This document shows positions 1 to 64,000 of a stretch of 64,000 nucleotides of DNA, piece by piece. A program made the translations under genes and the position numbers. This DNA comes from Astrocystis sublimbata (taxonomy: Eukaryota; Ascomycota; Sordariomycetes; Xylariales; Xylariaceae): the NCBI GenBank assembly GCA_022453515.1, contig JAJNNY010000012.1:372001-436000 (forward strand), in the 5' to 3' direction. The first letter of the stretch is position 1. Each line of letters begins with the position of its first letter. Below the pieces are notes generated by a model. It did not search any database and was not told the DNA's origin. It worked only from the letters and a program-made list of their open reading frames with translations.

Positions 1-1
1 A

Positions 2-2983
2 AGAAGCTTAACGCATCAAGAAATCGATGCTGTTCTTGATCATATCGTCAACCAATATGAATCGGACTGGCGAATTGAGAAGATGCAGAGACTGCGATAT
101 AAAGCACTTTCGACGTGGAGACATTTGCATAAAGCTCCTATTTATATTCGCAAGCTTTCGCAGGATATACAAGCACTCGATGGACGAATCACGGCGATGC
201 GGTGCGGGATTCTCACGGCAGGCCCTTGGTACTCAAAGCTCGATGTCACTCGCGCTGCTGCAAACATCCAGCCTTCCATTCGAGACCGCATGAAGACGAG
301 ATGGTTATTACATCTGGCAACTCGGAAGGACGAGCCCGCGAGCAGCTCACCCGCCTCGCGATATCCTGAAGAGAGCAAGACCGGCGGTCAAAGGACGGAG
401 ACAGATAATACTGATACAGGAGAGGACTTGGATAGTGACTCCGATTACGCATTACATGGGAAACGAGAATACAGCAATCAAACGGAGCCGCGAAACTATA
501 CACTCATTATTATCAGTGACGATGAAACTGACACTATCAATCCATCTTTGCCGGCCTCCGAAGCCCTGCTTCCAGAGGTGATGGAGCTTTCTGATGACGA
601 CCACAACAATGAGGAAGCTTTAACCCGAGACCCAGCACCCGCAACACCTCATCCCAAGAGTCCTGATGGCCGAGACGTGGACACTGAGTTTGGTGGTCAG
701 TATGCCAACCGGAATATTGCCGAGGACGACTGGGCAAGAGTCTGCAAGTTCTTCCAATGCCCGACATCTACAACAAGCTGGAAGCCACGCGGGCTCGATG
801 TAGAGCTCGACGCATACCAGCTGCACGCGATATGGTGGATGCTAACTCAATGCCCTGTCCGCGGCATTCAGGGTGGCTGCCTAGGAGATGCCATGGGTCT
901 TGGCAAGACCATCGAGGTCTTGTCGACCTTTGCCATCTTCGCTATGATCAAGGCTAGTCATAAAGAAGTGCTCAGTTTTTGGGAAAACGAGGCTATAGCC
1001 GGAGGCCGACAACATCTGCCACGGCACCAGGCCAAAGGCGACGACCGATGCCCCAGCCAGCAAGTGTCGCCTTACCCGACGGAGTGCACTTGCGTCAAAT
1101 CTGGCGAACCTTACAAGATCACGAGACGCATGCCTGCACTGCCAACTATTTGCGTCGTGCCTCCCACGGCTTTGCGTTCCTGGGCGGCCGAATTCTGCAA
1201 AGTTCTTGATAAAGCGCACCCGATAGCCACAAGCCTCACTCTCTCCATTTGGCACAACGACTACGTCAAGGATCAAACGCTATATCATGGACAAGATCGT
1301 GTGCAGATGACCGCAGGGGCTGCTGTTCGACGACTCGATGACGATGGAGAGGTGCATTTGCTTGTTGGGGGTCGGCCGTTATTGAGTAGCTGGCTCTTGC
1401 TAGTCAGTCGGCACAGCGCTACCAAGCTTCATGCCATGTACGATGGACTGAGCAGCCGAATTTACGACGAAAACGGGTATAATGATGAAGTTGTCACTAT
1501 GAACTTGATGGGGGCAGCTTTCGTTTTTTTCGACGAAGCCCACCAGTACAATGGTATGCTGGATAGGCCCACCGATCCCTTTCGATTTTTACGCAGTCTT
1601 CGAGAGACAAGCCTGAAGAAGCCAGCCGCTTTTACCATCTCTGCGTCTATTCCTTTGAGCGGACCGATTTATCTCGCCAACATCGTGGAACATGTTTTGC
1701 ATTGTAGATCCTTACAAGGGCAAGAGGGGCAAATTGGTGGTATTCACGACGCTCAAGATTTGAAGGTAGCCCAGGCAGACTATGAATATGTCATCAGTCA
1801 CCTGGACTGGCTTTCAAACGAAAAAGCCAAGAAATCGATCCAAGCTCGACAAAAGAACCTACACGAGCTTGAAAAGGTGCTTGTGCCCTGTTTGCTAATG
1901 GCTCGCCGCCCGTCGGATTCATTCAGAGGGCAGCCAATCGGGGACGGAAGCCGTGAGATCACTGTAGATCATATCAACTGTCCAATGACGGGTGGCAGCG
2001 CGCAGGACGCCTTTCGACGCATGACAGCCGGGGTGCAAAGCTATGTGCAACGCTTACTGCAGGATCGAAAGCACGAGTGGAGACGGAATGGTCAGACAGG
2101 TCCCGAACCAACTCAGCAGGCCGTCGAGGCTGGTCTATTCGGCAGCGGCGATGACAATAACGTCGCTGCTAGAATGAAACATACCTCGAAAGCGTGGGTC
2201 TGCTTGACCCGTGCAGGAGTGTACCCATTCCTTTCGCACCTCCTAGGTACCGGCTTGGTTCAAGACAGTGCCCTGCATCACATAGTCATCAACGAGCTTG
2301 GGGCCACTGCATGTAGGGAGTACTTCGCAAAGGGCCGTGGTGGAATGGCAAGAGTCCTCGAACAATCCCCGCTGTGGCCACACCGCAAAGAGTTGGCGCG
2401 GCAGTCACCCAAATTCAGCCGACTTCGTCAATTCGTTGATGACATGCTGTCCTACAGAGTACGAGCACCTACCACAGACGACCCTGGTCCAGGAGATGGA
2501 ACAAACATTCGTCACATGATCGTGCTCACACAGTCACCCTCGTCGGCCTTTATTACTTACATGCTCCTAGCCCGTGCGTACACGGAGAATGTCAAAGTGG
2601 TTCTTCTTAATGCCGTGACAAAGAATGAGGCGAGCGCAAGCGATAGCGCGTACGGTAGGAGTCAAATTGTAGACGATCTCAACTCGCCTTGCGATGCTTC
2701 GTCGCCGAACAAGATTATCATTTCGACGTACCGCATCTGTGGAGTGGCGCTGAATCTCCAGCGGGCCAACTACTGTATTATGATGGAGCCAGCCGGGACG
2801 ACGGAGGCTGAAAAGCAGGCGGCGGCAAGGGTCAATCGACGCGGTCAGGAGATGAAACCGGTGACTGCAATGCTCCATGACGAGCACAATTTGGCAGAGT
2901 CACTCAGGCTATCGCGGAGGGCGAACCACGAGCAGATGTTGTCCTGGAGAGAAACGGGCATACCTTGGGAAAGGTTCGTGTGA
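2..2983 (+). CDS. SNF2-family helicase, 5'-partial
   Basis: Single open frame carrying both lobes of a SNF2/SF2 DNA-dependent ATPase. The first in-frame ATG is at 83, but the frame stays open to the left edge and its 27 upstream codons read like protein, so the true start lies outside the window. Numbering from the ATG, an acidic, low-complexity N-terminus (about residues 90-200) precedes a Q-like YQLHAIWWM motif, a Walker A DAMGLGKT near residue 271, a DEAH box (FFDEAHQ) near 484, and the motif VI-like AARVNRRGQ near 914. Family knowledge suggests an ATP-driven nuclear chromatin or DNA translocase; the exact subfamily is not clear (no RING finger seen). A second copy of its last ~160 residues lies at 8.5 kb. 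No introns are needed. Confidence 0.85.
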   Translation, partial: RSLTHQEIDAVLDHIVNQYESDWRIEKMQRLRYKALSTWRHLHKAPIYIRKLSQDIQALDGRITAMRCGILTAGPWYSKLDVTRAAANIQPSIRDRMKTRWLLHLATRKDEPASSSPASRYPEESKTGGQRTETDNTDTGEDLDSDSDYALHGKREYSNQTEPRNYTLIIISDDETDTINPSLPASEALLPEVMELSDDDHNNEEALTRDPAPATPHPKSPDGRDVDTEFGGQYANRNIAEDDWARVCKFFQCPTSTTSWKPRGLDVELDAYQLHAIWWMLTQCPVRGIQGGCLGDAMGLGKTIEVLSTFAIFAMIKASHKEVLSFWENEAIAGGRQHLPRHQAKGDDRCPSQQVSPYPTECTCVKSGEPYKITRRMPALPTICVVPPTALRSWAAEFCKVLDKAHPIATSLTLSIWHNDYVKDQTLYHGQDRVQMTAGAAVRRLDDDGEVHLLVGGRPLLSSWLLLVSRHSATKLHAMYDGLSSRIYDENGYNDEVVTMNLMGAAFVFFDEAHQYNGMLDRPTDPFRFLRSLRETSLKKPAAFTISASIPLSGPIYLANIVEHVLHCRSLQGQEGQIGGIHDAQDLKVAQADYEYVISHLDWLSNEKAKKSIQARQKNLHELEKVLVPCLLMARRPSDSFRGQPIGDGSREITVDHINCPMTGGSAQDAFRRMTAGVQSYVQRLLQDRKHEWRRNGQTGPEPTQQAVEAGLFGSGDDNNVAARMKHTSKAWVCLTRAGVYPFLSHLLGTGLVQDSALHHIVINELGATACREYFAKGRGGMARVLEQSPLWPHRKELARQSPKFSRLRQFVDDMLSYRVRAPTTDDPGPGDGTNIRHMIVLTQSPSSAFITYMLLARAYTENVKVVLLNAVTKNEASASDSAYGRSQIVDDLNSPCDASSPNKIIISTYRICGVALNLQRANYCIMMEPAGTTEAEKQAAARVNRRGQEMKPVTAMLHDEHNLAESLRLSRRANHEQMLSWRETGIPWERFV

Positions 2984-3637
2984 GGAATATCTTTGTCATC
3001 ACTTGCTGAGCAGTTGTGTTGGTGTACTGCTGCGTGAGAGATCATTGTGTTGCTATTCCGCGCTTGTCGAGGCTCCACGGCTAGTTGCATATGAAGAACA
3101 AGAACAAAACGAGTGAGGATGGTAACCTAGCTTGGTGTAGTCAACGAACGAGATCAATATGCAGGTCGTGTTTTCCGCTTATCGCGAGCGTGTTACTTGT
3201 GCTCCTGTTCCGCAAAACAATCTTGCCAACTGTCAATGTTCCAGTAGAAAGGGTCATCGTCCATGATGTAGTGTGCCTACGGTGAAGACATCAGGGGCGC
3301 CGAGGATCGGTCAGCGAGATGTGGTTCTTGGCAAGCCGATCGTGTGCATAACTCGTCTACATACGCGCAACCCGTCAGCAGCGAACGGGAGGGGCGGGCG
3401 GGGAGTAGGTGAATGACAACAAGGCAAAGGGACGCGGCACAAACCAGTCAGTAACCAACTCAAGTGCCCGGCGAAGAGACGTGGGTTCGAGAGAGCGTGT
3501 GCAGAGGAGCGTCGATATTGCTCTGTCTAGCTTATTCTAACATAGCGCCGAGGTTTACATGAGCATGCTGTTTCCAGATCCATCGAGGCACGACTTCTAG
3601 CCTCCGGTGACGGTATGTTCAGGCGTCTTTTACATCG
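2984..3637. other. intergenic stretch
   Basis: Downstream flank of the helicase gene. No coding frame, RNA gene or repeat could be supported here. Confidence 0.5.
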
Positions 3638-3862
3638 TTGCCATTTCATCTACTGCTTGGCTGTTTTGTCTTATTGGTTTCTATAGAGGTCTTACACGCT
3701 GCGACTTATTGTTACCCAGAGATTGTTTCCATCATATATGGCGACGTATATGTGATTAACGAGGACGGCGTTACCGAACTCCATCCTACCGGACGGAATT
3801 TTCGCCGCGTTGCCGGACGTTTCAGAATGCTCCAGTTCACATCTTGTTCCATAATGCGTTAA
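3638..3862 (+). CDS. possible small secreted protein (74 aa)
   Basis: Short ATG-started frame whose first ~21 residues look like a signal peptide (MPFHLLLGCFVLLVS, then a small-residue end near ..LHAA). The remaining ~50 residues have no recognised family and only two cysteines. It sits alone between the helicase gene and an opposite-strand hypothetical frame. A chance frame is quite possible; only the signal-like start argues for it. Confidence 0.2.
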   Translation: MPFHLLLGCFVLLVSIEVLHAATYCYPEIVSIIYGDVYVINEDGVTELHPTGRNFRRVAGRFRMLQFTSCSIMR

Positions 3863-4141
3863 GAATATTCCCGTAGCCTACCAATATGTATTGACGGATA
3901 GCAATGATCAAGCCACTTATATGACATAACATATCATTTAACTAGAGAGTATTCGAGGAGGTCTTCTTCCCGAAATGCCGTTATAGAGCGAACCAAAGAT
4001 TGCACCTCAGAACACCCACCATCCTTGTGGTCCGCCACACCCTGAATGCTGTTGCCCCCTTGTAGGTTCGGGAAGATTAACTGCTTAAGCTGATCTGCCA
4101 GCTCATGTTTCCAAATACTAGGTTTAAGTTAGGGCACCTTC

Positions 4142-4540
4142 TCAATAAGTGCCGTAACGGACGTACTGGTCTTGGAGCCAATCGCTAGGCAGTCTTATGA
4201 TCGTCCGACGTAGCCAAGTCTTCAACCACTCCCAATCGTCGACACTGTTTCGGTTTAGGAGGGTGTCTATAATACGAACAAAATAGATGACCCATTTCTC
4301 GCTGTCTTTGGGAGGGATACCATGGCCTGGTGCGCAGTAGCTGCCAGCTCCGAGATCAAGGTCGATCGGTATAGTTTGGAGCTCAAGCAAGAGGCCAGGG
4401 TCGAAGAAACCGGGTGGCCACTCGAAATATAAGTTAATTGTATTTGAGCATACAATGACACGATCGTTATATATGTTCTCGACTCGTTTCAAGCCCCATA
4501 GCTGGATAGCCTTCTGCTGAGCTCGGATATCGTGGTCCAT
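4142..4540 (-). CDS. hypothetical protein (132 aa)
   Basis: Uninterrupted ATG-started frame with balanced composition, rich in Trp, Asp and Leu (for example DDWEWLKTWLRR near residue 103). I do not recognise a family, and there is no signal peptide or membrane segment. It is isolated, convergent with the helicase gene and divergent from the acetyltransferase at 4.9 kb. The composition looks protein-like, but the length alone does not prove coding; it could be a remnant of a longer gene. Confidence 0.3.
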   Translation of the reverse strand: MDHDIRAQQKAIQLWGLKRVENIYNDRVIVCSNTINLYFEWPPGFFDPGLLLELQTIPIDLDLGAGSYCAPGHGIPPKDSEKWVIYFVRIIDTLLNRNSVDDWEWLKTWLRRTIIRLPSDWLQDQYVRYGTY

Positions 4541-4893
4541 GTTTTACACGGATAAGAAGGATAGGTACAAGTGAAATGATGATGAGATATATGGAAATGT
4601 AGTCACGTTGTATAAGGATCGCACTTCCTTCTTCAAGACCACCTAGTTATCGGGTCTATCTATGGCCGTTATATCATACCTCAATTAGCGGCTGCATACA
4701 CGTTGCCTGCGATTTCCTGAATAGGCAAATTTTTGGTCGCAAGGTGCATGCATTGTTAGCGAGCATTTCGTCTCGGCTAACCCACCCCAGTCACCAGGGA
4801 TCCATGTGGGGGCCAACACCAAAGCAGTAAAGGAGCAGTGCCCGCGCCTCCAGGACGGCGGCTTGGCTATCTCCGATCCGGCGACCTCCCGTC
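4541..4893. other. intergenic, divergent promoter region
   Basis: About 350 bp between the minus-strand hypothetical frame and the GNAT gene, presumably holding the GNAT promoter. No specific element was recognised. Confidence 0.4.
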
Positions 4894-5832
4894 ATGGCCA
4901 TCCAACAAGCAAGCCGTCCCGTGGTCCAATTCCTCCCAGAACCCGAAATTATTGTTGTCGAAAGCTATGCGAAGAGCATCCAGCCCAGCACCGAGATGGC
5001 CAAGCAGGTGTACGAGACGTTCCCCGCTAGCGAGCTATCGGACCGTATGCTGGACGAGGCCGCGAAGCTCTTTAACGACCATTACGGCGTCTGGGGGCCC
5101 CAATCGGTCCACGCAGGTGGAGGCTCTACAACCGAACGTTGCACAACACATACTGATATGGTGTGCAGGGAAACGCGTGGAGCTCAGTACCCGTCGGCTC
5201 CGAGAGCAATACGTGCTGGTGAACGCCTCGACTTCGTACACCAGGGTGACCGTCGACGGGCAACTTGCCGGCAATGCTTTCGTCTGCCGATGGGAGCATA
5301 ACGATAGCAACGTCTGCTGGGTCACTCAGTTGGTTGTCCACCAAGATTACCGAGAACGTGGTCTCGCAGGCGGCCTCTTGAGGGCCATACGGAACGACGC
5401 AGACGATGTATATGGCATCATGAGCTCCCATCCAGCTGCCTGTCTAGCTGCCGCCGCTTGTTTCGGCAGTAAGCCCTCCTCTCTTCTGGCCGTGCAAGTT
5501 GGATGCTTACTTGCGTAGTGACCATCGAGAAGGTGTCGCTCGATTTCATCCGCCAGAATGCTAGCACCCTTATGAAAGCGTCGCCTATACCCTATGTCAA
5601 GGATGCGAAGTTATGCGGTCGTCTTTTCGATGTTAACAACATTGACATGGTATCTGGTGTCGACACCGACTTTTTCGTAGATCACGAAGAACCGTTGCAA
5701 GCATTGGACTTGATTCAACAGCAGTGGCTCTGGCCGCTCGGCAACTTACCAGACGGCCATGAGTTCCTGCTGCTTCTACAAGGCAAGCGCCGTCGATCGA
5801 GGTCGCACTCCTCTTCCAGAGTAGGAAGTTAG
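4894..5832 (+). CDS. GNAT N-acetyltransferase (3 exons, 278 aa)
   Basis: Exons 4894-5116, 5169-5468 and 5519-5832. The introns of 52 and 50 nt have GT..AG ends, and removing both gives one frame. The joined protein has a GNAT acetyl-CoA-binding motif: a WVTQLVVHQDYRERGLAGG strand-loop-helix near residue 150, with R-E-R-G-L-A matching the Q/RxxGxG/A pyrophosphate loop. Family knowledge says such proteins move an acetyl group from acetyl-CoA to an amine; the substrate cannot be told. The C-terminus ends in a basic Arg/Ser tail (RRRSRSHSSSR). The start is the ATG in GTCATGGCC. An alternative upstream frame (from about 4838) loses this N-terminus and is not preferred. It lies in the accessory block, next to a TPR-like gene on the same strand. 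Confidence 0.7.
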
Positions 5833-6123
5833 ATTACTTCAAGGACCCAGTAGTCACATGTAATTTTATTTGAGATTGTGCCTCAAGTCACGAGATGGAC
5901 GTCAGTCGTATTTTCATTCAAGACATTTTAAACATATTGATATATCTTTACTTCGCCTCGGAGAACCTATGTGCTATAACCTAATTGCCGCCGTACGGAT
6001 AAACGCTATTCCGCAGCGCGGGGTAGCTCGCACCCTCTCGGCCATAACGAACGTAACCGACAAGACATATATCACAAGAGGAATCACCGAGCTTCTTTAC
6101 ATACTAGGTCAACTATAGCTAAT

Positions 6124-7461
6124 ATGCTCGGAGTGCTCAGATTTTCCAAACAGTGCAAAGTTTGTCGTAAGCGGTATAAGTCAAAGCATACTTGCTATGG
6201 GACGTCACATCGGCCAAAGACTTGTGATCGCCAGACTCTGGTCTGCCTGTCAAGACCAAAACACGGATCAAACGATGAAACTGGACCTAGTCACCCTCTT
6301 CAGTATGCAGCAGGCCTAAATGACCACATATCGTGTCTTGATAGGACTATATCTCAGCGGCAGGCTAGACCTCGAGTGGGTCTTCAAGCCGAACCCTTCC
6401 CCAGATCTTGGGGGTCAGAGCGAGTTTTAGCGCCGGCCCAGGAACTTCGCGTGGACCACAAGCATCTCAAAATACAAGCCAAGATCACTTACCATGAGAG
6501 CATCAAGCTGCGCCTCAGAGGAGATCTTGGCGGCTCTCAACGTGCTATCCAAACCTTTTTATCAAATCTGTACACCTTATCTCGCGGAGCATTATGCGAG
6601 GATCTTATGGCCTTACACCTCTCACAGGCGGTCAACTACGCTTATCAATTTCAATTTTCGGAAGCGCATGACGAGGTCAAGAAGTGCGTACTTATGCGAT
6701 GCGTCACAAATCAACAGGCTGATCTCCTCTGGACCCAGGTGTTCTCTGTCGGCCGTATCATGCGAGGGGAAGGACGTTTTGGAGAGGCCGCAATCTGCTT
6801 CAAGACATGTCTGGAGAGCCCAGGGCTGAACGCAGCTAGGAGATACCTCGTCAAGTCTACATTCGCAGATCTCTGCTGCGAACTGGCTCACCTGGAGTCG
6901 CAGTCCAGCTATCTTCCACTAGCCAAGGCACTTGTAAAGCCCGAAATTCGAAGCCTGCGTCAGTCTTCAGGCCGAGAGCTCAAGGGATATCGACGATTGC
7001 TTCTGTCGGTTATCGAGACTGACATTAGGCAAGGTCAATACGACGATGCCAACATCGCGGTTCAAGAGCTTCTGACTATTTACAGTAAGCTTCAAGAACC
7101 GGATATGGTTGACAGGCTTGGGCATGTGAGAACCGTTATAGCTGCAGCACGCATTGCCTCTGTAGCTGCGCCTCTAAAAGTTACTTCGCAGATTTGGGAG
7201 TCGGCTCTGCAATGCAATAAACAATATAACCCATTCGAAAGGGATGTTTTCACTTGTGGCGTGATCTACCTGTTCCTATACGTTACATGGCACAAGCTGG
7301 GAAATACAGATTCAAGCATGACTTACCTACGCAAAGCAACGCAAGTTTTTCAGAGGCGAAAACGCCAATATTTGATTCCTGGGATGGGCACTTATTTGTT
7401 TCGTCATATCTGTAACGAGGCGTATCTAGTGATAGGGTATTATATAGAGATAGCATGTTGA
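6124..7461 (+). CDS. helical TPR-like protein (445 aa)
   Basis: Single-exon frame. The first ~110 residues are irregular (with a CKVC pair) and may not all be coding. From about residue 115 on, the protein is a run of amphipathic helix pairs typical of tetratricopeptide-like solenoids, for example GRFGEAAICFKTCLES and GQYDDANIAVQELLTIYSK. The end contains a FERDVFTCGVIYLF...PGMGTYLF stretch that I associate, from memory, with fungal TPR-tailed proteins. No catalytic domain is visible, so a protein-interaction role is inferred. It could be the surviving C-terminal part of a larger TPR protein. It follows the GNAT gene by 291 bp on the same strand. Confidence 0.5.
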   Translation: MLGVLRFSKQCKVCRKRYKSKHTCYGTSHRPKTCDRQTLVCLSRPKHGSNDETGPSHPLQYAAGLNDHISCLDRTISQRQARPRVGLQAEPFPRSWGSERVLAPAQELRVDHKHLKIQAKITYHESIKLRLRGDLGGSQRAIQTFLSNLYTLSRGALCEDLMALHLSQAVNYAYQFQFSEAHDEVKKCVLMRCVTNQQADLLWTQVFSVGRIMRGEGRFGEAAICFKTCLESPGLNAARRYLVKSTFADLCCELAHLESQSSYLPLAKALVKPEIRSLRQSSGRELKGYRRLLLSVIETDIRQGQYDDANIAVQELLTIYSKLQEPDMVDRLGHVRTVIAAARIASVAAPLKVTSQIWESALQCNKQYNPFERDVFTCGVIYLFLYVTWHKLGNTDSSMTYLRKATQVFQRRKRQYLIPGMGTYLFRHICNEAYLVIGYYIEIAC

Positions 7462-8457
7462 GATTGGCATACGATATCTCGTCTCCGAACGAAATTGTTA
7501 TCCTCGTGTACCAAATTTGCGGAGTGACACCAGGTTTCCAGTGTGTGTGGGTTTGGATTTGATGATGGTGATGGCGACGGTGCGGGAGGGAGGATAAGGA
7601 TAAGGAGCCGGTGAGAGTGGCTGCCATGGGGGCTACATTAATCATGGTTGTCGATTGACCCACCAAACGGGGCACAGAACGCGGGGCATATAGCGCTAAG
7701 TTACACTGCACGCCCGCCTGCCCTGTATATAATAGACTCCTGCGCTTGTCATATCTCTAGTTAGCGTTTCGTATCTAAGATGGAATCTCGTGTAGCATGA
7801 TATTAGCCGTTTGAAGGTCGTGACGGGGATGCAAAGGCTGGCGCATATTATGCAGCTACTGAAGGTTATAGCGCTACTAGCCGGCCAATGGGCCGGCTCG
7901 TACTCCAAGAAGAGATCCGATATTGATGTAAGGAAACCGTAGTGTACCTCTGAGATCCGATAAGCGCCAAACTTATCAAGTCTCCAAGCAAACCGCCTGA
8001 TAACAAAACGCGTCGTATATCGCGTTTATTTATGCACGGATACCTAAAAGATCAGACTAATACGTCTGTAGCCTAATAAGGATAGGTCGTATTCCGAGGA
8101 CCCGTAAACAGCCACCCAATATGGATAGCCTCCATCTAGGCCAATATTACTGAATTAACTATATGCTTAGGATAGTTCCGCTCTCCTTGCAGCTATTAGA
8201 TTAAAAGAGAAAGAGTAGTACGTCATTCGAATAATTTGCATTGCCGTGCCTCGCATATGCGCATTGAAGCATAAGGAGGGTGTTTTAGAGGCGAGACTAG
8301 TGCTAAGAGTGGCACTACTTGGTGCGGGCTTGAAGACTGTCGAGGGCGAAGGGGAGAGGGGGGCGTAAGAGGGTGTCGGAACTACCGACAGTGTCTGTCA
8401 GAAATAGGCGATTGTTGTTCAATTGACTATATTCATCGTGCGTTGTATGAAGGTGTT
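7462..8457. other. intergenic, partly AT-rich
   Basis: Roughly 1 kb with many stops in all frames and AT-rich patches (about 7.9-8.25 kb). No gene, RNA or long repeat is supported. Confidence 0.5.
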
Positions 8458-8478
8458 GAGACGCGGTGACCGCGTCTC
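8458..8478. repeat. 21-bp near-perfect palindrome
   Basis: Two 10-bp arms, GAGACGCGGT and ACCGCGTCTC, around a single central G. It lies about 12 bp before the point where similarity to the helicase gene begins, so it may mark the breakpoint of the duplication. No function is known. Confidence 0.7.
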
Positions 8479-8489
8479 TCGGTAGTCCG

Positions 8490-8981
8490 CGAGATGCAAC
8501 GAACATCCGCCACATGATAGTGCTCACGCAGTCACCTTCGTTAGCCTTCATCGCCTACATGCTCCTCGTCCACACGTACAGAGAAAATGTCGAGGTGGCC
8601 ATGTTCAATGCTGCGACAAAGAATGATGCGAGCGCCAGCGATAACGGGTACGGTCGGAATCAGATTCTGGATGACCTCAACTCGCCGTGTGGTCAGTCAT
8701 CCCCGAACAAGATCACCATCTCGACATACCGGATCTGCGGGGTGGCGCTCAATCTCCAGAGAGCGAACTACTGCGTCATGATGGAGCCGGCGGGCACAAC
8801 TGAAATTGAAAGACAAGCGGCGGCGAGGGTCAATCGGCGAGGGCAGGAGTTGCGACCCGTGACGGCGATGCTCTACAACGAGCATAACTTTGTCGAGTCG
8901 CTTCGCCTCTCGCGGAGGGCGAATCATGAGGCGATGCTCTCGTGGAAGGAAAATGGAATCCCCTGGGATAAATTCATGTAA
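8490..8981 (+). pseudogene. truncated paralogue of SNF2 helicase C-lobe
   Basis: About 160 codons that match the last ~160 codons of the helicase ending at 2983, from TNIRHMIVLTQSP to the stop. I count about 34 differing residues, so roughly 79% identity. It keeps the motif VI-like AARVNRRGQ and the C-terminal SLRLSRRANHE, but lacks Walker A, DEAH and everything N-terminal. Similarity starts abruptly at GAGATG near 8490. The first in-frame ATG is 8514 (MIVLTQSP). Many base differences are at third positions and no stop interrupts it, so the source copy was under selection. Most likely a non-functional fragment. A short expressed protein cannot be excluded. Confidence 0.75.
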
Positions 8982-9792
8982 TAAGTCATTATATTGCCTG
9001 CGAGCGGTATGGCCCTCTTTCTGTGAGAAGCTGTTATGCCTCTATGTCTATTGGCAGAAGCATTGCTGTTTATCTAGAGCTAAAGAACTAATGATATGAA
9101 AAAGTTCACTACTTTGTAATGACCAATGGGCTATTAATTCACGTATGAAAAATGTCTAGCCTACTACGGCTCTTTGTTAACTTTTAACTGTATGCCATGT
9201 GAGGCCTTCATTTAATTGATTACGAAGTTGTGACCTAATTATAATAGCTTTGCCTCCACGTTGCTTTCGATGCCCAAGGTGCCTACTGCTTTAGCAAGAT
9301 ATTCAGAGTCCAAACTTCTTTGCTTGAGACTCGAGATAGCGCTCATGTCCTTCGGTTAGTAATGAGCGGATAGAATTCAGGACCCTTTCGATCTCGATTT
9401 GTAGAACCGGCCATACCTGCAAGCGATAGCAAGATAGGTAATAGGCACATAGGAGGGGGGCGACGGGATTGCGGGCTAACACTGGCATCCTTACTATGTT
9501 CTCTAGAATTAACTCCGCCTTCTCCTAATTGAAACACATTAACCCTCTCTTTATTATGTCTACTATGATAAACCTAAACAAAAGTCCCTGTTTAGCTAAC
9601 TGGAATAGACCGTTCCTGCTACTAAAACGATCAACACCTTTCTCTTCCCCTCTTTCCCCCCCTTCGAAATGCTAGCTAGCCACCTGCTATAGTCGCAAGG
9701 CGCACAACACTAAGTCTGGCGGGCTATGCCATAAAGGATAACTTATATAGAAATAGCAACCAAACGACCTATCAGCCATAGGTGGGTTACTC
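8982..9792. other. intergenic
   Basis: About 0.8 kb between two convergent units (the helicase fragment and the kinase). Frames here are short and uninformative; nothing else was recognised. Confidence 0.5.
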
Positions 9793-10872
9793 TTAGTCTT
9801 CCGGACCACCACCCTCGCCACGAAGCTCGAAGAATCTTTTGACTGTCCAGTCGAAGACGTGATCATATTCGAAACCCTCGGACCTAAAGCGATGGCGAAA
9901 GAGGTTGCGAAGATACCGATAGTTAGGCTTGTCCCTGGCATCCAGTGATCGCACGTAGTTGATATACCTGGCAAACTCGATAGGCAGCAAGCCTTGACAA
10001 AGTTCTTCGCCTGACAAGCTCATTTTCATTTTTTTTATGAGCTCAAGCTCTTCGTCGTTTGTTGCAGCCTTTAAGCCTTGCCATGGTAGAGACCCGCGAG
10101 CAAAATATACAAATATATATCCTAGGGATTCCAGGTCATCGCCCCACGATTGGTCTTCGATTCTGTTAGAAACTGCATAGCTATAATGAATTCTTCGGGG
10201 GTGCTTACGGAGACCTTGGTGATTTTTTATAGTAGCGTAACAAGTGGTACCGCCAACGGGGAGGCCCCGGAGGCGTAGGTACCGCTCCTCACCAGAGAAC
10301 TCTTTAGCCACGCCAAAGTCAATAGTGTATACGATGTTCCCCTGCCTGCCGGTGCCTAGCAAGAAATTGTCTGGCTTGATATCACGATGGATATAGCGCC
10401 GGTGGATTTGCTCGATCCGGTAGATGGCTTGGTCAGCGATGAGGAGAATAGTTTTGAGCGAGAATCTTCTGTTACAATAGTTGAAAAGGTCCTCGAGTGA
10501 CGGCCCCAAAAGTTCGAGCACGAGCACATTGTAGTCCTCTACCTCTCGTTCGTAATAGTATACCGACGGAATCCCCACCTTCCCAGCTAGCTCTCGGTAT
10601 ATCTCTTCCTCACCCTTTAATGCTCTAGGGTCTTCCCGGTTTTCCTCGAGCTTAATGGCAACTTTGTTACCATTACGCATATCGGTTCCTTTAATCATTA
10701 GTCTTGGCACTAAAAGGTGGAAAGTCAGGGCAATGAACCAGAGAAGACCTTGCCAAAGCCCCCTTCACCGATCTTACGCTCAATACGGTATCTATTATTA
10801 ATAAGAATGTCCTAGGAAAGCTGAAAGTTAATATGCGTAAGAGCAAGCGTAGAGGAAGATATTTACCTTCAT
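9793..10872 (-). CDS. casein kinase 1-like Ser/Thr kinase (4 exons)
   Basis: Read on the minus strand as exons 10872-10867, 10811-10739, 10688-10209 and 10154-9793, giving 306 aa. The introns are 55, 50 and 54 nt. Only after splicing does the family pattern become continuous: glycine loop GEGGFGKVFSG followed by TDMRNG, catalytic Lys in VAIKLEE, HRDIKPDN, IDFG, the CK1 signature around GDDLESLGY, then SLPWQGLKA and the C-lobe YDHVFDWTVKRF. The first exon encodes only Met-Lys. CK1 enzymes phosphorylate acidic or primed Ser/Thr sites. This copy is divergent and lacks the long C-terminal tail of the main fungal CK1 proteins, so it is probably an accessory paralogue. All key catalytic residues are present. 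Confidence 0.85.
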
Positions 10873-11352
10873 TTTATATAATTGATTAATAATAATAGTG
10901 AAGTCCTAGTTATAAAGCATTAAGGTTTATTTATTATTATATAGGTAGGCAAGTGGGCATTAGAGTATATAAATATAAATTGGAGTCCTTTGTCTTAGAT
11001 ACAGATGTTTACGTAAATAAGTAGTGTTTTATGTTTCTACACCTTAGACTTTTTAAGGCATAATACGTTTTGTTTAACTGGAATTCTATCATTGCTTGAT
11101 TTCTTTCATAGCTGGAATACCGGCCGCAAAAGGTAAAGCGGGAACCGAATAGAAACAACCCGAATAGTAAGATCTAGCGAATGGCACTAAAGGTCCATCG
11201 ATAAAGCAAGAAAGGATAAAGAAAGTCTGCACCTTTTGTTATAAATTGAAACATCGCCATTCACCGATTATTAGAAGACTAAGCCAGTATCTTAAACCCA
11301 TATTACAACTTAGCTATAATAACTCGTCCAAGTGCCAGTAACGCCAGCCCTG
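10873..11352. other. AT-rich divergent intergenic region
   Basis: AT-rich spacer between the minus-strand kinase and the plus-strand pseudogene. No element was recognised. Confidence 0.5.
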
Positions 11353-12797
11353 ATGCCTTCACCAACAACCAGTCCTCAACCTCTACGAAGGAAGGAAAGA
11401 TTTACCTATCCCAACCGGCTACCGCCCGCCTTTTGGGACAAATTGTCCGAAGTCCCTCTAACTAAAAACGCCATACGAGAGCTCGAAAGAAGGAATAGTA
11501 AAGAGTCTTTGCACGCACAATTTCTCGGTACTCCCCCGCCTCGTAGACCCATTACGCAACGCAGCGTTACGCAGTATCTTAACTGTATCAGACGCTTTGC
11601 AAAAAGAGGAGGTCCTGACCTGTCCGGTTTACGAGGAGTGGGTTAGACCCTTGTCTGTCTCCCTTACCTATCACAGAGTCTAATAGAATACCTGGTTGGC
11701 TAGTATCGCTGTGGGCCAAGCATTGCGAGCAGGGCGGCCATGAATAATAATTTGCAGTCCTATCTCGGTCATCGAAAACGTGGCTCGGCTGACGCTTTAG
11801 AAAGCATCCCTACGCCACCACGGGCTAGTACTAAGAAAACTAGCCCGTACGACCGGGCCTTTCGATAGATTCTAATTAACTATAGAATTTACCCCAACAG
11901 ATATAGATATCCTAATGGGCAAACACCCCCGCCACTAGAAAATTTGGAGGAGATTATGCAAGTGATGGCACAGCCACGGCTATCTCTATCTCCTTTTTTT
12001 TTTTGACTCAAAGAGATTTTGAGGACTTTATACAAAAAGATGCCGATGCTGGTAAAGAGGCGCAAGTTATGACTACTATATTACCTCTCATCGAGGGAAT
12101 AGTAGAAGATGGCCGGTTGGTTGCCGGGCAAGTCCCATTCACAAACCTCAGGGATCCAACAGATAACTTACTTGTGCCTGGTAATCCCGATCGGTATTAC
12201 GGTGCCCGTCCTGAACAGCTCGATCGACGGGTTCGAACACAATTAGGTAAACATATTGTACCATCGACACAGCATGATCTCCCTATCGTGCCCAACTTTT
12301 TCCTCAATATGAAAGGCCCAGACGGAACCTCAGCGGTAGCCGAAAACCAAGCATGTTACGACGGCGCGCTGGGAGCGAGGGGCCTGAACAGTCTTCAAGC
12401 GTACAGCGACCCAGATTTGGACTCGAGCAACAAGGCATATACTCTAACGTCAACTTACATAAATGGCACACTAAAGATATATGCCAGCTATCCACTATCA
12501 CGGGCTGATCCAGGGATACGCCGCGAATATGCAATGATGCAGGTCAAGGCTTATGCGTTGACTAGTGATATCGATGCCTTTAGGATTGGAGTGAGTGCGT
12601 ATCGCAATGCACGAGACTGGGCAAAGCAAAAAAGAGACGAGGCAATCCAAAGAGCCAACGAAACAGTGGTGCGAGATGAACGCGACACACTGTCGTCATC
12701 TAGTCACTGTAATCTCCATGATACTACTGTCAAAGTAGATGGAGGTACAAGTACAGATGTGCCCCGGGCTAAGCGTGTTCGAAGGGTTACTAGGTAA
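11353..12797 (+). pseudogene. broken fungal DUF7924-like gene
   Basis: Starts MPSPTTSPQPLRR and continues with RLPPAFWDKLSEVPLTK, a probable intron (about 11.64-11.76 kb, acceptor TTTGCAG), then SPYDRAFR. An in-frame TAG follows at 11866-11868. The same frame resumes with YPNRYRYPNGQ and hits a T11 run at 11994-12004, after which the coding frame shifts by one. The rest is well kept: PLIEGIVEDGR, VPGNPDRYYGARPEQLDRR, STQHDLPIVPNFFL, KGPDG, ACYDGALGARG and NARDWAKQKRDEA. From memory this resembles a fungus-specific family annotated DUF7924, of unknown function. Two independent lesions make it a pseudogene, although the T-run shift alone could be a sequencing error. Confidence 0.65.
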
Positions 12798-12923
12798 TAA
12801 CCTAGCAGCACAAGATTAGGAAAACAAGCCTGCATCCTAATATTAATTGAGATTACTTCCAACTACGAGAGAGCACGGACTGTGGTATCTACATGCTTGG
12901 GTTTGTTCGGGAATTCCTTTAGA

Positions 12924-13822
12924 CACCTCGGAAATTCGCTGAGGCAATCGAAAATGGACAGCGTCTCGATTGGGACATTAATGAATCCGTATTACGCAAA
13001 GACATAAGAGCCAATCTTGCCGCTGCTTGCGAGGCTGCTGCCAACAGGGACGATGCCCAAGTCAGTAGCAGTCGTGGATGTCTCAACTCCAGCCACGGAC
13101 GCGAAAAGACCACTGAGTCTCCCGGGGGCAGTGTCGGCAGCGATGGTGATGGTCACCCAGAACGTGGCAACAAACATAATAAGAGCGATGCTGGTTTAGA
13201 AGTGATGCCGCATTCCGTGTCAACCACGGTATTCCCAATATACACAACAACATGGGAATGCATGAGAGGAGGGATGACTCATCTTGAGCATCACGAAAGA
13301 AACGAGGCGGAGCCGGCTGGATGTTTCGATACGCCCCCCGAAAGGGCAGTAGGAGGACTGACCCCAAGATTACCAGCCTGTGGTGATCTTAGTGTCAGAG
13401 CTCCCGCTGATCAGAGCTCTAAGCGAGATAAACTCACTGTAGAAGGCCGTGTCTTTGCATTGTTTACTACGCTCTTAGAACAGGAAGGCGTCGACCCTCT
13501 GGTATTGTTCGAAGCTGTTCACAGGGCGCTCGAGCGGGTCCGCGACAACCGACCTACCTATATTCTAGCCGAGCAAGTCGATCTGGCGCCGAGGGTCGTA
13601 AGGCTAGATGCTGCCCAGATCTTGGAGGAAATACCAAACACCCTCGCCGGTCAGACCAAAAAGCGAAGTCATGACAGTGACGGAAAAGGTATGTACGTAG
13701 AAGGTGGCCCCGTGCCCTGGTTCACCATTCGAATTCCCCACTTTTCAGCCCCTCTCATAGTCATCATGAACAACCTTGCTATGGTCCTCGATAGCCAGGG
13801 GAAGGACGAAGAGGCCGAGTAG
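12924..13822 (+). CDS. hypothetical gene remnant with TPR stub
   Basis: An open frame begins directly after a CCTTTAG acceptor-like site (12924) and runs to a good donor at 13689 (AAAG|GTATGT). A 60-nt intron ending TTTTCAG (13748) leads to a short last exon ending at 13822. The main part (KFAEAIENGQRLDW, RANLAAACEAAANRDD, then a Ser/Gly-rich linker and LFTTLLEQEGVDPLVLFEAVHRALER) matches nothing I know. The last residues, MNNLAMVLDSQGKDEEAE, are one helix pair of the TPR repeat used in fungal NLRs such as the one at 17.8 kb. No start codon exon was found, so this is 5'-incomplete or a chimeric remnant. Confidence 0.35.
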
Positions 13823-14370
13823 ATACTAAGCCCAGTGAATATACGATGATACTCTTTGACGAAATTCTGCTGATCAAGTAGAGCGTCCGGGTTGAGTACG
13901 GCTGGACGGGGGGGGGGTGTTAAAACTAGCAAGACCAGTAACTTGGTAAACGGTGATGCTCCAGAAATAGGGAGCGTATGGGTTCTTGACACAGTAATAA
14001 CTTCAATATCCTCGCGCCGGTCGGTGATCTGCGTAGCGTAGCGAGTGCAAAGCTCTGCGGCACAGGGAACGCGAACCGGGTGAGATTTTCAAGATCAGGG
14101 CTCTTTCCCGAGCATTGATCCCCGACGACAATGAGCTGAAGTTCCCATATTAGTGGTCAGGGGGGCAGAGTAGTTGCGATCATTAACCTGGTGCAACGCT
14201 ATTCTATTCCCAATAATCTCGCGCAGCTTGTCAACCTTGATCAAAGTGGCGAGGTTGCCAGAGCCTGACTGCTCATGATGGTCAAGTCTACCCATAGTAT
14301 AAATTGGTCTGCTCGTCACCAACCCGACTCACAGCCGGATTCCGTAGCCCTACTTTTCGAACGACATTGC
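13823..14370. other. intergenic with G10 tract
   Basis: About 550 bp between the TPR-stub gene and the NACHT fragment. A run of ten G lies at 13908-13917. No gene is supported; it may be decayed NLR DNA. Confidence 0.4.
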
Positions 14371-15108
14371 TTATTCGCCCGCAGCGAGCCTTAACAAATG
14401 CCAGAACAAGCTTAATCCTGCTTCAAGCCTGTAAAGATTCACGAGGCCCCATTCAAGGATAGGTCGGGCAAACGACCAACTACCGTAAACAGTGAAATCA
14501 TACTCGATATTAGACTGCTCAACCTCGTAGAGGATCAGATCTGGGTATGCACCTTGGATTTTGTGGAATCCAAGACGAATAGGCAACTTGGGTCTACTAG
14601 TTAGGAAGATCCGTAGTCGAGTCGATTTCGAGGCATTGGCACCAGATAGTAGGTGGATGAGTAGTTCGATATCCTCTTCTCTGTCGCATTCATCTAATGC
14701 ATCGATAACAATAATCAGGACATCGGTTGTCCGGTCGCGAGGAGGCAATTTGGATAGTGGCTCGAAGATGAGCTTATCGCACTGCTCGCGCATTGCATTG
14801 TCGTCAATGGCCGTATTGGTCTCGATAACGTCTCTTAGATATATCGCAAAGGCTGGCTCGCCCCGAATCAATTGGGCAGCGATCGTGGTGACGAATTTGG
14901 ACACGCCCCCTCGATCACCCTCTCCCCTTTTGAAAAAGAAGCTGCCTCGAGCCGGCCTAGCTTGGAGGAAGAACGGGCCAAGGTGCGTGAGATAGTCGAC
15001 TTTCCCGCGCGGGCCATGCCATTCAGCCAGAAGACAGTTTTGGCTGTCGGATTTTTTATCTATGTATCTATTTCGCCTGGAAGGTCGACTCGTGTATCTG
15101 GGAGGCAT
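14371..15108 (-). pseudogene. NACHT NLR fragment lacking P-loop
   Basis: The middle of a fungal NACHT NTPase is clear: GSFFFKRGEGDRGG, TTIAAQLIRGEPA, a Walker B-like VLIIVIDALDECD, and the sensor region RLRIFLTSRPKLPIRLGF. The preceding GxxGxGKS P-loop is missing; instead an unrelated ~40-residue stretch precedes it. After EYDFTVY the sequence diverges from the family and soon stops. NACHT NLRs are cytosolic switches in fungal allorecognition and innate immunity. Without the P-loop, repeats and effector domain this piece should not work as one. Whether a deletion or a recombination removed the P-loop cannot be told. Confidence 0.7.
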
Positions 15109-15609
15109 GTTGGGTTGTGTTCTTTGGCATGGGAGTCGAAAGCGGCCTAAGCTGCGACGGGCAGTTTATCGAGCACTATTTTCTGGTCGACGGACAGAAT
15201 TCTCTAATGCGTTCGGAAATACCTGCAATGCAGCGCTCGGTGCCATGATCGTCAGTTTATATGCGCAAAAGGTAAACGCGAGAATCTTGATGATGCGAAT
15301 GTATGCGAATAGAATGTTCTATAATGGACATGGAGCAGGATCTCGGTCGTGCTGTTGGAAGGCGACTCTAGCGGATAACAGTGGAGCGGGGGCACTAGGG
15401 GTTTACCGCGTGTCATGGTCTAGGCACGTTGTAGACCAATGAGCGGCACGTGTCGGAGGTAAGGTTCCAGAGCGGAAACACTTCGTAGGAAAGAATGTCC
15501 GAAATTCGTCTCTGTATAGCGGGCCGAAAGTCATGAAAATACATTCTCGCCCGATCCACCCTTCTAGATAGAGCAATCATCCCTTATCGGATATGTCACT
15601 TGCCTTAGC
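15109..15609. other. intergenic
   Basis: About 500 bp upstream of the NACHT fragment and downstream of the membrane-protein gene. Nothing recognised; no P-loop coding sequence was found here. Confidence 0.5.
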
Positions 15610-17142
15610 TTAGACACTATGCAACACCTGGGACTGACTCGCCTCGGCCCGCCTCTTCTCTTCGGCTCGTTTCCTCGCGGACTTGGTGTGGTAGGCACGC
15701 CGCCAGAACTTCTTGTGTTTGCTGTCTCGTATACTCGCCTCGTTGTAGGTCAGTCCTGCCGGGAAGAAGATCTGCACCATGACAAGCCCGGCTGTCGGCA
15801 CCCACTTCTCAAGCCCCATCAAAGCACCATGAACGCCTTCGGCATATACGATAACTTTTCTCTTGCCAGTATCAGAAGTGGCACGCCTCCACATGCCGTC
15901 GCCACCGGCGGGACGAGAACCTGGCAAGGGGCCACTCGACGTGCTGCCATTCGCTCCCAGCTCCACCAGCTCGAGCCAGGCGGGAAGGCCGTCTTCTACC
16001 GCCATAGTATCTAACCAACGCGGCATCGGGCGTGCTTGACTTCCAGCGGTGGTCTGAGTAGAACCATGAGACGAGACCGGTTGTTCTGTTGCCCAAAGCT
16101 CTACGTCGGCGAGCTCCCGAAGAGTGGTTTGCAGACTCTCGTCGGTATCCGGATCATCTTTCTGGTTGTCCTTTTGTCTTTGTCCGATAATAGTCGAGGC
16201 TCGAGGAAAAGCGATCGTGTGGAGATCCGAAGCCCCCGGGTCCCGCGAGGCGCCAGCTACGAAAGCGTTCTGCAGCATCCCGACACCTCCTATCCCCACG
16301 AGAAACCAGGTATGCTCCTTGAGACCCGACACGGTAATTAGTAGTAGGGTCCATAGAATCGCAAGCACCCCGAAAAGCCAACGAGTCTCGGGCCGCGGAT
16401 CCGATGCGCCCGTGGCGAGACTCTCCAGGTCCCAGGCGCCTGGACCGCCGATGAAAACCATCACGTGTCGGTGCCCATTGCCGCGTGTTAGACACGTTAC
16501 CTTCTCCCTTCGCAACTTGCGGCCGGCCCATTTTTCTTCTGTCCACTGGGGTACAGCACAAGTGATCATCGCGAACACGCTGCCGGCCAACGTGACCAGC
16601 AGAACTCCCCAGTCTCCAAAGCAAACCCATGGGACCAATGCGATGACGATCTGACCAGCCATGACAATCCAGCCAGACCACCATCCAAAGTCGCGATCGG
16701 GGCCTGTAGGCGGTTGTAGATGGAATATATCGATTCGGAGGGACTCGGCGCGCCCGCCGTCTTCTACGGGTCGAGGATCGACCGGGTATGCATTTTCATG
16801 GTCTCGTAACAGGCGACCGAGAACCCACGAATTAGATTCCCTGATAAATCCGTTCGAACAGTTGACCATGAGACAGGGATAGTCGCTTGCCGGCATAAGT
16901 CTCATTTCTCCGATCGCCGAGAGAAGGCTCAAAAACGCGTAGGCTACCCATCCAAACGAAAAAGCCACCGGCGCGACAGAAACGGTCCGGCTGGTCCCCC
17001 CGGGGAGACGGATTCTATACCCCACAAGCTGCGCGATAGCCTTCTGGACAATGTCGCCGCCGATGAGAAGAAGAAGGCTGAGGATATCACTAGGATTGGC
17101 CCACTGACCCCGGAGCTCCCCGATAGTGCTGTTCATGCTCAT
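15610..17142 (-). CDS. multipass membrane protein (510 aa)
   Basis: Single-exon, ATG-started frame. Hydrophobic segments are visible at about residues 18-41 (ILSLLLLIGG), 56-80 (VAYAFLSLLSAIG), 153-196 (two adjacent segments: IVIALVPWVCFG, then VTLAGSVFAMITCAV), 250-270 (LAILWTLLLITVSGL) and 275-295. A hydrophilic stretch follows, then a last weaker one (VPTAGLVMVQIFF) and a very basic tail (RKRAEEKRRAE). Two Trp- and Gly-rich patches (FGWWSGW, FIGGPGAW) recall conserved fungal membrane proteins of unknown function. No transport or enzyme signature is visible. It is well preserved and probably functional, unlike its neighbours. Confidence 0.6.
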   Translation of the reverse strand: MSMNSTIGELRGQWANPSDILSLLLLIGGDIVQKAIAQLVGYRIRLPGGTSRTVSVAPVAFSFGWVAYAFLSLLSAIGEMRLMPASDYPCLMVNCSNGFIRESNSWVLGRLLRDHENAYPVDPRPVEDGGRAESLRIDIFHLQPPTGPDRDFGWWSGWIVMAGQIVIALVPWVCFGDWGVLLVTLAGSVFAMITCAVPQWTEEKWAGRKLRREKVTCLTRGNGHRHVMVFIGGPGAWDLESLATGASDPRPETRWLFGVLAILWTLLLITVSGLKEHTWFLVGIGGVGMLQNAFVAGASRDPGASDLHTIAFPRASTIIGQRQKDNQKDDPDTDESLQTTLRELADVELWATEQPVSSHGSTQTTAGSQARPMPRWLDTMAVEDGLPAWLELVELGANGSTSSGPLPGSRPAGGDGMWRRATSDTGKRKVIVYAEGVHGALMGLEKWVPTAGLVMVQIFFPAGLTYNEASIRDSKHKKFWRRAYHTKSARKRAEEKRRAEASQSQVLHSV

Positions 17143-17777
17143 GGCGCTAGCAGAGATGAGAAGCGTTCCTGATCTTACTCGGGAAGAAAGGACCCCATAA
17201 GATCTTGCACTATCCCAAATACCTATAGGAGGGATATTGGCTTTCCAGTCCCTAGGCTAGGCGTCCTGAGTGTGGCTGTGGCCAGAGTCGAGGTGCATAG
17301 ATCGACATCCCACTACAAGGCTTAATCTTATGGCAGGGTGAAGAACAAGAATGATTGTACAGATCATTGGCTATTTGAAAAAGTAAGCCATCTTTTTCTT
17401 TTTACTACTATTTGTAAGGTTCAAAGATTTATGCAATGGACTTCTGGTTTTTACCGAGCAAGGGTTGAACGCTACGCCACGCTGACGCGTGGAATATGAC
17501 CAGAGTAACATTTGACGACGCCACAATGAGGGGTTGGAAATTTTCGAACTGAGGCCTACTGCCTTGCGGCCACTCACATCCAGTCCGTTTTCTTGCCCTC
17601 TCTACTGTCTCAAACGAGACAGAGTATAATCTCGCGCACTATCACAGACCATCGTTTGAGGTGCTGGCTTGGTGCGCACCGCCTGGTCTCGATACCTCAC
17701 AGTGCATTCCAGTCTTCTACATCCACCCTCCGAGCATCGCAACTCCCCAACGACAAATCACCAAGAGCTTGCGCAGT
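17143..17777. other. divergent promoter region
   Basis: About 635 bp between the start of the membrane-protein gene (minus) and the NLR gene (plus). Short frames occur but none shows family or splice support. Confidence 0.4.
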
Positions 17778-20312
17778 ATGCCGCTGACGGTACGTATCGA
17801 ATGCTTTTTGACAGTGTCTATATATTGTATGGCATAATGTTAACTGTCTAGCTAGGATGCGCAATTTCTCCAACTGCTCAAGGGCTTTGCGGCCCTGGAT
17901 TTGTTTAGCAGACATGATACGCCAGTTATCTTCGTTGTGTATGCTCATAGCAGCACACACGGAGAAGCGAAAGCCGACGTCGTTCAACTCTTCATTGAAT
18001 GGTTGAAGATTATTCGGGCGCAAGCGGTCTCCGACAAACGACCACTCCTGGACTGGTCGGAAAGTTCTGATCATACCCCTGCCGGAAATATTCTCGATAA
18101 CCAGTTCCGCCTCCTCCCAAATTATGGAAGTCATGAAGTTGGAAAGGTTATCCTCTGTGGATCTGAGGTGCTCCAGCGGTATCGACAAGGTTCTTTGACG
18201 GACGACTATGTAAAAAGGATTCGAAATCTCTACGACGAAGGGCTGGGTCGTGAACAGTTCCAAAGCAGGATGCGAAGCCTCCTTGACAAATATTCACAGG
18301 AGCCAGAGTTCCACCACGTCCTCACTGAACTTGCTTTCTTACACATCCGAAAAGACGAACATCGTTCGAGACATGGCATTATCCCCATTGCCTTAAATGG
18401 GGCCGATGTCCGACAATACTTGTCTTTTCTGGAGACAAGCGACGTATTCATCCACAATCGCGAACCTCGAGAGCTGTTCTTCAAACTGCTGAAAAGAATA
18501 TTTGCGGCAAGGCAGGATGTGATTGACGAAATCGAAAAGTGCTACACATCATTAGCAGACAAGCAAGAAGTGTCAGATAATGACATCAGTATTTCGATAC
18601 ATAATACCATTCAAAAGATGATCGAGAACGGAAGCGCCACATATAGAGCACAAGATCGCTCTCTTGCAGGCAAAACCAGTGAGTCTCATCTTTTAAGTTA
18701 CTTGCCTTGTATATTCTGACGTTTTCGTTACGCAGGCCGCCACTTCACGGTTCCTTTCGCGCCCAACAAGGACTTTGTCGGACGTAAGGATATCTTACAA
18801 CAGCTCCTCCAGAAGATCCCGCCGAATGCTGAAAAAGACAACTGCCAGCGCATCGCCATCGAAGGCCTGGGCGGTATCGGCAAAACCCACATCACAATCA
18901 AGGCGGCCTACGAGGTCCGCGATGCCTATCCAGACTGCTCCGTGTTTTGGGTCCCGGCTATCGACTTGACCACATTCGATAAGGCATATCGCAAAATCGG
19001 GAATGAACTCAAACTGCCCAGTATCAGTGAAAAGAGTGCAGAAGAGATTCGAGCGGAAGTCAAAGCAGCTCTCAGCCAAGAGAGCGCCGGCAGCTGGCTG
19101 TTGATCGTTGACAATGCTGATGATGCAGAGCTTCTGACCACAACGCTGAAAAAGTACCTCCCTTCTAGCCATAACGGATCGCTTCTTTTCACGACCCGAA
19201 ATCGTAAAGTGAGTGCTAAATTAGGTATCTCACTGACCAATGTCATCCCTGTGCGAGAGATGGATGATATCGAAGCTGCCGAACTGTTGCAGACAGGATT
19301 TTCAGATCGTCAGAAAGGCGATATAGAAAGCACAAAACGGCTGCTCAAGTTTTTAGTAAATCTCCCCTTAGCGATTAAGCAAGCATCTGCATTCATGATG
19401 GAACAGGATGCAACCGTGCTAGAGTATCTAAAGCTTTGCGAAAAAACGGATGCCCATCAGATTAAGATACTGAGTGAAAATTTCGAAGACGATTTTCGAT
19501 ATGAAGACATCAGCGAAAAGCAAAACCCGGTTGCCACAACCTGGTTGATTTCATTCCAAAACATCTCACAGGAAGACCGTCAGGCAGCAATGTACCTCAA
19601 GTTTATATCATTTCTAGCCGAAAAAGACATTCCGGTATCTCTTCTCCCAATTGACCCGGAAAGTAACGAGATTGGCATGAGGAAATCAATTGGCACGCTT
19701 TACGCATATGCGTTTATCACAAAGCGTAATACGCCGGACACTTTCGATATACATCGGCTTGTCCGGCTTGTCATGCGGAATTGGTTACAAGAGGAGGAAG
19801 AATGGGTACAATGGACTGCAAATGTAGTCCAGCAACTAACAAAAGCCTACCCTTTCCCTACCCACAAAAATAGAGAGAGATGGATGGAATACTTACCACA
19901 TGGGCAAGCAGTATTAGAAATCGATGGCGCTGTTCAAACAATTGAAGATTCTGGCCTTCTTGGTGCCGTCGCTGAAAGCTATTATATACTAGGGAAGTAT
20001 AGCCAAGCAGAACGTCTATACCGGCAGACACTGGAGCTGAGGGAGAGAGTGCTAGGCCGAGAGAATCCTGATACACTCGCCAGCATGAACAACCTCGCCT
20101 TCGTCCTTAACAAACAGGGGAGGTACGAACAGGCCGAGGAGATGTACCGGCAGACACTAGAGCTGAAGGATAGAGTGCTAGGCCGAGAGAATCCCTCTAC
20201 ACTCACTAGTATGAACAACCTCGCCTTCGTCCTTGACAACCAGGGGAAGACGAGGGGGGCCAAAAAGCATTATCTTCCAAGGGTATTAAAGAGGTGTTTC
20301 TGTTACTATTGA
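17778..20312 (+). CDS. NB-ARC/TPR NLR with TIR/SEFIR-like N-terminus
   Basis: Exons 17778-17789, 17856-18678 and 18736-20312 give 803 aa in one frame. The first exon encodes just Met-Pro-Leu-Thr. Residues about 25-180 suggest a TIR/SEFIR-like alpha/beta fold: strand VIFVVYAHSS, helix VVQLFIEWLK, strand KVILCGSEVLQRYRQ, then HHVLTELAFLH and a GIIPIAL strand. An NB-ARC ATPase follows: FVGRKDILQQLL, P-loop GLGGIGKTHI, Walker B WLLIVDNADD, LFTTRNRK, LPLAIKQA and a FDIHRLVR winged-helix motif. Two to three TPR units close it. Such proteins act as cytosolic immune or incompatibility switches in fungi: ligand sensing by the repeats, nucleotide-driven oligomerisation, then effector-domain signalling. 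The short TPR array may be truncated. Confidence 0.8.
20021..20272 (+). repeat. 126-bp TPR-coding tandem units (2)
   Basis: Two tandem 126-bp (42-codon) units inside the NLR gene, register set by CCGGCAGACACT at 20021 and 20147. They share long blocks, including ATGAACAACCTCGCCTTCGT, and decay towards the gene end. Near-identical repeats are typical of fungal NLR sensor domains that evolve by unit exchange. Confidence 0.75.
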
Positions 20313-21744
20313 CTTTGCAGGCAACTTAGGATTTATTCCATATTTATGTAATATGTAGATATTAGGCCTTGGATACTAACACGTTCGAAACGCGGATACA
20401 ATCAATAATGGGTCATGTGTAGGATTGGTTATGCCTGCTATCGTCAACAATCGAGTGTAGTACCCCTTACCTGATCTGATTTTCGATCCTATTTGTTTCC
20501 TGTCGGCATGTTTTGAAAGAGTCGAGATGAGATGATCCAGTGCATTTATTATCTTTGCGGTCTTAATGGTTGCTGCGTCCATCTCGCAATGTACGTTTCC
20601 AGTATGCCTACTCATCGGGGCTTGAACGCAATCCGTTGACACGTTCGACAGGTGGTGCTTTCGTATGTTACCGAATGGGTCAAAACATAGTTGCTAGTTA
20701 AGGATAGGCATCTTCCAGGATTTTCAATCAAATGATTGCTCACAGCCTTCGATGAAGCTGAGGAGGCTAGGTCAACGTGGCAAGGAGGATAGGCGGCTTT
20801 GGTCTTCGTCACCACCAAGGAATGAGCCGGCGTCAGATGGGTTATTTACTTATCGTAATCAAGGAGGGGTTAATCATGGCCTCAATGACGAGGGCTGGCA
20901 AGGAACGGGACTCGAGGTACGGCTGGAGTTTTTATAGCTACGATGTCCTCCGCGGACGGCTTAGCTACAATTCGCTAATATCCTACTGTACTGTGCTGAC
21001 CTTCCGGGTTCAATGGGTCCGCGAAATGGCGGCTCTACGATTGGACTACTAAGCCAAGCCCCTTTGCTAACTGCCTGGTGACTTCCTAGGAAGTCAGTCA
21101 CCCCACTAGGAAGCCACTCCATCAGCACACCTTCAACAAGAACGAAGATAGAAGCCGAAACAATCGCACTACTATGATCTTTTAATACAACAGGTAATTC
21201 ATTCTCAGTAGGATACTTAGGCTTTACTAAACAGGAACATTTATGTCTTATATCGTAAATAAAACGAAGCAATTGATTCCCGTATCAATACATAGAATGT
21301 CCGTTTTCAGTGAAACGGTTACCTCTGATTTTTGTCGTATATTTCCGGAGAAACGTTGTTGACCGTTACGGGATTTTATGCATTTGGGCTTGTGCAAAAG
21401 CGGGTCTTGCTCAGGCCAAATCCCAGCCAAGTTCGCGCTGAAAAGTGGCACTGCTCAGGTGAAGTCCTGAGTTCTTGGCATTTTGTAAAACTTACTTTCG
21501 CGGTAGCTGTAGGTACCTAGGTAGTCTACTGCACTGGAGCTTGGACGCGCACTGGCGATGCCTGGAGGTCGCAAGCTGCCAAAGCAAGCAAACCAGACCA
21601 CCTCAGATCCATCTCCAGCGAGGCTTCACAGCCGCGTGCACTCTCGTTCCTCCTCGACCAAGCGCCCACTGCATTCGATACCCGACTACGACTACGACTG
21701 CAACCCCATCTTCAAATTGCAGACTCGCCCGTATCAAGGACGCC
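20313..21744. other. intergenic, accessory/core boundary
   Basis: About 1.4 kb between the NLR and the proteasome gene. No coding frame is supported. It contains a palindromic GTAGGTACCTAGGTAG-like site near 21510 and the GC-rich 5' leader of the proteasome gene. Confidence 0.5.
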
Positions 21745-22911
21745 ATGGCAGACCGCTACAGTTTCTCACTGACCACCTTTTCCCCCAGGTACGCTCTAAG
21801 TCTCCGCCCCTGCCAGCGTCTGGCTGCTCGTGGTTTTTGTCCAGTCCAGTCCAGTCCAGCTAACAGTGTGATAGCGGGAAGCTCGTGCAGATCGGTATGT
21901 TGTTACCAGAACTGTCCAGCTGTCGTAGCATTTCTTGCAGCATGCTGCTGCTCCCCCGTTGGCTGTTGGGCCGTTGCGAGGTGTTCGCCCCGCCATCGCT
22001 ATCATCATGCTAATATCGCGGGGAACCATAGAGTATGCTCTGAACGCAGTCAACCAGGGTGTGACAGCCCTTGGTATCAAAGGTGAGCCTCGCCACCCAC
22101 AGCGTGCCCTGCTCTACAGTCATCCTAACCGCAGTAGCCACGAACGGAATTGTCTTAGCGACCGAGAAGAAGTCATCGTCGCCGCTTACCGATCCCGCCT
22201 CCCTCTCCAAGATCAGTCTCATCACGCCCAACATCGGCATGGTATATGCTGGTATGGGCCCAGATTACCGAGTCCTCGTCGACAAGGCCCGCAAAGTTTC
22301 TCATACCAACTACAAGCGTGTCTACAATGAGTACCCTCCCACCCGGATATTAGTTCAGGACGTTGCGCGCGTCATGCAAGAGGCCACTCAATCTGGCGGT
22401 GTTCGGCCCTACGGTGTCAGTCTGCTGATCGCCGGCTGGGACGAGGGTATCATGCCGGACGAGCAAGCTGCCGTCCAAGGCGAGACGGTCGAGGGGGAGA
22501 AGAAGCCCTCGAGCAAGACTGGTGGCATACACAAGGGCGGGCCTATGCTTTACCAGGTCGACCCCTCAGGGGCTTACTATCCCTGGAAAGCTACCGCCAT
22601 TGGCAAGAGCGCTACTACGGCCAAGACTTTCCTGGAGAAGAGATACACCGATGGCCTCGAGCTGGAAGATGCTGTGCACATTGCACTGCTGACACTGAAG
22701 GAAACTATTGAGGGGGAGATGAATGGAGAGACAATTGAAATAGGTGGGTTGCTTCACCTGTTTCCATTAAAGCATTCACTAACAGTCGCTAGGTATCGTT
22801 GGTCCACCCGCGGATCATCTATTGGGCGTTGAGGGTGTCGAGGGGGCGACAGGTCCTCGCTTCCGGAAGTTAACACCGCAAGAGATTGAGGATTACTTGA
22901 CGAATCTATGA
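21745..22911 (+). CDS. PRE8: 20S proteasome subunit alpha type-2
   Basis: Five exons (21745-21788, 21875-21894, 22032-22082, 22135-22743, 22793-22911) join to 280 aa. The start [20 protein letters not shown] is the alpha-subunit N-terminal gate signature, followed by [17 protein letters not shown] and [12 protein letters not shown]. The body keeps [33 protein letters not shown] and [17 protein letters not shown]. It is somewhat longer than yeast Pre8 because of a Lys/Glu/Gly-rich insert ([16 protein letters not shown]) before [11 protein letters not shown]. As a structural alpha-ring subunit it helps gate substrate entry into the proteasome in nucleus and cytosol. Introns are 86, 137, 52 and 49 nt. 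Its end faces the RCC1-like gene only 79 bp away (convergent). Confidence 0.95.
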
Positions 22912-22990
22912 TTCTCGGACGCCCTGGACTCTCTACAACGTCACTCGCATGTATCATAGATCCATATCATAGAGGGCTAAGATGGACATG

Positions 22991-24046
22991 CTAAGAAAGA
23001 CGAGCATTCTTTGTCACGATGAACGAGCTTCGCTGTCCTGCTTTGACACCGACGATGGCCTCTCCCCTGGCAGACAAGGAGACTTCCGTCCATCCGTACG
23101 CTCTCTTTGATGGCACCCCTAACTGGCCGTTGCTGTTCTCACCGATAACGTATACTTTGCCCCCCGTAGTCAAAACGATCATATGCGTTTCACCCACCGA
23201 GCAATCGAGTAGGTCATGGTCCTCCACGTCCACAGGGCTGGGGCTGCTTGATAACATGCTAGTAATTGGCTGGCGAGCTGGGTGACCACCCCAGCCATAC
23301 AGATCGTGGCCTTCGGTTAAGGCAAGTACGGTATAGCCACCGGCTGCAATCTTTCGGATCTTGCCCGAGGGGAGATCCCTCAGGTCTTCTACAAGGCCAG
23401 GTCGGTCGGCCGGGCTGCGAATTGTTAGAAACGCACTCACTGCAGCCTCATTCTCGACTGGCCCACCTGGTAGGTGTAATATCCCGTCCTAAGGTGGCAC
23501 TATATCGTTCGTCTCCCCAGGACCAAACATCGCCGTCTCGTGAAAGAGCCACGAAGCCTGTCTCGTAGGCTACTAGCTGGACGATCTCGTACATGCCAGA
23601 GAATATATGGCTAGTCTCCATCTCGGCAAGAGACTTATACTGTAGGATGGAATCGAGGCCATTGTATACTTCACTTTGCGTCAGAAGCGTGGCTGTTTTG
23701 TAAGTGCGTGTAAAAACCAACCTGCAACCGTTCCATTCGCAGCCACAGCACTGGTGGGTGACAGGACCTCTGGCTCAATACCGTTCTCGGTGGCATAACC
23801 AGCACATCTCAATCCAGCAGAGGTATTAACTAATTCAGAGCATCTGTTAGACACAAGCCTGCATCACAGAAGCACACGAGCCAGCCTACCCACAGTGCAA
23901 GCTAGAGACGCATGCTGAGGTTCGATAAGCTCATCCGAAAGTACCTTTTGGAAGGTTGTGAGATCATCTGGCTGTATGTCCGTATCGTGAGGCAACGAGA
24001 ATTCCAGCTGCCTCCACGCATTGAACCCAGTGGCATATAGGTTCAT
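22991..24046 (-). CDS. RCC1-repeat protein, Ats1-like (299 aa)
   Basis: Minus-strand exons 24046-23890, 23829-23718, 23673-23467 and 23414-22991. The N-terminus MNLYATGFNAWRQLEF is the first blade of an RCC1 propeller. Later blades show DVWSWGDERYSATLG, IAAGGYTVLALTEGHDLYGWG, and ETHMIVLTTGGKVYVIGENSNGQLG. This size and layout fit the fungal Ats1/RCC1-like group; yeast Ats1 is linked to Elongator-dependent tRNA modification via Kti11, but orthology here is an inference. In intron 1 the acceptor is the TTAG at 23830, not the AG just after the branch site; this choice alone keeps the frame. Intron 2 (44 nt, donor GTTTTT) is the least certain boundary. Confidence 0.75.
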
Positions 24047-24592
24047 AGTTTGGCTTGGTGGTGGTGGTAGTCTGCTGGTACCTACTGTGACGAGAGGGAA
24101 GGCATCCGCAGTTGTCCGACGGAATCATGGGATGCACAGTACAATTCCGGGTAGCGACATACGGTGGTTGAAAACTCCCGACTCACATCCGCCAATTGTT
24201 TTTTGACTTTCACGTGCACCAGTGTAACCTCTCCATCTACCCTAGATACCTTACCTACTGCTTAGTAGGTAAGTAGCATGCAATATGTTTGCTCATCAAT
24301 GATCAAACCTAAGAATTTATCGCTTATCTCATATCCCACTGGCACAACTGTGACCAAAATTCTGGATAGCTGCATTTGGCAAACGGCCCAAGGGGTTCTC
24401 CTACCTACCCCTCCACCTCCATTAATGTTCGGAATATTCACAAAACGTCTATTGGTTGTGTCGGCATCTCGAAATGCTCCTCTGAGCCGCTATTTATGAC
24501 TTATGCTACACTGTCCTCAAACAATTCGGGAGGGAGCAGTCGCGGTAAAAAAAGGCACAATCCAACTTGATCAGCCATCTCCAGCTACCACG
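24047..24592. promoter_or_regulatory. shared promoter, RCC1-like / Dicer
   Basis: About 550 bp between divergent starts of the RCC1-like gene (minus) and the Dicer gene (plus), so it must hold both promoters. It contains an inverted-repeat-like CCTACTGCTTAGTAGG near 24253-24268. An upstream in-frame ATG for Dicer occurs at 24503. Confidence 0.4.
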
Positions 24593-27500
24593 ATGTATTC
24601 GCCGATGCAAGGCGTGGTAGAGCCGGTGACCGACCATGGAGACTATTCAAGCGAAGACGCAAGCCCTCTTGACCGGACTTCTGCCCTTGAGAACCCCAAC
24701 CTGCCCTCAGTGATTGATGATGACCCGCACGTGGCATCCTCTCGCATCGAGACTCTGCCCGAGGCAGGGTCTACTACAGACCAGGTCGAGGACAGTGTAG
24801 CCATACATGCGCGCGCCTACCAGGTGGAGATGTTTGAGAAAAGTCTCGAACAGAACATAATTGTTGTGGTATGTCGTCGTAAAAAGCTATCTGCGGCCCA
24901 CATCTCTAACACATGGCATAGATGGATACAGGAAGTGGAAAGACCCAAGTGTTAGTCCTTGAACACGCTGCCGATATCCCCCCCCCCCCCCCAACTTCGT
25001 TGAACATTCATCGTGGATCAACAATGTAGTAATAGTGCGAATGCAGTGCTGTTCTCCGCATCCAGGCCGAGCTCGAGAAGTCCTCAGACAAAGTAGGCAC
25101 TGACTCTCGCAAAACGGTTCCTCTTCTCAGATTGACATTAACATGTATGTCTAGATAATCTGGTTCCTTGCTCCAACTTCCGCCCTGTGTCAGCAACAAT
25201 TTAGAGTCCTCAAATCTCAGATTGGTGCAGCCCAAATCAAGCTTCTTGGTGGCGCCGACAATTATGAAACCTGGTCCGATGCCCGCATTTGGGATGATTA
25301 CCTGAAGAATGTTCGTGTTGTCGTTTCAACCTATCAGATTCTTCTTGATGCCATATCACACGCTTTTGTGCATCTCGGCCAGCTCAGTCTCATAGTCTTT
25401 GATGAAGGTAAGTATATCCATAAAACCACAGTTGTTGTTTCGGGGTTAACGGATAATTAGCACATAATTGTGTCAAAAAGCACCCCGGAAACAAGATTAT
25501 GGAGCGATACAAAGTCTGTAAAAGCAACGGCGTGCCGTGTCCAGCCATACTGGGTCTCACGGCCAGTCCTATCATGAAGTCAAACTTGAAGGGTATCTCG
25601 ATAATAGAGCAGAGTTTGGACGCCGTGTGTAAGACCCCTACCATTCACAGGGAAGAGCTTCAATGTGCAGTAAAGCGACCGACTCTTGCATTCGTGGTCG
25701 TGCCGATTCCAGGCTCTCCGCCCCCCACAAAGAGTATGAATGACTTAGCGAGCGCCTATCGTAACATCGATATTTACCAGGACCCATACGTATTGGGACT
25801 TCGAGATCAAGCCACTGAAAAAAGCAAAATTATGCTCGGGAAAATATTGGAAAAACAAGACACTTTCACAATGAAACAGATAAAGTCCATGTATAACAAA
25901 GCTACGGCAATTCATAAGGGACTAGGCCCTTGGGCTGCGGATTATTTCCTTTACGAAGCAGTGACCCAATTCCTAGATTCTCTCAACCGCAACCTGACCT
26001 GGTTTGACACTTGGGATCTGGAAGAGAGGCGGTATACTGCCAAGGCACTTCAGGGAGTTGAAGTCAAACCACCACAGCCATTCGAGAAAACCGGCGTGCT
26101 CGACACGTCGGCCAAGTTCAATGCTCTAGTTCAAGAGCTGCAATCGGCGCCGGATGATATCCGCTGCATCATCTTTGTCGAGGAGACTGTTACAGTCTTC
26201 GTATTAGCCCATATGCTATCAGCAACTCCATCGATCAGCAACCGCTTTCGAGTGGGCACCTTGATTGGAACTAGTAGTTATGCAGCTCGAAAACGAGACA
26301 TTGGGGAGCTCAACCAGGTGAAGGGTGTTCAACATCTTGAAGACTTCAGAACAGGAAAATTGAATCTTCTGGTCGCCACCAGCGTTGCGGAGGAGGGCAT
26401 TGATGTTCCTGCCTGCAATCTAGTTGTTTGCTGGAACTCCCCGCCCAATGTTAAGTCATTCATTCAAAGGCGCGGTAGGGCCAGAATGGAGAACTCAAGG
26501 ATCATCTTGCTGTTGGAAGACTCTTCAGAACAACATCAGGTATGGCTGGAGTTAGAGGGTGTGATGAAGCGGTGCATTGAAGACGACACGAGAGTTGCTC
26601 ACGAATTAGAAGAACTCGAGGCACTGGATACTAACCCTAATATTTCCCCCTTGATCATTGCTAGCACTGGAGCCCAGCTCGATTTCGACCAAGCTAAATC
26701 GCATCTGGAACACTTTTGCCGGAAAATATCTTCCAAGCAATACATCGACTCTCGTCCTTATTATATCACGGAACAGATTGGCAGTTCTTCCGATGGCCAC
26801 CCAATGATGAACGCATCAGTCCAGCTACCACCGTCATTGCCCCAGGCTGTTCGTCGTGTGAAAGGCCTTGGGCAATGGTATTCTGAGAAGAATGCTTTCA
26901 AGGATGCTGCGTTTCAAGCATTCAAAGCACTTTATGCGTCGGGCTTGGTGAATGATAACCTAATGCCCCTGTTCGACGACGTCCCGGAAGGAGTGGAGAC
27001 TCGCAGTTCGGTGGTAGAGGTCAATGGTCTCTGGAAGCCATGGCAGAAGGTTGCTCAGTTATGGGAGCATCGTGATGAGCGAGAGCAGCGCGAAGTCCTA
27101 CTGAAAGACGGGAATAGAGTGATGGCCAAGTTTCAAGCATCCCTTCCTTGTCATTTCCCGCGGATACCTCCGTTCTCCATATATTGGGATACTGAAAATA
27201 CCTGGACGGTCGAAATAAGTGAACACCGCCACCATGTCTCTGCGTGTAATCTGAGAGAAGATCAGAGTGCGGCTCTGATCGATCTAGCTTATGGTCACCG
27301 CTGGTTGTCGGAAGATTTACCGCACATCTTGCATCTCCGATGCACGGAGCAGATCGGATTTCGCCAGCATGTAGGAAGGTGGGCAGCTGAGGAGAGCACC
27401 CTCGGCCCCGAGTTCGTCGTCCGCAATGGAGTTGGAAGAGCTCACTTATTCCTGGAATGGCTACCTTGCATGCCACCTCCCGCTTTGGTGGGGAAAATCG

Positions 27501-29235
27501 AGAATGATAATGAGGATAACCTAGACGACGCCCCATGGTTAGCGGTCAAGAATTGGCCAAGACGTCAAGACTTACTTCATCCCATTCTGCAAAGTCCGGA
27601 ACCAAGGAATGAACCAGGCAAGTATACAAGCAAGAAGTATCCTCACATACTTCCGGCTTCACATTGCACGGTAGACACCATCGACCGTTCCAAAGCCTAT
27701 TTCGGTAGTATCATCCCGTCGGTCGTTCATATGCTCGAGATCTATCTCACCGCAGAGGAGCTATGCCGCACCACTCTCAAGCCAGTAGCAATTTCTGACA
27801 ACTCGCTTGTTGTAACAGCGATTTCCTCGCGTGCCGCTGGTGAAGCAACAGACTATGAAAGTTTCGAATTCTTGGGTGATTCGATCTTGAAAGTTCTAGC
27901 AACTGTATCCGTCATGATTCAGCGTGAGTAAATAGAAACTATCCGTTCATAATCACCAAACTAACCTCTACAACAGGCCCTCACTGCCCAGAAGGATACT
28001 TGTCAGCGATGAGAGATCATATTGTATCGAATGCAAGGCTGTGTCGTGCCTCGGTTGAGAAGGGGCTAGATAGGTTTATACTGACGAACAGATTCACAGG
28101 GCAAAAGTGGCGGCCTCTCTACATAAAAGATTGGGTTTCTGCCGATGACAAAACCTCAGACAAGAGGAACATGTCGACCAAAACCCTTGCAGATGTTGTC
28201 GAGTCTTTAGTCGGGGCGGCATTTCTTGATGGAGGCATGGAAAAAGCCCTCGCTTGTCTGCGCGTCTTTCTCCCAGAAGTGGAGTGGTACGGCTTGGTTG
28301 ATGCACACATGAGACTTGCTGGCGGAAGAAACATTGTCACGCAGCTGCATCCCGATCATGAGCCCTTAGAGGATCTGATCGGTTATACATTCCGGAACAA
28401 AGCCCTGCTGATGGAGGCTCTGACACATACTTCCTGGGGACTTAGAACGTCCGCAGACATGTCTATGGAGCGCCTCGAATTTCTCGGCGACACAATTCTG
28501 GATAGGGTCGTTGTCTCAGCGCTCTGGGCGCATGAGGTGCAGCTCTCAAACAAGCGGATGCATCTCATACGAACTGCATGCGTCAACGCCGACTTGCTCG
28601 GCTTCTTGGTCATGGAGTGGAATACTACACAAGAGACTACCGAGATATCTCCAACGGACCTAGTGACTACTGTGTCTCAAAACCCAGTCCCTTTTTGGAA
28701 GTACATGAGGCAGAGGTCCGCGCACGTCGTCGACGCCCAAGTAGCCACAGAAGAGCGACATGCAGCAGAGCGAGACGCGATCCTCGACGCGATAGCGCAC
28801 AGCCCCGAATATCCCTGGGCCAAGCTCGCTCACCTGAACATACCCAAGTTTATGTCTGATATGTTTGAAAGTCTGCTGGGCGCCGTGTGGGTTGACTCTG
28901 GCTCGATGGAGATATGTGCTCAGATTGTTGAACGGATTGGAATATTGCCGTACCTTCGACGCATGCTCTCCGACGACTTCATTGTCGCACACCCCAAGAA
29001 CAAGTTTGGCGAGCTGGCTGCAAAGGATCTAAAAATCGTGAGGTATGAGACGACGGTACAGATGAAAGACGGTGTCAAAGATCTCATTTGTAAGGTCTTT
29101 GTCGACGAGCAGCTTATCGTTGAGGTGAGTGGCGGGGTGAACCCTGAGGAGATCGTGACAAAAGCGGCGGATGAGGCGTATCATATGCTGCTTGTGCGGG
29201 GAAACGATGTGAGTGATGAGATGATGATTGAATGA
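24593..29235 (+). CDS. dcl2: Dicer-like protein 2 (6 exons, 1441 aa)
   Basis: Exons 24593-24868, 24922-24950, 25047-25092, 25155-25407, 25461-27923 and 27977-29235. Domains in order: DExD/H helicase (MDTGSGKTQV P-loop, APTSALCQQQF, FDEAH), helicase C (VATSVAEEGIDVPACNLVV, QRRGRARM), Dicer dimerisation domain (LEHFCRKISSKQYIDSRPY), RNase IIIa (YESFEFLGDSILKV and LADVVESLVGAAFLDGG), RNase IIIb (MERLEFLGDTILDRVV and MFESLLGAVWVDSG), then a short dsRBD-like tail. Both RNase III active-site signatures are intact. It should cut double-stranded RNA into small RNAs for RNA silencing and antiviral or transposon defence. No PAZ motif could be identified. An in-frame ATG at 24503 would add 30 residues. 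Intron 2 carries a C15 run. Confidence 0.93.
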
Positions 29236-29911
29236 TTTCACGAATTGCTAGATGTTAGGGTACTCGATTTGTTGAGCTTCTATGACTGTTAGATTACTAA
29301 GAGTGTAGGGCAAGATGAAGGACATGTCTTGAAATTAAATCATTGCTCGTTACACTCAACAGTCGGTTATTTAGACACCCTGATTTCCTTCCTTCTCCGT
29401 ATGATGTATAGTAGGTATCTATGCTCTCTCGCAACCAAGGCTTAGAATCATCCGTCTCGCCTTTGAAACCCATGTCAAAGATGCCATGCGACTGGTAGAA
29501 GGTTCTGTTGCTTCCGCAATTACAGGCCGGCTGGCCAGTCCGCACTACGCGCACAGTGACGAGGGATCTCAAAGCTTGTCATTTGGAAGTAGAAAGTACG
29601 GCATGTTGTCATCTCTAATGGAAGGCTGCTCGTGTGTCGCTCGTGCTAGAACTGACAACCCGATCAACAGGTAGCGGTACGTGGTATTCATCTGTATGGT
29701 CTCATATATAGAGGCACTGAAACTTCTATAATCATGTTAAAGACACACACAGGATAATCAGAGAGCTGTTGCAATTGATCCTGCGTACAGCAGGCTATAT
29801 ATACACACGTGTGTAAAAAAAGAAGAATAATAAAAAACAGAACAGAAAATATGAAAAATCAAGTGGAATAAAAAAACCAAGAAGTACTGCAAGAAAAAAG
29901 GAAAGGAAGGG
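29236..29911. other. intergenic
   Basis: About 0.7 kb between the Dicer stop and the tRNA gene terminator. A/G-rich stretch at 29.8-29.9 kb. No gene is supported. Confidence 0.5.
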
Positions 29912-29917
29912 AAAAAA
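29912..29917 (-). terminator. Pol III terminator candidate (T6)
   Basis: Six T on the minus strand, about 43 nt beyond the tRNA 3' end. A 17-bp palindrome (TTCCAGTT-G-AACTGGAA, 29930-29946) lies between, so the primary transcript would carry a small hairpin trailer. Confidence 0.5.
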
Positions 29918-29959
29918 TTGGGTTGCTGTTTCCAGTTGAACTGGAAGCATCAGGAATTG

Positions 29960-30087
29960 AGCCCGATGCGGGGGTCGAACCTATGAAAGTTGTTAACATC
30001 TAGGTGGGCAGTGGTACATGGCGAAGTAGACTTACCCGCAACCTTGAGATTAAGAGTCTCACGCTCTACCGATTGAGCTAACCGGGC
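29960..30087 (-). tRNA. tRNA-Lys(CTT) with split T-arm
   Basis: Read on the minus strand, positions 30087-30036 give the acceptor strand GCCCGGT, D-arm, anticodon arm TGAGA-CTCTTAA-TCTCA (anticodon CTT, lysine), variable loop AGGTT and the first four T-stem bases GCGG. Positions 29980-29960 give the rest: T-loop, CCCGC, ATCGGGC and discriminator T. Joined, they form a perfect 73-nt tRNA with all four stems paired (one G-T in the acceptor). There is no intron at the usual 37/38 site. Instead 55 nt interrupt the T-stem (see the separate entry). Both internal promoter boxes survive: A box around TAGCTCAATCGG and B box GGTTCGACCCC, the latter borrowing the final G of the insert. Confidence 0.85.
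29981..30035 (-). other. GT-AG intron-like insert in tRNA T-stem
   Basis: On the minus strand the 55-nt insert begins GTAAGT, has GTTAACAA (TTAAC branch-like) about 15 nt before the end, and ends TTTCATAG. These match the spliceosomal introns in this window in length, donor, branch and spacing. Exact removal restores the T-stem pairing GCGGG/CCCGC. No bulge-helix-bulge or tRNA-endonuclease-type placement is evident. Whether it is spliced is unknown; it could also mark a dead tRNA copy. Confidence 0.75.
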
Positions 30088-30480
30088 GTGTTTGCTGGTT
30101 GGTGGTGTGGTGGGATGAAATTGTGATTTATGACTTGGTGTGAATGTTTGTGGGATGGAGACTGGGGCTTCGTCTAAGACTTTGTGGGACGGGGATGGGC
30201 TTGGGACGGGCTTGGGACGGGTGGTTGCTCTAGCACAGGTACCATACATACAGTACAAGGACCTACCTACTAATTATACTACTCTGGCGAAAAACAAGGA
30301 ACACCTGGTATTACAGAGCAACGGAATGAACATGGACATGCTTATTTGCCTTTTCATACCAACTACAATGAGTATTTCCATGGGCTGATTTGCCTGATAG
30401 ATCTCAGAGTCTATGTGCCTACTTTAATCGGATACATGACGTTTGATATGTGCAGATTGAGAGTATAGGGGTAGGGTGCC
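30088..30480. other. tRNA 5' flank, intergenic
   Basis: About 390 bp. It holds a short direct repeat (CTTGGGACGGG twice near 30200) and no supported gene. Confidence 0.4.
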
Positions 30481-31855
30481 TCATCCAAGATCTAACGCGA
30501 GACGGGGCCATTGCAGAAACCGGTCATGATCCGATCCAAGATTTGATATAACAGCAACCGCAATCCTTGCGTGCCAACCGTCCAGATACCAGCGCCTCGG
30601 CGCCCTGTTCATGACCGCACACCAATAGAGGTAAATTAGCAGCGCTACAGGCTGTTTATCTGTCAAAGCTGCGGCAAAACCATCCATGACCGATGCCGGC
30701 CAGAGAATGAAGTGTTTCCAGGTCTGCGGCACCCCGTTGACGAGCCTAACCCACCAGATCAACTTCGCAAGAGCATGATCACAGGATTTCTGGGTCGCTG
30801 TCAGCGTGCCCTCTGGATGCCCAGCTGTACTTAGCTGGCCTATAGCTTTCAACATTTCGTCAATCGCAGATGGTGGAGTTGCCCAGCATCGTCTCCGTGC
30901 CAGAATATCGTTCAACTCGCTCTTTTCCAAGAACATCCCGATCTGATCTCCTATACTCGCAGTGCCTCTCAAGACCTGAAAGACATCGAGGTAGTCGAAA
31001 TTGCCGTTTTGCGCCGATTGGGCGACAGCGAAGCTGAACATGATATGGCCGACCCCAAACATCAGGATGGGTAGCCAGTTGCCCTCGTGGACGTCGTGTT
31101 CAGCTTGTCGGAAAAGGGTCGATGCAGCCAAGTTGTACTGTATGGCTTTGACATACAAGTCGGAAGACCAAGACCCCCTCTGGAGAGACTGATATATGGC
31201 ACAAAGCGAGGAAACAGTTGGCAGCAAGTATTCGACACTGGAATTCTGAGAATCAAGATCTCCATAGCTGGCTGGCTGCCCGTTTCGGGAGCCTGTGAAA
31301 AGGGTCCAGCTTGGATTAAGAAAAGAGGTACTTGTGTATGTCAGTAACTCTTGTTCACTAACGGAACAAGTGTAGTGATCGAGAGCTGCAAAAAGATTGG
31401 TGCAAGTCCCGAAGTGTGAAACACGATCCATGGCTGCGCTCAACTCCAACGGTCTGGAAGAGCAGGCTATTTCGAGTTGGGCGACGGGTGCACCGCTCAC
31501 AGATGCACCCGTCTCAAACAATTGAGAATCATGAGCCCGAAGGTAGTCGCAGAACTCATCGCGCCGGTGGCAATTCGAACACACGGGACCTTGGCGATTA
31601 CACTATAAGTCGGTTAGTTAGGGCTATGAACACATCAATTGGAAATCGTGTTCGCGGCACGAACCCGGACGCGTCTCTTTTTGCACTGCCCACAACCTGA
31701 TAACAGAGCATATCAGTAAGTGTTGGGTATCTCCGGACTTTAGTTTGGGGTTGCTCGACCCTACGATAATCAGTCAAACTCCATCATGGTGTGTGAATAG
31801 GAATCGCCGATGAACTCACATTTCGAGATTTGCTGTGAAATTGTTTAGATCCCAT
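30481..31855 (-). CDS. Zn2Cys6 transcription factor
   Basis: The binuclear zinc cluster is split by introns: exon 31696-31665 encodes GCGQCKKRRVR and exon 31602-30481 continues CNRQGPVCSNCHRRDEFCDY, giving the full C-x2-C-x6-C-x6-C-x2-C-x6-C pattern. The rest is the alpha-helical middle/regulatory region typical of sterol-uptake-type fungal regulators (for example YLLPTVSSLCAIYQSLQRG, LILMFGVGHIMFSFAVAQS-like helices, and CAVMNRAPRRWYLDGW at the end). A plausible first exon, 31855-31820 (MGSKQFHSKSRN), fits the usual basic lead-in, but the phase across the first intron is off by one nucleotide. It is a nuclear DNA-binding regulator; targets are unknown. Confidence 0.75.
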
Positions 31856-32540
31856 TCGTCGCGATTGCTCCTCAGGGGCTGGTGAGCGATGAATAGGACT
31901 ATGGGAACAGCCGAGCACGGCACTACGTATGGACTAGATCGTCATGCATTGGTAGAATAGTTGAATCTTCGGATAGAGTACCAAGGTATTATTAGGAAAG
32001 CAACTTTAGAGTTGCATGGCCAATCGCAATGGAACGATTTCCAGCATCCCCGTATCATTCCAACCCTCGCATCAGCAGAGGCACGGTGAGCAGGGGGGCA
32101 GGGTCAGCTTCAGTGCCGAGCTCTCTACCCCCGACACTCTACTCCATGTCAGGCTTAGTGTGCGAGGATCCTGGTAAGGCTGTGCCGTCGCCGACATAGG
32201 CTGTAGCATCACGTCTGCTGCGACTATCGACGACAACATACGCATAATAACAATAAGCTCGTCTTGAATCATCAAACCTTCAAGCAGTCTAGTGTGCGAG
32301 GGCGCTGTGACAATGCCTACCACAAGCATGCCGTATCCTCAGGGGCACGGTCAGCACCGCGCAGTCGCAGCGATGGGCAGCTGATGGAAGCATGAAGGAG
32401 ACAGGAAACATAAAAGGGAGATATGCCAGCGCCGGTTCTTGTAGTGCCTGTCAACACAATACAGCACTGGCTCTTGACGTTTCATTATATTGTCCCTCTC
32501 AACTCTCACGGTGTTTACTACTCCGGCAAAAGACAGCAAG
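31856..32540. other. divergent intergenic region
   Basis: About 0.7 kb between the zinc-cluster gene (minus) and the amidohydrolase gene (plus), likely holding both promoters. No specific site was recognised. Confidence 0.4.
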
Positions 32541-33803
32541 ATGAAGACGAAACAGCTACTCTTGCGACAACTCGTCTTCCTGGCGTCAGCGTCAGACATT
32601 TTGGCATGCTCACCAACAGCTGCACACAAATTGACTGTTCGTGACATCCAACATCAAGCATCCACGCGGCCTGTCCCACTTCCGTCTACCAAGACAGCCG
32701 TCCGGAAAGTTCGTGTGTTCAACGGCCAGGGCTTCACCGATCCGCAAACAGTGATATTTGCGGATGGCCTCATCACGTCAGACTCCGAGGACATCGAGAC
32801 CGTACTGGAAGAACCCGAGAAATTCCTCATCCCCGGACTGATCGACGCCCATGTTCACGTGCCGGACATCACCGGCCTTGCCGGCATCACCTCTTACGGC
32901 GTGACGACCGTATTGAACATGGGATGCAGCGACTACGCCGTCTGCACCGCGCTGAAACACCACAACCAGACAGATCTCGCCTCGCTCCTCTCTGCAGGCG
33001 TAGCGGCCATAGGCAACGGGACGAGCAACGGCGCGCTCCAGCCTCCGGCAGACCAGCTCGTATACCCAGACACAGACCTGCCGTCGCTCGTGTCGTGGGC
33101 CTTTGGCAACGGGAGCGACTACTACAAGCTCATAGCCAAGCCGGCAAGCCTGACGCAGGCCCAGCAAGACACCCTCGTGTCGACAGCACACGGCGTCTTC
33201 AAATGGCAGACCATGACGCATGCATCTGATATCGAGTCTTTCAACCAAGCGGTGGCATCGCGCAGTGACGGGCTGCAGCACATCCCCGACGACGGAATTC
33301 TATCCAACAGCACCATAGCCGCGATCAAGCGCAATCACCAGTTCGTCACCCCTACCATGAACCTCTTTCAGTACGGCTACAGCAACCCGGCCGTGCTCGC
33401 CTTCCTCGGCCGCACGAACGGCGCAAACGCCTCATACGTTAACGTGGAGGAGAACGTGAGGAGACTGCACGGCGCTGGCGTGCCCATTCTCGCGGGCACT
33501 GACGCCGTGGGCGCCGTCGCGCCGGGCCTGGAGCTTCCCTTTGGAAGTACGCTGCATGACGAGCTGCGACTCTTGCATGGCGTCGGGCTCACGCGGCTTG
33601 AGGCGTTGAGGGCCGCCACGGTTGAGACGGCGGTGTGGCATCGCTTGTGTGATCGGGGTGAGATCAAGGTGGGCAAGCGCGCTGATCTGGTGCTTCTGAA
33701 TTCGAATCCGCTTTTGAATATTTCGAACACGAGGGATATAGCGAGGGTGTGGGTTGGAGGGGTTGAAGTTCGGGATGTGGCTGGACTTACCCAGTCTTCT
33801 TGA
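32541..33803 (+). CDS. secreted amidohydrolase-family enzyme (420 aa)
   Basis: The start at 32541 is chosen because it begins a clear signal peptide (MKTKQLLLRQLVFLASASDILA). The mature protein follows the imidazolonepropionase-like amidohydrolase plan: LIPGLIDAHVH (HxH metal ligands at about residues 104 and 106), DYYKLI with the likely bridging Lys, two further His (MTHASD and LQHIPDDG), and the late Asp in GVPILAGTDAVG. It ends with the composite beta-sandwich RADLVLLNSNPLLNI. The family hydrolyses amide or ester bonds using one or two divalent metals; the substrate is unknown. Several N-x-S/T sites (NGTSN, NGSDY, NASY) fit secretion. No introns. An upstream in-frame ATG does not give a better signal. 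Confidence 0.85.
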   Translation: MKTKQLLLRQLVFLASASDILACSPTAAHKLTVRDIQHQASTRPVPLPSTKTAVRKVRVFNGQGFTDPQTVIFADGLITSDSEDIETVLEEPEKFLIPGLIDAHVHVPDITGLAGITSYGVTTVLNMGCSDYAVCTALKHHNQTDLASLLSAGVAAIGNGTSNGALQPPADQLVYPDTDLPSLVSWAFGNGSDYYKLIAKPASLTQAQQDTLVSTAHGVFKWQTMTHASDIESFNQAVASRSDGLQHIPDDGILSNSTIAAIKRNHQFVTPTMNLFQYGYSNPAVLAFLGRTNGANASYVNVEENVRRLHGAGVPILAGTDAVGAVAPGLELPFGSTLHDELRLLHGVGLTRLEALRAATVETAVWHRLCDRGEIKVGKRADLVLLNSNPLLNISNTRDIARVWVGGVEVRDVAGLTQSS

Positions 33804-35538
33804 TTCATGGCAGGGTTCTCCGGAGTAGAATGCAAAGTTGATAGGTGCATCGGCGAGGAACAGCAACATACCTGCCAGCCAAATTTGTACACCATATGGC
33901 TTTTTTATGAGACTAGACATTTTCTCCTCAAAAGATTGAGAATTTCATGGCTCAATGAGAAAGAAAACAAAAACAAGAGAGAGATCAATCAATACACGCG
34001 ATTTTGCAGCTTCGTAGAAAGTGGTAAGACAACAGAAGTGTTTTGGGGAGTTGAAGGACATTTGCGCTTGAGAACATGTACAACAAGCTGTAAGTCTACC
34101 TAGGTATCTAGACTGCTCATTCTGAAGACATCCGAGATGCTGCCTGTAGGAGCTGCATTGCGCTACCTACTCAAGCTTGTAGAAGTGTTAGCACCTTCCT
34201 ATTGTTTGCAATCATGGGTGAAAAAGGAGAACGAAGATCTTATCCGATCCGATCATCCGACACCATGCTGACTGACCCTGGCTTCCCGTGCTGTCATCGG
34301 CGGTAGCGTCGGGATCTCGCTTGATCTCGCAGATCAACTGCGAAGCATACGGATATGCGTCTTGAGCGCAGACGAGTTATAGCCACGGCTTGCTTTTCAC
34401 AGAGCCAGTGTTGGGATTAAGAGCTTGAGGCACAGCTCATTTGACCGAGTGGGCTTCCCGCCAAAATGGAACATACGATGCGATACCATTCTATCAATTT
34501 GTCCTTATCACATCTTCCCATGTGCAGACACTGTACAAAAAGCCTGTCGCAGTATGTCATTTAGTAGTGGACTCAAGGCCTAGGGTCTTTTTACCTGTAT
34601 TGGAGTTCCCGACTTGCTAACTAGATTACCTGAGGCTATTACCTATGGTAGACATTTCATTTTGTAAGGTCGTGCTATACGGAGTCAACTGTAAATGAGT
34701 ACGAGATACATATACTGTACTGTAGCACTAGATAGGGAGTTGTAGATTTTCATCGTATGGAAATGTTGACGCTAAGTCCAGCTACGGCTACGGCTATTCA
34801 GCCGTCTATGTGGAGGAGAGTGATCTAAAATTGAATTTATCAGCTGAAAGAGAACCATGCTGCGCTGCCGTAATTCCCAGTTTTTGCCTGTCAGCCACAC
34901 AGGGGATCGGCCGACCAGTAAGTGATAAGCAAATCCCCAGCTGAGAGGTGTGGGACGGTAAGCCAAGCTTGAACTACAATTGCAACAACAATAACACACT
35001 ACCCACATACATAAACATCTGTGAACACTTCGCTGTGACCAAGCTCATGATAACTGTCTTGATTGTGTTTCTTCGGCAATAGCGTGCATCAGCTACAATA
35101 GTCCTATATATCAAACCCTGGTTAACATGGTGTTGAATCTGACTCCCGACGGCTAGTGCCCGCCTTGCTGACTGTTGTCTAGAAGCATCCCCTGTCGAAG
35201 GATCGCCTCAGGGGGCCAAGAAGTACTAATCATAGTAGCAGCCTTGACAAATCACGATTGACATGTGGTAGAATAATTCAATATGAGTCCGTAGCGTGAT
35301 CAGGCCTAGGGATTCCTATTAAACATGACGAGCCGGGTGCATAAAGTGGAAATTGGGTGGTTTGCCCGTTTGCATGTATTTTGCTCTCGCCCTGCTGCTG
35401 TCTCTGCTGGATCAATTTCTATCCCTCCTGCGATTACAGAACACCGATCGTCAACGTCTCGTGAACGCGAAAATGTGGCAGAACCCGAAACTCAAGCAAC
35501 AGACAGCCAACAAAGTGGAGGAAACCGGGACTAACACA
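33804..35538. other. intergenic (1.7 kb)
   Basis: No gene supported. It includes a TACCTAGGTA palindrome at 34095-34104. The last ~170 bp form an open frame in phase with the next gene (ATGs at 35374 and 35473), so its 5' end may lie there. Confidence 0.45.
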
Positions 35539-36901
35539 ATGAGACGATTACATCCGAGCGGGAAGCCGGCGCCGCGCCCGGTCAGCTGGAGCGCGGTTCC
35601 GGCCGACGACCCGTCTGCGCATGAGCAAATGATCAAGTTTGTCTCCGAGTCGATAGTGTGCGATATCCAAGGCAACATCAGCAGCGGATTCATGAGACAA
35701 GTGCAGGCGTCCAAGAAGAGCGGCATGTCCCCCCTCGACAAGGCAGAACGAATGCGCATCATTCGCAAGATGCGATCGACATTGGAGCGCCTTACAGAGG
35801 AGCTGGGACAGCAATTCTTCGAGGAATTCCGCGAGAGGCCGGCTGTTGGCCGCTGGTATGATTCTTGGTTGTCGAACGAAACGCCGCAGTTCCTGCGTTG
35901 GGAGCAAGAATGGGCCCTCACACCCGAAGAGAGCATGCTCATGACCGACGCCCGAAGCATCGACGCTCGTAGCATTCGCAGCTTCGACGCGCGTAGCGCC
36001 TGCGGCAGCACTGATGGTCGTGTATTTGGATCCGAAAGCACACCCGAGATCAAGGTGGATTTCGAGGAGAGTGTCGTGGAGTCTGAGGATACCCAGTCGT
36101 TGGCGCCGATACCCGAATACAGACCGGATGCGCGGGTAACCGAGGTAAGCCGCGAACCACCGCCCACGTACCGAGCTGCGATCCGACTAACATGAATTGT
36201 AGAAGAAAACAGATGGCCCAGCGCCAACTTCTATGGGCTGCCAGTGCCATAACGGGCACGAGAACGACGCGGAGCACGCTCACCTCTGCCAGACCTGTGC
36301 CTGCAGCAACCAGGGGTACGGATGCATTGCCTCGTGTGGATGCGACGAGACGTGTCAGAACAACTTCAACAACATCGCGCTCGACAACATCCTCGGCGGC
36401 GCCAACCTCTCGCTCGACCCCTGTTTCATCACCTACCTGCAAAAACACAAGCAAGACGAAAACCAGATACTCACGCTTGACTACCTCTTTGAGCACGTTC
36501 TGACAGGCCTCGACTACGTCCCGGACGGCAACGACGAGGCCATCGACGCGTGGAGGGTGCAATGGGAGACAGGCTACAGCGGGCCGGATCCGGAGGCGCA
36601 GACAGAGAAGCTGCAGCGCGAACTGCTTCGTCTAGGCCTCGGACTCGGCGACAGGAGCAACGGGGCGTGGTTCTTCTCGTTCTGCTACAGCAGCAGCGAG
36701 CGCATCGGAAGCTGGCAGCAGAGCCAGCAGATATGGCATTGCCGAGACTGCGGGAGCTGCAGTGAGCGGCCAGAGTGGCACTGCGGGACGTGCAACAAAT
36801 GCACGTACGGGAGCGCAATCCCTTGTGCTGGATGTGGAGGAGTCTCGGATCTGTACCACGAAGAACACAACAAGAAGGGCGTCGCGAACAACTGGATTTA
36901 A
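35539..36901 (+). CDS. Cys-rich putative zinc-binding protein (434 aa)
   Basis: Exons 35539-36144 and 36203-36901; the 58-nt intron has GTAAGC, a CTAAC branch and TTGTAG, and joining keeps the frame. The N-terminal half is hydrophilic, with helix EQMIKFVSESIVCDIQGNIS and a repeat-like TDARSIDARSIRSFDARS. The second half carries two cysteine arrays. One lies just after the splice (GCQCHNGHE..HLCQTCACSNQGYGC..CGCDETC). The other is near the end (WHCRDCGSC, WHCGTCNKCTYG, IPCAGCGG), with paired CxxC knuckles as in zinc-binding folds. I do not recognise the family; a nuclear or RNA/DNA-binding role would be a guess. The downstream exon could be called a separate gene from the ATG at 36233, but the intron argues for one gene. 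Start alternatives: 35374, 35473. Confidence 0.6.
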
Positions 36902-38410
36902 GGACTTTGATCACCGAAGCTGCATCATCCTTGGTGAGGCTCAAGCATACCAGTGGAAGGGAGCCTGCATGACAGGAGCAGTCCAAATGCTGTTGAAGAG
37001 ATGAGCAATTATCTGGGGCCGTGAAGGTCGGCATTATTACCCACCGGAGTGGGAAGGTGAAGAAGATTTTGGCTGCGGATGACTTTGTATGGAGACGCAT
37101 ACATGACAACGTCAGCGCGGAGGCCGGGACAACATGGCGATATTATCGGGACTCGATGCACAGAAACCGGCACATGGCCACGAGGTTTGTATATAGAAGC
37201 ATATGGCCCACACTCCTTGATACAGTTTCCTTGCAAGCGTCAGTTGTGTACATATTTGAAGCGGGTGGATTTGGGACGTCCAGTAGAGGCGAGGGCGAGG
37301 GTGTTCTGTATAAACTGGGGTGGATGCATGTTTAGGTACCGAGCATGGTAGCTTTTGCTGCTGAGATTCGGAATTGTAGATATTTTATTAGTCGCTACTT
37401 GTCGTATATATATATATATATATTCTCTGTCCCTTTTTTCGTTTAGAGTGTGTTGCATGGTTAACCTTCGAGTTGTTTGGAGATTTCCTTTTCGATGTAA
37501 GTAGGTGAGTGATGTAAGTTGAAAGGGACCTGCCTAGGTCTTGTGAGTCTGTAACGGGGGGCCGGAGCAGGCAGCAGTAATCAACCAGTCGAGCCAGTCA
37601 CGGTCTTAGACACAACAACTTGAATGCAGTCTCCGACTGTAAGCACGATGACTTGAACTATTACTACATCCATGGGAGCCTTTCCATGAGTAACGAGTTC
37701 CATTTGTCAATCATGAGTCGAGAATCATTTACAATACACAATATTGAAGGCCGTTCCCCAAGGTTCAATTGTGTTCTGATGAAGCATTAGGTAACCTACC
37801 TCGTTTAGTACTTTCGGTTTGTGCTTATGGTATAGCGCACTAGGTCCCTTTTCGGAAAGACGCTCTTTCGTAGCGCAATAAAGTGCATGTACCAAGAATG
37901 GGCTAGTACTATCTAGGTAGTCTTTTGATAGATATCAAATAGGAGGCGAGAGGCGGCTCGCTCGGCCCACTGCTCGCGTCTTGTCTGTCGAGTCTGTCTG
38001 TCTGTCTGTCGAGCTGTCTAGGCCCCTCCACATCCGACGGCGACCCACGACCAGCAAGCATCAGCACCACGGCCAACCTTGGACTAGGAGGTCGAAGCAT
38101 ACAGAGCTTACTTACATTCAGATTGTACTGTACCAACCGCACTCGCACTACCTACTCCCGGAGCTCTCCCTTATCACGTCATTACCTGCAATATACCATC
38201 GCCATCGCAATAACTCACCACCGCGACTACACTACAGACTACAGACTACAATTACGAATTGAGATTAAACTTCGAGCAGACTCACGAGCAGACTCACGAG
38301 CACATCCTACGTCGTCGGTTGCGCGCCCTCGCTGTTCCTCCACGCCCCGAGCATCGACAACAATGAGGTCGCGCTCATGAGTGCCCCCCTTCGTCTGAAG
38401 GAGTGCCATC
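36902..38410. other. intergenic with simple repeats
   Basis: About 1.5 kb. It contains a TA dinucleotide run (37405-37423) and TCTG repeats (about 37993-38010) in the probable 5' region of the next gene. No gene supported. Confidence 0.5.
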
Positions 38411-40954
38411 ATGCCGCCCGACGGACGCTCCACCAACATCCGTGTCTTCATAAAATGGGATGACCAGACCGTCTTCGCCGGCGAGGACATCCGCTGCCAC
38501 ATCACCTTCAAGAATGTTGCTCCCAGCCCCTCGGCGAGCCAACAGTTGACCCCGAACCGCCGCCAGCCCTCGCAATCCTCGCCGCGATCCGATCGAACGA
38601 GACAGCCCTCGCCCTTGCTGAGCCCTCGCGCCGGCTCCGGCTCCGGGTCTATAGCCAATGGCTCGACACCGCCCGGCTCTGCCCGCAGCCACCGCTCGAC
38701 CCTGTCTCTCAACGTGCCGTCTACCGGCTCGCGCCTGAGGAACAGTATCCAGCAATGGCCGCCCATGCCCCAGCCGCCGCCGCCTACCCAGGCCTCCGGT
38801 CATGCCCACAAGCGCTCTCTTTCCATCGTGTCCATGGGATCCAATGCTACCGTCGACGAGCACATGTACACCAATGGCGCCCAAACAAAACCCCAGCGCC
38901 CCGGTCGCGGTCACGGCCGCTCCGCCAGTCTCCAGATCATACCGCGCAATAACGGAACGACGAACGGGCCTCCGTCGGCCGCACTGCCGCGTCGATCGCC
39001 TTTCAGCGCCGAGGGCTCTCCCGTCTTCAACAACCATTCGTTTCCCCCTTCGAAGCTTGGGACGGGTCAAGGGGTAGGAACTTTGGCGACCCCGAGTACC
39101 CCAGGCTTCAACAGATCGCCCACAAGGAGGAAGCCCTCAGGCCCCATGGCCGACTTCAAGTTTCCTATGACTTCGACAGCTTCTTCGGGCGACGCCGCCG
39201 ACTCTTCCGACGTGGATGATTCGGCTACCACCCCCACCGCCGAGACGATGCCCCAGGTCGCCCTACCTGTCCGCTCGAGGGAGCCGATTCCCACCATCTC
39301 CGAGCATGCCGCACCAGTCGCGCGGGTCTTAGCCACCACGAGCATGGCAGGAGGAACTCCTAGAAGCAGTGGAGAGTTTTACTCCCTCAGCAACAATTCG
39401 TCTGAGACACTGGCCTCGGAATATGTTGCCCATCCGTTTATGGGTGGTGCCAGGAGGCCGCCCCCCCTGCGCCGAGGCTCTGTCATGAATAACATCAATC
39501 TGGCGAAATTGCCGGAATCCTTGATGATGGGTTATGCCCAGGTGCAAGGTTCTTTCACACTGGACGGCTCGCTTGTCAACTTGGGGCCATTCGAAGCCGT
39601 CAAACGGAAGGCGGTTGTGGGTGGGCAGGGTGGTGGTGTGATTGGAGTCGAGTCATCCAGAAGATCTAGTGGCTTCTTGAACGGTTTTGGATGGGGCGGC
39701 CTCGGCAATTCCCTCGGTGAACTTCTGGGCGGCAACGAGTTCAGCAGTATGAAAGACTTGCGAGGTGCAGCGGGCGCAAAGTCTATCCCGCTATTGTCTA
39801 CTCCTCAGTCGATACTGTTCGTGGACCTGCAATTGGCTCCTGGCGAAAGTAAAACCTACGAGTACTCGTTCAAATTACCCAAGGGCTTGCCTCCCTCGCA
39901 CAGGGGCAAGGCAATCAAAATAACTTATACCTTGGTTGTTGGCACCCAGCGTGCTGGCGGCGCGAAGGAGCAGCAAGTCCGGTCCGTTGACATCCCCTTT
40001 CGGGTCCTCGGAAGCGTGAATAGCTATGGCGAGATTCTTGGGCACGACCTGCAATCCCCTTATATCCTACTTCGCGATCAAGCCAAGGTCCTCCCTCACG
40101 AAAAGGAACACAACACATCCATTTCAAAGAAACGGGCCAAGCCCGACCTGCCAGAGTCAACTATGAATGATTTTCTATCCTATGTCGACGAACTTCTAGA
40201 CCGCCCACGAGACGGCATGGGCCTTCTCTCACCTACAGCGACGGCAGCACCTTCTCGCCGCTCATCCTTCATAGGAGGCGAAGCAAATACCGCCAAGCAA
40301 GCAATCGACCTCGCCATCATGCGCTCTAATATGTCATCCGACTCAGGCCAGAGCACCAACCGCTTCTCCATCGCTCGCAACGGCAAGCTCGTCGGCGTCA
40401 TTATGCTCGCACGGCCGGCCTACCGCCTCGGCGAGACCGTGACCATGGCCATAGACTTCACGGGCGCCGAGATCCCCTGCTATGCCGTGCACGCGGCCCT
40501 CGAGACCAGCGAGCACGTCGACCCGTCCCTGGCCCTGCGTAGTGAGGCGAGCGTGCACCGCGTCACGCGCAAGAATCACGCCAGCTCCTCCGAAGCGACC
40601 CTGTTCGCCCGCCGCTTCGTTTTCACGCCCACCATCCCCATATCCGCGACGCCTGAGTTCATGACCAGCGGTCTGACCCTCGAGTGGAAGATCCGCGTCG
40701 AATTCGTGGTCCCCTCGGGCGTCTCCGCCGACGCAGACAACTCCTCCAAGCCAGATGGGGCTCCAAAGGAGGGACATCCCCTGCTGGAGGAGATCCTCCA
40801 CAACGACAAGAGCGGTCTCATCCTTGTCGCGGCGGAGAACCTCGAGTGCGAGGGCTTCGAGGTCGCTGTTCCGTTGCGCGTCTACGGCGCCTTGTGCAGT
40901 GGCCTCGAGAGGCTCGAGCGCGATGAGGCGCTTGAGGAGGGTCTTGTGGTATAG
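38411..40954 (+). CDS. RGP1: Rgp1-like Ypt6/Rab6 GEF subunit (847 aa)
   Basis: The N-terminus NIRVFIKWDDQTVFAGEDI.. is the arrestin-like first strand pair of Rgp1 proteins. A long Ser/Pro-rich disordered linker follows (about residues 40-350). The conserved Rgp1 region resumes from LPESLMMGYAQVQGSF and continues through SILFVDLQLAPGESKTYEYS, KLPKGLPPSHRGKAIKITY, NGKLVGVIMLARPAYRLGE and GLTLEWKIRVEFV. In yeast, Rgp1 with Ric1 forms the Golgi exchange factor for Ypt6 (Rab6) and supports retrograde transport. The gene is one exon. The long insert between the two conserved parts is usual for filamentous fungi. The ATG in CATCATGCCGCCC is the first in frame. Confidence 0.88.
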   Translation: MPPDGRSTNIRVFIKWDDQTVFAGEDIRCHITFKNVAPSPSASQQLTPNRRQPSQSSPRSDRTRQPSPLLSPRAGSGSGSIANGSTPPGSARSHRSTLSLNVPSTGSRLRNSIQQWPPMPQPPPPTQASGHAHKRSLSIVSMGSNATVDEHMYTNGAQTKPQRPGRGHGRSASLQIIPRNNGTTNGPPSAALPRRSPFSAEGSPVFNNHSFPPSKLGTGQGVGTLATPSTPGFNRSPTRRKPSGPMADFKFPMTSTASSGDAADSSDVDDSATTPTAETMPQVALPVRSREPIPTISEHAAPVARVLATTSMAGGTPRSSGEFYSLSNNSSETLASEYVAHPFMGGARRPPPLRRGSVMNNINLAKLPESLMMGYAQVQGSFTLDGSLVNLGPFEAVKRKAVVGGQGGGVIGVESSRRSSGFLNGFGWGGLGNSLGELLGGNEFSSMKDLRGAAGAKSIPLLSTPQSILFVDLQLAPGESKTYEYSFKLPKGLPPSHRGKAIKITYTLVVGTQRAGGAKEQQVRSVDIPFRVLGSVNSYGEILGHDLQSPYILLRDQAKVLPHEKEHNTSISKKRAKPDLPESTMNDFLSYVDELLDRPRDGMGLLSPTATAAPSRRSSFIGGEANTAKQAIDLAIMRSNMSSDSGQSTNRFSIARNGKLVGVIMLARPAYRLGETVTMAIDFTGAEIPCYAVHAALETSEHVDPSLALRSEASVHRVTRKNHASSSEATLFARRFVFTPTIPISATPEFMTSGLTLEWKIRVEFVVPSGVSADADNSSKPDGAPKEGHPLLEEILHNDKSGLILVAAENLECEGFEVAVPLRVYGALCSGLERLERDEALEEGLVV

Positions 40955-42415
40955 ATTCTCTCTTTTTCTTCCCTGCTGCCGGAGAAGGAAAAAGGGAAAA
41001 AGAGAAAAGTCAGTTGGTCCGAAACTTTTTACTACTACTACTGCCAAGGTGTACATGTACATATAGGGCTGCGTTTGTGTGCATGTGTGTGTGAGAGAGA
41101 GTGACATGGTGTGGCTGGATAAAACAACCTGAAATTTATACATTTAGCGAAACGAAAACATATCACCACCTGGGCTCCTGGGCAGAGAGACAAATCCCCA
41201 GGTACAACGAGCAAGGGAACATACTATCTGTTTGCTTTCTTTCTCTTTCTTGGATAGAAAGCGGCCATGAATCAAAACCCTAGTTTCGTTTCTTTCAAAG
41301 ACTCCATCCGTCCCTTAGTTGATCAGGCTAGAGAGAAGAGAAGGGAAGAGAAGAGAGAGAGGTGTTATCATCGTCATGGGTGTATCGGTGGTTTAATAGA
41401 TAAATTGGTGTAGTAGAGCATGTGCTGTAGATTACGTATTAATCCACCCATGGAGTGTGATAAAAAACGAAAATGTTTACTTGGTACACAGGTCTTAGAT
41501 CCAATGTTATGCTTCATGCCGTAATAACTATTATATAACCTATAAACTGCTTTCAAACGAGTTCTGAATAGCTGTATAATCATCATATAATAATCAGAAT
41601 ATACATTGTTTTGATAGATTGATATAGATGGTGACATGTATGTTTCAAAGGGCGCCTGCATTCAATCTTTACACTACATGCCACCCAGGTAGCTTTTGTA
41701 ATGGAACAGGAACCAAGACGTCTGTGAACATGAGCTGTATGATGGCGCAGTTGCTGGCGGGTGTTAGCTCAATCACCCGAATTCTAGCAAATGGACCTGA
41801 ATGAATAGGAGAACCCAGTCTAGCTTCTATTCACACTCGCTTGAAAATGAACAAAAAGAGTGGTGGCTCATCTGTCGGAGCGACTGTGATCTAATGATCT
41901 CTCCTGATAACAGCTTATGCATGGTAATTCTAGCTCTAGCTAAGGTGTGGTGACTGAAATATGAATATGACAAGAGGCGCTTAACCCGAACCCCACTGTC
42001 TAAGGCAGCCCGAACCCAGCCGATGCAATATCATGTTGTGAAACCCGTATAACGCCGTTTGCTTTTCCGTGAGACCTTTCTCCCTCCCTCAATATGTATG
42101 TATGCTATCATGGCGACAAAAGAGGCAGCCAGTCATTGTTCGCTGGTGACTTCCGCTCAAAAGATAAGATCCCTCAACGCCGCCCCTTGGTCTGTAGTCG
42201 CCAGACGCATGCTCCATTAATGAAATATGATGCTGAGTAGGTAGTAGTCTGGCAATAGCCCCTGAGTGATAACCGTCCGTACCTAATTCTCCCGATTCCC
42301 CGTTTAAACAGCCCGATTACGAGGTAGTTGTACAGTATGTTACCAGAGCTCCACGCTCAGAGAAGAAAGCACCAAAAGGGAAACGCAAAAAATGCAATGA
42401 ATGTGGGATGGTGAG
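40955..42415. other. intergenic, convergent 3' flanks
   Basis: About 1.5 kb between the ends of RGP1 (plus) and the WD40 gene (minus). AT-rich around 41.4-41.65 kb. No gene supported. Confidence 0.5.
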
Positions 42416-45400
42416 TTATGTTGAGGTGTTACTAGATCCTGTTCCCGACGACCCAGGACGAACAAGCTTGTCTGTGTAATCTATGTCTTGATCAGACCCT
42501 CTCCGATAATCGCGAAGTCGAAGTTTCTCGTCGAGGAGCGAGACCAGTCTTTCTGAGTACTGGTCTAGGAGGCCGGTCAGCATTGTATCGCTCAATGCCT
42601 TGCTCCGTGTTGCTCGATCTCCGAGAGCAACTGCCGTGAGGCGCAATTCCTGATCAAGCTCAGTCAGGAGCTCCTGACTAATGGGCTCCGTGGAAGTTAG
42701 CTTCTTGCGATAAGCCCGCAAGGTTCGACAGGTCTGTTCCGTAGACATATTAATCGACCCAAAAGACCTTAGATTGTCGTTACTCTTTGTTTTCGCTGAT
42801 TTAAGTGTCTGCTTAGACGGTCGTCGGTTCAGTTTCGACTTGGGACTGGCTGGCGGGCTACCAGATGGTGTGCCCGATGGCCGACGCGACGGGGTGTCCT
42901 CGGCAATAACGGGAGCTGGGCTCAATGGTTGTGCGCTTATAGGCGTTCTCATAGCAGACACAGATGTTAAGTTACCCAAGTATAATGATCGCCTCTTCGA
43001 CAAAGTTCGCGGAGGCGATCTGCGGCCACCGGCTGAAGATGAGGGTCTCTGGAATTCCGCGAGCTCACTTTTGGATAGAACACGTCGTAATGTTGGCTGA
43101 TGAAGGGGAGTAGTGACTTCTTTAGCGGGTGAAGACTCGCGACTAGCGGAACCCCACGCCCTTTCTTGAAAGTCCACTTCCCAGATCATGATGGTCCCAT
43201 CCGACCCAACACTCACAATCTTCCGATTGGCATCTTCTTCCTCAACCAATGCTACACCTTGTATTGCTTCCGTGTGTCCCCACTCGCGGGCTAGAAATTG
43301 ACCCGTCTGGGTATTGTACATTCTAATCGATTTGTCCGTGTTGGACAGGCCAAGAAGAAATGCCGGGTCTCTTTCTGTAGCGTTATGGGTTGAGAGGGAA
43401 TCGAGGACCACGGACTCTGCACCACTTTCGTCAAAGCACTTGAAAGAGCTTGAGAGCTTTGCGTTGTCCAAGTCGAAAACGGAGATGGATCGTTCAGCTT
43501 GGGACACGAAAAGTGTTTTCCCATCAGGGCTCACCGCCATAGATGTCGGGGACGCTCTTAGAGGAAGCGTTCGAGCAGGGATGGCGGCGATGACATCAGG
43601 ATCGCCTTCCTTCTTGACCAGGTCATGTATTTGTACCGTTCTGTCTACTGAGCAGGTTATCATCTTGTCTGTTGATGGTATCAAAATTTGACAGATTCTG
43701 GCCGAGAACTCGAGCGTCTGGAAATGCTCAAAATTCCCGTTACTCAACCGATGGAAGAGTTGGGTGGTGCGATCACGACCGCACGTTGCAATGAGAAGGG
43801 TTGATTCGTCCTCGCACAATGTGATGTACTGACAGTCCAAGGAGTGCGCTTTCATAGAAGCCACGCACTGGCCAGTGACAAAGTCGACTACTTTGACAAA
43901 CCCTAACTTGTCCCCAGCAACAAAGAACTTGCCGTCTCTTGTTGCGCGGAGTGTGACCATTTGGTTCACTAGGTCGGGCTCTTCTTCGAAGCAAGCCTCA
44001 TCTAGGGGCACCTGAAACGAAGTTTTGATTGTGCCGTCGGTGGACCATAGTATTACGTGGCCTGACTGCGCCCACGTGTAGAATTGGGCGCCGGTCACAT
44101 TCGACTGGGATAGGCTCCCGACGCCCATAACCGCATCTCCACGGCCGAGTATAGGAGTCGACGTCGATTCGATTCTTGGAGCTCCCGGTATGTGATCCTG
44201 GTCCCAAACATCGATAGAGCGGTTGTTGTCAACTGTGACCAACCTGTGTTCGAGGAATCCCATCGCAAGTACCCCTGCACCTGCCGAGGATTCTGCAGTC
44301 GTCTGGATGCAGTTTGCCGAAGCCTTCAAGAACGACTCCACGTCGAGTGTTATGAAGTTGCCCGATTTGCCACCAACGTAGATGAGGCCGTTGCGGATAG
44401 CAACACAAGTTGTAACAAATCCACTCTCGAGGACATGTACCAACTTCATCTGCTTCGCAGCCACATCCAATAGGCACACATCTCCCGTCTCAGAGCAGAT
44501 GATGACCTTGGTATTGTCAATGGCAGCAGCGCAAGAGAATGTGGCCTCGATCATATTGCCGAGTAGAACATTCCTACCGGGAAGGGCCTTTTGCGATGAT
44601 GTGGTAGGAGTAGCGTCACCTATGAATTTCTGTTTCAGGGGGGAGGTCGCCTGAGCTTCATCAACGCGCCAGGCCTTGACATGACGCACGCCCAAGGTGA
44701 GGAGATTGTTACCAACCCAGATCATCCCTTTGATGAAAGTTGTACATCTGTTTTGCTGGAACAACTTGGCTGCACCCGTTCTCGGGTCTATTCTCCACAC
44801 ATAGAGGAAACCGTCGTTCGATGATCCGAGAGAGGCTAGGAACTTGGAATCGGGAGACCAGGCTACTGCCCTCACACCGTACGTATGCTCGCTAATAGAA
44901 ACAAGCGGGGTGTCTGATGAACAGTCCTCGAGGCCGTAGATTAGGACACGCGGGGAGTAGCCTGTCTCGCCCACGGCCAAAAATCTCCCCTCTCTGCTCA
45001 GGGCCAGACATGTTGCGGCCTTGATGCGCTCTCGGCTGGTCCATGTCTTGGAGGTGGGTGAATCTGGCCAGTCGTTCGTGCCAAAGACGGATTCACGTAG
45101 TGACATTCGATTTCGGCTGTCATTCGCTTTCGGGGTGGATGGTGACGACGAAGAGTAGGGAAGGGCCGGGGTGCTGTATAGAGGGATGGCCGTCGGGCGT
45201 GCTCGAAAGAATCTCTGTCCATAACTATCGCCGCTCGCGTCCACCACCACAACAGCTCCGCCGGCAATGTAGGCAAAGGAGGACTTCACAGCGTCGAAGC
45301 CGGTGGGGGACACACACGTGGTGCCAATGACGCGCTTCAAGGAAAGTCGAGAATCATGGGTCTGCGTAGATCGGCCACGGTGAGGGGACCGAGAGGGGCG

Positions 45401-45460
45401 GGGAAGAAAAGGCGAGTTTGCAGGCGTCAACCTCAGGCGGTGGGAAGGAGTAGAGGCCAT
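42416..45460 (-). CDS. WD40 protein, MABP1/WDR62-like (1014 aa)
   Basis: Single-exon frame with two consecutive WD40 propellers. Repeats are seen as CLALSREGRFLAVGETG, YGVRAVAWSPDSKFLASLGSSN..LYVWR, MVTLRATRDGKFFVAGDKLG, YITLCEDESTLLIATCGRDRT, and VSVGSDGTIMIWEV near residue 780. The N-terminus is basic and Ser/Arg-rich. The last ~250 residues are low-complexity Ser/Pro/Arg, then a helical end (SERLVSLLDEKLRLRDYRR). The order and spacing fit the fungal homologues of MAPK-binding protein 1/WDR62, which serve as scaffolds; a JNK-like partner in this organism is not shown. The start MASTPSHRLRLTP is the first ATG in frame. Confidence 0.85.
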   Translation of the reverse strand: MASTPSHRLRLTPANSPFLPRPSRSPHRGRSTQTHDSRLSLKRVIGTTCVSPTGFDAVKSSFAYIAGGAVVVVDASGDSYGQRFFRARPTAIPLYSTPALPYSSSSPSTPKANDSRNRMSLRESVFGTNDWPDSPTSKTWTSRERIKAATCLALSREGRFLAVGETGYSPRVLIYGLEDCSSDTPLVSISEHTYGVRAVAWSPDSKFLASLGSSNDGFLYVWRIDPRTGAAKLFQQNRCTTFIKGMIWVGNNLLTLGVRHVKAWRVDEAQATSPLKQKFIGDATPTTSSQKALPGRNVLLGNMIEATFSCAAAIDNTKVIICSETGDVCLLDVAAKQMKLVHVLESGFVTTCVAIRNGLIYVGGKSGNFITLDVESFLKASANCIQTTAESSAGAGVLAMGFLEHRLVTVDNNRSIDVWDQDHIPGAPRIESTSTPILGRGDAVMGVGSLSQSNVTGAQFYTWAQSGHVILWSTDGTIKTSFQVPLDEACFEEEPDLVNQMVTLRATRDGKFFVAGDKLGFVKVVDFVTGQCVASMKAHSLDCQYITLCEDESTLLIATCGRDRTTQLFHRLSNGNFEHFQTLEFSARICQILIPSTDKMITCSVDRTVQIHDLVKKEGDPDVIAAIPARTLPLRASPTSMAVSPDGKTLFVSQAERSISVFDLDNAKLSSSFKCFDESGAESVVLDSLSTHNATERDPAFLLGLSNTDKSIRMYNTQTGQFLAREWGHTEAIQGVALVEEEDANRKIVSVGSDGTIMIWEVDFQERAWGSASRESSPAKEVTTPLHQPTLRRVLSKSELAEFQRPSSSAGGRRSPPRTLSKRRSLYLGNLTSVSAMRTPISAQPLSPAPVIAEDTPSRRPSGTPSGSPPASPKSKLNRRPSKQTLKSAKTKSNDNLRSFGSINMSTEQTCRTLRAYRKKLTSTEPISQELLTELDQELRLTAVALGDRATRSKALSDTMLTGLLDQYSERLVSLLDEKLRLRDYRRGSDQDIDYTDKLVRPGSSGTGSSNTST

Positions 45461-47289
45461 CTTAGTGCCATGTACTGGAGGAGCCGCGATAATCGGGTAT
45501 CGATGCGGGTCGAACAGAGCTGAGTATTATAAGATGGTCTCTCAGAACCGAGACGAGAGGCATGGACGCAAGCTTCCCGTTTGATTGTTTTCAGAGATCC
45601 TAGAAGCTGAACTTCAGGTAGGGAGGAGGGCGTAAGGCCAAGCGGTGCGAGGAAGCTGGCTGGCCAGGAACTGTGTGATCAAGGAGTTCTTTCCTAGGTA
45701 GTGGCTTGCCACCATCACCTTTGGCAGACAAAGTGGAAGGTAGAGAGAGGTGTGAGCCCTCACGTGGGAAACAATGCGTGGGCTAAGGTATTTAGGCAAG
45801 TATGATCTGTTCCAAGAGCTGGCAATTGTCAATGGGAAGACCAAACAGCAGCAGGTCGATGTCTTCAGTTGGGCCAACTTACAATGACGTGAATGGAATC
45901 CCCCGGAAGGTAAGGAGATGGTTAGGTGGGCATGGGCGACGACGAGAGTAGAAGCTCTCAGGGAAGGAATTGCTGCCGGTCCCGTAGGTACCTATAGGTA
46001 GATGAGACAGACAACCAACATGTGTTGCAGTGTCTTTGACTCGTGATGATGTTGACACAGCTGGGCAGCTCGTGCTCGTCGCTTCAAGATCAGGAAAACG
46101 CCATTGAGAACTGGCAATTGGCGTCAAAGAGGAGAAACGGTGAAGGCCGGCAACTGGGTAGAGGGGATCTGACCTTGTCCCTCCTCGATACCCATGAGGA
46201 TCTACTAGGTTGCTAGGTAAGGTAGGTTGGGATATCGGAAGATATTGTGAGTGACGAGCTAAACCCCAAAGCTAGACCCCCCCCCCCCCCTGCTGCTGAG
46301 CCAGCCCCAAAACTCAAGCTCGGTGGGCAAGGTATTTTGTTTTCCCAAGCATCGGTGTTGCGGTGTTGCGAGGTTCAAAGTATCTACCGACAGGGGAGTC
46401 CCAAGGGAGCAGCCGAAGTCGCGTCAGGATTGGTCTATAGTAGGACAAAGGTGGGCGGATAGTGGACCTTGACTATCACATCTATGCCGGCTTTGGCAAG
46501 GTCGGGCGCGGCTAGCGGCGCCGGACTGAAACCAATGACTGGCGCTCTTGCTAAGTACCTAGGTACCGCCAGCTGCGGGTTGTTCATGACCGTCACACCA
46601 GCAACCAGCACGTTCGATCGCATTGACCTATCAGCATTAGAAGCTCTGCAGGATAATGTTCGTTAGCATCCATGTTCTCCAATTTCAACCGCATCGGTGA
46701 TTGCTGATTTTTCTCATTTCTGATATGTGATGGAGGTAAGCCGATGATGCTCTTTCGCGCATGTCTGGTCTCCCATTAGCACCCCATGGTCTTCTCACAT
46801 CCCGAACCAGGCCCCAGGCGAGCCCAGGGGCCCAGGTTCGGCAGTGCGTGCACTCACTTACCCACTCCGTACACTCATTGCAAATTACGCTAGCCCACAT
46901 GACCTACAGTGTTCACTCAACGCGCTGGTTTGGCTCCAACATGGACGCGAATCGACAAGGGTTGAAGCAACATCTTATTTCCCAGTCTTAATAGTCGGGA
47001 TGATAGTCTTCGGGCTCACCCGTAAGGTGTAGGGGCACTGGAAAACCCGTGTGGAGAACAGACGCAAACCCTGCATGTATGGGGAAGTGACTATTCCAGA
47101 TATATGTACATGTGAATGAGGATATATTTTATACATAAATCGTATATGAGGATGTAACAGAACCAACAATGTCAGACTGCGTGAACTAGATAGCTTCTCC
47201 GACGATATGCAGCGGGTCGCTCATCTGGACTTGTAACCCTAGACAGGAGTGGACGTTCTTAACCTAGCAATAAGCACCCCCATATCGGC
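45461..47289. other. intergenic (1.8 kb)
   Basis: No gene supported. It contains a C14 run (46277-46290), a perfect GTACCTAGGTAC palindrome (46555-46566) and other CCTAGG-type sites. Confidence 0.5.
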
Positions 47290-48432
47290 TTATAGAAGAC
47301 GACCTGACAGTTTCCGTTGCGTACTCTCCGGTGCAAGTCCATTCTCGGCTCCCTTCTCAGACTCATTCCCGCGGCGCGGCTGGTAAGGATACTCAGTCCG
47401 GGGACCTCTTTTCACGTTCCAGCGGGGATCTCGCACGACGCCCTCGGCACGCCATTTGCGAGGCGGCTTCTTCCCTAGCGCCGCCATGTGGCTCCAGATG
47501 GTCTTGCCGCGTTGGAACCAGCGCTCCTGCCGGGCCTCCTCTTCCTCGGCAGTCGGCGTCCACTTGGCCCTGAGGATACGCCGGATCGCCTCGGGCGACA
47601 CCTGGAATTGCTGCGAGAGCACACTGGCCGTGTACTGCTCCGGGTACTGCATGTGCAACGCCCGGATGCCGTCCAACGCGTCCGGCGACAGTTTCTTGCG
47701 CGGATTCCACCCCTCCGGAAATTTCTCTTTCAGTGCTGCCTTTTGGATTTGCCAGTTTTCTCGCCGGTCGTTCTGCGACATCCGGGGGCTGGGCTCTGGT
47801 GGGCGATCCTCTTTGATAATCTTGCGTCTCTTCAGCTGGCTTGACATGTCATCAGGTGGTTTCGGCCGCCTTTGAAATTGGGATGATGCATCCATGTCAC
47901 GACCTTTGTGCGTGCGTGGTGCAGGCTGTGGTTCGTCTCCGGAGGCCTGATTTAGGCCTGCCAACAGTTTGTCGAGAGACTCGGGATTGAGGTCGAGAAT
48001 AGCCCCATGCTCTTTTGCAGTTTCCAGATCTTGGGTAGAAGTGAAAGATACCGGTGGAGGCAATTCGGTTTGTATCGTATCGCCAGTCGCTTCACGTAAG
48101 GCCTCAGCTCGTTTTCTTCTGGCAGCACCAGTTCGCTTTTTCTTGGGGGCGGTTATCGATATGTTGGCAGCATTTTCCAAATCTCCCCATACGTTTTCCG
48201 TGTCAGTCGAAACGGAGCTGTACAATCGAGCGGGGTGATGCGCGGGCGCAGGGTGGAAGGGGAAGGGCGAGGCAGCAAAACGAGCAAGCTGCCTGGGTCT
48301 TGTGATAGCTCTTGTGATAGCAGGATCAGCGACGCGCAGTTCGGTGAGGCTCTGGACGAATGTTCTAAAGGAGTTCGTTCGACAAGCGCATGCGGCGTTC
48401 ATTTTCGCGATGCGCAACATGTGGCCGTACAC
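47290..48432 (-). CDS. RRG9: mitochondrial Rrg9/neugrin-like protein (380 aa)
   Basis: The N-terminus is rich in Arg, Ala and Ser with few acids, as in a mitochondrial targeting peptide; a second ATG at 48402 (MNAACACRTNSFRTF) gives an even better one. The signature region of the Rrg9/neugrin family is near residues 225-300: WQIQKAALKEKFPEGWNPRK, KLSPDALDGIRALH, and FQVSPEAIRRILRAKW, followed by EEEARQERWFQRGKTIW. In yeast Rrg9 is needed for respiratory growth and mitochondrial genome maintenance; human neugrin binds mitochondrial 16S rRNA. One exon, divergent from the mpaB-like gene. Confidence 0.88.
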   Translation of the reverse strand: MYGHMLRIAKMNAACACRTNSFRTFVQSLTELRVADPAITRAITRPRQLARFAASPFPFHPAPAHHPARLYSSVSTDTENVWGDLENAANISITAPKKKRTGAARRKRAEALREATGDTIQTELPPPVSFTSTQDLETAKEHGAILDLNPESLDKLLAGLNQASGDEPQPAPRTHKGRDMDASSQFQRRPKPPDDMSSQLKRRKIIKEDRPPEPSPRMSQNDRRENWQIQKAALKEKFPEGWNPRKKLSPDALDGIRALHMQYPEQYTASVLSQQFQVSPEAIRRILRAKWTPTAEEEEARQERWFQRGKTIWSHMAALGKKPPRKWRAEGVVRDPRWNVKRGPRTEYPYQPRRGNESEKGAENGLAPESTQRKLSGRLL

Positions 48433-49075
48433 ACAAAATAAATGTTGGGTAAAACAAAGCGGTTCGACTGAAACTTTGTTTCTTCTGACAACCGTAGTTC
48501 TTGCAAAAGCTCAGATTTTTGCCTCTTGGGCTCCATCAGAAAAGCCGGGCCCCGCCAGACTTGGCCAGGTACATCTTGCAGGGGTTCATTCTGAGAACTT
48601 ACAAGGGTCCCCAGACCCACTATATATATCCATGCGCTGTCACACGTTGTGTCGCGTCTTATCGTTATCAGAAGACCGGCTAACACATGTGATCTTTGGG
48701 CATTCATTGACAGCATCATTGATGGGCAGGCCTCAACCCCGTTTCTCTCGCCACATCCTTGAAGATCGACCCAATGCGTACTTAGTGAAGAAGCTCCGTC
48801 ACGATGTGTGAGTTAGGAGTACGAGTATGCAAGGTAGGTTCAATTAGCCTGTCACGCCTGTCCCCTGTGGCAATTATAGTCGCCCATTTGTCTCGAAATA
48901 TAACACGCGATATGTCCCCAAAGGAACAGAAACAGACATTTACATGATTAGTGCCATTCTTGGCATCATTATGTACACATTTTTTCAATAAGAAAGATTT
49001 AAGATTCAAGAGACTTTTCCTATGAGAAGTCATTGTAATAAAATACATTAAACAACGTACTGAGGCCTGCTGAAA
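48433..49075. promoter_or_regulatory. shared promoter, RRG9 / mpaB-like gene
   Basis: 640 bp between two divergent starts. No individual element recognised. Confidence 0.35.
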
Positions 49076-50592
49076 ATGGGCTACTCGACCGACTTTGACA
49101 ACCTGGTCGAAGGGAGGTGGTACAAACGATGGGGAGTAAAGTTCCAATGGACATCCCAACACATACCACAGCAACAGTTGTTGTCGTTGATCCATGTGTA
49201 CGACAAAGTCGCAGCCGACGCTGTAGACAGACTGAGCGAGATAGGCTCCCCACCCATTGCCGAGCCACCACACGAAGCAGATGAGAAGAAGCCGTACCGG
49301 GGCATGTATGAGTTGCTGCAAGAGCACGCCTCTAGAGACGAAAAGATCGGAAAGCTATGGAGTGATATAAATACAGTTCCCGAGTGGGTCGATTGGGAGC
49401 AGCTAGAAAGGGGCCAGAAGGTGTTTTTTCGCTACGGAGGGCCAGCCATCACAACAGTAAGTAAGTGACTGTGTGTAGATGCATCATGGCTGCTAACCAC
49501 TTACATAGTTAACTTTCTTCTCCTTGTTGGGCGGCATGGGCAGTGCGCGCACAGTCGAGACACTCGACCGTACGGGCGGCTTCGATGTGAAGGTTGTCCG
49601 CCGCCGCCTTCTAGAGACGATGCAGCACATCCTCGCTGTCCACAAGGATCTAAAATCGATCCAGCCAGGGGGCGAAGGGTTCATAGATTCTATACGCGTC
49701 CGTCTGCTTCACGCGTCTGTCCGCCGGCGGATCATGCAAATGGCGTCGCAGCGGCCCGAATACTACGACTTGGCCAAGTTGGGTGTGCCCATCAACGAGC
49801 TCGATAGCCTAGGCACCATCAGCGCCTTCTCGACGGCCGTTATGTGGATCGGCTTGCCTCGCCAGGGGATTTATATGCGTAAACAAGAGGAAGCGGACTA
49901 TCTCGCCCTATGGCGATATGTAGCCTACATCATGGGCGCGCCCCATGACTGGATGGCCACGCCAGAATCGGCGAGGGGGATGATGGAGTCGTTACTAGTT
50001 TCCGAGATTTGCCCTTCGGCAGCCTCGGCGAACCTCGCGAACAACATCATTACCGGCCTTCAAGACCACGCGCCCACGTTTTCCTCACGGCAATTTATGT
50101 GTGCCCAGACGCACTGGCTCAGCGGCAGAGACCTCGCAGAGAAACTCGAGATCGACCGACCAAGCATATATTACTCCTCCCTGATGCTGGGGCAATGTCT
50201 CTTATTCATGGCGGTATGCTATATAAACAGGAGCTTTGCATGGCTTGATGACCATAACATAGATGTAGGTTTCCTGCATGTTGTCTGCACCGATAGTCCT
50301 GCCATATGCTTCACAGAGCTAACATTTACACTAGCTTTCTCGCAGAATTTTCAACAACTTGATCATAAAAAATAAGTCGAAGGGAGGCCTTGGGTACAAG
50401 AGTCGATTCTTGTTTAAATTCGTCCCTCAATTTGACAGAATCTCGACAGAGCGAGGTGCCATCGTCACCGGATCCGGTGTCTTTCGACCGGGTATCGAAC
50501 GTACGGCTTTAATTTCGCTTATCTCGTTCTCAACGATTGCTGCGACTGGTTTTTGGTATGGTCGCAAGTTTTTAGCTTGGGCACTTGGATAG
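49076..50592 (+). CDS. mpaB/rubber-oxygenase-like protein (464 aa)
   Basis: Exons 49076-49456, 49509-50264 and 50335-50592, all joins in phase 0 with GT-AG ends. The protein resembles the fungal ER-bound oxygenase mpaB/rubber oxygenase (DUF2236) family. Support: GSARTVETLDRTGGF followed by a helical domain with HKDLKSI, LLHASVRRRIM, SLGTISAFSTAVMWIGLP, YLALWRYVAYIMGAP and a final single membrane segment (LISLISFSTIAATGFWYG) near the C-terminus. Family members are haem-dependent or mycophenolic-acid-pathway oxygenases. The substrate here is unknown, and no biosynthetic cluster surrounds the gene. The C-terminal GGLGYKSRFLFKFVPQFDR is a basic linker to the membrane anchor. Confidence 0.8.
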
Positions 50593-51403
50593 ATTCACCT
50601 TGTAGAATTCAGTACTGACAGAGGCTTCAATACTTACACCGTTCATAGTATGCTGTTCCGTCTCTTGCTGTTTTCATGCCAATAGCTAAACATCAAAGGG
50701 TCTACTTTCCCTTGCAATTGTTTTTGAGTTCCGGTAGGTTCCTGTTTCTATACTCCATGGGTAGTCTCGGATATACACATACCGCGTAGAGCATATCTAT
50801 GGTACACCTTGAGTATATAACATATGCCGCTTGTTCGACAAGAATTGTAGGAAACAATACCTATGATATTGTGATTGAGTATCTATTAGGGAAGTTCGCA
50901 AGCTCTGATTCGACCTCCAACTCTTTCCGGAGCCTTGTAAAATGAGTGCAAGAAAGACCACGGAACGGACACTGGAATTGCATGTCAAACACAGGCTTAA
51001 GAACGGGACTCGCCCTGAATTTTTCTTAATTCATGTCCAAATTTTTCTCATTGGCTTTCCTCAGCTACACACTCATGAATCTGGGCGCAACATGATGTGC
51101 TCCACGGATTCTCATGAATTCTCCCCAATGGCATTTGACACTACCATCTTTATCTGTCTGCCAGAACTGCCAATATGTTATGTACAACTCCTAGCTAATC
51201 CATCCTTTTTTGGTGTATGATTGTCTAATATGCACTGTTGTGACCAAACCTAGCCACAAAAAGGAAACAAATGCCCGTAGCCGAAATTCTCTCCTCAACG
51301 CCGTACTCGCCAGGCAAAATGAAATGAAGCAATTAATGTTGGTAGTAGAAGTAAACATCAGAATGACGCCAAGTCCTGCGAACATGCGCCAACAGAATGA
51401 AGA
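50593..51403. other. intergenic, convergent 3' flanks
   Basis: About 0.8 kb. No gene or RNA supported. Confidence 0.5.
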
Positions 51404-52189
51404 TTATTCCATCAACTCGACCGGAGGACGTGTTGTATGCGCCAAAATCGGCTTCTCACTTTCCGGACTCGCAAGCGTGGGCTCGTCCGTCATATCGTCC
51501 ACCGAAATAGCGGGGAGGTGAGGGCTGCCTCCATGCTCCGAAGGCTGGTAGATGAGGGTACTACTTCTGCTGCGTGTAGGTCTGGACGCGGCGTCTGTGG
51601 GCGAGATGGGTGAGATATCAGCCGCTGAAGGCTTCTGGGGGTGGTGCAGCTTGGCCAGAGCGGCGGCTAGGTCGTCAGCATGGACCAGTTTGTTAGGTGC
51701 GTCCTCTAGGCGCATCTCCCAGCCATGGGGAGGCGAAGGAGGCGGGCTGATGAAGAACAGCTTGCCTGCGTCGGGTAGGTCCAAGTGAGTGTTCTTGGCC
51801 AGATCCAACGGTGTGTGCTGGCCAAAGTACACGCGACACCGATTGCCCATTATGGCCTCGCCATCCCATATCGAGCGCACTTTGATAGCAGCCTGCTCAT
51901 CGGGAAAGGACACGACGATGCGACGGAAGGACTTGAGGGGCGACCATGTGTATATGGGTGCGCTAGCTTCGATCAACTCTCGAATTGTTTGTAAGTTGTC
52001 GGCGCGGAAGATATCGAGATCATCCAAGTTTGTGATCAGGAGAGTGTTGGTGGGGGGTGTAGGTTGCGTCAGCGGTGGTATGCTGGACAGGTCTAAACTG
52101 AGGGACGATGAGCTGCGGCGCTCAGCGATGGGACGCTCGGGCGACGAAGGCGAGCCCAGAGATGCTGTGGATGACGCGGTGTCCGCCAT
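51404..52189 (-). CDS. rcn1: calcipressin (calcineurin regulator, 261 aa)
   Basis: The start is placed at MADTASST (52189); the open frame runs further upstream but there is low-complexity. An RRM-like fold begins TNTLLITNLDDLDIF and continues SFRRIVVSFPDEQAAIKVRS. The RCAN hallmark follows: KLFFISPPPSPPHGWEMRLED, i.e. the conserved ISPPxSPPxGW phosphorylation motif, and LVHADDLAAAL. A PAISVDD near the end resembles a calcineurin-docking PxIxIT site. Calcipressins bind and tune calcineurin in Ca2+ stress signalling, and the SPxxSP serines are known targets of GSK3/MAPK-type kinases. No introns. Expression under Crz1 is usual in fungi; no convincing Crz1 site was found. Confidence 0.9.
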   Translation of the reverse strand: MADTASSTASLGSPSSPERPIAERRSSSSLSLDLSSIPPLTQPTPPTNTLLITNLDDLDIFRADNLQTIRELIEASAPIYTWSPLKSFRRIVVSFPDEQAAIKVRSIWDGEAIMGNRCRVYFGQHTPLDLAKNTHLDLPDAGKLFFISPPPSPPHGWEMRLEDAPNKLVHADDLAAALAKLHHPQKPSAADISPISPTDAASRPTRSRSSTLIYQPSEHGGSPHLPAISVDDMTDEPTLASPESEKPILAHTTRPPVELME

Positions 52190-53800
52190 GGTGGCTAGGG
52201 ATGTCGGTGGTTGATCGTCGGGTGGTTGTTGGAGTTGGATGTTGCAACAGCAGCAAGTCTGCTCGAGACCGATGCCAGAATACTCAAGATGAGGTGGAGA
52301 TGGCAAGTGTATGTTTGTAGAGCGAGCTGAAGCGGGTGTTGTAGTGTAGCGCTGCTGTGTAGCCGGCTGTTTATGGTGCTTTTGGAGTTGAAGATGGAGA
52401 GTCGAATTCATAGGCTGAGGAATGTCGGTGATGGCGAATATGTATCTGGGTTGGAGAGTGGCTGCGCAGCCAAAGAGGGACGGGGTCATGGATCATGCCG
52501 GGTCACGGACAGGTACATACTGCCGCTAAGTCAGGTCGCCTGGTATGCTGCGCCTACAGGGGGGGTTTGGCGGGATAGCGGGACCGGCTGGCAGGGATCC
52601 CGGCTCAGAGCCCACCTGCAGCACCGAATCCACCAGAAGACCGCTAGAGAGGAGATGGGCGAGGAACTGGATTCGGCGGGGGAAGATAGCGCTACCTAGG
52701 CGATCACAAGCGGCACCTCGAGGCACCCGAGCACCTATTCGATCTATCTCGCCTATTGCTTGCTCGCTTGCCCACCATCAACGTGGTTCAACCCATTCCA
52801 GCCGCCGTTTGAGGCCGTTAACCAAGCCACCTCTACTTACCTAGCACCATGCACTAACGCTACGTTACCTTACTGTACACGTACACGGTAACTAATATGT
52901 GCATCGTTTGTATCATTTGTTGCCAACTCGCCAAAGACATTTACCGCTGCGATATGGAACAGGCATCATGGTGATAGTAAACATGATCTACCCATTTGCT
53001 GTTCGTGTCCTCAGCTGATCCACTTACAACCTTAACCGCTCTTCATGGTCAGTATTGAACTTGGACTGCACACTGTCCACGCTGTCTTCCCTTTCCAAGT
53101 CTACATAAACCATTTGGTCAGCCAGGCCTGGTTAAGTTAGTTCTGATCCTGTACAGAACATAGCACAATGGCTGGCAGAATATTCGAACACGGATACGAT
53201 GCAACACATGCTGTCCAGTGTCAGGCTTGTTCTGGAAGTGAAATGCTGGAGATGCGGGGAAATTAGCTGCTTAGTATCGTGGCGATGCAAAGCGGCAAGA
53301 GCGGCTCGGTCGGTCGAACTCAAGATGAATTGTCTCGACCTGCGTCATGCCCACCGAAACGGGCTATGTTATGTCACTCGCCACTGTTCTCATGGCGCAG
53401 CGATACCTGTTCAATTACAAAAATTTTCAGTTTTTCGTTGAGCCATCACCAACATGACCGACCGTATCTGGATGCCTGGCTGGTCCACACAACAATTCTC
53501 TATCATGACATTCCTAACAGGGCACAGGGCGTGCGACTCGTATCTCCCAGCCAGGACTTGGACATGGCTGATAACAACATGCATTCCGCCACGAACCAAG
53601 GACCCTTCCTTCCTTGCAATAACTACATGGTACCTAGGTGCTGGCCATCTGCCACTGCACTGGATCAGCAACGAACACCCCAGCAGTCCAGGCGAGTCAG
53701 ATATTGTGCTTCACACTTGTTCATTGGTAAGGTATATACCGATGTTGTCGGTATCACTCCAAGATACCAAGGCCGAGATGGCAGAGACGGCGAATTCCAA

Positions 53801-53828
53801 TACCTACCTACCTACCTACCTACCTACA
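53801..53828. repeat. (TACC)7 microsatellite
   Basis: Seven tandem TACC units in intergenic DNA. Confidence 0.9.
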
Positions 53829-54168
53829 TACACTTGATTGAAACTTGAATATACAGACTAGGTTTGGAATTCTAGTTTCAAGATAGATAAGGTTTGCGCT
53901 TGCGGGCGGACCTGCAGCAAGCTTACCGAGGCGCTTGTCATTGCGTACAGCCTCATTGGCCTCCCACGTTCGTGGGGCGCGCAAGTATTCCAGAGCATTG
54001 AGGAATTTGAGAGACACAGCGCCGGATCGACAAACTAAAAACGCCCTTACAGTACATCTCGCACAGTGATACTAATGGGGCGCCTATTGAGTTATGCGAG
54101 CCATGTATGTACAACAGCAAGCTCGGCAAGAGCGCAATCCTCCTTCTGGGTCTGGGCATTCATCTACA

Positions 54169-54192
54169 TGACACTGACACTGACACTGACAC
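54169..54192. repeat. (TGACAC)4 tandem repeat
   Basis: Four hexamer units in intergenic DNA. Confidence 0.9.
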
Positions 54193-55512
54193 CTCGCGTG
54201 TGCTCGCTTGACCTCGGCCTTCAGTCAGTAGACTTTTCGTCTGACACCCGTCCCGTGTCAACTGTTGAGATCAAATAAAGTTCTGCCTCTGTTACACAGC
54301 CCCCTTTCTGCTGCGCGGCCCTTGCGGTCCATCGTCAAACACCGTGGCTTTACTCGAGTCGCGAGCTGACAACACACTTGGCCTTTAACTCACTACGGCC
54401 AGCCAATCGCATGCCCAGGTGGGTGGTTACGTAGACGCATGCGAAGGTCTGACTAGCAGCACCTGGCACCGCGAACCAAGGCAAGGTGAGATTGTATTCT
54501 GAGTATACTGATCAGCTTGCATTGCAGCTGAACTGCCGGCATGAGCATAGACATAGTTCCAATATGATATACCGCCTTATTATAAGACTATCGCATATAA
54601 GTGCGTTTGTGCTCGCGGAGGCAGAAAGCATGAATGTCAACATACTGCCTTACTCGGCCACACACCGTTGGTTGGTGGATTATCACACTCACTACGTCTG
54701 TTAGTGATGGCTTGGCTGTGCAAATCATTCTACCTCGCTCCAAAATGACTCTTTTTCTCTAATGAGCCTTATGCGCAGTATGCAGAAAGAACAAACGCGA
54801 AGATTTTAAAGCCGCCCCCTTTCATTATGGAAAACCCGAGGCCGCCTGTACCACACCCACTCCACACGACAATTCACACACGAGAATCTCAGTACCTTGA
54901 TATTGACTACCATACTACTCGCAAGCAATAGTATGAGGTTTGAGTGCATACATAGGTAGGTAGTTCTTTGGTTTCGCTTTCATTTTCCCACTCCGTCAGC
55001 ATGTTGCTTTCGCCGGACATCTGACATTGACAGCGGGAACTGCCTAGGTGGGTATTGATGCGCAGTCTCCGGATTGCACATATGAGTAAAACTCCCAACG
55101 CGGCTGCGGTAAGCGATGACAGAATATTACAGCATTTTTGTTTTGAAACTATTTGATGACAGGGCGAGAGGCATCAGCTCCTACATATCGTATCAGTCAT
55201 ACATTTTTGGTACATAGCGATCATCGCCAGCGCCACACAAAATAGGCATCAACCAGTGCGATTTGCTAGATGGACAATAATAGTGATGGCAAAAACGCCA
55301 TGGGATGCGAATGGGTGCATTCCAAGCCTCTTCGATTTGGACACATATGCCTTACTCTAGCGGAAAAGCACAGTAGGTCACTAAATAGGTGCCTGGACAC
55401 CAGGATCTCAGCACTGTGTCGAGTCTATCGAGTTGCCTTGCGATGGAAGCAGAACAGACTATCCGCTTTCACGAAAGTCGGTTCGTGACGACGGGCCACC
55501 ACATCGATCGTA

Positions 55513-57066
55513 TTACCGGATCTCGACGCCCAGCTTCGTCACCAAAGTCTTCGTGACTTCGTCATGCAGACTGTTCGCCTCAGGGTTGGTAAGAGTGCGC
55601 TCCAGGCTCCGGTAGTTGATGCGATAGCACATGCTCCGCCTGCCCGTCTTCGGATGCGTGAACTCGTCCGTCAGCTTGACGTCCTCAACAACGTCGCCTG
55701 CGATGCTGCGCACGATCTCCATGACGTCGTTCGTGTGGAAGTCGTGCACGTTGGCCTTGGCGCTGTTGCCGCCCGCGGCCGACGTCGACGCGAGCCAGAA
55801 CGACACGTCCTTGGGGCACCCGGGGTGCTTGGAGAAGGGCTTGAAGCGCCGCAGCAGGGCTAGGTCGTCCGAGACGCCCTTGAACTGGTCGAGGAAGCGG
55901 CGGTCTCGCGACCAGAACAACCGGATATCGGGGATGTTGAACAGCAGCATGGCGATGCGGTCGAGGCCGATGCCAAAGGCCCACCCGACCTGGTCCGGCA
56001 CGCCCGCGTTGATGTAGATGTCCTGCTTCACTACGCCCGACCCGAGCACCTCGAGCCAGTCGCCGTCATAGTACACCTCGAGCTCCCACGACGGACTCGT
56101 GAAGGGGAAGTAGGCCTCGACCCAGCGCACCTGCAGCGGCTCGTCGACGAAGTTGTCCGGATCGGCCTTCTTCGCCGCCGCCTGCGCCCGCGTGAAGATC
56201 TCCACGACCATGAGCTCCAGCGACCGCTTCAGATGCGCCGCGATAGCCTCCGCCTCGGCCGCCGAGTGGTGGCCCTGCTGCAGCGGATTGCGCTCGGCGT
56301 GGAACGACGGGTTGGGGTCCTGCACCTCGATGCCATGTTTGGGGAGTTTTTCCACGTCCGCCCACACAGCGGCCGAGACGTCGCCGTCTGGCCCGCTGCC
56401 CACCTTTTTGCGGTCCCAGGAGCGCGCGCCCTCCATCTGGTGGAAGATGGGGTAGTGGCTGCGGTCGACCTCGTCGCGTCGGTACACGTCGGCGCTGATC
56501 AGGAAGCCGTCGCTCAGGTTGGCGCGGAAGGTGTCGGCCTGGTGCGCGCTCGTGTGGGTGCGCAGCAAGGTGTCGCTGTTGACATAGTAGGTGTCCGACT
56601 TGGCGCGGCCGGGGTGGTCTGGGGGGAAGCCGAGCGAGTCGAAGTTCTGGTGGGTGCTTACGACGGGGTCCAGGTCGTTGTGGTATTTGTACGTCGGCGG
56701 GGGGAAGACGGACTCGATGATCTGGCGTGTGATGTATACAGGGTGGTCTTTTTGGAGATGTAGCCGGCGCGGGACCTTGGCGATTATGTTGGATGGTGTA
56801 TTAAACCAACTATCGGTGTTGTATTGCTTGCCATTGATCTCGGTGGAGGCTGTTGTCGCTGCTGTTATGGGTAAGGCTGATTAGGCTCAGGTGGCTCGGA
56901 CTCGAAATACTTTGCATGCTTGTAAGTCAATCTGGATTTGGGTCGTAGTGGACGTACTTTCTGCGAAGAACCTGCGACCCGACCAGCAGGTCTGGCAGCT
57001 CCTCGAGAGAGGGTTAGCTATCCACCTGGGCCTTCGGACGGCGACGCTGAGCCGAGACGGCCACAT
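55513..57066 (-). CDS. MSF1: mitochondrial phenylalanyl-tRNA synthetase (490 aa)
   Basis: Exons 57066-56958 and 56876-55513 with an 81-nt intron. The first exon encodes a mitochondrial presequence (MWPSRLSVAVRRPRW..GRRFFAE). The enzyme starts at INGKQYNTDSWFNTPSNI. It shows class II synthetase motif 2 features (LLRTHTSAHQ, YPIFHQMEG, FPFTSPSWELEVY) and motif 3 (VGWAFGIGLDRIAMLLFNIP). The C-terminal anticodon-binding fold is marked by RFKPFSKHPGCPKDVSFWL and the end domain YRSLERTLTNPEAN. It charges mitochondrial tRNA-Phe as a monomer. The length matches the Msf1/FARS2 type, not the cytosolic two-subunit enzyme. Confidence 0.93.
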
Positions 57067-57728
57067 CGTGCGTAGACCTGGACGGATGTCTTGTAATTTG
57101 AGGCTATCGCGACATGTGTCATGGAGCTTATGTAGATACTAGTATTTAATCCCTACCCATCCCACCTGCCTTTACGGTACAGCACAAGATCCACTCCGAG
57201 GTAATCGTCAATTGCTGTGTCGATGGCACTAAAAATTTACGGGGACTGCGTCATGGTCCGTGCTTATCTTTCAGCGCGCTCTTCGGTTGTGTCGGTCCGA
57301 GAATGACCGATGTACTGCGGCCGAGCAGCCGAGGGCAGCCTACCCCTGATTGTACCTAGGTAGCCGCTTGGCATATTTTCACAGGCTCAGGCATGTCCTA
57401 CAATAGCCGCCCCGTTCACATTGTATACCTAAGTATACAAGGTAGGTAGTATAGAATTTGGATGAGCAACTTTATTCGGTCTATTGCCTTAACGATCGTC
57501 TAGCTATACCTATCATCAATGAGACATATCTAGGATTTGAGAACATACCCAGCCATCCAGCGTCGGGTGCCTCATCCAAAGTTGAAGTACGGGGAACTCC
57601 ATCTCAATTCTGAACAATACCCAACTTTCTTCTGGGCCAGCCCGAAGTTAGGATATAGCCAGTGCTGGGGGCCGTGAGGGTTGGGGGAAAGGTTAGGCAG
57701 GGCTTCTTCTAACCACGAATCCTCATGT
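57067..57728. other. intergenic
   Basis: About 0.66 kb between the 3' end of the secreted CVNH gene and the start of the synthetase gene, both on the minus strand. A TACCTAGGTA palindrome is at 57353-57362. Confidence 0.5.
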
Positions 57729-58493
57729 CTACTCGATGCCCCACTGCTCTCCGCGTTGGTTGCCGCAGTGAAGAATACCATTTTCATTCTCAATGAGCGA
57801 AGCTACGCGGAAGCAACAAAATTAGATTATCAGTCGGCAGGGTTTAAAAGATAGGATGGGGTTAAATGGGTGTCTCATGACCAGCATTAAGAGGATGGTG
57901 ACTACCTAAGGAAGCAAAGAGAGGGAGGCGACGTACTTATATCGAGGGTGGTCGGCTCGCCTTTCTTAGATTTGCCATTTTTGCAGGATGCGTGCAAGAT
58001 GAGGCTTTGCGCGTCTCCATTGTAATCGGCCCACAGGTTGTTGCAGGAACCGGCGAAACCGCCGTTCTCACGAGCCACTAGCTGGCCGAAGTCGTTGGCG
58101 ATGCAGCTATTGTGAATTTGGGCTATGTCAGTTTCGTGTTTCGTGTTTCTACTTCTAACTCCCTAGATTGTCCAGCTACAGCAGGTAAATACAGCACTAT
58201 ACACATTGCATCGGCTGCGAGTAGATTAGAAAGAGCGCAACTTACTGGGTAATGTCTAGTACCGTTACGGCCCAGTGGCCAGCTTGGAGAAAGTCATAAG
58301 GCTTGCAAATCGCGCTCACCAAGGAGGGGTTCCTCCCCCCTTTAGGATCAATGCCCATAACCTGGTATTCGCAGGAGTTTAAGAACGACTTGGAGTCGAG
58401 GGCGTGGTTAGAGGTGCTAATGTGAAGCAAGGGGGCACCAGTAACCATCGCGATGATACTATTAGCAATAGTAATAAAGGTAAGGGAATACAT
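57729..58493 (-). CDS. secreted cyanovirin-N-like protein (163 aa)
   Basis: Exons 58493-58246, 58106-57937 and 57802-57729 join in one frame. The start MYSLTFITIANSIIAMVTGA is a signal peptide. After a ~60-residue region (NSCEYQVMGIDPKGG, SAICKPYDF), the spliced second part matches the CVNH repeat plan: LDITHCIANDFGQLVARENGG, GSCNNLWADYNGDAQSLILHA, CKNGKSKKGEP, LDITSLIENENGILHCGNQ. CVNH proteins are carbohydrate-binding folds, often single-domain and secreted in fungi. Sugar specificity and role cannot be told. Both introns (139 and 134 nt) are much longer than the ~50-nt introns common elsewhere here. Confidence 0.7.
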
Positions 58494-59944
58494 TGTAAGA
58501 AATTGTTGCAGGTAAGTAAGTGTAAAAGCACTAGGGTGGAGCGTAGCACTTGTGGTCAAAAAGTTGGCGGAAGTTAGCCGAAGTAGAAGGTCCTGTTGCT
58601 ATTGTTAAACTTGAACTTAAAAAGGGTGAGAGTTAGGAAGTTGGGTCTAGAGAGATTGGGACTTATATATAAAGATCAAGTTTATTCCCTCTTCCCTGGG
58701 TTGCCTTTCTCCCTCGTTTGCCACGCGCAGGTCATTTGACTTATTAAATTGTTAGGGATGGACCACTGTGTAACTGTACAGTCATGGGCCAATTAAATAT
58801 CATTTAGAACACTGATGTAGTGTTTCAAAAACGATGGTGGGTTACTTAACCTACCTTAATCATGAGAAGGCAAACTAGGTCCTTCATTTATTAGGAGGCA
58901 TGTAGTATAGGAAGGTTCAACTTGGATTGATTACACCGAAACTATAAATCCGCCCAGATAATCTACTCGCTGTTTTCCGGTTCTTCCTACAAGTGATCAT
59001 CGTAATTAGTTGCTTTTGTAATACGAGTTCTTTCAAATATGACAATCCAGATTGGAGTCTATGACACAAGAACAATCTCAGCACATGTAACTCATCCATA
59101 ATCACCATAGATAGTAATGGTTATCTATGCATGTCTCCCTTTGTTAAATGCAAAATGCCGCATGTAAGGTTTATTTCTAGATTAGAATTCATATAAGCTG
59201 AGCATTGCGAACCTCATATCTTTAGCAGGCATAATAGCATGTCATTCTGCTAACTGTAATCGCAAGGACTAGTTCAAGTTGGCTTAGCAATTCCTCCCTC
59301 ATAGCCGAAGCATATAAGACAACCATTGTCGTTGTTCACAAAGGTACCTACATAGAAATGATAGAATCAGATGATTAGTTTTGATTTTTGAGTTTAAATC
59401 AGCAGTTGATTAGATACCTACCTACCTGCATAAAAGGAGGGTTAGGTCGACGATGCCCAGGCGGGCCAGGCTACGCCTCTGTTCCGCTTCGGGATTAGTG
59501 TCGGTACTTATCTATCATCTGCTATCATGATGCATGATGTAGGCGGTCCCAGTTTATTGTCCCGGTCAGATGGGAACCGCAAGAATATCTATGCCCGTCG
59601 CTCTCGGCAATGACGGTCCCCGATATTTCCATCGTGACGGTGTACTCGTAGTCAAGTTTTTGAACCGTGAATCTCAATAGCACTCACTACCTAGGGAGTA
59701 TCTACAACTAACTACCTTCGGTGTCTGCCTCCATTGTCCCAATTTAATGGCTACAACGTGTGATCGTCTGTGGTTGCTGGTGAACTCGGCTTATTGCTCG
59801 TAACTTGCCGACTGTCCAAGTTGCGGTGCAACAGATATCTCTGTCTCGGCAGTCACACCGATTACCATTCGAATTCTGGTGCAACACCATCCCGAGAGAG
59901 CGTTGTAAAGCACCCAAGGCACACCTGCAGCCATCTCACCGACA
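58494..59944. other. divergent intergenic region (1.45 kb)
   Basis: Separates the secreted CVNH gene (minus) from the carrier gene (plus). AT-rich around 58.7-59.4 kb, with one TACCTACC-type site near 59420 and another near 59685. No gene supported. Confidence 0.5.
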
Positions 59945-61072
59945 ATGGCACAGACTGCACCCAGCGAGTCGGCGGTTGCCTCACCGCCGTCGACCCTGCC
60001 AGGTCCCGGCGTCAAACCGAAGCTCCAGAAGAAACAGATCGCTCTGAAGCAGATCGCATATCCGTTCTGGTTTGGCGGGAGTGCGAGCAGCATGGCCGCC
60101 TGTGTGACGCACCCGCTGGATCTCGGTATGTGGCACTGGTCCAATGCCCTATCTACTTGCCTACCCAGCTTCCTCGGTTCCGGCTGACTGGCTGACTGGC
60201 TGACTGGCTGACTGGGTCATCTTTCCACTGTGTAGTTAAAGTCCGATTGCAATTACGCTCGGGCGATGCGCCGAAGAACATGAGCGGCACATTCATGCAC
60301 ATCGTGCGGAACTCGGGGCCCCGCGGTCTCTACGACGGGCTCACGGCCTCGCTCCTGCGACAGATGACGTACTCGACGGTCCGATTTGGCGTATACGAAG
60401 ACCTCAAGCGGCGTTACACCCCCGACGGCGAGAAACCCAGCTTTGCGCTCCTGCTCGGGCTCTCCTCCTTCTCCGGCTTTCTGGGCGGCGTGTCGGGAAA
60501 CGCAGCAGACGTGGTCAACGTGCGGATGCAGCAGGAGGCAGTGCTGCAGGCGTCGCAGAAGAGACAATACCGAAACGGTCTGGATGGCATGATCAAGATG
60601 GCGCGGGGCGAGGGCCTGTCGAGCTGGTTCAGAGGCGTGTGGCCCAACTCGACGCGCGCGGCGCTGATGAATGCCAGCCAGCTCGCCAGCTACGACACCT
60701 TCAAGGTCATGCTGATGACGTATACGCCGCTGGGCGACACCACGACGACGCACTTTGCCAGCTCCCTCCTTGCTGGCTTTGTGGCTACGACCATATGTTC
60801 GCCTGTCGATGTTATCAAGAGTCGTGTCATGAGTGCACATACCAACAAAGGCCTTCTGAGCCTCATTACCGACATCTACGCCAAGGAGGGTGCCACCTGG
60901 ATGTTCAAGGGCTGGGTGCCGGCCTTTCTCCGATTAGGACCGTAAGTTCCCTTCCTCTCTCGACTGATTACTCAAGATGCTAACGGCGCGTGACAGGCAA
61001 ACAATATGTACATTCCTATTCCTCGAGGCACATCGGAAAGGATATAGAAAATTTAAGGATATCGAGGACTAA
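59945..61072 (+). CDS. DIC1: mitochondrial dicarboxylate carrier (320 aa)
   Basis: Exons 59945-60125, 60236-60941 and 60997-61072. Three mitochondrial-carrier repeats each start with a PxD/ExxK/R-like signature: HPLDLVKVRLQ, GNAADVVNVRMQ and SPVDVIKSRVM. Six membrane helices fit (for example FGGSASSMAACVT and LLAGFVATTICSP). The second-repeat DVVNVRMQ and the overall length point to the dicarboxylate carrier, which exchanges malate or succinate for phosphate across the inner membrane; neighbouring subfamilies are possible. The start MAQTAPSESAVASP gives a short Ser/Pro-rich matrix-side leader. Intron 1 (110 nt) contains a four-unit octamer repeat. Confidence 0.88.
60182..60213 (+). repeat. 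(GGCTGACT)4 repeat in carrier intron 1
   Basis: Four octamer units, each containing CTGAC, which resembles a branch-site motif, so the intron offers several candidate branch points. Confidence 0.85.
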
Positions 61073-61717
61073 TCCCCCCGTTTGACAACGAGAACACTGT
61101 TTAAAGTGGTCAGACGTGATCGGATCTTACACGGAATAGAACGCAATGAAGGAATAGACAGTAATGTGGTGGGTTAAAGCGACCTGTGTCTATATATTCA
61201 TCGGGCTGATCGGGGTGTATGGCGTTCAAAGGTTCTGTCTTGATAGCATTTCACGATAACGAATGTGTGTATGTGTTGTTGGTGCAGCGCGAGCTGGCAG
61301 TTTGTATAGCTATTTTTTTTTAACTTCAACATCTACCCCGGTTTGCATTGTACAGAAATGAGAACAGCATGGATCAGCCATGCTTTATTCTGGTATCTCC
61401 GTCCGGTATCGGTATGCCCTTGTACTGTTGGTATAGTAGTTGAACGCTGACGAGCCACTATCCATGGTTGTTGGTTAGCCAGTCTCTACATGTTTGATGT
61501 GTGCAATGTGAACGACTCTGTATCTCCTTCGCGAATCTTTAAAATCCCAACTCCGTGCGCCCGATGGTCGGTCATGCCTGGTGTATCCACGGGCAAACAA
61601 CCATATTGATGCGTTTAGGCGTGATTTTAGAAAATAGTACAGAACGGCCATGGAGAGACAGGGCCGCTCAAAATCATGATCATGTTGCCGAAGCCTTTCA
61701 CCCGCAGCTGACCGTCT
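61073..61717. other. intergenic, convergent 3' flanks
   Basis: About 0.65 kb between DIC1 and RPB3 ends. No gene supported. Confidence 0.5.
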
Positions 61718-62892
61718 TTACCAGCCACTCGTTCCGGAGTTGCCATAAGGCGTCGTACCATATGCGGTAGCACCTCCGCCCCATGCACTTGCGTTGCCTG
61801 CACCGGCGTACGGAGTGGTGTAGCCTTGATCTTGCCAAGGTGCGCCTCCGTCCATGGCATCGGGGCTTCTTGGTCCATCATAATCACCATTCATATCGTC
61901 GTTTTCGCCTAGGCCGTGGATCAGGCCAGCCAATTTCCGTTGTAGTTCCTTGATGCCCTCCTGAATAATGGCGTCGGGCTCGATGTTTCCCACGCTTTCA
62001 ACCTCGAAATAGAATCGGCTGGGGACAGCATCGTAGTCGAATGGTTCACCTTCTGCTGGTGGCTCCTCCCATTCTGCATACTTGCTCTTGGGCCTGGGAT
62101 CTCGCTGTTAGTGTCCAGTCCGTGGTGCCAAGTCAGGCAAGTAGGATCGAAACTCACCATTCTACAGCCGCGTCCGTCTCGTACCACAGATCTAAGTGAT
62201 GTAGTTTATTGTGCGGGTCGTACTCGAAGCCAACAGCAGAAGTGGGTGACCATTTGGCATGCTCCTTCGCAATGCCCTTCTTTGCCACACATGTGATCTT
62301 CAGCTCTTGACCTTTGCGCAGCTTTGCTATCAGGCATCCCTGGCCTTCAGGGTCTGTAATGACAGGGTTTCCAACGTGGTTGTTCGGACGATCGATGCCA
62401 ACTATGAGATCACGGGCATAGACCTTCATAACCTCTTCCGATGAGCACTTAGCGTGGAGGGTGAGTGTGATAGTGCACTTCCCACAGGATTGGTCGCAGT
62501 CGCAGTCGCGAGTGTAGTTCAACTGATCAATCTCGCGCGAGTCGAGGGGAATGAGGCCCAGGCGATGGGCGATGAACTCGTCGGCCAGCACGGATGTGTT
62601 GGCCTCTATCTCAACCAGATCGATGGCAACGGTAGGCACCTCGGCCTGTATGACGCGGCGTAGCGAGTTTGCGAAGGAGAGGTCAACGCTGTTCAGCTCG
62701 AAATCGACGTGCGTGGTATCAGCCTACAACCATAACCGCACATTAGCACAGCTTCATGGAATGGAGCGAGCGCCAGCGGCTTGCGCTTTTGTGCAAACGA
62801 AAGTATTGATTGTCGCGTTGTCAACATACAGCCGATATCTTGACAGACGGCCCCAGGGACTCGCCGTCCATCATCATCGTGTCGTACTCCAT
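61718..62892 (-). CDS. RPB3: RNA polymerase II subunit Rpb3 (334 aa)
   Basis: Exons 62892-62830, 62723-62158 and 62093-61718. The N-terminus [19 protein letters not shown] is followed by the alpha-like domain: [20 protein letters not shown] and [19 protein letters not shown]. The zinc loop [10 protein letters not shown] (C-x-C-x3-C-x2-C) matches Rpb3. Also [21 protein letters not shown]. The C-terminus is Gly/Tyr-rich. Rpb3 pairs with Rpb11 to nucleate the polymerase II core. In intron 2 the acceptor is CCCAG at 62094, not the AG right after CTAAC; this gives [10 protein letters not shown], the expected family sequence. Confidence 0.95.
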
Positions 62893-63749
62893 CTTCAACT
62901 GGGCGCAATAGTTGGAAAGCAGAGTATTCGATGATGGATAGAAATGTGAGTTGTTAGATTGCTAGCAGCAATGAGACAGACACCAATAGTGAGCGGTGAC
63001 AGTATGCGCAACCACTGGATTGGGTTTAAAGGCGACGGTAGATCGAGGGTGGTGGAAACAATGGGAAGAAAGGAAATGCGCCTTCATCAAGACTCAGACG
63101 CGACATAGAGTACGTGCAGTGTCAGCTGCTAAAGTTCCAATTTCTTACCGCAGTGAATGCTGGAAGGCTACAAGTATCTTTGTACAGAACTAAGCCCAAC
63201 CTGGCCTGCCTGGATGCATGGGCACTGGGCGCTGGGCACTGGGCAGTCACTACAGGTGGTCACTACCCTCAATCAGGAACCTTCCTAGGTAGGACTCAGC
63301 TAGGTATCTACTACTAGACAGGACCTACCAACATTGGCACAGATCACGATATGGCCGCAAGGAAACATGCGTATATAGTACATATATGCATACCACCTGG
63401 TAGCTTCAAGGGTCACAGCTTCTAAACAAATCTTGAAGTTCCTACATCGGCTGAACAACATGATAGCCTTGCCAAATTTGCCGGCATCAGCCTACGTTAC
63501 TGGTATGCAATCAAACCATTCAATTCCCAGCCATGGAAGGAGTGAATTTCCAATGGAGCCAACAGTACATTAAGCAAGCACATCAACCATGCATCATCAA
63601 CTCTACGCTTGAGTACCATAATGCGTGAATATGTCCATCCTCATTCATAGCGTGCGTGCCCTTGTCACATTCAAGTGCAAAGGGAGAGATTTGTCTTCTT
63701 CGAAACGCTGGACAAGCCAAGCGAAGCAACGAAAACAACAACGGAGTTC
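62893..63749. other. intergenic, RPB3 promoter side
   Basis: About 0.86 kb between the RPB3 start and the 3' end of the U2 gene, both on the minus strand. A TTCCTAGGTAGG site lies at about 63282-63293. No gene supported. Confidence 0.5.
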
Positions 63750-63934
63750 GCGTCGCCTGGAGGCAGTGTAATACCAGGGACACGGTGAAGGCGATCATGC
63801 GCAAGCACAGAGGATGCGCCTTCTAAGGATAAAAATTAGAATAATCACGATTGAGTCCAAGTAGGACTCTTTCAGAGATTAAACTGAAAAGAACAGATAC
63901 TACACTTGATCTAAGCCAAAAGGCAAAGAGAGCT
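63750..63934 (-). ncRNA. U2: U2 spliceosomal snRNA
   Basis: On the minus strand the 5' part reads CTCTCTTTGCCTTTTGGC then TTAGATCAAGTGTAGTATC, containing GTAGTA (63903-63898), the strand that pairs with intron branch sites. TGTTCTTTTCAGTTTAATCTC and the Sm-type AATTTTTAT follow. The 3' stem-loop IV, CCTGGTATTACACTGCCTC..CAGG, matches the conserved U2 end. Termini are estimated (about 185 nt). U2 base-pairs with the branch point in pre-mRNA splicing. Confidence 0.93.
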
Positions 63935-63983
63935 AAAGAAGAAAGGAAAGAAAACCGAGGGCAAAGGTGGGAGGGGAGCGAGG

Positions 63984-63991
63984 TTTATATA
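63984..63991 (-). promoter_or_regulatory. TATA box of the U2 gene
   Basis: TATATAAA on the minus strand, about 50 nt upstream of the estimated U2 5' end. Confidence 0.5.
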
Positions 63992-64000
63992 GACCTGTCA

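Follow-up and report, generated by a model that had tools for sequence, protein, structure and literature searches.

Can a nuclear tRNA gene carry an intron of the kind found in pre-mRNA, and can such a gene still be a working one? This question is raised by a tRNA-Lys(CTT) locus in a 64,000-nt stretch of Astrocystis sublimbata DNA (hereafter, the window), for which the initial annotation proposed a T-stem split by a spliceosomal-type intron. Fungal tRNA introns normally lie next to the anticodon and are cut by the tRNA endonuclease. As read from the sequence, the 73-nt gene occupies 29960-30087 on the minus strand, and a 55-nt insert separates its positions 52 and 53, which lie in the T-stem when standard numbering is counted from the sequence. 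The Rfam tRNA model bore out the proposed split, matching exactly 29960-30087 with 52.3 bits, insert included; ARAGORN, run in one mode on the window, called zero tRNAs. The junction can be drawn in four registers (51/52 to 54/55), and GT-AG ends are obtained at 52/53 only. The locus is composed of the following features, in which the A and B boxes are named by their consensus.

30036..30087, minus strand: exon 1 (52 nt), tRNA-Lys(CTT) positions 1-52, comprising the 5' strand of the acceptor stem, the D arm, the anticodon arm with CTT, the variable loop and T-stem positions 49-52; the same in 8/8 gene copies
30069..30080, minus strand: A box TAGCTCAATCGG, an internal Pol III promoter element by resemblance (motif match within exon 1)
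29981..30035, minus strand: putative spliceosomal-type intron, 55 nt, GTAAGT...CATAG, between positions 52 and 53
30030..30035, minus strand: putative 5' splice site GTAAGT
29992..29997, minus strand: branch-site-like GTTAAC, with the candidate branch A at 29993, 12 nt ahead of the intron end
29981..29983, minus strand: putative 3' splice site TAG
29971..29981, minus strand: B box GGTTCGACCCC, formed by the last G of the intron and by exon 2
29960..29980, minus strand: exon 2 (21 nt), tRNA-Lys(CTT) positions 53-73; the same in 8/8 copies
29930..29946, minus strand: 3' trailer hairpin TTCCAGT-TCA-ACTGGAA, with a stem that paired changes preserve across the seven distinct loci that were compared
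29912..29917, minus strand: T6 run, Pol III terminator-like, the first run of at least four T after the gene

The B box therefore spans the intron end and exon 2, and the earlier observation that the last G of the insert completes it was correct.

The genome of this xylariaceous ascomycete (42.6 Mb in 189 contigs, with the window belonging to contig C24) was searched for further tRNA-Lys(CTT) copies, as had been suggested for this locus. When a 25-nt stretch of exon 1 was searched at no more than three mismatches, nine places matched genome-wide, namely eight full genes and one damaged fragment. An identical 73-nt product is specified by all eight genes, five of which are interrupted at the same place and three of which are intact.

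L001 (the window gene): insert of 55 nt
L002 and L003: insert of 60 nt, identical in both
L004: insert of 67 nt
L005: insert of 61 nt
L006, L007 and L008: intronless, 70.3 bits each

L002 and L003 share 99.7% identity across 3.2 kb and were counted as one locus, so the five interrupted genes represent four independent loci. The score of the three intronless genes is the top of the genome-wide Rfam tRNA list (63 of 1291 candidates scored), compared with the 52.3 bits obtained for the same 73 nt when interrupted in the window. The joined exons fold as a standard cloverleaf and share the high covariance score by identity to the intronless genes. The joined sequence GCGG|GTTCGA, proposed as a junction to look for in reads, would for the same reason be indistinguishable from RNA of the intronless genes. 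L006-L008 also have approximately 260 nt in common; this shared part takes in a 5' flank, approximately 130 nt upstream of the genes, in which a hairpin may form. A counterpart of this flank was looked for at the interrupted copies, and none was found.

The interrupted copies were handled poorly by standard tools. The Rfam tRNA model matched L002 and L004 only partially, and ARAGORN with introns allowed assigned the L005 gene (L035, tRNA-Lys at 1813-1947) a spurious intron of 49 nt at position 38. Genes such as L005 can thus hide in annotations as ordinary tRNA genes, and with the window locus missed by ARAGORN, these cases indicate a blind spot of tRNA finders. A dedicated search with a T-arm-intron pattern, which by design could not detect the variants of L001 and L004, gave five places (L002, L003, L005, L091, and L092) versus four for the backward control, and no tRNA was seen by eye in the flanks of L091 and L092. 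The exact exon-1/donor pattern had zero matches in viral contigs, as expected.

The four distinct inserts have the ends of U2-type spliceosomal introns with a fungal-type donor. The donors are GTAAGT, GTAAGC, GTGAGT, and GTAAGA, and the acceptors are TAG, TAG, CAG, and TAG, so that GTRAG and YAG are each present in 4/4. A branch motif of the form RCTRAY, 6-36 nt before the acceptor, is exact in three of the four, each of which also has RCTRAC, and the looser motif [CT]TRAC is found in all (GTTAAC in the window, then ACTAAC, ACTGAC, and ACTGAC), with the A at distances of 12, 12, 12, and 14 nt from the intron end. The window motif, one letter off RCTRAC, is the weakest of the four. According to the available part of PMC5832005, fungal introns have RCTRAY and YAG, and the mean branch distance in U3 introns is 15 nt. 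The joint occurrence of donor, branch motif and acceptor in shuffled sequences was 2.9e-6, 6.4e-6, 3.4e-6, and 7.6e-6 per locus, figures that are products of separately measured fractions from shuffles preserving base composition alone, with the relaxed branch pattern [CT]TRAC chosen after the window copy was known. Taken with the interruption of tRNA-Lys(CTT) at one place in five of eight genes, these figures represent more than chance. The distinct inserts cannot be aligned with one another: the best of the six pairwise alignments scored 1.7 SD above the mean of its shuffles.

Pre-mRNA introns in the window provided a local standard. The proteasome alpha-2 gene contains introns of 49, 55, 86, and 137 nt, as determined by a spliced alignment whose scoring rewarded fungal intron signals, and the mitochondrial PheRS gene contains one of 96 nt, placed by an exact match to the Astrocystis sublimbata protein. 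These introns (49 to 137 nt) are of the same kind as the insert, in agreement with the resemblance noted earlier. An introner-like origin of the insert, which had also been put forward, was not supported. The four inserts with flanking exon letters were searched genome-wide for near-identical copies of the introner type, and the matches were confined to tRNA-Lys(CTT) loci and a decayed copy, L087. An introner-like mobile origin was rejected because no recent introner family was present among these matches; the search was insensitive, in that the L002 insert query missed the related L087, and old, diverged copies may escape it.

The exons behave very differently from the inserts. Across the eight tRNA-Lys(CTT) genes, 73 of 73 exon letters are constant, whereas the inserts do not align. 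This pattern suggests that the exons of the interrupted genes are under selection; because dead exons would drift as the inserts do, yet no exon letter differs, the interrupted genes are unlikely to be dead. Gene conversion among the copies could help to hold the exons alike, yet it should also tend to erase the introns. The same genome offers a contrasting case in L087, a degenerate interrupted copy that resembles the L002 gene, insert included. Its exon 1 is identical at 46/52 letters and its exon 2 at 7/9 aligned letters (12/21 unaligned), and its intron is identical at 26/32 aligned letters (28/60 unaligned). In its donor, GC stands in place of GT, and the D loop carries an insertion. In the trailer, 37/39 aligned letters are kept (13/52 unaligned), and the decay of L087 is therefore recent. 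L087 has thus lost exon letters as well as intron letters, in contrast to the constant exons of the interrupted genes. The fragment recovered with the eight genes, L047 (G000:C189:45823-45847), is a damaged piece of tRNA-Lys with CTA at the anticodon place and lies approximately 0.2 kb from an intact gene.

Conservation also extends beyond the tRNA. The sequence TCAATTCCYGRTGCYTC is located directly 3' of the tRNA in 8/8 genes, and in seven distinct loci a hairpin, followed by GCAAC or ACAAC, precedes a T-run. The first run of at least four T occurs 42-54 nt past the tRNA in 7/7 loci checked, and the longest T run in any of the four distinct inserts is at most three T. This arrangement, with no long T run in the inserts and one behind the tRNA, fits Pol III transcription. 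Six trailer stem pairs are standard in 7/7 loci (the stems of L007 and L008 are identical), and four of the six are changed on both sides, two of them through L001 only, in a register set by hand from the stem base without a shuffle control and on which the changes in the two innermost pairs depend. The MAFFT alignment of the trailers misplaces the L001 hairpin. Exact genomic matches to the 17-nt trailer start were found at tRNA-Lys(CTT) genes only, and two places with one mismatch had no tRNA by eye; with up to three mismatches, there were 646 places versus 380 for the backward control. Such a trailer was absent from four other tRNA loci inspected by eye, and Rfam returned no match for it. 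Because the intronless genes carry the trailer too, it does not belong to the intron itself. The trailers of L001, L002, L004, and L005 are distinct from those of L006-L008.

An mRNA-type intron in U6 snRNA, another Pol III RNA, had been named as a precedent, and this precedent was found in Astrocystis sublimbata itself. The Rfam search for U6 gave four matches, three of which were over the cut-off (47 of 2232 candidates scored), and two of these three carry a 57-nt insert, GTAAG...ACAG, behind ACAGAGAAGAT.

G000:C1:11589-11744: L093, U6 gene with a putative 57-nt spliceosomal-type intron
C130:152546-152701: L094, U6 gene with a putative 57-nt spliceosomal-type intron

One insert contains ACTAAC and the other ATTGAC, with the branch A 12 nt before the end, and the B-box-like sequence GTTCGAACCC is located inside. 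The fission yeast U6 intron likewise contains its B box. Because two U6 genes carry such introns, the spliceosome of Astrocystis sublimbata most likely acts on Pol III transcripts already. Among other RNAs, 38 matches to 5S (47 of 2510 candidates scored) had no intron-sized insert, and an insert was also absent from the one SRP RNA match. The third U6 match over the cut-off, L095 (G000:C135:326268-326365; 56.6 bits), is a diverged, intronless U6-like gene with the B-box-like sequence ATTCGAACC in its 3' half. A U2 snRNA gene without an intron-sized insert was observed in the window at 63742-63936 (160.6 bits). The window trailer (29959-29912) and those of the paralogues are long and structured, mostly with GCAAC before the T-run, and their end resembles the 3' end of two U6 genes of this genome, GATGCAACCAATTTTTTT.

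Several other explanations of the interrupted loci were considered. If these copies were dead, all tRNA-Lys(CUU) would come from the three intronless genes. The initial annotation had reckoned with a dead copy in case many intact genes existed elsewhere and spliced or precursor reads were lacking at this locus. Of this condition, the first part holds to the extent that three intact copies are present, and the decayed copies L047 and L087 show that such genes do degenerate in this genome. The verdict of a dead gene did not follow, since exon constancy in the interrupted copies argues against it: five interrupted genes retain 73/73 exon letters around inserts that cannot be aligned, the trailer stem is retained with paired changes, and donor and acceptor are intact in 5/5, while the decayed copies look quite different. 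On the grounds of exon constancy and the retained trailer stem, dead copies were rejected as an improbable explanation. We consider it very improbable that the inserts are instead introns of a non-canonical tRNA type, removed by the tRNA splicing endonuclease as in the T arm of archaeal and nucleomorph tRNAs. The enzyme should be present, as other tRNAs of this genome have anticodon-near introns: ARAGORN with introns allowed placed them between its positions 33 and 40 in Lys(TTT), Tyr, Pro, and further tRNAs, with isotype labels some of which look doubtful. The available part of PMC4090602 also describes T-arm introns, at position 53/54 in archaea as well as in nucleomorphs, and those of archaea depend on a bulge-helix-bulge. 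A bulge-helix-bulge of strict geometry was formed in 0/16 insert/register combinations (four inserts by four registers). A single combination, in L004, reached 4/4 central pairs, but both of its outer helices had 1/3 pairs. A bulge-helix-bulge intron was rejected because the strict fold with central and outer helices appeared in no combination, and endonuclease cleavage would leave the GT-AG ends and the branch motifs without explanation.

Alternatively, the interrupted loci might function without any splicing, for instance as boundary elements bound by TFIIIC, or as a different RNA. Their A and B boxes are intact, and the conserved trailer hairpin suggests that a longer transcript matters. 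A boundary, however, needs two boxes and not all 73 letters including the anticodon and the acceptor ends, and the splice signals would be purposeless, which makes this role highly improbable. For an assembly or contamination artefact, no supporting point was found. The four independent loci are on different contigs with different flanks, and the window PheRS is 100% identical to an Astrocystis sublimbata record; an assembly error was rejected on account of the four independent loci, and the chance of an artefact is close to negligible.

We therefore favor, with a probability of roughly 0.84, the reading that the interrupted genes are working nuclear Pol III tRNA-Lys(CUU) genes whose introns would be removed by the spliceosome, as proposed for the window gene. 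The case for a nuclear tRNA whose T-stem holds a spliceosomal-type intron is stronger than a single locus could make it, because at four independent loci the inserts, though they cannot be aligned, bear the same signals between invariant exons. Against this reading, the three intronless genes could supply the cell by themselves, and the branch motif of the window copy is one letter off RCTRAC. From these sequence features we infer a pathway of transcription, spliceosomal splicing, trimming, and charging. RNA polymerase III would transcribe the interrupted genes from the internal A and B boxes to the T-run behind the trailer hairpin, giving a precursor that would hold a U2-type spliceosomal intron of 55-67 nt within the T-stem. 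The spliceosome would excise the intron via GURAG, a branch A 12-14 nt from its end, and YAG. The ligated 73-nt product, the same as that of the three intronless genes, would next be trimmed and charged like an ordinary tRNA-Lys.

With a chance slightly short of even, the spliceosome might serve this fungal lineage as a second machine for splicing tRNA, coupling translation capacity and spliceosome activity via Pol III transcripts. In that case, most genes for the AAG-reading tRNA (5/8), together with two U6 genes, would pass through the spliceosome, and the constant trailer hairpin would be part of this precursor pathway. Teaching keeps the introns of nuclear tRNA apart from those of mRNA, each with enzymes of their own, and this tRNA family would join both. 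If the introns are spliced, spliceosomal splicing would reach Pol III RNAs other than U6 and U3, and the independent loci would let intron gain, loss, and divergence be traced in a non-coding gene.

The novelty claimed for an mRNA-type intron in the T-arm was not contradicted in the open-licence literature, in which no nuclear tRNA gene with a spliceosomal intron turned up; the available parts of PMC13148404 and PMC13130702 contain nothing on such tRNA introns. In 2017, U3 and U6 were the sole small structured RNAs in which introns were known to be frequent, according to the available part of PMC5832005. The kind of intron is known; a tRNA as its host is, as far as found, new.

Reportedly, an mRNA-type intron is present in U6 snRNA of fission yeast and other fungi. 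The tRNA-Lys case is like the fungal U6 intron in having a short GT-AG intron with a branch motif in a Pol III RNA, a feature also shown by two U6 genes here, and differs from it in that the host is a tRNA, with introns in several paralogues, each running up to the B box. In the two interrupted U6 genes of Astrocystis sublimbata, the B-box-like sequence is inside the intron, unlike in the tRNA-Lys genes. Fungal U3 snoRNA introns are similar in that a small structured RNA carries a spliceosomal intron, and eight genomes have both interrupted and intronless U3 copies (PMC5832005, available part). Unlike the tRNA-Lys hosts, U3 is not a tRNA, and in the same part of that source U3 paralogues nearly always have introns of similar sequence, whereas the tRNA-Lys inserts are dissimilar. 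The non-canonical introns of archaea, nucleomorphs, and Cyanidioschyzon likewise lie outside position 37/38, in the T arm in archaea and nucleomorphs, but the available part of PMC4090602 ties them to a bulge-helix-bulge and the tRNA endonuclease, and the strict fold is absent here. In the same part, eukaryotic tRNA introns are placed next to the anticodon and assigned to the tRNA endonuclease. Compared with ordinary fungal tRNA introns, the tRNA-Lys introns also reside in nuclear tRNA genes, but both their position and their signals differ.
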